Below, in pieces: positions 1-64,000 of a stretch of 64,000 nucleotides of DNA. Position 1 is the stretch's first letter. The number at the start of each line of letters is the position of its first letter. Made by a program: the position numbers and the translations under genes. Where the stretch lies: NCBI RefSeq assembly GCF_024166365.1, contig NC_064846.1, positions 26,619,866 to 26,683,865 of the forward strand. The letters are read 5' to 3'. The DNA is from Elephas maximus indicus (lineage: Eukaryota > Chordata > Mammalia > Proboscidea > Elephantidae). The notes beneath the pieces are model-generated. The model did no database searches and was not told where the DNA came from. It was given only the letters and a program-made list of their open reading frames with translations.

Positions 1-402
1 CCTCTCCTCTCCTCTCCTCTCCTCTCCTCTCCTCTCCTCTCCTCTCCTCTCCTCTCCTCTCCTCTCCTCTCCTCTCCTCTCCTCTCCTCTCCTCTCCTCT
101 CCTCTCCTCTCCTCTCCTCTCCTCTCCTCTCCTCTCCTCTCCTCTCCTCTCCTCTCCTCTCCTCTCCTCTCCTCTCCTCTCCTCTCCTCTCCTCTCCTCT
201 CCTCTCCTCTCCTCTCCTCTCCTCTCCTCTCCTCTCCTCTCCTCTCCTCTCCTCTCCTCTCCTCTCCTCTCCTCTCCTCTCCTCTCCTCTCCTCTCCTCT
301 CCTCTCCTCTCCTCTCCTCTCCTCTCCTCTCCTCTCCTCTCCTCTCCTCTCCTCTCCTCTCCTCTCCTCTCCTCTCCTCTCCTCTCCTCTCCTCTCCTCT
401 CC
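1..402. repeat. (CCTCT)n pentanucleotide array, at least 80 perfect units
   Basis: The first 400 bases are an uninterrupted CCTCT tandem repeat with no substitution, ending in CCCCCTATG. One strand is pure pyrimidine and the other pure purine, a composition able to form triplex (H-DNA). The array runs off the left edge, so its true length is unknown. By synteny it would lie inside the ZDHHC9 3'UTR. Confidence 0.97.
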
Positions 403-830
403 CCCTATGTCCCCGCAAAAAAGAAAAAAAGGATAACCAATACTTCCATTAAGCCTAGGCTGAGTGAGGAGGGAAAGCCCAGCACTGCTGCCCTCCCGGG
501 TAACCCACTCCAAGGCCTTGCCCACCTCGGGCTATGGTAACCACACCGGGGCTTCCTCCAAGCCCCATTCTTCCAGCACTTCCACCGACAGAGTCCCAGA
601 GCCACTTCACCTTGGGGGTGGGCTGTGGCCCCCAGTCCACTCTGCTCAGGACCTGCTCTATTTCAGGGAAGAAGATTTATGTATTATATGTGGCTATATT
701 TCCTAGAGCACCTGTGTTTTTCTCTTTCTAAGCCAGGGTCCTGTCTGGATGACTTATGGGGAGGGGGGAAAGTGTAAACCAGAACTTTTAATCTATTCGA
801 AGGCAATTAAACTGTGTCTAATGCAAACTG
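403..830 (+). other. ZDHHC9: Probable distal part of the ZDHHC9 3'UTR
   Basis: No coding exon is visible here. The call rests on gene order: in mammals ZDHHC9, which encodes a palmitoyltransferase, lies next to and converges on SASH3, so its 3' end is expected here on the + strand. The stretch is repeat-free, non-coding and ends in an ATTAAA signal at 806-811 followed by T- and C-rich DNA. The coding exons would lie left of the window. An alternative is that the transcript continues to the AATAAA at 2394. Confidence 0.5.
806..811 (+). terminator. ZDHHC9: Candidate poly(A) signal ATTAAA (ZDHHC9)
   Basis: ATTAAA sits inside GGCAATTAAACTGTG at the end of the repeat-free, 3'UTR-like block. Cleavage would fall near 825. 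It is one of two candidates for the gene end. Confidence 0.4.
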
Positions 831-2400
831 CCTGCCTCCTCCTTCCCCCTTCCATTTCCAGAACCACCATGGGGTGTGAATGTGTTGGTGTGTGGGGTGG
901 GGATGGGGGTGGGTGTTAAAAGGGGTTGCTTTTTACTTGCCATACTTCCATTTTCCAGGGGGCCCTTTATGTTGGCAAGAGAGCCTGCAGACTCTCCATT
1001 GATCTATACTACATTTCTGAGCTGAAGCTCAGCTTTTACTGGTTTATGAAGAAGGGGCTTTTAAGGCAGTATATAGTGTTAACAAGATTGGGAGGGTGGG
1101 GAGTTATATTTATTCTACTGAACAGAAACAAATTCTTTCTTAGAATATTGTTTTTGTATAGATGGGTGCTGTTCATTGCAAATGAGTCTTGGTTATTAAA
1201 GCAGACTCACCAAGGCCTTCCTTTAGACATATTTTGTTAGAGGTCTTTTTCAAGTGATGGTATGTATTTCTTTTTAAATAGTCTATAATCAAGACTACTT
1301 GCCAATTCCCATCTCACCCTTCCCGTTAATTAATTGGAATTAATGAAATTTGACTGCTCCCAGATTTTCCTTGTAGCATGATTGGAATAGAGCAATCCTT
1401 CTCTAATGGGGAGAGGCAGAGAGAGAGACTCAGATTTCTCGCTTATCTGCCTCTACTTCCCCATTCTTTTTCTGGCTCTCTCAGTTTTGTTCTTGTAGTT
1501 AGATTTTGGCTAGTTCAAAAAAAGGCCAATCCAGGAGGGCTTGGAAGTTATTAGGTTTTTCCAGGTAACCTGCCACTCCTATGAACGCCTTTAGCCCATC
1601 CTAGCTCAGACCACCTCCTCTCCTGGGTTAGGCTGGATTGATCTCCCTCTACTTACCTCAACCACTGTCCTGCTGACCCTTGGTCGGTCAAAGCAGCTTT
1701 CCTTTTCTGACGTAAAGGGCCAAGATGGATATCTCTTCTCTCTGGTGTGAAATTATTATTAGTTTCTGCTTTTCCATACTCCCTGCCCTCTTTCTTTTCC
1801 TTTATAATTCTTCTGTGTTTAAGACCTTGACCAGAAGATCTGTCCCATTCATACCATGAACGAGCTGGGACTGTCCCTAGTCTCAGTCCTGGTCAGAGGG
1901 GAGATTGAAGAATTAATCTTTCCCATGGGAATAGGTTGTAAATTGTTTGGCCTTTTCAATGGTTGACACTCTTTCCAACTCTTCCTTTCCTCCCCATTCC
2001 TCAAGATTCCTGTGCTCCTCACTTCCCCAGGCCAGGATGGTTGGCACTGATCCAAAATCTCTGAGGGAGGGTGGAAGTTGGCTATTTTGGGCCATTTCTT
2101 CATGTCCCTTGCCCTGGCTGAGGTCATCATCTCCCCCTTTGTTTGTCCCCCAATGGCAGAGGTGGTTTCTAATTCTACAGTAGCTAAATTCCATTCTTCC
2201 TGTCTTGACCTTCCTGCCTTTTACTGGCCCCTTTTACTACTGACCAAATCTCTTTACCTTGTTGGGGGAAAAAAGTATTTTGTTTTTAAATCTATTTTTG
2301 AACTTAAATGCAATTTAATATGTAAATCTCTGCACTTTTTTGTGAGCCTACAAATGTATATGTGCTGGGTTTTTTCACTCTCTGGTATTTCTTAATAAAG
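831..2400 (+). other. Non-coding stretch, possible extended 3'UTR
   Basis: This is about 1.5 kb of repeat-poor, T-rich DNA without a convincing coding exon. Short ORFs on both strands lack start context and family similarity. It could be an alternative, longer ZDHHC9 3'UTR ending at the AATAAA near 2394, or plain intergenic DNA. Confidence 0.35.
2394..2399 (+). terminator. Candidate poly(A) signal AATAAA
   Basis: A canonical AATAAA lies in TTCTTAATAAAGAAATC and is followed within 20 bases by a T/G-rich tract (CTTTTTGGGGG), the expected downstream element. It may be the distal ZDHHC9 end. Confidence 0.4.
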
Positions 2401-3090
2401 AAATCTTTCTTTTTGGGGGAAGCCAATTAATGAAGGAGACTTGAATGGTTTTAGAAATACAGGGATGTCTGTTTCTTTGTGCTTCTGCCTCATTTCTTTA
2501 CTTGTGCCTAGTGTGAGTGCTCTGCCCCTCCCGCCATCTTTTGACCCCTTTCTTTGAGGGCCCTCAACTTAGTGGGGCAGAGAGAGGGAGAGACCTGTCC
2601 TGTATCTGGTACCCCTCTGGGAGCACTTGGATTGGCTAAAGCAGTAACCTAGCAACGTAGCCCCCCGCCCTCTCTCCATAGACTAGCCCTGTTAGTCCTT
2701 TTCTTCTAGCTCAGTTCATTTTATACTTCTGAGGCTGGGGCCAGGCTGGGGAAAATCACTGAGGGATTACAGTAAATGGCTTTAAAAAAAAAAGATAATT
2801 TGCTCTTGTGCCTTGGTACTACTAAAGAAGAGCACTGTTTCTCATAATTCACGAAGTGTTTGTGTCTGCTTTGAGAATACATTCTAGAAATCTCTTTCTG
2901 CTCTTAGGAGGTAGGTTTTAGAAATAGTGTCCAAGGCTAAAACTATGACTATCATTCGTTTCAAAGGAGGCAAACCCAGTTCACAAAAAAGGAGAGCAAT
3001 GGTGGATTTCATGTTTTAGATAAATATGAAAGGAGAATAGGAACTATGACTCTGCGCCTGTAAAACTTTTGAATTAATGTTGGTGGAAAA
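2401..3090. other. Intergenic, nothing recognised
   Basis: Unique-looking AT-rich sequence with no ORF or clear repeat that I can support. Confidence 0.5.
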
Positions 3091-3094
3091 CCCT

Positions 3095-3290
3095 GGTATA
3101 ATTAGCTGGTGGTGCAGTCGGTTAACATGCTCAGCTGGGTTTGAGTCCACCCAGAGGTGCCTTGGAAGAAAGCCCTGGAGATCTATTTCCAAATAATCAG
3201 CCATTGAAAACCCTATGGATCATAGTTCTACTCTGACATACATGGGGTCGCCATGAGTCAGAATGGACCCAACAGCAACTGGTTAATTAT
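3095..3290 (+). mobile_element. AfroSINE, long-body subtype
   Basis: A tRNA-like head (GCTGGTGGTGCAGTCGGTTAA) is followed by a B-box-like GGGTTTGAGTCCACCC and a tail reading GGGGTCGCCATGAGTCAGAATGG, ending AACAGCAACTGGTT. This subtype carries a central GCCTTGGAAGAAAGCCCTGG block. The copy is old and diverged. Confidence 0.85.
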
Positions 3291-3639
3291 TTTACAAATA
3301 AACACAAAATACGTTTTTATAGTTTTAATATATACACTGAATTTTCAGGAATGTAACAACTATGTCAATTGAGGGAAGATGGAACTTTATTTTGTTCAGA
3401 ATTTTACCAAGAGTTTTTCATGACTTTTGAAAATCATGTCACTGATGGCAGTGCCATTCATATGTATTTAAGTTGTCAATACAACATACCTGTATTAGTC
3501 TTCATTTGTAGCGGTCGCATTTGCAGTGATTCTGTATATAGGTGGAAACACCTGACTACCTTTTTCTGTCTTTTAGTATAGTCTTGCCTGGTTATTTGCG
3601 TATTGAAATGCATATTACGTACTTATAAATTAGATAGAG

Positions 3640-4100
3640 ATAGATTGTTCCCATCCATTCAGCTCTGATGCATGGCAACCTTATGTACGTACAACAGAAT
3701 GAAACGTTGCCCGGTCCTGCATCAACCTCATAATCACCGGCATGTTTGAATCCATCGTTGCAGCTATTGTGCCAGTCCATCTCACTGAGGGTCTCTCTCA
3801 CCCTCGCTGGCCCTCTGCATCACTACACAGGGTGTCATCCTCTGGCGATTGATCCCTCCTGGTGACATGTCCAAAGGACACAAGTTGGGCAATGTTCTGC
3901 TGTGATCCATAAGGTTTTAATTGACTGATTTTCAGAAGTAGACTCCAGGCCCTTCCTCCAAGTCTGTCTTAGTATGGAAGCTCCACTGAAACCTGTCTGC
4001 CATTGGTGACCCTGCTGGTATTTGAAATACCAGTAGCATAGCTTCTAGCATCATAGTGACATGCAAGCCACTACAGTACAACAGACTGACAGATGGGTGG
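3640..4100 (-). mobile_element. RTE-type LINE 3' end or related SINE, antisense
   Basis: It reads in reverse like the RTE-derived copies at 34918 and 40655: a Pro/Leu-coding remnant, a GGTAGACT-like block, CACTACAGTACAACAGACTGACAG, and a CATGGCAACCTTATGTACGTACAACAG tail. It is diverged and 5' truncated. Confidence 0.6.
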
Positions 4101-4379
4101 CGGTATTATAAATTACTTTCCCTTTATTTCTCCTTTGTATTATAGTTAGTGTATTTCTATTCTAGAAAAATTATGTACATAAGCAAGTTGTATTAAATAT
4201 GAAATTTATTTTAAAGTGGTAGGGGGCGCATTACAAAATATTGAGTATACCAAGGGAGGGCTGGGTCTGATGGGATTGAGAACCACTGGATGAGATCATC
4301 TCAAAGGTCCCTTTCTCACTCTAAATATTTGGAAAGCTTAGAAAATAAACAGTCCCCTCCCCTCACACCTTTATTTGCT

Positions 4380-5555
4380 TTTTTTTTTAATTTTAAAAGT
4401 AATACATGTTCACTGCTGAAAACTGGGAAAGTGCAGAAAAGTAAAGATTTTTTAAAAAATCACCCATGAACTCATCACCAAGACATAATAATCGCTGTTA
4501 ATGTTTTGAGGTATTTCTGTCTAGTCTTTTTTTTTTCTGCACATGTGTGTTTTTAAACATAACTGGAATCCAACTATAAATAGTTTCTTTAAAAAATAAT
4601 ACTGTGTTTTCGGTAGAAGTTTACACAGCAAATTTAGGTTTGCATTTAACAATTTCGGCACAGATTGTTTAGTGACATTGGCTACATTTTTTACAATGTG
4701 TCAGCATTCTCATTAATAGCATTCTGGTTGTTCTATTTCCAGTAATCTAGTTTCCCTGCTCCCTCACCTTCTCATCTTTGTTTTAGGTAATTGTTGACCA
4801 TTTGGTCTCATGTAGATGATTTTTTTAAAGGAGTTCAGTACTCACAGGTGTTATCTTTATTTTATGAGTCAATCTGTTATTTACGTAAAGGGTGACCTCA
4901 GGGGATAGTTTCAGTTCAAGGCTTAAAGAGTATCTCAGGGTGATAGTCTCCGGGAGTCATCTAGTCTCAACTAGTCCAGTAGACCTGGACTTTTTAAGAA
5001 TTTGAGTTCTGTTCTAATAAATATAGTTTTGTAATACTGCTTTTTTACTTAGCATTTTCTCTATCAGTAGAAATTATTTGAAAACTTCTTAATGACTCCA
5101 TAATATGTACACAACCATTCCCCTACTGTCTGACATCTAGGAGTTTCTAATTTTTCATTATTATAAATGATGCTGTGATGAACTCCCTTATATATGGGCG
5201 TATCTGTGATTATTTCCATCGGAGAGATTCCTAGAAGTGGAACTGTTGAGTCAAAGGGAATGCTCTTGAAAAATATGGCCAAATTGCTTTGCAGAAAGGC
5301 TGGCCTGGTTTGTCCTGCCAGCAGTGTATCAGACAGCCCACTTTAGCACATCTCATTTAAAAATTTGGTCACTTGATAGTTGTAAAATGGTATCTCAGTG
5401 TCATTTACTTTCTATTTCTTTGGTTAATAATAAGATTATGCGTTTTCTGTACCTCCCCTCTGCCTTATGTTTTTTGCCACTTGTATTTCTCCTGTGGATT
5501 GTCTTTCAAGTCCTTGGTCTATTTTTCTTTTGGTGTTATGGGGTTTTCTAATTGA
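4380..5555 (-). mobile_element. Old L1 3' region, antisense, interrupted
   Basis: The T-run, the AAAGTAATACATGTTCACTGC motif and the later TGATGCTGTGATGAACTCC and TGGTATCTCAGTG stretches are typical of mammalian L1 3'UTR sequence read backwards. A different LINE piece at about 4600-5000 splits it. Confidence 0.7.
4600..5000 (-). mobile_element. LINE 3'UTR-like insert within the older L1
   Basis: The segment from GGTAGAAGTTTACACAGC to CCTGGACTTTTT resembles the block at 60260-60770: both share a 'TCAGGGGATA' and an 'AAGGCTTAAAG'/'AAGGTTTAAAG' stretch. It therefore belongs to one lineage-specific LINE family, here inserted into the surrounding L1. Confidence 0.55.
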
Positions 5556-7785
5556 TTAATGAGAGCTTAGAGCTCACACTCTACCATGGGGCAGGAAATG
5601 AGGGGACCCTTAACTTAGAAGGCGTTTCACAACTCTGGAACTTAAAATAGAATGATCTTCCTAACATTCCATGCCCCTTTACTCTTTCTTCAACCCTCCA
5701 CCACTTCCCACTGCCTTTTCTGTCAGCACTGCTCATCTGCAGCTATTTGGCTGTGCCACCTCGGCTAAAGGGGTTATAGCTTTGTGCCCAAATAAGAGAC
5801 ATGATGATTATTTGTCATAAAATACAGTGTCGTGCAACATACTGAAAGGGATATATTGAAAATGTAATCCATGCTGCACAGTCTCTTTCTCTCCCTGACA
5901 AACTAATACGGGGACTTACCCCAGGTCACAGAGAGTTTACTAGTAGAGCCAAAGCCAGAACCCAGATCTCCTAATCCCAGTCCAGAGAACTTGGCAAAAC
6001 CCACTGCCCCTTTTGTCAAGTAGATGTAAACAGATAAGGGAGTTTGAATAATTCCAAATGTCACTTGCATGAAATGAGCCTTTCATTGATTTAGTATTCA
6101 ATAAATACATGTTAAATATTGACCACGTGCTTGGATTAACTTTAGAAGAAATTACACTGCAGATCTCACTATCTTGTAAATTGAGAAACAGCAATGATTT
6201 TAGGATTACTTGCCATTTAGGATTAATTTTATCAGTGATCCCTCCATATTAGGCATAGAGTTGGGCTGATATAGGGGGATGGTGATTTGGTTTTTGTTTT
6301 AAATGTCAGTCTCTTAAATCTTTCTCCAGACCCCTGCACTTCGGTTGAACTGATGGTGGGGTTTCATTAGCACAGAAAGTCAGGAAATTGCCTTGCTGGG
6401 TTCCCACAGTCAAGTTGCCTGTCCCTTTGTGAGGGCCATTGCCCTGGACTCTTTCCGAGCTATCCCTGGCAGGTCCCAGAGGCAATGGTATACAAATGCT
6501 ATATTGGTAACTGTGAAGTTATAGGAAAAGTGAAGCCTACGCATCAAGTGCTATAGAATTCCGTTTATTTAGGGCCTTCCTGGAGGAGGAGTCTTGGCTG
6601 CGTCTAGAGGGGAGGCAGTTCCTTCCCACTTGATTGTGTTGGTAGCTGAATAATATGTAGTGCGGGCTGCTGTGGTGTGAGAAGGTAAGGTAACCTCTAT
6701 TGTGAAGGAGAGGTGTGAGAGCCACTTCTTTTCCCCAGCTGGGAAACCTCAGACCTCATCCTGAATTTCCTGACTTGAGGGGGTTGGTGGTATTTGACCT
6801 TACTGAGCCTATGGTGGTCGGTGCCTTTCCCCACCTCCAGAAACCTCATTTTGGCTTTTGTTTTAATGCCCTTGGTCTCTAATGGCCCTACTACAGCCTC
6901 CGACTTCTGTGAAAAACCTTCACACAGTGAGAGGTTGGAAGGTGACTAGCAGAGGCTGGGGCCTTGGTGCCATGTATCACATCAGGCTGCTATAGGGTTC
7001 AAGGGGAGGAGAGGGCATTTGCGGAGGCAGCAGCCTTTGTGTGTGGGGGGCGCTGGGAGAGCCGATCAGAACCTACCTGGAGTAGTCTAAGGTAAGGTTG
7101 TAAGAATGAGAGGTAGGGAGTGAGAGGGGAGAAAGAGTCAGCTGGGATGAGCTAAGGCCCCAAGCTGCTTCCCCTGGTGGAATGGGGAGGAGGGAGGGAC
7201 CTTGAGCTCTGAGTTGGTAAGCTGGCTGGGCTCTTAACTCTTTGTGCCCAGTCTGGAATGCAGTATCCTGGAGGTTACAAAAATGTCTATTGGTTGCCAT
7301 TTATTGTCACTATGTGCCAGGAACTTCATTTACATTATCTAATTTCTTCTAACAACCCCAGGGAGTAGGTATTGTTAGGTCATTATTCCTATTTTACAGA
7401 ACAGAAATGTGTATGTATGCAACTTACCTGACGTCATGTAACCAGTAAGTGGTGGAGCCAGGATTTGCAAACACATTAGTTCAACTCCGAAGACTTTGCT
7501 CTTGCCCACTACACTAACTAGGGATCATAGGTGAGATGGGCCTCGAAGGGAGTGAAATGGAAGTAACAGGTGGTGCAAATTTAGAGGATGGGGCATGCAA
7601 TCATTCACTGAACATTTATTATGTGCTGGGCAGTATGCTAAGTGCTTTATATACGCTATTTCATTAAATCTTCAAAGCACTCCCATGGAGCTGGTACAAT
7701 TATCCCCAACTTATCAATGTGGAAACTAAGGCTCAAGGAGGTTAAGTGGCTTCCCCAAGGTGACGCAGCTGGTGAGTGGCAGAGT
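5556..7785. other. Intergenic DNA with ancient MIR/L2-like fragments
   Basis: No gene is seen. At 7310-7500 and 7590-7790 there are MIR/L2-like stretches (ATTATGTGCTGGGCA, AACTAAGGCTCAAGGAGGTTAAG, then CCCAAGGTGACGCAGCTGG). The rest is unique-looking sequence. Small ORFs here have no support. Confidence 0.5.
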
Positions 7786-8172
7786 CGAGACTTGAACTCA
7801 GTTCTGCCCTAGAGAAGCTTCTACTTGCTGTCCCCAGGCCCTGCATGGGCCCAAGGGCAGAGGAAGAGCCTCATTGCCCTCTTGGACTAGGCCATCCCCA
7901 CCCATTTCCTTCCAGGGGGAGCTAGAGGCTACAGCTCCCTGACCCTCTGACATCCTGGGCTGAGGGTGGGAGTGGGGCCTCCAGCTGTGAAGACTCAGCC
8001 TCTTGGACCTCAGACCTTGGTTTGCGGGGCTGAAGGTGCCACTTGGCATGTTCTAGAAGTCATCGGGGCTGGACACGAGGCTCCAGCAGCCCTGCCTGGA
8101 GGAGAGCTTTGGGCCCTGGGCTGCGGCCCTGTAGGGGTACTGTCTTTCTCACCTCTCAAGGCCTGGCCTGTG
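7786..8172 (+). repeat. Left arm of a near-perfect 387-bp inverted repeat
   Basis: The reverse complement of 15666-16052 matches this block over all 387 positions except one (G at 8131 against T in the other arm). At the left boundary both arms continue into MIR-like sequence, but similarity drops to old-repeat levels. At the right boundary homology stops abruptly after CCTGTG. The arms are 7.5 kb apart. Confidence 0.96.
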
Positions 8173-8397
8173 GTTTACAATCCTTGTTGCCCCTTCTCAC
8201 TGCCCCTCCCAAAGCCCTGTGATTTTGGTGCCCTTGCACAACAAACTAATTTAAGCCTGTATTTATCCCCTACCCACAAGCCCTTAGATACTCTTATCCC
8301 CCAGGACAGGGGAGATTTCCAGAACATCTTTTTCTCAGTCATTCCTCTTTATCTGATTATTTTCCTTTCCTCAGCTGAGAGCTAATAGACATTAACC
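8173..8397. other. Intergenic, nothing recognised
   Basis: Unique-looking sequence immediately right of the inverted-repeat boundary, with no feature that I can support. Confidence 0.4.
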
Positions 8398-8603
8398 AAA
8401 CCTGCTGCCGTGGAGCTGATTCCAACTCATAGCAACCTTTTAGGACAGGGTAGAACTGCCCCATAGGGTTTGTTTCCAAGGCTGTAAATCTTTACAGAAG
8501 CAGATTGCCACGTCTTTCTCCCGTAGAGAGGCTGGTGAGTTTGAACCACCGACCTTTCAGTTGGAAGCTGAGCTCTAATCACTGCACCACCAGTATTCTT
8601 TAG
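8398..8603 (-). mobile_element. AfroSINE, antisense
   Basis: Begins CCAAACCTGCTGCCGTGGAGCT (reverse of the tail) and ends CACTGCACCACCAG (reverse of the tRNA-like head), with GCTGGTGAGTTTGAACCACC as the reversed B box. Confidence 0.88.
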
Positions 8604-9205
8604 ATAGGCGTTACGTGGGGATTTTAAAAGGTATAGGAATCTCCTCTGGCGTGTGTGGATTTTAAGCACTTTGGGCATTATCCTTCTCCCCACTATCTTT
8701 CCAGAAGCCCCGGCCAAAAGGTACCCAGCAGGATAGTGGCTTTGCTGTTACCCCAAATGGTAGGCCAGTGGCTTGGGCCTTATTTGCTTTAATTTTTTTA
8801 ATTGAAATATTGTTCCTTTTTATAGATATAAAGGTAATAATACTTTAAAAATTCAAATAAAACAAAAATATAGAAAGTGAACATTTCTCTCCGTTACTTC
8901 CCCTAACCCTATCCACTCCCTCACCAGATCACTGTTGTTAACCATTTGGCGCACAGCCTCTCAGTCTTTTTTCTGTGTATATGTTTTTTTTTTCTTAAAT
9001 AAAAATGAAATCACCATATAAGTCATATTTTAGTATTTGCTTTTCCCCTTGATATAGCATGAAATTCTTTTACAACAAGAATATTTGTACAGTATTTGTA
9101 TAATCTTAACATTTTAAAGAATAAAAAACACGAAGATTTTCCCCATGTCACTAAATCTTTTTCTACACCATTTTTAATGGCTGCATGGTATTGTATGAAT
9201 GAACC

Positions 9206-9643
9206 CTGTGATGGTTAAGGTTGTATGTCAACTTGACTGAGCCATGATTCTCAGTGGTGAGGCAGTTATGTAATGATGTAATTTGGCTGTTATGTAACGA
9301 TGGAGTCATCCTCCATGATGTGATATGATGTGATCAGCCAATCAGTTGTAAGGGGAATTTTCTTGGGGGTGTGGCCTGCATCCAATATATATATGGATGT
9401 TTTGGCAAAGGTCGCTCACTTGCGCTGGATCCTGCGTCCAGCTCACCATCATCTGACCTTTGGTTCTTTGGAGTTGAGCCAGCTGCCAGCCGTATTGCCT
9501 GCTGAGCTCGGGATTCATCAGCCTCTGCAGCTATGTGAGTCAAAGAAGCTCCAGCTTGACGCCTGACCCATGGACTTGGGGCTTGTCAGCCTCTACAACC
9601 GTGTGAGCCACTTCCTTGAGATAAATTTCTCTCTCTCTCTCTG

Positions 9644-9675
<32 letters not shown>

Positions 9676-9722
9676 CGTACACGCTTCACTGGTTTCGTTT
9701 CACTAGAGAACCCAGCCTAATG
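9206..9722 (+). mobile_element. Unassigned interspersed element inside the L1
   Basis: It starts near TGTGATGGTTAAGGTTGTATG with the motif GTCAACTTGACTGAGCC and ends near CACTAGAGAACCCAGCCTAA. I see no terminal inverted repeat. An internal CT/TA microsatellite lies near its right end. The boundary motifs recur widely in mammalian genomes, but I cannot name the family with confidence. Confidence 0.5.
9628..9680. repeat. (CT)n followed by (TA)n microsatellite
   Basis: A CTCTCTCT tract passes through GTATATGTA into about 14 TA dinucleotides. Confidence 0.95.
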
Positions 9723-9949
9723 TATTTAATTCCTTATTTGCCTTGTTTCCAGTTGTTTACTAGTATAGACAAAACCGTCATGAATATCTTTGCCCATATA
9801 TCTTTGTAGCCTTGTGTGACTATTTCTGTAGATCAAATCCTAGAAGGAGAATGGCTGGGTCACAGGGTCTAAACATTACAGAGGGTCAGATTGTGCCTTT
9901 GAAAGCTTGTCACATGAGGCCTTTTGAGAAGCCATTTAGTATAGAGCTT

Positions 9950-10140
9950 GATAGCCTTGACTCTGAAGTCAGGCAGACTCCGCACTCTGTGACTTCCTAG
10001 TCAACTTCTTTAATCTCTCAGCCTCAGTTTTCTCCTTTTCTCCTCTGTAAACTGGGATGATGGTAGTGCCTACCTCACAGGGGTCCAATGTGAATTATGT
10101 GAGATAATGTATGGTTATGTCTTTTTTTTTTTTTTTTTAC
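9950..10140 (-). mobile_element. MIR-like fragment
   Basis: TTTAGTATAGAGCTTGATAGCC, CTCTGTGACTTCCTAGTCAACTT, CTCAGCCTCAGTTTTCTCC and ACTGGGATGATGG give the usual order of MIR core and flanks. A T-run follows at 10121-10138. Confidence 0.65.
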
Positions 10141-10344
10141 AGTCAGTGCTCACTAAATGATGGCAGTTATTCAGTGGCATTTGGGAGTTGAGGCTGTTTG
10201 GGCTCCCTTCTTTATTTGATGAGAATTGCACTTTTATTCTCCATTTTCTTGATCCTCACAGTCTCTAAGGACAGTGGGATAAGTACAGCTAAGGAGTAAG
10301 GCCTGGGAGCAGAGTTGCCTTCCCTCACTCTAGTGGCAGCTCGC

Positions 10345-10552
10345 TCGGGTGATGGGAGTCCTTTGGTGGTACAAACTGTTAACGTGCTTGGCCACTAATG
10401 GAAAGGTTGGAGGTTCAAATCCACCCAGAGGCACCTCAGAAGAAAATCCTGGTGATCTGCTTCTGAAAACCCAGCCATTGAAAACCCTATGGAGCACAGT
10501 TCTCCTCTGACACACACGGGGTTATCATGAGTCGGAGTCCGCTCTACAGCAA
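10345..10552 (+). mobile_element. AfroSINE, long-body subtype
   Basis: GGGAGTCCTTTGGTGGTACAAAC head, GGAGGTTCAAATCCACCCAG B box, and tail ACACACACGGGGTTATCATGAGTC. A second, different SINE follows directly. Confidence 0.85.
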
Positions 10553-10868
10553 GTTCAGTGGTAGAATTCCCACCTTCCATAAGGGAGACCTGGGTTTGAT
10601 TCCCGGCCAGTGCACCTCACGTGCAGCCACTGCCTATGTGTCAGTGAAGGTTTGCGTATTGCTCTGATGCTGAACAGGTTTCAGTGGATCTAACAGTCTA
10701 AGATGGACTGGTGATCTACTTCTGAAAATCAGCCAGTGCAAACCCTGTGGATCACAATAGCCCAATCTACAACTGATCTTGGGGATGAAGAACCAAGCAG
10801 CATTTTCTTCTGTTGTGCATGGGGTTGGCATGAGTTGGGGCTGACTCGACAGCAGCTAGCAACAAGTG
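10553..10868 (+). mobile_element. SINE with tRNA-Gly/Glu-like head and RTE-type tail
   Basis: The head TTCAGTGGTAGAATTCCCACC with GGTTTGATTCCCGGCC looks like a tRNA A and B box pair distinct from the common AfroSINE head. The body continues through AGCCACTGCCTATGTG to a tail reading GTGCATGGGGTTGGCATGAG, then CAGCAGCTAGCAACAAG. A related copy is at 38705-39010. Confidence 0.7.
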
Positions 10869-11379
10869 CAGATAATGCCGGCAAATAAAGGAAGCTAGAC
10901 GTCTTTGTCTCCATGGCACCTCCCAGGAGATGGTGTAGCTTCAGTGGGCATAGGGTGAGGCCCAGGAAAAGGCAGCCTCAGAGGAAAGCCCCTGCTGAAC
11001 CTAAGTCTCCCCTTGGACCCTGGGCAGGCCTCCATTGCAGGCCCTTCCTCACTGGGGTTAAGGTCTTCAGGGCTCTTGTTAAAATGAACAATTATGGGAA
11101 GAGGGAATTAGTGACCTCTACTCTCAGATCTCAGCCAGACCTTGGGGCCACAGGAGCCAGAGCCCTGTTCTGAGGAGGGCTGGTTAGAGGGATGGGCAGA
11201 GCCAGCAAGGGCTTCAAACTGGAGCTTTTGGTTAGCAGGGTCAAGGACTCAGCATCTTGAGGGAGGGGAAAATGGGCCTGAAAGGACAATGGAGAAACAT
11301 TTTGCTGAAGGCCAGCTTTGAAGGAGACTGGTTTGTCCCTCCCAACCTCTCTCCATTAGGAAGATAACTGGAGACAATA
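10869..11379. other. Intergenic, nothing recognised
   Basis: Repeat-poor DNA between the SINE pair and the presumed SASH3 transcript end. The + strand ORF at 10913-11173 has no domain or splice support. Confidence 0.4.
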
Positions 11380-11399
11380 ATTCAGTTCTACCTATGTAC

Positions 11400-11405
11400 T
11401 TTATT
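11400..11405 (-). terminator. SASH3: Candidate SASH3 poly(A) signal AATAAA
   Basis: TTTATT on the + strand reads AATAAA on the - strand, 1.48 kb past the stop codon. No closer perfect AATAAA is seen on this strand. Confidence 0.5.
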
Positions 11406-11664
11406 GGTACTAACCTCTCTCCCTCCACCACCCACCTCATATTTACACTCAAGCCCTTTCCCAAAGCTAGCTTTTACTGAAGTCCCTGGTAATAGGTCAA
11501 GAAGTGTGTCCACTAAGCAGGCAGTCCTAGATGTAGCGGACACTGTTTGTCTGCAGGCTGGCTGGACACTGGGGAAGGGATACTTTGGGAACTCAGGGGA
11601 AAGACTTGGTATTGGGGTCAAGGGGGTCCCCACCAACAGATAATCTCCCTCCCCTTCTGGAGCT

Positions 11665-11822
11665 CAAAATCCGTTGCCGTCGAGTCGATTCTGGCTCATA
11701 GTGACCCTATAGGATAGAGTAGAACTGCCCCATAGGGTTTCCAAGGAGCAGCTGGTGGATTTGAACTGCCAACCTCTTGATTAGCAGCCGAGCTCTTAAC
11801 CACTGCTCCACCAGGGCTCCTT
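11665..11822 (-). mobile_element. AfroSINE in the SASH3 3'UTR
   Basis: Starts AAAATCCGTTGCCGTCGAGTCG and ends CCACTGCTCCACCAGGGCTCC. It lies in the same orientation as SASH3, so the SINE sense strand would be in the mRNA. Confidence 0.9.
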
Positions 11823-12246
11823 TCTGGAGCTCAGGGTACACCAAAACCTTTAGCAAAGTAAAATTGGGGTAGTGGGCTCTCCAATGTCAAGCTTAGTGCT
11901 TTCTTTGCTTGTTAAGGACCCACACAAGTGGCCAAGTCTAGGCCCAGATCTGCATCTGGTGCAAAGGGGCAGCTCTGTCCTTAGAAGACAGGTCTGAGCA
12001 TCTGCTATCAACCTGGGGGGAAGTCACACTTGAGGGGACCAGGAATGGAAGAGGAGGATAGGCACTGTCTGAGGTATAAGCATGGTTTCAAGCTGGGGGA
12101 GTTGCAGCATGGCCTCAGTTAGTGGGCAGGGGGGAGTATGGAATGGGTGAGCAGGAGGAGCCATTTCATTTGGGAGCCACAGGCTCCTCCAGCCCCTCAA
12201 TAAACCCCACTGGTGTCCTGGGCCACAGGTAACAGGAGAGCAGACA

Positions 12247-12252
12247 TTTAAT
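12247..12252 (-). terminator. SASH3: Alternative SASH3 poly(A) signal ATTAAA
   Basis: TTTAAT on the + strand reads ATTAAA on the - strand, 635 bases after the stop codon, just before CTGTTACCTG... sequence on that strand. Usage cannot be judged from sequence alone. Confidence 0.35.
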
Positions 12253-12881
12253 GTCACAAGCTGGCAAGGCCCTCAGAGACTCTCCATTCCAACTCATCAG
12301 TCCTAAGCCCAGAGGCACTCAGCTCAACTCACATAGTGATTTAGTGGTCAAACCTCTAAGAAAGTTAAGTAGGAGAGTGGTCACACATGGCTTTCTTCAA
12401 ACCTTATTTGGAGAAATCCGGATTTACCCATGATAAATTCAAGTCCTTCTCGATAGCCATCTTCCCCTGTGTTTTGAGACTGACCCAAAACACTGACTTG
12501 GCCCCCTTTTCAGGAGCAGTGCGACAGGAGTGAGGAGGGTTTGGACGCCTTGATGGTGAGGGACATGGGGGTAGTCCCTCGGCGCCCCACTTGATGTAGT
12601 CATGGCTGTGGCTGGGGAGTGGACGGTGCCAGGAGGGGCTTTGTTATCAGTAGCTGGTGAAGAGAGAGCTCCTGGCAGTGCAGTGTGCCCTCAGGTGGCC
12701 CCTCATCCACTCAACAGAGGCTGTAAGGCCTAGGCCGGGCCTCTGCAGCCCTAGCGCCCCTTGGGAAGCAGGGCTAGGCTTGGAGTCAATCCTCAGGGCC
12801 CAGGCCATCACAGGAGGCCAGGCCCATCCCCGTGGCCCTTGCAGCTCGGGCCCAGCCTTGGCCTGCGCTGCTGCCTCCACC

Positions 12882-28854
<15,973 letters not shown>

Positions 28855-29060
28855 GGTCCTGTGCCCTGGTGAGACTCCGTCCCTGCTCTCCTAGGTGTCA
28901 AGAAGCAGAGGCCTCTTGCTCAGCCTGGCCAGCACCGTCCAAGGGGTCCGGCATGGACCGAACCTCTGGCTGCCACTCTGACTGCTGCACTGGCAGCTTG
29001 GGGGTGCGGGCCATGGACACCCGGCGGCAGCGGCATACAGGAAGCCCTGCCACGTGACCT
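28855..29060 (-). promoter_or_regulatory. SASH3: Putative SASH3 5'UTR and proximal promoter
   Basis: The region upstream of the start codon is moderately GC-rich and has no TATA box that I trust. An ETS-type CAGGAAG (29038-29044) and an E-box palindrome CACGTG (29051-29056) lie about 190 bases from the ATG. ETS factors are common at lymphoid promoters. The transcription start itself cannot be fixed from sequence. Confidence 0.35.
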
Positions 29061-29338
29061 AGTCTTACAGCAATCGCAGCCCCTGCCGGCCCCTGGGGAG
29101 GAAGGAAGTCCCAGCTTCATTCTCCAGAGATTCTGATGCAGACAGCTCTTGGGTTGAACAATCAGAGAAAAGTCCCTACTCTGCCGCCTCACGTCAATCA
29201 CCACTAGTACTTCTGCTCTGACTCCCCGGAGGTGGCCAATGTACTAGATTTATATGACCTACTCAAGTCCTTGATCTCATTGACTAGAATCCAAAAACCA
29301 GAAGTTGGACCATCTTTCTGCCTGTTGCGTCAATGCCC

Positions 29339-30010
29339 CTGGTTACCTTGCAGCACTACCACGGCTATCACTACTACTACCATTACCTCTACAGTGATCA
29401 CCTGTACAGTCATTTCCCCTACAACCATCACCACCACTGCTACCTTCACTCCTACAGCCATCACCTTACAACCGTTACCTCTACAGCCATCATTACTGCA
29501 GTCATCCCCACTGCCATCAGCACACATACAGCCATCAGCACTAGAGCAATCACCCCTACAACCATGACCCCTGCTACCAGCACTCTTACAGCCATCACCC
29601 CTGCAGCTATTGTTACTACAGCCATCCCCACTGCCACTAGTACACCCGCAGCTATCAGCACTAGAATAATCACTTCTATAGTCAACACCTCTCAGCCATC
29701 GTCCCTACAGTCATAACCCCTATAACCATCAGGCTTACAGCCATTGCCCTTATGGAGACTCACTATAGTCAAGCACTCCCACTGCTACTCTCATCCTTAC
29801 AACCCTCACCCCTACAACCATCACTTCTTGGGCATCATCACCATAGCCACCATCACTACAGCCATAACCTCTCAGCCATCGCCCTACAGCCGTCATCACT
29901 GCAGTCGCCCCTGTTGCCATTAACACACCTACAGCCTGCATCACTAGAGCGATCACCCCTACCATCTACATCCCTCAGCCATCACACATACCTTTTCACC
30001 ATCACAGCCA
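29339..30010. repeat. Degenerate minisatellite, 15-bp unit (CCTACAGCCATCACC-like)
   Basis: About 45 units in a largely constant 15-base register, with a higher-order 120-bp repeat visible: TTACTGCAGTCATCCCC at 29493 and TTACTACAGCCATCCCC at 29613. Because 15 is a multiple of 3, long Thr/Ala/Ile-rich ORFs arise on both strands; these are artefacts, not genes. It ends about 480 bases upstream of the SASH3 start codon. Confidence 0.9.
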
Positions 30011-30389
30011 TCACCACAACAGATGAAAAGTATTTGCAGGCAACTCCACAACACCAGCAAATGTCCCATTCAACAGACATTCATTGTGTGCCTATGCAGT
30101 AAATTTAGATTGTTCACTTTGTGGATTATCTGTGGCAGATATTTTAATACCTTAAAGACTTATTCTTATTTAAAAAGTAATTCATATTCATTGTATACAA
30201 TTTAGCCAATACAGATTTTCAAAAAAAGAAGAAAAAAAATTCTCTTCTATATTGTTTTGGTGAATCACCTTCTCTGTTGCAAGTATCTCTCTCTACATAC
30301 TTTTTTTTTTCACAAAAATTACACTGCATAGAGAACAGAGCAATGGTTGGGGGTGGATGGGGAGAAGCAGGAGGGAGAAATCACAAAGG

Positions 30390-30535
30390 TGCACAAGGAA
30401 ATTTTTGGGAGTGATGGATACGTTCATTATCTTGATTGTGGTGATGGTTTCATGGGTGTTTATATAATCAAAACTTAAATTGTATACTTTAAACATGTGC
30501 AGTTTATTGTATGTCAATTATACTTCAAAAAAGCT
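30390..30535 (+). mobile_element. L1 tail fragment
   Basis: GTGATGGATACGTTCATTATC, TTGTGGTGATGGTTTCATGG and CAATTATACTTCAAAAAAGC. Confidence 0.75.
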
Positions 30536-30544
30536 GCTTTCTAC

Positions 30545-30947
30545 TATTGTCTGTCAGTTTGTGGCACTGTGGTGGCTTGCATGTTGCTATCATGCTGGAA
30601 GTTATGCCAGCAGTATTTCAAATACAAGCAGGGTCACCTGTGGTGGATAGGTTTCAGTGGAGCGTCCAGACTAAGACAGACTAGGAAGAAAGGCCTGGCA
30701 ATTACTTCAAAAAATTAGTCAGTGAAAACCCTACGGGCCACAACAGAATATTGCCTGATACAGTGCTGGAAGATGAGCCCCCTAGGTTGGAAAAAAAAAA
30801 AAGGCACTCAAAAATACACAGCAGCCTCAGCAATGGACTTGCGCATACCGGCAATCATGAAGACGATTTGGGACCAGGCAACACTTTCTGTTGTACATAA
30901 GGTCACCGTGAGTCTAATCTGACTTCATGGCAACTGACAACAACATC
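30545..30947 (+). mobile_element. SINE/RTE-tail element
   Basis: GGATAGGTTTCAGTGGAGCG and AGGAAGAAAGGCCTGGC with a final GGTCACCGTGAGTCTAATC and ACAACAACATC tail. The head differs from the common AfroSINE. Confidence 0.65.
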
Positions 30948-31089
30948 AAAGATGCTTTAAAATCAGACTGCACAAACTGTGTCGGTACCTGCTTTTCACG
31001 CTGAACACAGTATCATTAACATTTTCCCATGCTATGAAATAGTCTTCAACTACGTGACTTGTCATGACTGCTGGTCATCACACTGTGTG

Positions 31090-31303
31090 GGTTGTTGTTG
31101 TTAGTTTCCATCAAGTGGGTTCCGACTCATGGTGACCCCATGCGTGCAGAGTTGAGCTACACTCCACAGGGTTTTCAAGGCTGTGACCTTTTGGAAGTAG
31201 ATTGCCAGGCCTTATTTCTCAGGCACCTCTGGGTGGGTTTGAACCATCAACCTTTCGATTAGTGGTGCAGCGCTTACCCATTTGTGAAACCCAGGGATTC
31301 CTG
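31090..31303 (-). mobile_element. AfroSINE, long-body subtype, antisense
   Basis: GTTGTTGTTAGTTTCCATCAAG to AAACCCAGGGATTCC. Confidence 0.87.
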
Positions 31304-31779
31304 GCCCCCACTGATGAACTCAGGTTGGCTCGAATTTTTTTAACTATTCCCCGAACATCCTTAAGGACAAAATTCACGCGCACAACATTTCCCTTAGGAT
31401 AAATTTGCAGAAGGGGAGTTGCTAAGGTAAAAGGTATGCACCTTTTTAAGGCTTTTGCTTCTGTGGCACTCATGAAATCCTAGGCTGACAGTTCCCCTGT
31501 TCCCAAGATGTTCCTGTGACCTCCTCCCAGTCCCCTGTCCCATGCCTTCCCACCAACCTTCCCTGGGATGAGCTTGGGAAAGACAAGCCCTTCTCCCCCT
31601 AGCTGGAACCATACTTCCTTTGGCTCTACTCAGCCTACCGGATGGATTCAATGCAAGATTCTGCGCCCCCAAATCTTCCCCACTGGCCTGCACTTGCCTG
31701 TCAGCCAGTCCCTCCCAGCGTGTCCAGGGCTACATGCGGTGCCTTGTAATTGACTAAGGAGCCCTGGACAGAGTTTGTG

Positions 31780-32110
31780 GCCCATCAGGCCGTTGCGGCT
31801 TGCTGTGTACAGGGGCAGGCGGGCAGCCCGGTAGGGTCCCAGCTCGGGGGACGCGGCTGCAGAGGCTCGGGACACCCTGGGCTCGGGTGGCTGGACCCTT
31901 GCCCTCAGAACTTTCCAGGCCTGCACCGCGGCGCCGCGTCAGTCCCGACCGGGCGCGCAGGATGTGTACCGCTTCCTGTTTGCAGCGAGCAGAGCTCACA
32001 CACTAACCGCAGCCTTCAAAGCAGCGGGCAAACCGGGGCGCTGGGCGGGCCCGGCGGCCTCGCTGGGGCCTGGGAAAAAGCAGCGAGGGGAGGCGAAGGG
32101 ACCTTGGAGA
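31780..32110. promoter_or_regulatory. CpG-rich patch upstream of SASH3
   Basis: CpG dinucleotides are dense here (CGGCTGCAG, CACCGCGGCGCCGCGTC, GACCGGGCGCGCAGG, GGGCGGGCCCGGCGG) in a window that is otherwise CpG-poor. No exon can be assigned. It may be a small CpG island marking an alternative 5' exon, an enhancer or a dead promoter, about 3 kb upstream of the known start codon. Confidence 0.4.
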
Positions 32111-32464
32111 GAAGTAGAGGTGGGCAGCCTGCGCTGCCGGCCTCCAGGGCAGAAGAGAGAGAGCGTTTTCAGTCCCACCCCTTCTAGCTCCTTTTCAGAT
32201 CTGGCTCCTGTGGTCAGCAACTCCTGCACTGGGAATCTAGGGCTCCCCCATCCGGACTTGCCTTCTCCAGACTTTTCTCTCCCCGCAGGTTACCCTGGCC
32301 TGAGTCCATTAGGTCAAGCCCCAGCTGGCTAATGGGTCCTAAACACTTTTAATGGGTTTCCCCTTCAGGGCAACACATTTGCATTTTATAGATTGTGTTC
32401 CAGGTACACAGAGCTCTGGACTAAAGAAGCGAGTCAGGTCAGAAGTTCAGTGAACAAACAAATA

Positions 32465-32670
32465 AAAAACCAAACCCGTTGTGTCAAGTCGATTGGACTC
32501 AGGGCAACTGCATGTGTTACAGAATAGAAGTGCTCTGTAGGGTTTTCTTGGCTGTAATCTTATGGAAGCAGTGCCAGGCCTTTCTTCCGGGGTGCAGCTG
32601 GTGGGTTCAAACTGCCAACCTTTAGGTTAGCAGCCAGTTGCAAACCACTTGAGCCATCCAGGCTCCTCTC
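32465..32670 (-). mobile_element. AfroSINE, antisense
   Basis: ACCAAACCCGTTGTGTCAAG to ACTTGAGCCATCCAGGCTCC. Confidence 0.87.
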
Positions 32671-32917
32671 AATGAACAAGGATACCTTAAAATTGATAGT
32701 GGGCTAGCAGACAGGTCTTTGAAGCTTGCTCTGGGTACAGCCTTGTGCTAGGCACTTGGAGGAGATAACAAAATGAATAGTTGTCAAGGTCCTTTGCATC
32801 CGGGAGCTTACATCCTAGGTGGAGTGGCAAGCTTCTGTTTGCCCAGCACTCGTTCTTTGCCAAGCACTACATTAGGCACTTTGCAAGCGTTATTTAATCC
32901 TCATCGCACTGGGACAA

Positions 32918-32972
32918 CCCCATATGAGTTGGAACAGACTCCATGACAATGGGTTTGGTTTTTTTTGTTTGT
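32918..32972 (+). mobile_element. AfroSINE tail fragment
   Basis: CCATATGAGTTGGAACAGACTC with a GTTTGGTTTTTTTTG end; the head is lost. Confidence 0.7.
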
Positions 32973-33279
32973 TTGTTTACAACCCTATAAAGTAGATATC
33001 CTTAATCTAAGTTGGGATAAATATTGCAAAAATGTGCCCAGAAGTATAAACACAGGGCAGAAGAGCCTTGATTTAGCAGTAATATTGCAGGGTGTGTGTG
33101 TGGGGTGGGGTGGGGTGGCTGGGAGAGGTGTCTCTACTGATGATGAGATCAATCTGAACCCTCCGAGGATGGGCATGGGGCTGCCAAAGACACAAAGACT
33201 GTATTCACGTGCAGCAGCCCCCTGCTTCTACCCTCCACCCAACAATTCTGATTTGGTAGATGATCGTGGGTTGGATATT

Positions 33280-33535
33280 TAGTTGCCGTCGACTCAACTC
33301 TGACTCATCGTTACCCCACGTACAACAGAAAGAAAAGTCCTGTCCTGTGCCATCTTCACGAATGTTGGTATGCCTGAGTCCATTGTTGCGGCTACTGTGT
33401 ATTCTGAGTGCCTTCGAACCTAAGGGGTTCACCTTCCAGCACTGTATTGGACAATATTCTATTGTGACCCATAGAGTTTTCACTGGCTAATTTTGGGGAG
33501 TAGATTTCCAGACCTTTCTGCCTAGATCTAGACAT
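33280..33535 (-). mobile_element. RTE-tail SINE, antisense
   Basis: TAGTTGCCGTCGACTCAACTC, then CATTGTTGCGGCTACTGTG (reverse of the 'ACAGTGGCTGCAACAATG' motif seen at 55155) and CAGACCTTTCTGCC. Confidence 0.65.
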
Positions 33536-33659
33536 GCCTAGATCTAGACAGCATCCCACACTCTCCAGATGGATATTTTCCTGATTTGTAATAGTAAGAG
33601 TTTGGACAGTGGAGGATGTCTATGTATTTGGGTAAAGTGTCCCAAATATTTCTTATTCT

Positions 33660-33830
33660 CTCCCCTACACAGGCGGTGGGCTTTACAAACAACCCTGTAA
33701 GGGAGGAAACTAAGGCATAGAGGGGCTAAGCAAGTTGCCCAAGATCACACAGCTGGTAAGTGGTGGGAGCTGAGTTTTAAATGCAGGTCTAGTCTTGGTC
33801 CAGGGCCCATGCTATTAACCACTAAGCTAA
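33660..33830 (-). mobile_element. MIR/L2-like fragment
   Basis: CCCTGTAAGGGAGGAAACTAAGG, CCCAAGATCACACAGCTGG. Confidence 0.6.
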
Positions 33831-34143
33831 AGTACCCTGATGCAGGCTCCAAGTTCCTGAATGAGGTGAGAGAATTATGGTACCCTGTGCTCACAGCCCT
33901 CTCTTGGCACCCTATGCTGGTTCAGGTGCTATACCATAGGTGCCACCTTGAAGCAGGCCCAGAGGGGAGTGAGCAGGATGGGGAGGGTGTCTGGAAGTTG
34001 CATTATATGCCCAGCTGCTAGGGCTGATTAAGCGGGGGTCCAAAGGGAAGCCCATGTCCACTTGTGAAGTACTGTTGTTGGGTGCCATGGAGTTGATTTC
34101 GACTTATAGAACTGCCCCATAGGCTTTTCTAGGCTGTAATCTT

Positions 34144-34898
34144 TTTTTTTATAATAATTTTTATTGAGCTTTAAGTTAACGTTTACAAATCAAGTCAGTC
34201 TGTCACATATAAGCTTATATACACCTTACTCCTTACTCCCACTTACTCTTCCCCTAATGAGTCAGCCCTTCCAGTCTCTCCTTTCGTGACAATTTTGCCG
34301 GTTTCTAACCCTCTCTACCCTCCCATCTCCCCTCCAGAGAGGAGATGCCAACACAGTCTCAAGTGTCCACCTGATACAAGTAGCTCACTCTTCATCATCA
34401 TCTCTCTCCTCCCCATTGTCCAGTCCCTTCCATGTCTGATGAGTTGTCTTCGGGAATGGTTCCTGTCCTGGGCCAACAGAAGGTTTGGGGACCATGACTG
34501 CCGGGATTCCTCTAGTCTCAGTCGGACCATTAAGTCTGGTCTTTTTATGAGAATTTGGGGTCTGCTTATCCCATTGATCTCCTGCTCCCTCAGGGGTTCT
34601 CTGTTGTGCTTGCTGTCAGGGCAGTCACCGGTTGCGGCCGGGCACCATCTAGTTCTTCTAGTCTCAGGATGATGTAAGTCTATGGTTCATGTGGCCCTTT
34701 CTGTCTCTTGGGCTCATAGTTATCATGTGACCTTGGTGTTCTTCATTCTCCTTTGATCCAGGTGGGTTGAGACCAATTGATGCATCTTAGATGGCCGCTT
34801 GTTAGCATCTAGGACCCCAGATGCCACATTTCAAAGTGGGATGCAGAATGTTTTCATAATATAATTATTTTGCCAATTGACTTAGAAGTCCCCTTAAT
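34144..34898 (-). mobile_element. 5'-truncated LINE 3' end in the nest
   Basis: A T-run at 34142-34150 is the reversed poly(A) tail, preceded in the element's sense by AGCTCAATAAAAATTATTATA. Flanks CTAGGCTGTAATCTT at 34129-34143 and 34899-34913 are target duplications. It is the same LINE family as 22640-23447. Confidence 0.82.
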
Positions 34899-34917
34899 CT
34901 AGGCTGTAATCTTTATG

Positions 34918-35334
34918 TAACCTTTCAATCGCATTATATGCATGCGAAAGCTGGACAATGAATAAGGAAGACGGAAGAAGAAAGGACACCTTCTCACTGT
35001 GGTGCCGGCAAAGAATATTGAATATACCATGGACCGCCAAAAGAACCAACAAACTTGTCTTGGAAGAAGTATAAGCAGAAGGCCCCTTAGAAACACGGTT
35101 GGTAAGACTGTGTCTTACATACTTTGGACATGTCGTTAGGAGGGATCAGTCCCTGGAGAAGGGCATCATGCTTGGCAAAGTACAGGGTCAGTGGAAAAGA
35201 GGAAGACCCTCGATGAGATGGACTGACACAGTGGCTGCAACATTGGGCTCAAGCACCAGGCAGTGTTTTGTTCCGTCCTGTGGTACACAGGGTAGCTATG
35301 AGTCAGAACCGATTCGATGGTGCCTAACAACAAC
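34918..35334 (+). mobile_element. RTE-type LINE 3' end with ORF remnant
   Basis: Broken reading frames encode phrases of an RTE/BovB-like ORF C-terminus: WTAKRTNKLVLEE, LTYFGHVVRRDQSLEKGIML, GKVQGQWKRGRPSMRWTD. The 3' tail, GGGTAGCTATGAGTCAGAACC then CCTAACAACAACA, is the same tail carried by the AfroSINEs. Flanked by AATCTTTATG duplications. Confidence 0.85.
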
Positions 35335-35461
35335 AATCTTTATGGGAGCAGATTGCCAGGTCTTTCTCTTACAGAGCTGCTGGGTGGGCTCGAACCGCCA
35401 ACCATTCAGTTAGCAGCCAAGAGCTTAACTGTTGTATCACCAGGGCTCCTTCTTGGAGTAC

Positions 35462-35634
35462 TAAAACAAAACAAAACAAACTCATTGCAGTCGGTCGAGT
35501 CGATTACGACTCATAACAACCCTGTAGGACAGAGTAGAACTGCCCCATAGGGGTTCCAAGGAGCAGCTGGTGGATTCGAACTGCCGAACTTTTGGTTAGC
35601 AGCTGTAGCTCTTAACCACTGTACCACCAGGATA
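35462..35634 (-). mobile_element. AfroSINE, antisense
   Basis: AAACAAACTCATTGCAGTCGG to CCACTGTACCACCAGG. Confidence 0.92.
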
Positions 35635-35965
35635 CTAAACACCTGTAATATTGAGTCTGGAGGGTTGGGATGGGAAAGCAAGTTGGCTACAAACGACTGT
35701 CGTGTAATGGAGGGAGATCTGTTCTGTGTGGCTAGAAATGATGGGGAACAGATACATGGCAGGTTTGGGTTCATTCCAAGGAAGTAATTTTGGATATTTC
35801 GATGGTACTTGTTGCCCTGGTAAATAGTGATCTTCCTGTCTCTAGAAATATCCAAGAAGAGACCACGTAGCCCCTTGCCAATACCTGGGTATTTCCAAAG
35901 TGAGGCCCGCCTTGGTAGCCTGACCTATTAGCAAAGTTCATGGTGGTAATCTGAGGCAGAAAGGA
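35635..35965. other. Intergenic, nothing recognised
   Basis: Unique-looking sequence between two SINEs. Confidence 0.4.
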
Positions 35966-36175
35966 GCCCTGATGGCGCAATGGTTAAGCGCTTGGCTGCT
36001 AACTGAAAGGTTGGCGGTTCAAAGTCACCCAGCAGTTCTGTGGGAGAAAGACCTAGCAATCTGCTCCAGTAAAGATTAAAAAAACAGCCAAGAAAACCCT
36101 GTGGGGTAGTTCTACCCTGTTACATGGGGTCACTATGAGTCAGAACCAACTTGATGATATCTAATAACAACAATC
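35966..36175 (+). mobile_element. AfroSINE variant
   Basis: GAGCCCTGATGGCGCAATGG head and a GGGTCACTATGAGTCAGAACC tail ending TAATAACAACAA. Confidence 0.88.
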
Positions 36176-36771
36176 TGAGGCAGGGAGGCTGGAAGAAGAA
36201 GCTCGCAGGTGGGATAAGGAGGACAGAAGAGAGCGATGAGAAAAATGGCAGGAGGATCTTGACATCTCTTCTCCATGTATAAGTACGATACACACACACA
36301 GGGAACTTTCAGCTTTGGAAATGATATTTAATCGGAGTCACTGATAGCAGGGCCTGATGGGGGGAAGGACAATCATCTCTGAATCTCTAAACTTCTGAGA
36401 AGGTCTCAGTTTTGTTTTTTTTTTAAAAAAAAAAGACCAAAAAAACACCTACAGGCAGCTGTGGCAATTAACATCAGAAGAGGATAAAAACATGCTGATG
36501 ACTCACTGGAGCGCCTTGCTCTGGGAGACCAAAAGGAGCTGGGCTACTCAGCCTATGACTCTGTCCCAAGGTTACAAGGACAAAGACAAAGGTCGCTGGG
36601 CAGTGGACCCTTGATCCCAAGGGGTCAATTGTCTAGGACTGTAGGGAAGAGGGTGAGCAGGACACCTCCCAGAAATGAAGTCAGGTACCTGGATTCAAAT
36701 TGTTGCAAAATCACCTACTGGCTGCATGACCTTGGTTAGACAAGTGATGTCACCTGCAAGGAGCCCTAAAC

Positions 36772-36950
36772 CAAAAAAAAAAAACAAAAACCATTGAGTC
36801 GATTCTCATTCATAGCGACCGTATAGGACAGAGTAGGACTGCCACATAGGGTTTCCAAGGCTATAATCTTCATGGAAGCAGACTGCCACATCTTTCTCCC
36901 ATGGAGCGGCTGATGGGTTTGAACTGCCAACCTCTTCGTTAGCAGCCAAG
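36772..36950 (-). mobile_element. AfroSINE, antisense, A-rich edge
   Basis: ACCAAAAAAAAAAAACAAAAACC to GTTAGCAGCCAAG; the head end is missing. Confidence 0.88.
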
Positions 36951-37760
36951 ACAAAAACAGTAACCATGTGGGCTTTGCTTGTGGAAGTGGAGCCAGTCCC
37001 AATGACGTTTAGAGAGAGCACTCTCAGTTCAGTGCCCAGCTCATGGAAAGTACTTGGCACCACATCAGTACACTTCAGGATCCGCTGGGGCGTTTCTCGC
37101 ATTGACATAGCCAAGAAGCCCTTGGGGATGATTTGGGGCTGCCACCTTCTCCCCTCAGCAGCCTGTCGGCACCTGCTTCTACATCTCATCTGGGCCCATC
37201 TGACACTGTTACATGACCCTGTGGCCCATATCCCATGTGTTGAGGGCAGGGCCTGTCAGCCCAAGCTAGTCTATAACACAGAAGGTGTGACAAGCAACAG
37301 GGCCTAGAGCTACCCAGGACCCACTAGGGGAGAAACTAGCTTTTCCGCTTCACCCTGGGCCTCACCATGGACCACCGGGGCTTTCTCAACCACCCATCCT
37401 ACCCTACTTGAGCTGCTTACTCAGTTCCTGTTTCACAAAGAAACAAGGAAGTGAAGAGCCAGGCCGGCCTCAGGGCAGGAGCTGGCTGAGTTGGGGTGCC
37501 TCCCGCTCCCAGCTGTGATGAGCCATGGGGGGCAGGGACAGACAGGGAAGAAACAGTTGCTATTGCATCTTTCATATTTCTGTTATTTCTTTGGCAGCGA
37601 GTGTGCCCACCTACTGGTTTGAGGAAGTGTCCACTGAGTTGGTAAAATTCACTGCTGACGTGGTTTAGCGGGGTGAAGAGTAGCCAGCCCAGCCCCTTCC
37701 GAGGGCCTAACCAGTGAAGAGCTTGAGCCAGCTGGCTGGCAAATGAGAAGGGAATGACTT
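36951..37760. other. SINE-free intergenic block with ETS-type motifs
   Basis: About 800 bases without recognised transposons between densely repeated flanks. GGAAGTG occurs at 37447-37453 and again near 37625, and TTCCTGTTTC at 37425. No exon is seen. Its freedom from SINEs and its motifs would suit a regulatory element, but this is inference. Confidence 0.3.
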
Positions 37761-37984
37761 CGTTATCGTTTGTAAAATGAACTCTTCAGACTATTCACGT
37801 GTGTATATGTATGTATGTATGCATCATTTTGCCCATGCCCATTTCTATTCCAAAAAAGATTTAAAGTGTCAAGAAATGTGGTTAAGGACCATCATCATTA
37901 CAGTTGTCACTGCTGGGGGACCTCAAAAAGGTCCTCTTAGACCTCAGTTTGCTCATCAAAGGCAGTAAAGGAGTGACAAAATAA

Positions 37985-38188
37985 CAAGTTGCCATCAAGT
38001 GGATTTTGATTCACGGTGGCCGCATGTGTGTCAGAGTAGAACTGTCTTCCAGAGGGTTTTTAATGGCTCATTTTTCAGAAGTAGAATGCCAGGCCTTTCT
38101 TCTGAGATACCTCTGGGTGGACTTGAACCTACAACCTTTCAGTTAGCAGCAGAGCGAGTTAACCATTTGCAGTACCCACAGACTCCAC
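37985..38188 (-). mobile_element. AfroSINE, long-body subtype, antisense
   Basis: CAAGTTGCCATCAAGTGGATT to GCAGTACCCACAGACTCC. Confidence 0.87.
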
Positions 38189-38704
38189 CGTCAGGATGCT
38201 GGGAATTTAATACTAGCTCTGTCCCCAACAGGCTATGTGACCTTTAGTAAGTCCCTTCCTCTTTCTGGGCTACCATTGAAGTTTCCTTATCTGTACAATG
38301 AAGGAATTGAAGCAGTTTTTCATTTGCTTGTTTATTTATTTGTTGAGTCATGGAGCTCCCATCCAGGACCGGCAACATATTTGTGGGGCCCAGTGCAAAA
38401 TGAAAATGCAGGCCCCCTCGTTCAAAATATAAGAATTTCAAGACGACGATAGCAGGACATTAAACCAAGCCTGGGCACTTCTGAGTGAGGGGCTCTGTGT
38501 GCTTGGACAGGTCACACTCCCATAAAGCCAGCCCCACAACAACTTCAAATAAAGTGCTATGGGAAGCCCAGAAGGGCTGCTTTTTGTTGGAGCTCTCTCT
38601 GCTTTCTTTGGCAATCCCTGCGCCATTTCTGAGGAACCTCGGGCTCCAGGGAGCCTAGCTGGAAAAACATATGTTAGCTATTCCCTGAAAAGCCTTTCTG
38701 AGGC

Positions 38705-39012
38705 ATTGGTGACCTAGTAGTAGAATTCTCACCTTCCATGGTGGAGAAACCTCAGGCACAGGCACCACCCGCCTGTCAGTGGATGTTTGCATGTTGCTAT
38801 GCTGCTGAACAGATCTCAGCAGCACTTCCTGGGACTAGGAAGAAAGGCCTGGTGATCTACTTCCAAAAATCAGCCAATGAAAACCCTGAGGATCACACCG
38901 GTCTGAGCCACAACCCATCATGGTGATGGCAAAGGACCAGGCAGCATTTCATTCCGTTGTGCATGGGGTCACCGTGATTTGGGCTGACACAATGGCAGCT
39001 AATGACAACAAA
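38705..39012 (+). mobile_element. SINE with tRNA-Gly/Glu-like head and RTE-type tail
   Basis: GGTGACCTAGTAGTAGAATTC TCACC head and a tail ending GGCTGACACAATGGC then ATGACAACAAAAA. Sister of 10553-10868. Confidence 0.7.
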
Positions 39013-39900
39013 AAGCCTTTCCAGTCTGGGCTATTTACACATAAAATTTGGATCCCAGATCCCTTCCTTACCTACCTCCAAAGGTGAGGCAAGGGTTGGA
39101 CTAGCGATGAGCAAGTAAGAGCATTATCTCTTGTCGGTGTGACTTCCTGGCTTATAGAGGGTTGTCACATCCGGGTCTTGTGAGCCTCTTACCACAATCG
39201 CAATAGGAAGGCGGTACAGGGATTTTACAGAAAGAGTAATTGAAGACTGGAGAGGTCAAGTGACTTGCCCAAGGCCACACAGCTGGCACAGCTGGGGCTA
39301 AAACCCCAGAATCCTAATTCCTAGGAAAAGTGGCTCTTCTGTAGGGCCCTCTCCACAGCAGCAATCAGTAGGTGAGGAGCGGTTTGGTAAGCCCCACCCT
39401 CCAGCAAAAAAATGAAGGATGAGAGACCAAGGGGACATTTATTTATATTCACTTCACAACGGTGTGTGGGTGTCTTGCTGTGTGTGCCCCCTCTCCCTGC
39501 ATGGTCCAGAGTCTGGCCATCCAGGTCCCAAGGAAGAGAGGAAGTGGGGGTAGCTGCGGCCGCTTCTGCAGCCATGCTTGTGGAAGGTCTCGATCCCAAG
39601 ATGGAGGACTGGAAGGGGCAGTTAAATTATGGGGACCAGCCGTCAGGCAGAGCTTGGGGTCTTGCACTGAAGAGACAAAAGGCTAGCATGTGAGCTGCCC
39701 TGGGTTGAAAGTCCTGGTCAGGCACCCAGTGACCTCTTGCTGCCCATGGCCTACCAAACCCCAGGAGCAAGTGCCAGGGTGCCAAGTTGAAGGTGTGGGC
39801 TGGCAGGCCCTGGGGAGGCAGTGTGGTGCAGGGAATACGAGTTGGGTCTTTGCTTCTCATCAGCTGTGTGATCCTGGCCAAACCTCAGTTTCCTCATCTG
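39013..39900. other. Intergenic with MIR scraps
   Basis: CTTGCCCAAGGCCACACAGCTGG at 39262 and a second MIR piece at 39810-39905. The remainder is unique-looking; its ORFs are unsupported. Confidence 0.4.
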
Positions 39901-39904
39901 TGAA

Positions 39905-40475
39905 ATTGTTAGGTTCGGTCGAGTCTACTTTCAACTCATAGTGACCCCATGTGACAGAGTAGAACTGTCCCATAGGGTTTTCTAGGCTGTAATCTTTACA
40001 GAAGGAGCCCTGATGGTACAGTGGTTAGCACTCAGGTGTTAACTGAGAGGTCGGTGGTTTGAACGCACTAGCTGCTCTGCAGAAAAAAGATGTGGCAGTC
40101 TGCTTCCACAAAGATTAAAGCCCAAAAAACCAAGCCCATTGCTGTCTAGTCAATTCTGACTCATAGTGACCCTATAGGACAGAGTAGAACTGCCCCATAG
40201 GGTTTCCAAGGAGTGCCTGGTAGATTCGAACTGCTGACCTTTTTGGTTAGCAGCCGAGCTCTTAACCACTACAGCCTTGGAAACCCTATGGGGCAGTTCT
40301 ACTCTGTCTTAAAGGGTTGCTATGAGTTGGAATTGATTTGGCGGCAATGATTTTTTTGGAATCTTTATGGAAGCAGATAACCAGGTCCTTCTCCCACAGA
40401 GCCACAGGGTGGGTTCAAACGGCTGACCTTTCGGTTAGCAGCGGAGCATTTAACCGTTGCACCATCAGCACTCCC
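39905..40475. mobile_element. Three-layer AfroSINE nest
   Basis: The outer antisense copy occupies 39905-40003 and 40360-40475, with AATCTTTACAGAA and AATCTTTATGGAA at the joints. A sense copy (about 40004-40128 and 40280-40360) sits inside it. An antisense copy with near-consensus CCCATTGCTGTCTAGTCAATT start (about 40130-40279) sits inside that. Confidence 0.82.
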
Positions 40476-40479
40476 ATCC

Positions 40480-40650
40480 ATAAAGTGGTGAGAGCCGTAT
40501 CACTTGACCTTCTCTGAGAGAGCGGGTTCTGGAGTCGTCTAAGTGGGTTGAATCCTGCTTCTTTCATGGACCTGGTGAGTGACCCTGAAGGAGTTGGTTC
40601 ATCTCTCTGAGCCTCACTCACTCAGTCCCCTCAACCTGAAAATGGGAATG
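40480..40650 (-). mobile_element. MIR-like fragment, continued at 40990-41060
   Basis: CTCTGAGCCTCACTCACTCAG and CTGAAAATGGGAATGC; the likely rest, TAGCACAGTACCTGGTCC, is separated by the next element. Confidence 0.6.
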
Positions 40651-40654
40651 CTAA

Positions 40655-40990
40655 AAGTAACTTTCATAAGGTTTTCACTGGCTAATGCTTTTCAGAGGTA
40701 GACTGCCAGGTCCTTCTTCCTAGTCTGTCTTAGTCTGGAAGTTCAGCTGAAACCCATCCTCCACGGGTGACCCTGCTGGTATCCGAATACCGGTGGCATA
40801 GCTTCCAGCATCACAGCAGCACACAAGCCCCCACAGTACGACAAACTGACAGACACGTGGGGGGTGCAACAATGAGCTCAAGCATAGCAACAATTGTGAG
40901 GATGGTGCAGGACCGGGCAGTGTTTTGTTCTGTTGTGCATGGGGTCGCTATGAGTCGGAACCGACTCGACGGCACCTAACAACAACAAAA
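40655..40990 (+). mobile_element. RTE-tail SINE chimera
   Basis: A reversed body at about 40660-40865 (AAGGTTTTCACTGGC, CTGGTATCCGAATACCGG) joins a forward RTE tail (GCAACAATGAGCTCAAGC, GGTCGCTATGAGTCGGAACC, CCTAACAACAACAA). Confidence 0.65.
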
Positions 40991-41084
40991 GTAACTTCTC
41001 ATAGGATCTTGTAGGGATCACATGAGAAAATGCATGTAAAGCTTTTAGCACAGTACCTGGTCCATACTAACCCAACCCAATCCA

Positions 41085-41200
41085 ACCCAACCCAACCCAT
41101 TGCTGTTGAGTTGATTGCAATTCATAGCTGATGGATTCAAACTGCTGAACTTTTGGTTAGCAGCTGAACACTTAACCACTACGCCACCAGGGCTCCTGAT
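41085..41200 (-). mobile_element. AfroSINE, antisense, internally deleted
   Basis: CCAACCCATTGCTGTTGAG is joined directly to AGCTGATGGATTCAAACTG, losing about 50 bases of the body. Confidence 0.85.
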
Positions 41201-41671
41201 CCATACTAAACACTCAGTAAATGGTAGAGATGATGATGAGGATGACGACTTTAATTTTATTATTACTAGATGTCTTTGTGGGCGAGCAGATGAGAGAGCA
41301 AACTACTCAGCAAACGGGCCCACCGTTGGGGCCTACTAGCTCTCAGGGAAGGGGGTCAGGGATAAGGCCTTTTCATGCAAGCAGCAGTGGGGGTAACCGA
41401 AGAAGGTCACTCTCACACCCAGCAAACTAGGCCTGGTGGCCCTGGGGGTGGACTCCTCTGACTGGTGCCTTTGCAAGTACCCTGCCCCAGAGACTTGGTT
41501 CTCCCCTTCCCAGCCACCTCACCCCTGACCCTGGCTATGTTCCTTTGGGCAAAGGTGCTGGCTACAACTTCTCTGGACCACACTCGACAAGTCCCCCAGT
41601 GTGGGGCTCCCCTCTGGCCCCTCCCTCCCCTCCACAGCCACCACACCTTTAGCACAGGTGGTTGGCTGGAC

Positions 41672-41735
41672 ATGTGTGTGTGTGTGTGTGTGTACCACTG
41701 CTCACACGCATACACACACACGCATGCTCACAGGC
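41672..41735. repeat. (GT)n and (CA)n microsatellites
   Basis: TGTGTGTGTGTGTGTGTGTG followed 25 bases on by CACACACACGC. Confidence 0.92.
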
Positions 41736-42187
41736 ACATTCTCAAGCCCATGTGCTCCCCAACTGAGCTTCTGGGAACCTCACATCCCCGCCCCCACCTT
41801 CCCCACCACAAAAACCACAGGTAACAGCAGTCTCCAGCAACACAGCAGACACAATGCAAAACCCAGAGGCAGGCGTGGTTGCCAGGGTGTTTTAAGTATC
41901 TAGCAGGATGTGAGCCCAGGTGGCTAACGGCCGCCCCCCTAGAGACAACTCTTCTCACCCTAACAGAGGGCTCATCAACTGGGGACAGGGTGGGAAGGAG
42001 GAGAGAGGATTCTGCCTGGTGCTGAAGGGCAAAAGAGGGGCTGGTAGATTCATCGTGGCTCCACCATCTCCCAAGCAAATGTTGTACGTCCTTGGGCAAG
42101 TCCCACCCCTACCTGGAGCTCAGTTTTCCTGTCTGTAAAATGGGGGAACCAGACAAGGCGAATGGCTATCCAACGATGCAGCGAGGA

Positions 42188-42193
42188 TTTAAT
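42188..42193 (-). terminator. XPNPEP2: Candidate XPNPEP2 poly(A) signal ATTAAA
   Basis: TTTAAT on the + strand reads ATTAAA on the - strand, 1.1 kb past the XPNPEP2 stop. I see no better signal closer to the stop. Confidence 0.4.
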
Positions 42194-42221
42194 AGTGTTG
42201 TCACAGTGTGCCCTGGAACTT

Positions 42222-42428
42222 TAAAAACAAATCCGCTGCTGTTGAGTTGATTCTGATTCATGGCGACCCCATGTGTTACAGAGTAGAACTGCTCCATAGG
42301 ATTTTCTTGGTTATAATCTTTACAGAAGCAGATCACCAGGCCTTTTTTCCATGGTGCTACTGAGTGGGTTCGAACTGCCAACCTTTAGGTCAACAGTCAA
42401 ACATAAACCGCTTGCATCACCCAGGCTA
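42222..42428 (-). mobile_element. AfroSINE, antisense, inside the presumed XPNPEP2 3'UTR
   Basis: AAACAAATCCGCTGCTGTTG to TTGCATCACCCAGGCTAGG. Confidence 0.87.
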
Positions 42429-43310
42429 GGGAAGTACGGGATAGTAACTGGGTGGGGCTGTTCTAGCTGTTCCCCCAATTTCTGGTAGGGCCACATCTCA
42501 CAGACAAATCCCCCCAGCTCTCCTGTCACTCAGCACAGAGCCTACGTGGGGTTCAGGAGAGATGGGCTCACATGCTGAGGGGCTGGTCTACAGGCACCTT
42601 CCCTGGCTGCCCTCCAGCTACAGCCCCCACCCCCCCCCCCCACACCCCGCTACTCTGTTTCCCGGACCCTGGGGTGGCAGTCTGCAAATGAAAGGCCTCA
42701 ACTACCCTTCCTTCCTCTCTCTCCGGCGGCACAGCAGACAGCCCCAAGGGAGCCCTCGTTCCTTTGGCCCTGTGGCTATAGCCAGGAAGCCATTGTTTGG
42801 CTGGGGACAGATGGGCTGCGGCCAGAGGCTGTTTCAAGGGCATGGAAAGACCAAAAGTAGGGGCTAATTTGGTTGAGAGCAGCTCTGGCTACTCCAGCAG
42901 GTGGAGATAGGGTAGGGCTCTCCCAGGGCCATGAGCCACTGGAGGTGGGGGCACTGCCCCATTGGTCTTGGGTTTTTGGAGGGAGCAGTGGCAGCAGGAT
43001 CTGCCAGGTAGGGCCAACTGGGCTCATGGGAGGGAAGGGACTAGCTGGCCCTCCTATCGTGAGGTCTGCGGTTGGGAGCTGAGGGTGAGGTGTACAAGCC
43101 CAGAGGAGGCCCACCCAGGGCCAAAAGCCCTGTCCCCCTGGGCTTGGTCCTGGAGAAGGAGGCCAGGGCAATAGCTTCCAGGCCATGGCCTGATGGTGGT
43201 GGTGGTGACGGTGGTGGGAGTCTTGGGTGGTGTGTACGGTGCAGGGTGATGGGAGCTGAGCCAGTGAGCCCCACATCTAGGAAGAGGGTCAGCATGGGAG
43301 TCTGGAGCTT

Positions 43311-43505
43311 CTAGATACTCCAGCTGAGGATGGCAAGAGTGGAAGCAGCCAACACAGCGGCCAGGGAGGCAGTGTCCGGGGCCCTGGCAGCCAGGGGTTC
43401 TGTGTGCTGCTGCAGCCACTCGAACTCTTCCAGCAGCTGGCGCCTCTGCAGCTCCGGGCCTACCTTCTCACGTATGGTCTTGTAGTAGCTGTTCAGATGC
43501 TGGAG
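43311..43505 (-). CDS. XPNPEP2: XPNPEP2 last exon (about human exon 21), GPI signal
   Basis: Acceptor TTGCAG|CTC. Encodes LQHLNSYYKTIREKVGPELQ to AILSWSI and TAG. The final 17 residues are hydrophobic, as needed for GPI attachment upstream near ARAPDTA. Confidence 0.97.
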   Translation of the reverse strand, partial: LQHLNSYYKTIREKVGPELQRRQLLEEFEWLQQHTEPLAARAPDTASLAAVLAASTLAILSWSI

Positions 43506-44080
43506 CTGCAAAAGGTAGGAGGGGTGAGGGCCATCCCAGACCAAGCTGCCAAGACGTGAGGTCTGGGTGCCATCCAATCCCCTGATGGGCTATTCCAGCT
43601 CCCTACCTTGGCCCAAGTACCCATAGGTTCCCAGCCACCAACAGCCATAGGCATTCTCTGGGGCTTTCCAGAGGCAGTCCCCCACCATGGCTGTTAATGT
43701 CATAGTGACTTTCTTTGGGGGTGGGGTGGATTTCAGGCCCAGGAATGAGAGTAAGTAGGGCAGGCATTAGTACCCCCAGTTTACAGAAGAGGGGACTGAG
43801 GCCCAGAGAAAGAAAGGGATCGCCTACAGTTCCAGGACTTGTAGTGGTAGAGCCCAGAGCCCCAGGTTCAGATGCCTCAGGAGTCCAGTACCTGGGATTG
43901 GGCAGGCTGGTCTGGCTGGAGAGTCCTAGAAGCTCTAGGGTCTCTGGTAATCTGGGAGGAATGCCCTGTATATGCCTACAGGTGCCACAAGTGTGTGCCT
44001 TCCTGGGAGATGGGAAGGGATGGAAGGTCTTGAGGGAGGTGGGGAGCGGAGGTGGGAAGGGCCCAGGATGGGGCACTCAC

Positions 44081-44170
44081 CTGCACAGGGGACAACAGGC
44101 TGACATCGATGAGGTTCCGGTCATAAGGCACCAAGGACACCACTTCAAAGGTCAGGTAGGTTCCTGGGTA
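44081..44170 (-). CDS. XPNPEP2: XPNPEP2 exon (about human exon 20)
   Basis: Acceptor TCTTAG|TAC, donor CAG|GTGAGT. Encodes YPGTYLTFEVVSLVPYDRN to SLLSPVQ. Confidence 0.97.
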
Positions 44171-44547
44171 CTAAGAACCCACAGGGAAGGTGGGAAAACC
44201 GGAAAGTGAGGGAGAAGGAGGAGCTAGGCTGAAGGGAGGGAGGGAGGGAACTGCTCCTTGTCAACCTTGGAGACTCAGGATGGGCTCCAGACTTCCAGAG
44301 TCCCCTTGGCCAACCCCCCTGGTCTACCACTTAGCACTCCCCACCTTTGGTGCTTCCCTCCTGATTCCTGAAATTTAGATTTAGGTCTGTATTTCTCAAA
44401 GTGTGTGTGTCATCAGCAGCTAGGGAGCATGTTAAATGTGCAGATTCCGGGGCTTGCTCCCCAGACCTATTGGAATCAGAATCTCTAGGGCAAGGCCTGG
44501 GAACCTACATTTAAATCATTTTGAAACAGGTTTTTGTATCTATCTAT

Positions 44548-44743
44548 CTGGGTGGTGCAAACAATTAACTTGCTCAGCTAGTAAGGTTGGAGGTTCAAGT
44601 CCACCCAGAAGTGCCTCCGAAGAAAGGCCTGGTGATCTACTTCTGAAAAATCAGCCACTGAAAACCCTACGGAGTGCAGTTCTACTCTGACACACACGGG
44701 GTCGCCATAAGTCAGCAGTGACCCAACAGCAACTGTTTTTTTT
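44548..44743 (+). mobile_element. AfroSINE, long-body subtype, XPNPEP2 intron
   Basis: CTGGGTGGTGCAAACAATTAAC head to GGTCGCCATAAGTCAGCAG and CCAACAGCAACTG; a T-run follows. Confidence 0.88.
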
Positions 44744-44769
44744 TTAAATCTATCTACCTATCTATGTTT

Positions 44770-46480
44770 AAAGAAGAAAAATAGCCCATAATTCCCATCT
44801 CCCAGAGAACACTTGCACGTATGTGCTTAGAAAATTCAAACAGTACAGGAAGATACACAATGAAAATGGAAAGTCTCCTCCCTGCCTCGGTTTCCTTCCT
44901 GAAAAACATTTTAGGCATACGTAGCATATATATCTACATATTTTAAAACTTTGCACAAAATAGATCACACCATACACATTTTTCTGCACCTTCCCCCCAG
45001 CCCTGCTTAAACAGTAAACTTAGGAGGAGCGCTCCACATTGCACAAGCAGATCTCCCCATTGTTTTTAAGGGCTGCATAAGATTCCGGAGTCTGTGGGTG
45101 TACCATCGTTTCCTCCATCAGTCTTGGGTATTTAGGCTGTTTCGGATGTTTTACTGTTACCATCAATGCTACACCCAACATCATTGTGCAACAGGCATGT
45201 TGGTGAACTTTTGAAACTACATCCATTAGGTACCTGTCTTGCAGAGGAATTGTGGAGACAAAAGACGCAGGCATTGTTCATAGGTCTTTTGACAGATATT
45301 GTCAAGGTTGTAGGAATCTATACTCCCCCCAAGAATGTATATGACAGCGCCTGTTCCCCCACCCACTCGCCAGCACTGGGCATCCTCAGATAGGTGAGAC
45401 ATGATATTCTCTTCTTGTTTCAATTTGTATCTCTTTATTCCAGAATGGAAGTTAGGATCTTCTCATGTTTATGGACCATTTATGTTGATTTTTCAGGGAA
45501 TTACCTCTTCATGTCCTTTGCCCATTTTTCTGTTTTGCCTATTTTTGTCCCATGGATTTGCAAAAGCTCATGGTAAAGTCAGGAAGTTGACCCCTTCTCT
45601 GTCATAGGTACTACATTTGGCGGGCATCTTTTGATGGTATTGGTATTTTTTTCCACACAGAAGGCTTATGGTATTTTTTCCACAGAGAAGTTTCCTATTT
45701 AATTTAGTCAGAGTTCTCACTCTTTCCCTTCATGGCTTCTGAGTCTGGCACAAAAAGACCTTTTTCCACCTTGGGATTATAAGTAAATTCATATAGGTTT
45801 TCTTCTAAATATTTTATGGTTTCATTGTTTACCTTTAAATCTTTGATCCATCTACAAGTTTATTTTGGTATAAAAGCGAGGTTATTCTGTTTAACCACCC
45901 CCCCTGCCATTAGCCAGTTGTCTCTTCCCACCCGTTTATTGAACAATCCCTCTCTTCTCTACTGTTTTGAAATGTCAGTTTTATTATAAACTACATTTCT
46001 ATTTAATTTATGGAAACTAGGGGGTCTATTTCTGGACTAACTCTTCTGTTCCATTGTTGTCTCTATTTCATCTCTACTATCACACTGTTTTAGTTATAGT
46101 AGCTTCACAGTGTATATTAATATCTGATAGGGCTAGTTTCCCCTTTTACTCTTCTTTTTCAGAATTTTCCTAGCTACCTAGCTATCTTGGTATGTTTATT
46201 TTTACAAATAACCTTTAGTATCATTTTGTGAAGTTGCTAACATAGTCAGTTAGCATTGAAATTGAGGCTGCCTTGAATTTATAGATTAATTTAGGGAGAA
46301 ATGACATCTTCACCATACTGAAGCTTCTTTCCAAAGAGCAGCATTTACTTAAATCTTTTTTATGTCCCTCAGTAGAGATTTTCTCCATGTAAGCCCTCTT
46401 AAGTTTATATCTAGGTATTTCATCTTGTTGGTTGCTATTATACTGAATCTTTATTTCTAACAAGTTCCCCTGGTGATTAT
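44770..46480 (-). mobile_element. L1 fragment, 3' part of ORF2 and 3'UTR, antisense
   Basis: The - strand at about 46230-46330 encodes SMVKMSFLPKLIYKF, an L1 ORF2 C-terminal phrase, in a broken frame. The rest down to 44770 is L1 3'UTR-like (ATCCATTAGGTACCTG, GTCCTTTGCCCATTTTTC read backwards). It sits in the intron between exons 46758-46834 and 44081-44170. Confidence 0.8.
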
Positions 46481-46757
46481 TATGTGCGCTGAGAACCAAT
46501 GATCTAGGGCAGGGATACTGATTCACTTGGTCTGGAGTGGGGCTCAAGCACTGGCATTAAAAAAAAAAAAAAAAACCTCTCCAGATGAGAAACTCTGATT
46601 TAGGGAATTCCTACAGAGCTAAGGAAGATTCCCAATAAATTCATGTCTACACATGAAATGACCTTCCTCTTTGACCTTCCCCCACACCCACCCCCATGCA
46701 GCCCCGAAGTCACTGCTATGCTGTTCACGTCGCCAGCCCATCTCAGCCACACTTTAC

Positions 46758-46834
46758 CTTGGTCTTTGCTTCTACCACGAGGGCCACATCTTCAATTCGG
46801 ATCCCAAATTCTCCATCCTGATAGTAACCAGGTT
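46758..46834 (-). CDS. XPNPEP2: XPNPEP2 exon (about human exon 19), two Glu ligands
   Basis: Acceptor TCCCAG|AA, donor AAG|GTAAAG. The first split codon is Glu555; then PGYYQDGEFGIRIEDV with Glu569, to EAKTK. Confidence 0.97.
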
Positions 46835-47301
46835 CTGGGAGACACAGAGGTGCTGGTGGCTTTAAGCAGGGGGAGGGCCCGACCCCAGGCTTCCTGTACC
46901 AATTAATGAGTGGCTGGAGGGCCTGGCTGCCTGGCTCCCCCTGGCTGTTGACTTGGGCAGACCTGCCACTTGGTAGATGCTCATTGGCTCAGTAGAAGCA
47001 TCCTGTTGAGTCTCAGATCTCCCACAGGCACACCGCTGATTCATCCTCCCTCCCTCGTGGCCCAGCGGGGAAGACCTAAGAACCCATCTGGGGCCCTAGA
47101 GATACTCCCATCTTCCTGTGTGCCTTCTTCCTATTACCCCAGCATTTGATTGGAGACTTCAGAGTCTGGATGTATAGGTGGGAACCAGCTCCCAAAGGCA
47201 AAAAGAGGGCATGGGCTGAAGGGGCTTGAGGTTAAGGTAGGAGTAGCCATTTGGGGCTGGGAGGAGCTGTGGGAGGGGGTGCAGCAGTCCCAGAGCCATA
47301 C

Positions 47302-47361
47302 CGATGGAAGTGAACATGCCCTTGGCCATGGCAATGTTGTTGGACTGGAATCCCACTGGCC
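47302..47361 (-). CDS. XPNPEP2: XPNPEP2 exon (about human exon 18)
   Basis: Acceptor TTCCAG|GG, donor G|GTATGG. Encodes PVGFQSNNIAMAKGMFTSI, residues 536-554. Confidence 0.97.
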
Positions 47362-47756
47362 CTGGAAAGGGAGATTGAGGTACGGTGTCAGCTGTCCTGT
47401 ACTTGCCAGCTTGGAAGCCAAGAGGTCCCAGGGAGAAGAGCAGGTAACTGGGGATCCCTGGAAATCACTAGCAGCACTTTTCCATCACATCATTGCCTAC
47501 CTGGGCCTGGTACAGACCAGATTGCCTGTGGTTCTTATTTCTCTGGGGTCTATGTCAGTCAGCGTTAGGCCTTGGCCTGACATACCTCTCTCTCTGGTGC
47601 CCTCCTGGATGCCATTTACCCCGTGGGGCATCACCTTGGGTGGATCACTACTCCTCTGTGGGTCTTAGTTATTTCCGAAACCTGTGAAATGCTCTACCTC
47701 CTTCACAGAAGGGTATCACACAGGGGGGACCCAGGGGGTGATGAGGAAACACCTAC

Positions 47757-47861
47757 ACTCATGCACACACAGGAAGTTGCCAATGCCATGGCCTGTTCCA
47801 TGGCCATAATTGAGACCAACGTCCCACAAGGCTCTGCGGGCAAAGGCCTCTGTTACTCGCC
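47757..47861 (-). CDS. XPNPEP2: XPNPEP2 exon (about human exon 17), His ligand; shifted-frame stop here
   Basis: Acceptor TTCTAG|GG, donor T|GTAGGT. In the proper frame encodes RVTEAFARRALWDVG to FLCVHE with GHGTGHGIG (His524). In the frame imposed by the upstream deletion, TGA occurs at 47759-47761. Confidence 0.97.
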
Positions 47862-48269
47862 CTAGAAGAGAGACGGCACTCAGTCAGTCTGCTAGGTCCC
47901 TGGCTGTCCACCTTGCACCCAGAGGGCGGTGCTGTTAGCACTGCCCTTTCCTGCCCTCTGGCCTCAGGGTCACCCCCCCACCAGGGTGGAGCCTGGGGAG
48001 AGGGGCCCATGGGAGGCAGGTGAGCATGCAATGACACAGTGAAATTTGTTTGGGGTGGAGAGGGGCTGATGGTTGATGCCTAGACTGGCTCTACTACCTG
48101 TGCTCCCCAGCCGGCCCAGCCCCTATTTCTGGAACATTGTACCTTGTACCCATTACCTGGACTGCTGACTCTACTATATTTTCTCCCCATCCATCAAGAC
48201 TCAGCACTTTGGCACCTACTTCCTCCAGGCATCCTCCTATGACTGCGTCAGCCCACACTGAGTCCCCCC

Positions 48270-48440
48270 ACCTCTGAGCTACCTCATTAGATCAGGAGGC
48301 AGGAGACCTGAGTTCAAGGTCTGGCTCTCTCGTTAACCCTCTGTGTGACCTTGAGCAAGTCAGTTTCTCTCTCTGGGCCGGCTGTCTCATTTACATAATG
48401 GGTGAGATGATGATGATACAATCCCTGCCTCCCAGGGTGG
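48270..48440 (-). mobile_element. MIR
   Basis: CTGTGTGACCTTGAGCAAGTC and CTCATTTACATAATGGGTG. Confidence 0.75.
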
Positions 48441-48503
48441 TGGTCCACGTCCAGTGACATCAGGGCCTGAGGCTCTGGGCCCAGCCTGCTTTCTAAAACC
48501 CAC

Positions 48504-48573
48504 CTGAGGTAGCAGCAGGAAAGATGAGTCTGGACAGATCGATGTTTCCTATCAGCACTCGGGTGTATGCTTC
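48504..48573 (-). CDS. XPNPEP2: XPNPEP2 exon (about human exon 16)
   Basis: Acceptor CACCAG|GAA, donor G|GTGGGT. Encodes EAYTRVLIGNIDLSRLIFPA ATS, residues 477-499. Confidence 0.97.
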
Positions 48574-48654
48574 CTGGTGGGGAGAGAAGGAGGTACGTGG
48601 AGGACCAGGGAGGAGCAATGTTACCTGCGTGCATGCCTTTGGGTGGGCCCAGAT

Positions 48655-48678
48655 GTGTGTGTGTGTGTGTGTGTGTAT
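48655..48678. repeat. (GT)n microsatellite
   Basis: Eleven GT units, 85 bases from the exon at 48504-48573. Confidence 0.95.
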
Positions 48679-48834
48679 GGGCGGGCGCATGCTCACATGT
48701 GGTCACCCAGGTTCTGGAAGATGGCCAAAGGCAGCTGAAGGGGACCCTCCCAAAGCTGGGACTTGGTCCATGTGGCACTCTGATGGCCCACAGGAGTTAT
48801 TACAATACGCTGAGGAGACACATGTAGATGGTAG

Positions 48835-49080
48835 TGACAGTAGGGGCTCTGGAGTCAGACTATGTGGGCTGGAGTCCTGACTTAGCCACTCACCAACTCC
48901 GAGACTTAGGGCAAGTGACTCTAAGCTCTCTATGACTCAGTTTCCTTATCTGAAATGGGATGATAGCAGTACCTAGCTCACACAGTTGTTGGTAGGATTT
49001 GGCAGAGCAGTGGATGTAAGGTGCTTCAAACAGAACAGGTGCTCAAAGAGAGGTCAGCACTCTTACTACTGTGATCACCC
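48835..49080 (-). mobile_element. MIR
   Basis: GGAGTCAGACTATGTGGGC, AACTCCGAGACTTAGGGCAAG, CAGTTTCCTTATCTG and AACAGGTGCTCAAAGAGAGG. Confidence 0.75.
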
Positions 49081-49113
49081 TTCATTTTTCTTAAAGCCTT
49101 TTGTTTGGCTTAT

Positions 49114-49266
49114 TGTTAGGTGCTGTTGAGTCGGTTCCAACTCATAGCGACCCTATAGGACATAGCAGAACTGCCCCATGGGGTTTCCAAGGAGTGGCTG
49201 ATGGATTTGAACTCCTAACATTTTGGTTAGCAACCTGAGCTCTTAACCACTACGCCACCAGGGCTT
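49114..49266 (-). mobile_element. AfroSINE, antisense
   Basis: TTGTTAGGTGCTGTTGAGTCGG to CCACTACGCCACCAGGGC. Confidence 0.92.
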
Positions 49267-49277
49267 TGTTTGGTTTA

Positions 49278-49444
49278 AAACAAAAACCAAACCTGTTGCC
49301 GTTGAGTTGATTCTGACTTATAGCGACCCTGCAGGACAGAGTAGAACTGACCCATAGAGTTTCCAAGGAGCGCCTGGTGGATTCGAACTGCTGACCTTTT
49401 GGTTAGCAGCCATAGTTCTTAACCACTACTCCACCAGGGTTTCC
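49278..49444 (-). mobile_element. AfroSINE, antisense, directly after the previous one
   Basis: ACAAAAACCAAACCTGTTGCCG to CCACTACTCCACCAGGGTTTC. TTTGTTTGGTTTA at both ends suggests a target duplication. Confidence 0.92.
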
Positions 49445-49783
49445 TTGTTTGGTTTAGGGACTGATAATTTGGCAGGCCAGACCTCCTTTGTTGGGTCTAT
49501 TGTCTGTGGAAAGGGGGAGGGAGGCAGGCCGACAGCGGCCCCTTCTCCTGGTCACTCCATGTGGCAATGTGGTGAAGGGGACAGAGCACAAGCTTGTCAT
49601 CTTGGCAGGACAGCCTGGGGCAGTGGGCTCAACCTATTGAGCTGTGAGCTCCTTGAAGCCTGGACAGCATTGTTTTTTCTTTGTTTCCAGAACAATGTCT
49701 GACTTGCAATCAATCTCTGCTTGCTGGACACATAAATGCAGCCCCTGCTTCACCACCACCCCCCTCTCCCCGCCAAACAAAAC

Positions 49784-49982
49784 CCATTGTCGCAGAGTGG
49801 ATTCTGACTCACGGCAACTCCATGTGTTACACAGTAGAACTGCTCCGTACGGTTTTCTTGGCTATAATCTTTATGGAAGCCGATCGCCAGGCCTTTCTTC
49901 CACCCACACTACTGGGTGAGTTTAAACTGCCAACCTTCTGGTTAGTAGTTGAGCACAAAACCGTTTGAACCACCCAAGGACC
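49784..49982 (-). mobile_element. AfroSINE, antisense
   Basis: AAACCCATTGTCGCAGAGTGG to GTTTGAACCACCCAAGGACC. Confidence 0.88.
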
Positions 49983-50282
49983 TGCCTCACCCTCAGATGC
50001 TCCCTACTGCATCCAGATAACGGCCTGGCCTCTGCCCTGGGCTGACCTGCCCTCACTGTTTCCTACAAATCTCCAGCCCCTTTCCACCCCTGAGCCTCTG
50101 CTCATACGTTTTCTCTACCTGGAATGTTCTTCTTCCTCCTTCCTGCTCAGCTGTCGTTTTCTCTTTTTGCCCCCTCAGCACCTAGCAGAGGACTAGGCAC
50201 ATGGACAGCACTGAACAAAGATGTGTTCATGGATTTATTAAAATGGGAGAAGGATAAGCTGGGCTGAGGCACTGTTAACTCT

Positions 50283-50440
50283 CGAAACTCATTGCTGTCG
50301 AGGCGATTCCAACTCACAGCGACCCTACAGGACAGAGTAGAACTGCTCCATACAGTTTCCAAGGAGCACCTGGTGGATTTGAACTGCTGACCTTTTGGTT
50401 AACAGCCAGAGCACTTAACCACTACACCACCACGTTTCCA
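50283..50440 (-). mobile_element. AfroSINE, antisense
   Basis: AACTCATTGCTGTCGAGGCG to CCACTACACCACCACGTTTCC; flanking GAGGCACTGTT and AAGGCACTGTT look like its target duplication. Confidence 0.92.
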
Positions 50441-50517
50441 AGGCACTGTTGGTGACATGAAATGTCTCAGGGAAAGTACAGGGAGTGCTGAGTTTTCTGG
50501 CACTAGGACATTGAGCA

Positions 50518-50712
50518 GGAGTCCCCGGGTGGTGCACATGATTAAGCTCTGAGCTACTGAATGATTGAACCCACTCAGAGGTGCCTCGGAACTAAGGCCT
50601 GACAATCTGCTTCCGAAAGGTCACAGCCTTGGAAACTAGGGAACAGTTCTGCTCTGCACACATGGGGTCACATGAGAATTGACTCAAAGGCAACTAACAA
50701 CAGCAACAGGAC
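50518..50712 (+). mobile_element. AfroSINE, long-body subtype
   Basis: GGAGTCCCCGGGTGGTGCAC head to CACATGGGGTCACATGAG; tail ACTAACAACAGCAAC. Confidence 0.87.
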
Positions 50713-50747
50713 CTTGGGCAAATGATTCACCCATCTCTGGGCCCCAG

Positions 50748-50913
50748 TTGGAAACCCTGGTGGTGCAGTGGTTAAGAACTACAGCTGCTAACCAGAAGGT
50801 CAGCAGTTTGAATTCACCACGCACTCTTTGGAAACCGTATGGGGCAGTTCTACTCTGTCCTAATAGGGTCGCTATGAGTGGACAGCAACAGGTTTAGTTT
50901 TGGGTTGGGTTTG
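50748..50913 (+). mobile_element. AfroSINE
   Basis: GGAAACCCTGGTGGTGCAGTGG head to GGTCGCTATGAGTGGACAGC. Confidence 0.92.
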
Positions 50914-50934
50914 GGCCCCAGTTTAGGGCACCCT

Positions 50935-51145
50935 GGTGGCACAGTGGTTAAAGTGCTTTGCTGCAAACCAAAAGGTTGGTGGTTTGAGCTCACCGGCCGC
51001 TCCTCGGAAGAAAGATGTGACAGCCTGCTTCTGTAAAAAGATTTACAGCCTTGGAAACCCTACGGGGCAGTTCTACTCTGTCCTATAGGGTCGCTATGAG
51101 TCGGAACCCACTCGATGGCAACAGGTTTGCTTTTGGTTTGGGGCC
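50935..51145 (+). mobile_element. AfroSINE variant, ends 103 bases from the frameshifted XPNPEP2 exon
   Basis: GGGCACCCTGGTGGCACAGTGG head, CGCTCCTCGGAAGAAAGATG body and a near-consensus GGTCGCTATGAGTCGGAACC tail. Confidence 0.92.
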
Positions 51146-51247
51146 CCAGCTTTAGCCTCTGTAAAATGAAAGGGCTTTGGGCAGAGTGATTGCTTGGGTA
51201 CTCCTTGGGTGAAGGTGGGTAGGGGACGTCGGGGATCCAATGCCTAC

Positions 51248-51306
51248 CTTTTGGAAAGCAGAGGGGGTGCCCCAGTGGACTGTTCTGGTGATATCTGGTT
51301 CCATCC
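51248..51306 (-). pseudogene. XPNPEP2: XPNPEP2 exon (about human exon 15) carrying the frameshift
   Basis: Acceptor TCACAG|G, donor AAG|GTAGGC. Reads GAT GGA ACC (DGT) and then AGATATCACC, where the family needs two more bases to give T-D-I-T-R-T. Beyond the gap the correct frame resumes as DITRTVHWGTPSAFQK. Length 59 nt against the 61 required by both neighbours' phases. Confidence 0.95.
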
Positions 51307-51569
51307 CTGTGAAGAAGGAAAGTCACTATGTCCAGCTCTGACGAACATTTGGGGGTAGGGATCCCAGCCATGTGGTTTCCTGGCAAGGCCGGAATGGGGG
51401 TGGCGTAGGAGGCAGAAGGGAAAAGCTAGCTACCATCATCAAAATCTCACCTGCTATCAAGTTAAAAACCACCATGCTGTCTGACAGTTCCGATCCCCTC
51501 CATACATATCCCACCCATTTTAGCTGTTTTGTAAACCCAGGTGTCCTTGAGTCAAGCTGGTTCTAAAAG

Positions 51570-52010
51570 CAAGGCTTCTCACAGGCTCCCTGGGAGGCAG
51601 AAGGGACTGTCCCCTTTTTGCAGGTAGGGAAACTGAGGTCCAGAGAGATTACATGATCCTAACACTCTCACTCATTCAGATAGCTATTTACTACTTATAG
51701 ACACTTTTGCAGCCCACCCCCCCCCCAGAAGGGTAGCAGAACAGGCCTTATTATTCCCATTTCACAGATGAGGCAATTGAGGTCAGGAGACCAGTTCCCT
51801 CTTTGAGCATTAGTGAAGCCAGGCCTGGCTTCCACGCAGTTTTCTCCACTGTGAACATGGATCTGACCCAGTGATTGATTTGCTCAGAGTCACAGTGAGT
51901 CAAAGCCAAAAGGTCTGACTCCCAACCACTGTGGCTGCAGCTCTTCACCAGGAGAACCCCTGTGGCCACCTGAGGGGGTAGGAGAAATGGCCCCAGGGCC
52001 TGTGGCTCCT
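51570..52010 (-). mobile_element. MIR/L2-like fragments
   Basis: GGTAGGGAAACTGAGGTCCAG at 51624 and TCCCATTTCACAGATGAGG at 51755. Otherwise unrecognised intron. Confidence 0.55.
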
Positions 52011-52287
52011 CACCGGGAGCAGGTCACAGGGCACAGCGCCTTCTTCAGAAGGAGAGAAGAGGAAGCGAGGTGACCATTTCCCCGGCCTCACCCTGTTCTG
52101 AACACGCCCCAGATCCAGCAACGCCCCCACAAGTTTACTTCCCCTTTGTGCATCGGCCTTCTCAGTCACACAGCACCGAAGTGATGCCGAGCGAAGGTTG
52201 CTAAATGGAGCGCCGCCATGCTGGCTCCTGGGCAGCGCCACGCAAACAGCCTTTGTCGTTTAGCACATTCGCCATTTCCATAGGGCT

Positions 52288-52492
52288 TAGGGTTGCTGTG
52301 GAGTCAACTCCGACTCACAGCAACCTCATGTGTGTCAGAGTAGAACTGTGCTCCACTGGGTTTTCAATGGCTGATTTTTGGGAAGTAAGTCACCAGGCCT
52401 TTCTTCCGAGGCATCTCTGGGTGGACTTGAACCGCCAACCTTTTAGTTAGCAGCCAAGAATGTTAACCGTTTGCACCACTCAGGGACTCCTT
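52288..52492 (-). mobile_element. AfroSINE, long-body subtype, antisense
   Basis: TTAGGGTTGCTGTGGAGTCAA to GCACCACTCAGGGACTCC. CCATAGGG on both sides may be a target duplication. Confidence 0.9.
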
Positions 52493-53475
52493 CCATAGGG
52501 TAGAGGCTGGGAAATTGTCCACTACTACTGCTTGCTACTCCATCAGTTCAGCAAGCCCCTGCCTTCCTCCCACCCCAAGCTTCTCATGGTCCACTTGCTT
52601 CTTAGACGATAAGAGAAAATCTTTCAGGTCAGCTCAGCTCCAGTGTGAATGATTGACCACACATTTGTAAGGAACAGGGTTAGCTTGTTCTGCAAGGTGG
52701 TCATGTTCAAGTATTCAGGCTGTGCATGGTATGAAGGCAACACCCAGGGGCGGGTTAACCAGTAAGCACGGTATGCCCTGGATATGCACGGGTTTAATTG
52801 TATTTACTTGCTAATCTGTGGTGAGCAATTTCACACGGTTTCACCACACAATCGATGTGGTGGGGGGACATGTGAAACTGTGCACTGTGGATTGGTGGGA
52901 AGGCACAATTGGGCCTGGGCGTACCTCGCTTATTGGGCAATCCGGCCCTGGTAACACATCTAAAGGGGTGTCGTTCACTTCATGGTTATATACTCATATG
53001 AAGGAGTGTACTTAGGTGGACACACAGATTGTGGAGTCCTGGTGCAGGGGAGAGCACCCTTCTCCATAACCCCACCCATGGGTATGCACACACTCAGAGG
53101 AGTACCCACATATATCTACTCACAGACACACACCCATGCTAATAGGTGTGCCTTGTCCGAACCATGCCCTGGGCGCCCCCTGAGATTGCTTCTCTCACTG
53201 GCCTGATGCTCTTACAGGCCTGATCCTGCTCCCCCAACCTGACGTAGTCGCCTCACTTGCAGGGTGGGAGGGGGTGGAGGAGGGTGCATGGTGCTGGTGG
53301 TGCATGGGCCGTGTTCAGGGCGTGCATGAGTGGATGAGAAGATGGGTGCCCGTGTAGCCCGGTTGTTCAGACTGAGTAATAATATGCAAACTTAGAAAAC
53401 CATTTTCCTTCTCATGAAGGTACAGCATGGGCAGCCCTGCTGTTATGGTCTCTGCGTGTTTCCCGCTATGCAGGG
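52493..53475. other. XPNPEP2 intron, unrecognised
   Basis: About 1 kb of unique-looking DNA with GGTGCATGG-type imperfect repeats at 53270-53340; no exon. Confidence 0.4.
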
Positions 53476-53682
53476 ACTCAAACCAGTTGCCATTGGTTTC
53501 GACTCACAGTGACCCCACGTGTGTCAGAGTAGAACTGTGCTCCATAGAGTTTTCAGTGGCTGATTTTTCAAAAGTAGATCACCAGGCCTTTCTTCCGAGG
53601 CACCTCTGGGTGGACTCAAACTACCAACCTTTTGGTTAGCACCTGAGCACTTAACCATTTGCATCACCCGGAGACTCTGATG
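53476..53682 (-). mobile_element. AfroSINE, long-body subtype, antisense
   Basis: CAAACCAGTTGCCATTGGTTTC to GCATCACCCGGAGACTC. Confidence 0.88.
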
Positions 53683-53884
53683 CAGGGATCCACCAGTGTG
53701 GAAATGGGAGGGCTGCTCAGCGTTCATTCAATACAGGCCTCACCTTTCTCAGGTGAGCAACCTGTGGCTCAGGATGGGAAAGACTGGGCAGGCTCTTGGC
53801 CTTTCTTGGCCCAGCCAGGTGGGGTTGGCACCCAGGGTGTCTGAGCTGAGGCAGCTAGGCAGGGAGAGGGTGGGGAGAACATAC

Positions 53885-53956
53885 CAGTATTGTCCCCCAG
53901 AATCCAGCAGGTACATTTCATCCGAGGACAGCTTGCGATGCACCTCCTTGGTTGGG
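53885..53956 (-). CDS. XPNPEP2: XPNPEP2 exon (about human exon 14), first metal ligand
   Basis: Acceptor CTCCAG|C, donor TG|GTATGT. Encodes PTKEVHRKLSSDEMYLLDSG GQY, residues 433-455, with Asp450. Confidence 0.97.
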
Positions 53957-54044
53957 CTGGAGAGGGGAGACAAGGCTGAGAAAGGAGCAGCCTGACCCTG
54001 CCCTGGGTGGGGAGGGGGTACTGAGTGACAGGAGAGGAGCCCCC

Positions 54045-54920
54045 CCACCCCTGGGGTTGGGCTTCCAGGCTAACTCCTTTGGGGAAGTCAGTATCTCCCA
54101 GAGGGCTCTGGGAGGGTACTCCGCTTCTGCTGCCAATGTCCTCAGCTCATGCCCATTTATCCTGCTAGTAGGCTCCGGCCTGGCCATCTTTTACGTAATG
54201 AGGGACAAGCCTACAGAGCCAAAGGGACATTCACAAGACCTGCAGTAGAACAATGACAGAGTGGGGCCTGGACACAGGTCCCAGAGGCTCAGGCTAGTGT
54301 TCTTTCTAGAACTTCCTGCTAACTGCCTCTGAGAGCAGAAAGGCCCTGAGAAGCCAGGCCACAGGAAGGGAGGGTCCCTTGAGGGTGGGGCCGAGGAGCA
54401 AGAGTTGGTAGGGCGGAGGAGCACCTACCCTCCCACTCTACCAGGCAGAAAGGGCTGGGGCAGAGCAGTAAAAGGCTTGGGAGAGAATTCTGGGACATGC
54501 CAGGTCATCCCTTGGAGGAGTATCTGACCTCTCCCTGCTGTGCCCATATCAGGCTGAGGCATCTGGTCAGCTTGCCCCCCAAAATTTCATCAGGCCTGCA
54601 GGTGTTAGTTTTCTATGAGGCCAAAGAGCTGGCTAGCCTACATCGTGGGCCCATTATGGTTGGTTCGGGCTGAATAAATAGGCCTTTCTCTACAGTTGCT
54701 CACGAGCTTTAAGAATTAGCTAACATAAATAACTAATAGGATGCTGAGGAAAAACATCCAAGTATATCCCTGCCTCCCTTCCAGATTCCTTAGCCCTGAG
54801 TACTCACAGAGTCCCAGGTTGTTAGGGGGAGAGATCTCTCAAACCTTTTAATTCCAAAGAGACTTCCAACCCCGGACTGAGCTCCACCCATCCCCCAGCC
54901 CCCACAGTGCTGAAGGCCTG
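54045..54920. other. XPNPEP2 intron, unrecognised
   Basis: Repeat-poor intron sequence between exons 53885-53956 and 55012-55089; the ORFs lack support. Confidence 0.4.
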
Positions 54921-55011
54921 AAATCAGAAATGGTCCCAGAGCATTCCCTTCCCTGACCTTCCCATCAGGAGCCCCCTACAGGACCCTAGAAAATTCTTTC
55001 TCCTGAGGTAC

Positions 55012-55089
55012 CTGTAGTGGGCCAGGGCAGCATTCAGGCCACTAGCAGAGATGGTTTCAAAACTGGGTCCTGAGGAGAACTCTTCTTCT
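55012..55089 (-). CDS. XPNPEP2: XPNPEP2 exon (about human exon 13)
   Basis: Acceptor TTCCAG|A, donor AG|GTACCT. Encodes EEEFSSGPSFETISASG to AALAHY, residues 407-431, with the conserved active-site His430. Confidence 0.97.
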
Positions 55090-55147
55090 CTGGAAGTCAC
55101 AAGGCAGGAATAAGGAGTAATCAAGGGGTGGGCCCACTCACTGACAG

Positions 55148-55292
55148 CCTGGATTGACACAGTGGCTGCAACAATGGGCTCAAGCCTAACAACAATTGCG
55201 AGGATGGTGCAGGACTGGGCATTGTTTCATTCTGTTGTACACAGGGTGGCTGTGAGTTGGAACCGACTCGACGGCACCTAACAACAACAATG
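55148..55292 (+). mobile_element. RTE 3'-end copy
   Basis: GACACAGTGGCTGCAACAATG, GGATGGTGCAGGACTGGGC and GGAACCGACTCGACGGCACC with CTAACAACAACAA. Only the last 145 bases of the LINE are present. Confidence 0.8.
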
Positions 55293-55989
55293 AGTGGGCC
55301 CGGGGCTAGGCTGGGCCCAGCATATCCAACCAGAACAAAATGAAAGCACAGCTGCCGCAGTCTGGGGCTGACTCCATTTAACTCCCCCAGCCCCACCTCC
55401 TGGTTCCATCTCCCCCAGCCCCATCCCGTCAAAGTCAGAGAAAGGACCATAAAAAAAAAAATAGGCATCAATTATTCCGCCTTCACCTCCGTTTCACAGA
55501 TGGGAAAACCAAGGGCTACACACCCCAAAGTGAGTTAGTGGTTAAGCAAGAGTGAAGAACCCTAGCTCTCTGTATCTGAAAACGTCCCTAGCCCTACAGC
55601 AGCGTCCTGCACCTCGAACCTGCAGTCCGCTCCACAGCCTGGGCCAAGTGTGCCCTCTCCCGAACTTGGTATTTTCCGGTGGTTCAGGGGCAGATTTGGC
55701 CCTGGCAACCCTAAGCCAGCCTTACCAAGGAGAGCGAGCCCAGGCCTGAAGCTGACACTAGGGGGCGCTGTTGGGTTGTGGCCCTTTAAGTTGTCCCACC
55801 TTGAGCAGGGACTGGGGAATGTCATCCAACATTCCCTGCCCAGCTCCCACACCACGTAAGAACTTGTAACTCCGTGTTCCAGAGACATCCCCCAAATACG
55901 AGGAAGATCTTCCCTCTTAAGTAGGAAAACCGAAGAAAATCAATTCCTCCTCCCTTCCTCCCACCCTTCCTCCTCTCCTCCGCAAAACA

Positions 55990-56202
55990 AAACAAAAAAC
56001 TCAGTTGCTGTCGAATTGGCTGACTCCTGGCAACCTCATGAGTGTCAGAGGAGAACTGCACTCCATAGTGTTTTCATTGATTGATTTTTCGGAAATAGAT
56101 CGCCAAACCTTTCTTCCGAGGTGCCCCTGGGTGAAACTCAACCCTCCAACCTTTAAGTTAGCCGCTGAGCACATTACTGTTTCACCACCCAAGGGGTCCC
56201 AT
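55990..56202 (-). mobile_element. AfroSINE, antisense, 48 bases from an exon
   Basis: AAAACTCAGTTGCTGTCGAA to TTCACCACCCAAGGGGTCCC, immediately downstream of exon 56250-56359 on the - strand. Confidence 0.87.
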
Positions 56203-56249
56203 CCCTGCCCCCAGATTCCCACACTAAAAAGATGGCGGTGGTCCTTCAC

Positions 56250-56359
56250 CCTCGCAACTTGTTCACAAGCTCTGCTCCAGAGAACTCGTCTACTGTGCCT
56301 TTGGGCACATTCTTCTCCAGCCAGACCAAGTACCGGATCACAGCCACAGCGTCCCGCAC
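56250..56359 (-). CDS. XPNPEP2: XPNPEP2 exon (about human exon 12)
   Basis: Acceptor CTCCAG|GTG, donor GG|GTGAAG. Encodes VRDAVAVIRYLVWLEKN to ELVNKLR, residues 370-405. Confidence 0.97.
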
Positions 56360-56479
56360 CTGGAGCAGGGGAAGCAGAGAAGCAGGCTAAGGTGTGGGCT
56401 CAGCCACGGGCTCAGGGGTGAAGGAGATCAGGGATGATGAGGGTCTGGGATCTGCAGCTCTAAAACCATGAGGGCTCGA

Positions 56480-56815
56480 CTGTCTATTCGATGACACGAA
56501 GGGATTATTGTTAATGCTTGTATTTATGATCATAGCATTGTGGTTATGTTTTTAAAAGAGTTCTTATCTTTAGAGATACTTACTGCAGTACCTACTGAAG
56601 TACTGAGGAAGAAATGATATCTACGATTTGAAATAATCCAGCAGTGGAGGGTGAGGGTGAAAGTGATAAATGTGGGATTAAAGATGAAACAAGTTGGCTC
56701 TGAGTTGGCTGTTGAATCTGGGTGATGGGTACTTGGGCATTCATTATGCTATTTTTTGTACCTTCTCATATGTTTTAGAATTTCCGTAAGACAAAGTTTT
56801 TAAACATGAGGTTTA
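56480..56815 (+). mobile_element. L1-like 3' fragment
   Basis: GTTCTTATCTTTAGAGATAC, ATGATATCTACGATTTG and CTGGGTGATGGGTACTTGG with AAAGTTTTTAAACATG at the end. Confidence 0.6.
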
Positions 56816-56827
56816 TCCCGATCTTCA

Positions 56828-57027
56828 AGGAGTCCCTGGGTGGTGCTTAACTACTAGCTGAAAGGTTGGCAGTTCGAAGCCACCCAGAGGTGCCTTGGAA
56901 GGAAGACGGGCCTGGCGATCCACTTCCGTAAAGATTACAGGCTTGAAAACCCTATGGAGCAGTTCTATCCTGAAACACATGGGGTCGCCATGAATTGGAA
57001 TTGACAGCACATAACAACAACAATCCC
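56828..57027 (+). mobile_element. AfroSINE, long-body subtype
   Basis: GGAGTCCCTGGGTGGTGCTT head, GCAGTTCGAAGCCACCCAG B box and a tail ending CACATAACAACAACAA. Confidence 0.92.
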
Positions 57028-57109
57028 GATTTTCACAGGAATATCAAAGAGCCTGAGCCATCCTCTAGGTGGGATGAGGAAATCGGTACAGTGAGTAAAT
57101 CATCTAATT

Positions 57110-57310
57110 TAACACTTAGAACTTGCCGGGCGGTGCTTAAATCACTTTGTGTATACTAGGTCATTTACTCCTCACAACAACCCTGTGCTACACATTAATG
57201 TTATGATCCCCATTCTACAGATGAGTTCACTGAGGCCCAGAGAGGTGAGCTTGACTTGCCCAAGGTCACCCAGCTAGCTAGTGAGTGGAGCTGGGGTTTT
57301 AACTCAGACA
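57110..57310 (-). mobile_element. MIR/L2-like fragment
   Basis: TCATTTACTCCTCACAACAACCC, TTCTACAGATGAGTTCACTG and CCCAAGGTCACCCAGC. Confidence 0.65.
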
Positions 57311-57498
57311 CCCCAGCTCCAGGGTCCAGGCGCTAAAACAATGTACTGTGGTACTGTGGGTAAGAGGTGGCCAGGAGTTTGGTGTCCATGTCTTTGTTTC
57401 ATTGCAGGTGTTCTCCAGGCTCCTTCGGAAGGATTTTCTTCCCTTGCCCATCAGACAGAGAGCTCCCCAAAGCTCTGTCTGTCTGCACGTGGACTTAC

Positions 57499-57588
57499 AT
57501 GGCTGGCCTTGAGGAGGGCCTGCTCCTTGCTGTTTTTCACTGCCTTGGTCACCATCACTGGGGAGTAGGTGTCTGCCACAAGTTTCTC
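57499..57588 (-). CDS. XPNPEP2: XPNPEP2 exon (about human exon 11)
   Basis: Acceptor TGACAG|GAG, donor CAT|GTAAGT. Encodes EKLVADTYSPVMVTKAVK to LLKASH, residues 340-369. Confidence 0.97.
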
Positions 57589-57909
57589 CTGTCAGGGGAC
57601 AGAGAGGAGGGTGGGAGGACAAAAAAGGAGATATAGAAGAACCCTCCCAGGCACAGTGATATTTTAAAAGGACGGACAGGAAGTCCCAGCGAGGGGAGTC
57701 TGCTCATTCCCTATTGTAGCAATGCCCACTCCTTCTGTGCTTTCTGACTCTTTAGGTCTTTTCCCGTCTTCCAGGTTCAGCTTAGCCCACCCTCCCATTC
57801 TCCAGGAAGGCTTCCTTGATTCATGTTGACTGAATGGCCAAAGCCCCACTTCAGGTTGAGACTTATTAGGGCTAAAGGGGAGTACCTGGCTTGGACTGGG
57901 GCAGCTCAC

Positions 57910-58105
57910 CTTGGGTATCACTTCAAAGACCCCATAAGTAGTATAGCTGGTCCCAATCCAGATCCTCACATCTCCTGAGGCGTAGGCCTGGACACTGTCT
58001 CGGACTTGGCTGTAGTCCTCGATTTGCACACACATGGCGCCTGTGCAACTGGAGTTCAGATACCTCAGCGTGTCAGAACTAAAGCGGCTCTTGTTTGTAA
58101 ACAAC
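57910..58105 (-). CDS. XPNPEP2: XPNPEP2 exon (about human exon 10)
   Basis: Acceptor CCTAG|G, donor AAG|GTGAGC. Encodes LFTNKSRFSSDTL, the NSSC sequon, then VRIWIGTSYTTYG to VIPK, residues 275-339. Confidence 0.97.
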
Positions 58106-58434
58106 CTAGGCGGGGAGGGAAGACCAGAAGGGTCCTGAGGATGTGTAAGGGCAACACAAAGGGCCAGAGGCAGACCAGGAGGCGCATAGACCCCTTATTC
58201 CTGGAGGCCAGAGGAAGCCAGCACCAGGGAGTCAAGCAGACCAGACTTGGGATACAATTGGAACAGAGGTCAAGAAGTCAGGAAAAGTCAATTGGAGGCT
58301 CCTTAGAGGGTGGTGCTGGGGCAGGCACCAAGCTCAGGGGCAGCCCCAAGGCTGCAGATGGGGAGGGGTAAGCGGCCAGGCAGTGACGAGGTAGAAGTTG
58401 AAGTCTGTGGCAGCAAGCCAAGGCAAAGCCATAC

Positions 58435-58516
58435 CTGATGGTAGAGTCGGTGAGCAGCACGTAGGAATAGAAGAAGGGATTGTACGGGATGTCGCTGCTG
58501 CGCAGGTTGAAGAGCC
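58435..58516 (-). CDS. XPNPEP2: XPNPEP2 exon (about human exon 9)
   Basis: Acceptor CTCCAG|GG, donor AG|GTATGG. Encodes LFNLRSSDIPYNPFFYSY to LTDSTI, residues 248-273. Confidence 0.96.
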
Positions 58517-58744
58517 CTGGAGAGGAGGATTGACTGGCTATTGGAGGTTGATCTGCCTGATCCAGCATTTCTAATACCTTTGCTTTGGCTCCAAAAACTC
58601 CCCAGCAGCCCACCTGCATCCTCCGCCCATGAGTGTTTTTCAGTCTCTTTTTTTTTTGGGGGGGTCTTTGAGGATCTGATGAGAGTTGCGGACATTTTGC
58701 CCCCAGAAAAATGCAAATACCCAGCCAGAAGGTAGCACACAAGT

Positions 58745-59160
58745 CTCAACGGGCTCCTAGAATTCCCAAAGCCCAGCCATGGGGGCCAGGTAAGAAGCCC
58801 TGAGGCATGTAGGGCTGCGTTGGGTGATAAGCTGGGCGTGTGAGTGCTTGGGATAGTGGTTAGGCTGTTGGGAGGTATTTGCAGGTCCGCTCACCCTTAA
58901 TGAGACAGAGGCACTTTGTCACCATGGTCAGTCCATTCTCTGGTGGCCTATGGGCTGGCCGCAGCTTGCCCTAGGTACCCTGGTTTTCTTATTCTGCATA
59001 ACTATCTCCCCCTAGCTGCTGCCCCCTTAGGCCTTCTCAGTTTCCACAGGCCAAGGCCGCACAGCTCTCAGAAATACGTGGGTACATGGCTGATTTGAGG
59101 GGAGCACAGGACACTTGGGGGCTGGGGGACCCAGGCAGCCACCCATGTCCACGTATCCAT
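58745..59160. other. XPNPEP2 intron, unrecognised
   Basis: Unique-looking intron sequence with no supported feature. Confidence 0.4.
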
Positions 59161-59166
59161 ACTCAC

Positions 59167-59268
59167 AAGCTGTCTCATCAAGTGCCGACAGAAGGACGGC
59201 CGTCGGGGCTTTGGGATGCTCCTGCATTTGGCTTCGGATGCCAGAGACTTTCTCCTGCCAGGTGCTCC
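59167..59268 (-). CDS. XPNPEP2: XPNPEP2 exon (about human exon 8)
   Basis: Acceptor TTCTAG|GG, donor T|GTGAGT. Encodes STWQEKVSGIRSQMQ to LLSALDETA, residues 214-246. Confidence 0.96.
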
Positions 59269-59356
59269 CTAGAAGCAAAGGAGACCAAAGAATGTGTCAG
59301 TGATATACCCTCTACATCTTTCCTTTGGCATTCTGTTCCTAGGAGGGCTCCCTGGT

Positions 59357-59572
59357 TGTTGTTGTTAGCTGCCATCAAGTCAATTCTGACTCACGGCGAC
59401 CCCTTGTGTTAGAATTACAGAGCAGAACTGCTCCATAGGGTTTTCTTGGCTGTAATCAGGCAGATCACCAGGCTTTTCTTCCGAGGTACTGTTGGATGTG
59501 TTTGAACTGCCAACCTTTGGGTTAGCATTTGAGCTGCAATCTGTTTGCCCCACCTAGGAGCAAACCTAGGAG
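59357..59572 (-). mobile_element. AfroSINE, long-body subtype, antisense
   Basis: GTTGTTGTTAGCTGCCATCAAG to TTTGCCCCACCTAGGAGC. AGGAGGGCTCCCT on both sides (59340 and 59569) is its target-site duplication. Confidence 0.92.
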
Positions 59573-59639
59573 GGCTCCCTTAGGGCAATAGTGTTTTTAA
59601 GCAGTGGAACCGTTTCTTCAAACAAACCCTTTGCTTGTG

Positions 59640-60180
59640 TGATTATTAAGGGCATGGGCTCTGAAGCCAGACTAGGTTCAACTCCAGGCTCTGCCATTAT
59701 TAGCTGGGTGACCTTGAGCAAGTTACTTAACTCCTCTATGTCTCACTTTTTTTTTCTTTTTTTAATGTAAATTTTTATTTATTTTTGGGTAGTTCACCTG
59801 GTTCAAGATTCTAAAGGTACAGAAGAGCGCACAGGAAAAATCTTCCTTCTCTGACCTCAAGTCAGCCAGCCTCTCTCCTCAGAGGCAGCCAACATTAACG
59901 GTTCTGGTTCAAGCTTCCAAAGTTCTTTAATGCGCTCTTCTTATAAGCAAACGCATTGTATATTTTCTTCTCCCTTTCCCCCTCTTTTTTATCGTGGTAA
60001 AATATATCTAACATAAATGTTGCCATTTTTATATGCACAATGTTGTACAACCATTCTGTCTCATTTTGCTCATCTGTAAAGTGGAGATGGATTATAATAA
60101 TAGTATTTACCTCAACTGGGTTGTTATGAGACTCAAATGCAAAAATACTTGACAAACACGAAGAATGTTATTTTGGGCAT
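59640..60180 (-). mobile_element. MIR split by an L1 tail
   Basis: GGTGACCTTGAGCAAGTTACTTAAC leads to CTCTATGTCTCACTTT, then an L1 3' end (TTTTTTTCTTTTTTTAATG to TGTACAACCATTC at about 59745-60055), then the MIR resumes with TGTCTCATTTTGCTCATCTG. Confidence 0.7.
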
Positions 60181-60184
60181 ATAG

Positions 60185-60930
60185 TTGTTGTTAATTGCTG
60201 TCGAATCGATTCCAACTCATGGCGACCCCATGTGTGCAGAGTAGAATTGCTCCACAGCATTTTAAAAAAAATTTTTGTTTTGTCGTTGCTGTCATTGAGA
60301 ATAGACACAGCAGAACATACACCAATCCAACAGTTCCTACATGTACAATTCAATGACATTGATTACATTCTTCAAGTTGTGCAACCATTCTCACTCTTCT
60401 TTTTTGAGTTGTTCTTCCCTAAGCATCCTGTCTAATCCTTCCAGTTGCTGTTGTCAATTTGATCCCGTATAGATAGTTCTTAAAAGAGCATAATGCTCAA
60501 AGCAGACATTCTTTACTAGTTAAGCTAAAATATTCTTTGGTTTTAAGAAGACTTCAGGGGATATTTTTGGTTTAAGGTTTAAAGATTATCTCAGGACAAC
60601 AGTTTCAGGGATTCATCCAGCCTCCATGGCTCCAGAAATTCTGGATTCCATGAAAATTTGAAATTCTGGTCTGCATTTTCCCCCTTTTGATCAGGATTCT
60701 TCTGTAGAATCTTTGATCAAAATGTTCCGTAATGATAGTTGGGCACCATCCAGTTCTTCTGGTCTCATGGCAAAGGAGGCTGGCTGCTCCATAGGATTTT
60801 TAAGGCACTGAACTTTCAGAAGCAGATCTCCAGGACTGTCTTCCAAGGTGCCTCTGGGTGAGTTTGAACAGCCAACCTTTCAGCTAGTAGTCGAGTATTT
60901 AACCGTTTGCGCCACCCAGTGACTCCTGGG
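60185..60930 (-). mobile_element. AfroSINE split by a LINE 3' end
   Basis: Host segments 60185-60258 (GTTGTTGTTAATTGCTGTCG) and about 60780-60930 (to GCGCCACCCAGTGACTCC). GCTCCACAG and GCTCCATAG at the joints look like the target duplication of the LINE at 60259-60779, whose reversed tail is the A/T-rich run at 60261-60280. Confidence 0.85.
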
Positions 60931-61059
60931 CATATAGTAAGTTTGGTATAACTTTTTGATCAATAAACAAGCATGTGAAACAGTTATCAAGAGAGCAGTT
61001 CAAGTTCAAGGGCAAAAGGATAGGGCTGAGACCATGCATGATAAGCCTCTGCCCTGCAG

Positions 61060-61140
61060 TAATTCCAGTGCTTACTAAGCCAAGGGTACTGGGCTAAGCA
61101 CTTCGTGTACACTGTTTTAATCCTTACTTGTACCATTTTG
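61060..61140 (-). mobile_element. MIR/L2-like fragment, continued at 61310-61440
   Basis: GTGCTTACTAAGCCAAGGGTAC and TACACTGTTTTAATCC, then GTACCATTTTACAGGTGAG. Confidence 0.65.
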
Positions 61141-61306
61141 GAAACCCTGGTGGCGTAGTGGTTAAGTGCTACAGCTGCTAACCAAAGGGTCGGCAGTTCA
61201 AATCCACCAGGCGCTCCTCGGAAACTCTATGGGGCAGTTCTACTCTGTCCTATAGGGTCACTCTGAATCGGAATCGACTCGACGGCACTGGGCTTGGTTT
61301 TGGTTT
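61139..61306 (+). mobile_element. Young AfroSINE with target duplication
   Basis: Near-consensus head CCCTGGTGGCGTAGTGGTTA and tail GAATCGGAATCGACTCGACG. The flanks TGTACCATTTT (61129-61139 and 61307-61317) are identical, and the insertion splits an older repeat. Confidence 0.95.
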
Positions 61307-61671
61307 TTTGTACCATTTTACAGGTGAGAAACAGAGACTTCAGGGAGGTCAAGGACTTATCCAGGGTTTCACGGCTGGCAAGAGGTAGAACTGGGCTTTT
61401 CATCCAGGCCTGTCTGACTGAATGGCTCACACTCAATGTGCACAGACACCGCACTCTCTTCATAACATTGTCAGTCCCCAAATCTGTCCTTAACCTTTGT
61501 GTCACAGAGTTGTTCTTTCTGGGATGCTTGCATTCCAGTTCTAGGACTTTGATTTTCATCTTTTATCCCTGCCCCCTGCAATGCATATAAATAGTCTGCC
61601 CCTAGGCAGGGCTAGGAATTTGCTGGCAGGAGGCCATAAGCATTAAGGGTCCTAGTTGGATCCATTAAAGC

Positions 61672-61882
61672 AAGAAAACAACTGCCATCGAGTGGATTCT
61701 GACTCATGGCGACTCCATGTGTGTCATGGTAGAACTGTGCTCCACAGGGTTTTCAATGGCTGATTTTTGGAAAGTAGATCACCAGGCCTTTCTTCCAAGG
61801 TGCCTCTGGATGGACTCAAACCTCCAGGCTTTTGGTTAGCAGCCAAACACTTAACTCCTTTTACTACTCAGGGACCTAATTG
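61672..61882 (-). mobile_element. AfroSINE, long-body subtype, antisense
   Basis: AAACAACTGCCATCGAGTGG to TTTTACTACTCAGGGACC. Confidence 0.88.
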
Positions 61883-62004
61883 GGCCAATAGATTAGCATA
61901 AATAATAATTTAATACTATTTAAAAGTAACTTTATGCAAACAGATAAAACTATTTAACAAGAACCAAAGCTTTGGGTATGATACATGTCTTTTTAGGTTG
62001 ATTT

Positions 62005-62405
62005 TGTTTCATTTTTTTATTGTGGTATAATACACATAAAAAAAAACTTACTATTTTAAAATGTACAGTTCGGTGCTCCTTTATTTTTTTTAAATATATT
62101 CACAAAGTTGTGCAAACATCACCACTATCTAGTTCCAGAACTTTTTTTTTTTATCATCCTATAAGGAAACCCTGTGCCCATTAGTAGTCAAGCCCCATTT
62201 CCCCCTCCCTAGCAACCATTAATCTCCTTTCTGTCTCTCTGGATTTGCCAATTCTGGGCATTTCATATAAATGAAATTATACAATATGGGATCTTTTGTG
62301 TCTGGCTTCCTTCACTTAGCATAATGCTTTCAGTGTTCATGGGTGTGATACACTTTCAAGAAAACAAATGGAGCCGAATTTCAATTGTCTGATGTATACA
62401 GGTAT
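62005..62405 (-). mobile_element. L1 3'UTR fragment, antisense
   Basis: TTATTGTGGTATAATACACATA, CAACATCACC-like CAAACATCACCACTATCTAG, and AGCATAATGCTTTCAGTGTTC. Confidence 0.8.
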
Positions 62406-62721
62406 TTTTGAGTAACTAACTTTCCACGTCCTTCCTTTGGTCCTTTAACCCCTTTAAAACCTGTGAGTGGCTGGCTGGAGAGAAAAGCTCGCTTGTCTTT
62501 ATACACTTATTTAAGCTGAACTCTGTTCTTGGGCTTCCAGGCCCAGTTCTGGCTCCGGATGACTTTTCCTTGATTTGCAGCCTATGACTGCTCAGCATCC
62601 CTCCTCTTGTGGGAAGTGACAACCCACACTGACTCTCTCCCAGTCCCTGGAAGGTTTTTCCCTTTCATCCCCTCCCCTTCCGGGCATAACTCTGACCTTT
62701 TTATCTGGATGAAATGAGGTT

Positions 62722-62752
<31 letters not shown>

Positions 62753-63714
62753 CTCTGATTTAACAGTCTTGGATAGCAAGTTTCTTTAATTGCTTTGGTA
62801 AGTTACAGAGGGAATGATCCTGTTACATCAGAACCGATAAAGCTATTTTAACATGTTTCATCATACTTGCTATTTTGAAATTTCCCTCCTGCCTTTTCGA
62901 CTCCTTTTCAAACAAGAAATGTGCATGGAACCCTACTGTGGAAAGGGACCTCTGATTGCCCAAGGATATTACTAGGAATCTAAGACCATTGGCTCCTTTA
63001 GAGTTCCCGGGGAGGGAGGGGTGGTGACAGCCAAGACACTGATTCAGAATCTGTAGCCTGGTCTCCGTCAGAATTTTAGTTACTACTTACAAGAATCATA
63101 GAGCAGAAGGTTCTTTTATGAAGTATTTAGATGATGCCAATGAGATCAAGGTTGTTTATATTAGATTTTTCTGCGTTGATTAACGTTCCTTTGTTGTCCA
63201 ATCAAAATCTGACCCTTAATCAGCGCCACAGACTGTTGACCCGAACAGTCTACTCCCTCTGGCCACCCCTGGCCTACGTGACCTCTGTAATCTCAGGAAT
63301 CTGAATTCCTTGTTACAGGAGGGACCAGAAGTTAAGATTCGAGTGATTCACTACAAACCAGTCTCCACTACCAGAGAAGCAACTCATATTATGTTTCTTC
63401 TCTCTTTAAAGAGATTTTTTTTTCATCTCTCTCTGACTCCCTTGCTTCCTCCCTTCCTGTTCCCTATCGTTTCAAATCCTAACACTCTTTTTTTTTTCCC
63501 AGCATGTTTCTAAATATAATCTGAGGACCTTTTGACTTAGACTCTGAGGGGAGGAGCCCAGAAATCTGCGTTTGAAACAAGCATCCCAGCTATTCTGGTG
63601 CCCACTAAGGCTGGAGGGCCATTGCTCTGGTCCCTCTTATGAAGATTTTTCCAGCCCCAAGGAGCAGCAGCGGGGACCCATGTTACTACATGTTGGAAAG
63701 GAGAATGGAACTAC
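62406..63714. other. XPNPEP2 intron, mostly unrecognised
   Basis: Unique-looking, AT-rich intron sequence with a (GT)n tract at 62724-62752 and T-rich runs near 63417 and 63489. No exon is seen between 59268 and 63715. Confidence 0.45.
62724..62752. repeat. (GT)n microsatellite
   Basis: About 14 uninterrupted GT units. Confidence 0.96.
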
Positions 63715-63861
63715 CTGTGAATGCCTCTTGCAGGGCATAAATGGGCTGACTTGGAACAGGAGGCCTGTCTGCTCCCCACACCAGGTCCACAAGGTTGTCT
63801 GTGACGGACACTAGCTGTCTGTCAGAATCTTGGAGAGCCAGGTCATAACTCTCCCAGGAGC
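63715..63861 (-). CDS. XPNPEP2: XPNPEP2 exon (about human exon 7)
   Basis: Acceptor CTGCAG|GC, donor G|GTAGTT. Encodes SWESYDLALQ to ALQEAFT, human residues 165-212. The remaining 5' exons are beyond the right edge. Confidence 0.95.
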
Positions 63862-64000
63862 CTGCAGAAACAGGAAGGAGTCATTTGTGCTCTGTCCATG
63901 TTTAGAAAAAAAATTTTTTTTTTTTATTTAATACCTTAGGGAAAATTGTGATTCCGGCAAAGTTAGTCCTGTCCGCGCTGCCTCCTGTCACGCTCCTGCA
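63862..64000. other. XPNPEP2 intron, right edge
   Basis: Holds an AT-rich run at 63905-63933 and ends in CCTCCTGTCACGCTCC; I cannot tell whether the next exon begins just beyond. Confidence 0.4.

Follow-up and report, generated by a model that had tools for sequence, protein, structure and literature searches.

Exon E15 of XPNPEP2 (positions 51248..51306, minus strand, of the 64,000-nucleotide stretch analysed, hereafter the window) is two bases short in this elephant assembly, and the break falls in the codon right before the second metal-ligand aspartate of the encoded enzyme, membrane-bound aminopeptidase P (Xaa-Pro aminopeptidase 2, peptidase family M24). We consider it likely that this is a genuine two-base frameshift null allele of the X-linked gene in a male elephant, and the assembly is almost certainly that of the Asian elephant mEleMax1. 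Findings of this kind, whether classed as null alleles or as young unitary pseudogenes, are already known; as in other young unitary pseudogenes and segregating nulls, for example human GBA3 as described in an excerpt of PMC7360587, a single-copy gene is disabled, and in the elephant gene one disabling change is seen.

We name the exons E1 to E21 by a numbering of our own, in which E7 to E21 are the 15 XPNPEP2 exons inside the window and E6 lies just outside it. The borders of E15 are normal (acceptor ...ccttcttcacag, donor gtaggc). In spliced-frame translation, its 59 nt start with the base that completes a tryptophan codon and continue with D-G-T (G|GAT GGA ACC), a lone base at 51296 that stands in a codon's place, and then GAT ATC ACC AGA, which opens the stretch D-I-T-R-T-V-H-W-G-T-P-S-A-F-Q-K from 51295 onwards; all 16 residues of this stretch are identical to human XPNPEP2. 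We take the one-base codon to be codon 460 in the numbering of human XPNPEP2, and the aspartate codon that follows it (51295-51293) to be that of Asp461. E14 (53885-53956) leaves phase 2 and E16 (48504-48573) is open in phase 0; E15 should therefore have a length of 1 mod 3, which 61 nt would fit, whereas its actual length is 2 mod 3. The preliminary description had named the gene XPNPEP2, had given the exon as 59 nt where 61 nt are required, and had placed the two missing bases between D-G-T and D-I-T-R-T-V-H-W-G, beside a metal-binding aspartate. The gene identity holds, the exon sequence and the phases of the flanking exons bear out the rest, and the break is found just before the counterpart of Asp426 of XPNPEP1.

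Besides E15, the window contains 14 exons, all on the minus strand; they are open and have AG/GT borders, except that E21 has a stop codon in place of the donor. Upstream of the break, E7 (63715..63861, the first in the window), E8 (59167..59268), E9 (58435..58516), E10 (57910..58105), E11 (57499..57588), E12 (56250..56359), E13 (55012..55089) and E14 (53885..53956), which carries the first metal-ligand aspartate in LLDSGGQY, are intact. Downstream of it, E16 (48504..48573), E17 (47757..47861, with the GHGTGHG region), E18 (47302..47361), E19 (46758..46834, with the PGYY and RIED region) and E20 (44081..44170) are intact in their own frame, and E21 (43311..43505), the last exon, holds the original stop codon and a hydrophobic C-terminal tail in spliced-frame translation. 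The remaining metal-site motifs are kept, and the earlier statement that the other 14 exons, the remaining ligand motifs and the splice borders are intact is correct within the window. Upstream of the window, E1 to E4 and E6 are open with AG/GT borders, E1 starting with ATG; one exon between these contains a stretch of N and is readable only in part, and the coding sequence was thus checked incompletely. Neither the 14 window exons besides E15 nor the five upstream exons showed a second lesion.

With E6 to E21 spliced unchanged, the frame is open from E6 through E14 into D-G-T, and after the break it runs through 73 foreign residues to a premature TGA at 47759..47761 (minus strand, spliced-frame translation), which is where the preliminary description had put it. 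Exon junctions lie 2, 62, 139 and 229 nt 3' of this TGA, so that the stop stands 229 nt before the last junction, as well ahead of it as had been claimed; in the unshifted frame the downstream exons are open as far as the original stop codon in 43311-43505. By the usual rule, the message decays when a stop precedes the last junction by more than about 50-55 nt. Nonsense-mediated decay of the XPNPEP2 mRNA would be expected by this rule, and the decay that had been claimed earlier stands as an expectation drawn from the position of the stop.

When the two sides of the break were scanned apart, the upstream side matched positions 3-86 of the Pfam M24 profile (PF00557) and the downstream side positions 92-207; the shifted tail had no match to Pfam at E 0.001. 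The break (86/92) splits the M24 domain, in agreement with the claimed loss of the catalytic domain. A search of solved structures, for which the query carried an X at the break, gave 22 matches, the best being human XPNPEP1 (3ctz, E 5e-55); among the three alignments displayed of these 22, the spacing at the break is kept as G-T-T-D in all three and as D-G-T-T-D in two. The cytosolic aminopeptidase P, XPNPEP1 (PDB 3ctz), has D-G-T-T-D where the elephant exon breaks, and an excerpt of PMC5774706 gives Asp415, Asp426, Glu523, Glu537 and His489 as its catalytic residues. An active M24 aminopeptidase P has one continuous frame that holds both aspartates, the histidine and the two glutamates, and in the elephant gene this frame is broken between the aspartates. 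Judged from the sequence, a normal message could encode neither the entire M24 domain nor the C-terminal tail. An ATG (51302..51304, minus strand, frame 0 translation) is moved by the shift into the downstream D-I-T-R frame, and it is conceivable that a short C-terminal product starts there, which would be without the first metal-ligand aspartate.

Exon by exon, the gene is closer to XPNPEP2 than to XPNPEP1, and it lies beside SASH3 on the X, as in the human gene order. It thus occupies the same X-linked locus as a working XPNPEP2, with the other window exons and the splice borders kept; unlike in a working XPNPEP2, the frame is interrupted ahead of the second metal-ligand aspartate. The assembly that we searched for further copies comprises 3,401,163,062 bases in 64 contigs. 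With up to 3 mismatches allowed, a 29-base pattern from E15 matches the window once, and a 70-base stretch from the exon has one match in the whole assembly by DNA search. When the human XPNPEP2 protein was used as the query, 17 of 19 exon matches fell at this locus and the other two on contig C21; this protein search lists the best candidates only and missed the short E15 itself, for which the DNA search is the test. In six of the 17 matches at this locus, stops were counted in the extended match, and we take these to lie beyond the exon ends; the spliced exons are without stops outside the shifted frame. These searches found no second intact copy of E15, neither in the window with the 3 mismatches allowed nor in the genome by DNA or protein. 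Provided that the assembly is right, the gene is disabled and no intact copy was found elsewhere in the genome, as is characteristic of a null allele or unitary pseudogene. XPNPEP1, in turn, gave 17 of 18 matches on C21 and one here, covering residues 1-623 except 341-369, with a counted stop in four of the 17. The cytosolic paralogue, which is placed on C21 by these 17 exon matches, unlike the X-linked XPNPEP2, looks intact at this resolution.

The best match to human SRY is on another contig (C38:6736932-6737537, 59% identity over residues 3-202), and the next best is on the contig of the window (C37:15385829-15386110, 68% over residues 48-141), which we take to be SOX3. From the SRY match on C38 and the SOX3-like match on C37 it follows that C38 is the Y and C37 the X of a male with one X. 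Since the X is present once, the assembled allele is this animal's only one, and the deletion, if real, is a hemizygous null in this male. A reassembly of the reads of the mEleMax1 animal likewise has a male-like pattern, with 2.51% of expected genes missing in one haplotype versus 0.24% in the other (excerpt of PMC12800776).

The support for a real deletion comes from one consensus sequence of one animal, and two explanations would leave the animal with an open reading frame. It is improbable, in our judgement, that the consensus is in error, that is, that two bases are missing from the assembled X and the animal's gene is intact. Such an error would give what is observed, a sole lesion in an otherwise intact gene, and the single X has about half the depth, which we estimate at ~20-fold (137.82 Gb of reads on 3.4 Gb). 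However, PacBio HiFi reads amounting to 137.82 Gb exist for the animal (excerpt of PMC12800776), and because of these reads and a contig N50 of 88 Mb for mEleMax1 (excerpt of PMC10784532) we infer that the assembly was built from them; moreover, the site of the deletion lies outside homopolymers and detected tandem repeats. Nor did we see by eye any interruption of the frame where neighbouring genes were matched, a small sample in which 373 of 380 query residues were matched for SASH3, 735 of 771 for UTP14A and 244 of 364 for ZDHHC9; some of these match rows continue into introns and have stops there. For human AIFM1 and ELF4 the 283,700 bases examined held no match at E 0.01 and more than 55% identity, which has no bearing on this check of the error rate. 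Where the preliminary description had offered a recent lesion, a polymorphism or an error, we find error less likely than it allowed, given the HiFi reads and a site outside homopolymers and detected tandem repeats, and a recent origin is not strictly implied by the intact exons.

The other explanation is that splicing rescues the frame. We scanned five alternative GT sites (in E14 and 100 nt beyond it) and 13 AG sites (in 150 nt upstream of E15 and in E15), and only a cryptic donor 53 nt beyond E14 restores the frame through E15, keeps both aspartates and stays open, inserting a stretch between the two aspartates. This donor agrees with the consensus at four of nine positions, compared with seven of nine for the normal donor, and the insertion would fall in the metal site, so that we regard a rescue by this route as extremely unlikely. 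Other candidates with the right offset were rejected: the upstream AG sites at 29 and 119 nt both give stops, and the AG 22 nt into E15 removes the second aspartate. Skipping of E15 was rejected on the open frames of each exon, as no downstream exon takes phase 2.

How long a genuine null allele may have existed was estimated from the number of further lesions to be expected. E6-E14 and E16-E21 enter the estimate with 1527 codon bases, at which 3.35% of weighted substitutions lead to a stop. The estimate assumes a transition weight of 4, indels at 12% of substitutions, 85% of them frame-shifting, and 4 essential bases in each of 20 introns; it treats the full 2022-base coding sequence as seen, although this was actually seen only in part. 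The slower of the two neutral rates that we used is 0.4e-9 per site per year. The faster is 1e-9 per site per year, or 2.5e-8 per generation of 25 years, and is found in an excerpt of PMC12361634, as is the calibration of the split between African and Asian elephants at 7.7 Mya. Under these assumed rates, the gene would have escaped a further lesion with a probability of 0.87 (0.4e-9) or 0.70 (1e-9) after 1 My, of 0.34 or 0.07 after 7.7 My, and of 0.06 or 0.001 after 20 My. With no second lesion in the exons read, this estimate points to a young event, whose spread could range from one family line to all elephants. We hold polymorphism to be the most credible of the possible extents, followed by fixation in Elephas and then by an older origin, before the African/Asian split.

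The special case of a null allele that is fixed in Asian elephants or in all Elephantidae, as a young unitary pseudogene, is possible, and we give it appreciably less credence than the null allele as such. Ages up to the African/Asian split would fit the chances of 0.34 or 0.07 at 7.7 My, and other genes have already been lost in elephants, according to an excerpt of PMC11014510. On the other side, the evidence is one elephant, the chances of 0.06 and 0.001 make an age near 20 My unlikely, XPNPEP is absent from the main text of that gene-loss study, and we found no paper naming XPNPEP2 together with the elephant, as a pseudogene or otherwise, in the collection searched, a result that is silent on annotations and on papers beyond that collection. 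Searches on XPNPEP2 with gene loss in mammals, and on Elephas with bradykinin or kinin, returned only unrelated papers, to judge by their listing, and among the titles listed there is none on a mammal without XPNPEP2. The preliminary description had the whole lineage lacking the enzyme; this step from the individual is unsupported, its basis being one hemizygous male.

For the null allele in this male, which remains our preferred reading, the consequences would run as follows. Aminopeptidase P is one of several kininases and helps to degrade bradykinin. If the assembled bases are right, a spliced message with 73 foreign residues and a stop four junctions before the end would be subject to decay and, with no second copy found and no other allele in an animal that has an X and a Y, membrane aminopeptidase P would be absent in this animal, and bradykinin would have to be cleared by ACE, neprilysin and other kininases. 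For X-linked XPNPEP2, a male mammal that has no functional copy would represent a natural null. To our knowledge, membrane aminopeptidase P is otherwise general in mammals; that elephants are a lineage without it, clearing bradykinin by ACE, neprilysin and carboxypeptidases, we put forward as a doubtful suggestion. If such a lineage-wide loss were true, elephants would be a natural knockout and perhaps unusually sensitive to ACE inhibitors; as a fixed loss it would make them a natural experiment on kinin clearance, with practical relevance to how drugs are used in the care of elephants. If the allele is segregating, males of one population would differ in enzyme activity, and if it is an error, the outcome is a correction of the reference. 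For people, an excerpt of PMC10380452 reports that XPNPEP2 polymorphisms that lower plasma aminopeptidase P associate with ACE-inhibitor angioedema.

No RNA family matched the window at gathering thresholds. The SASH3 exons (12897-28854), identified by their match to the human protein, are on the minus strand, the same strand as XPNPEP2, and compared with that protein the gene has five codons fewer, in frame, in a serine/glycine-rich stretch. We also observed that the introns on either side of E15 are crowded with dispersed repeats of tRNA-derived appearance, resembling AfroSINE, one of which (50930-51140) lies about 110 nt beyond the E15 donor, with further copies among 49113-50437, 52301-52453 and 53490-53642.
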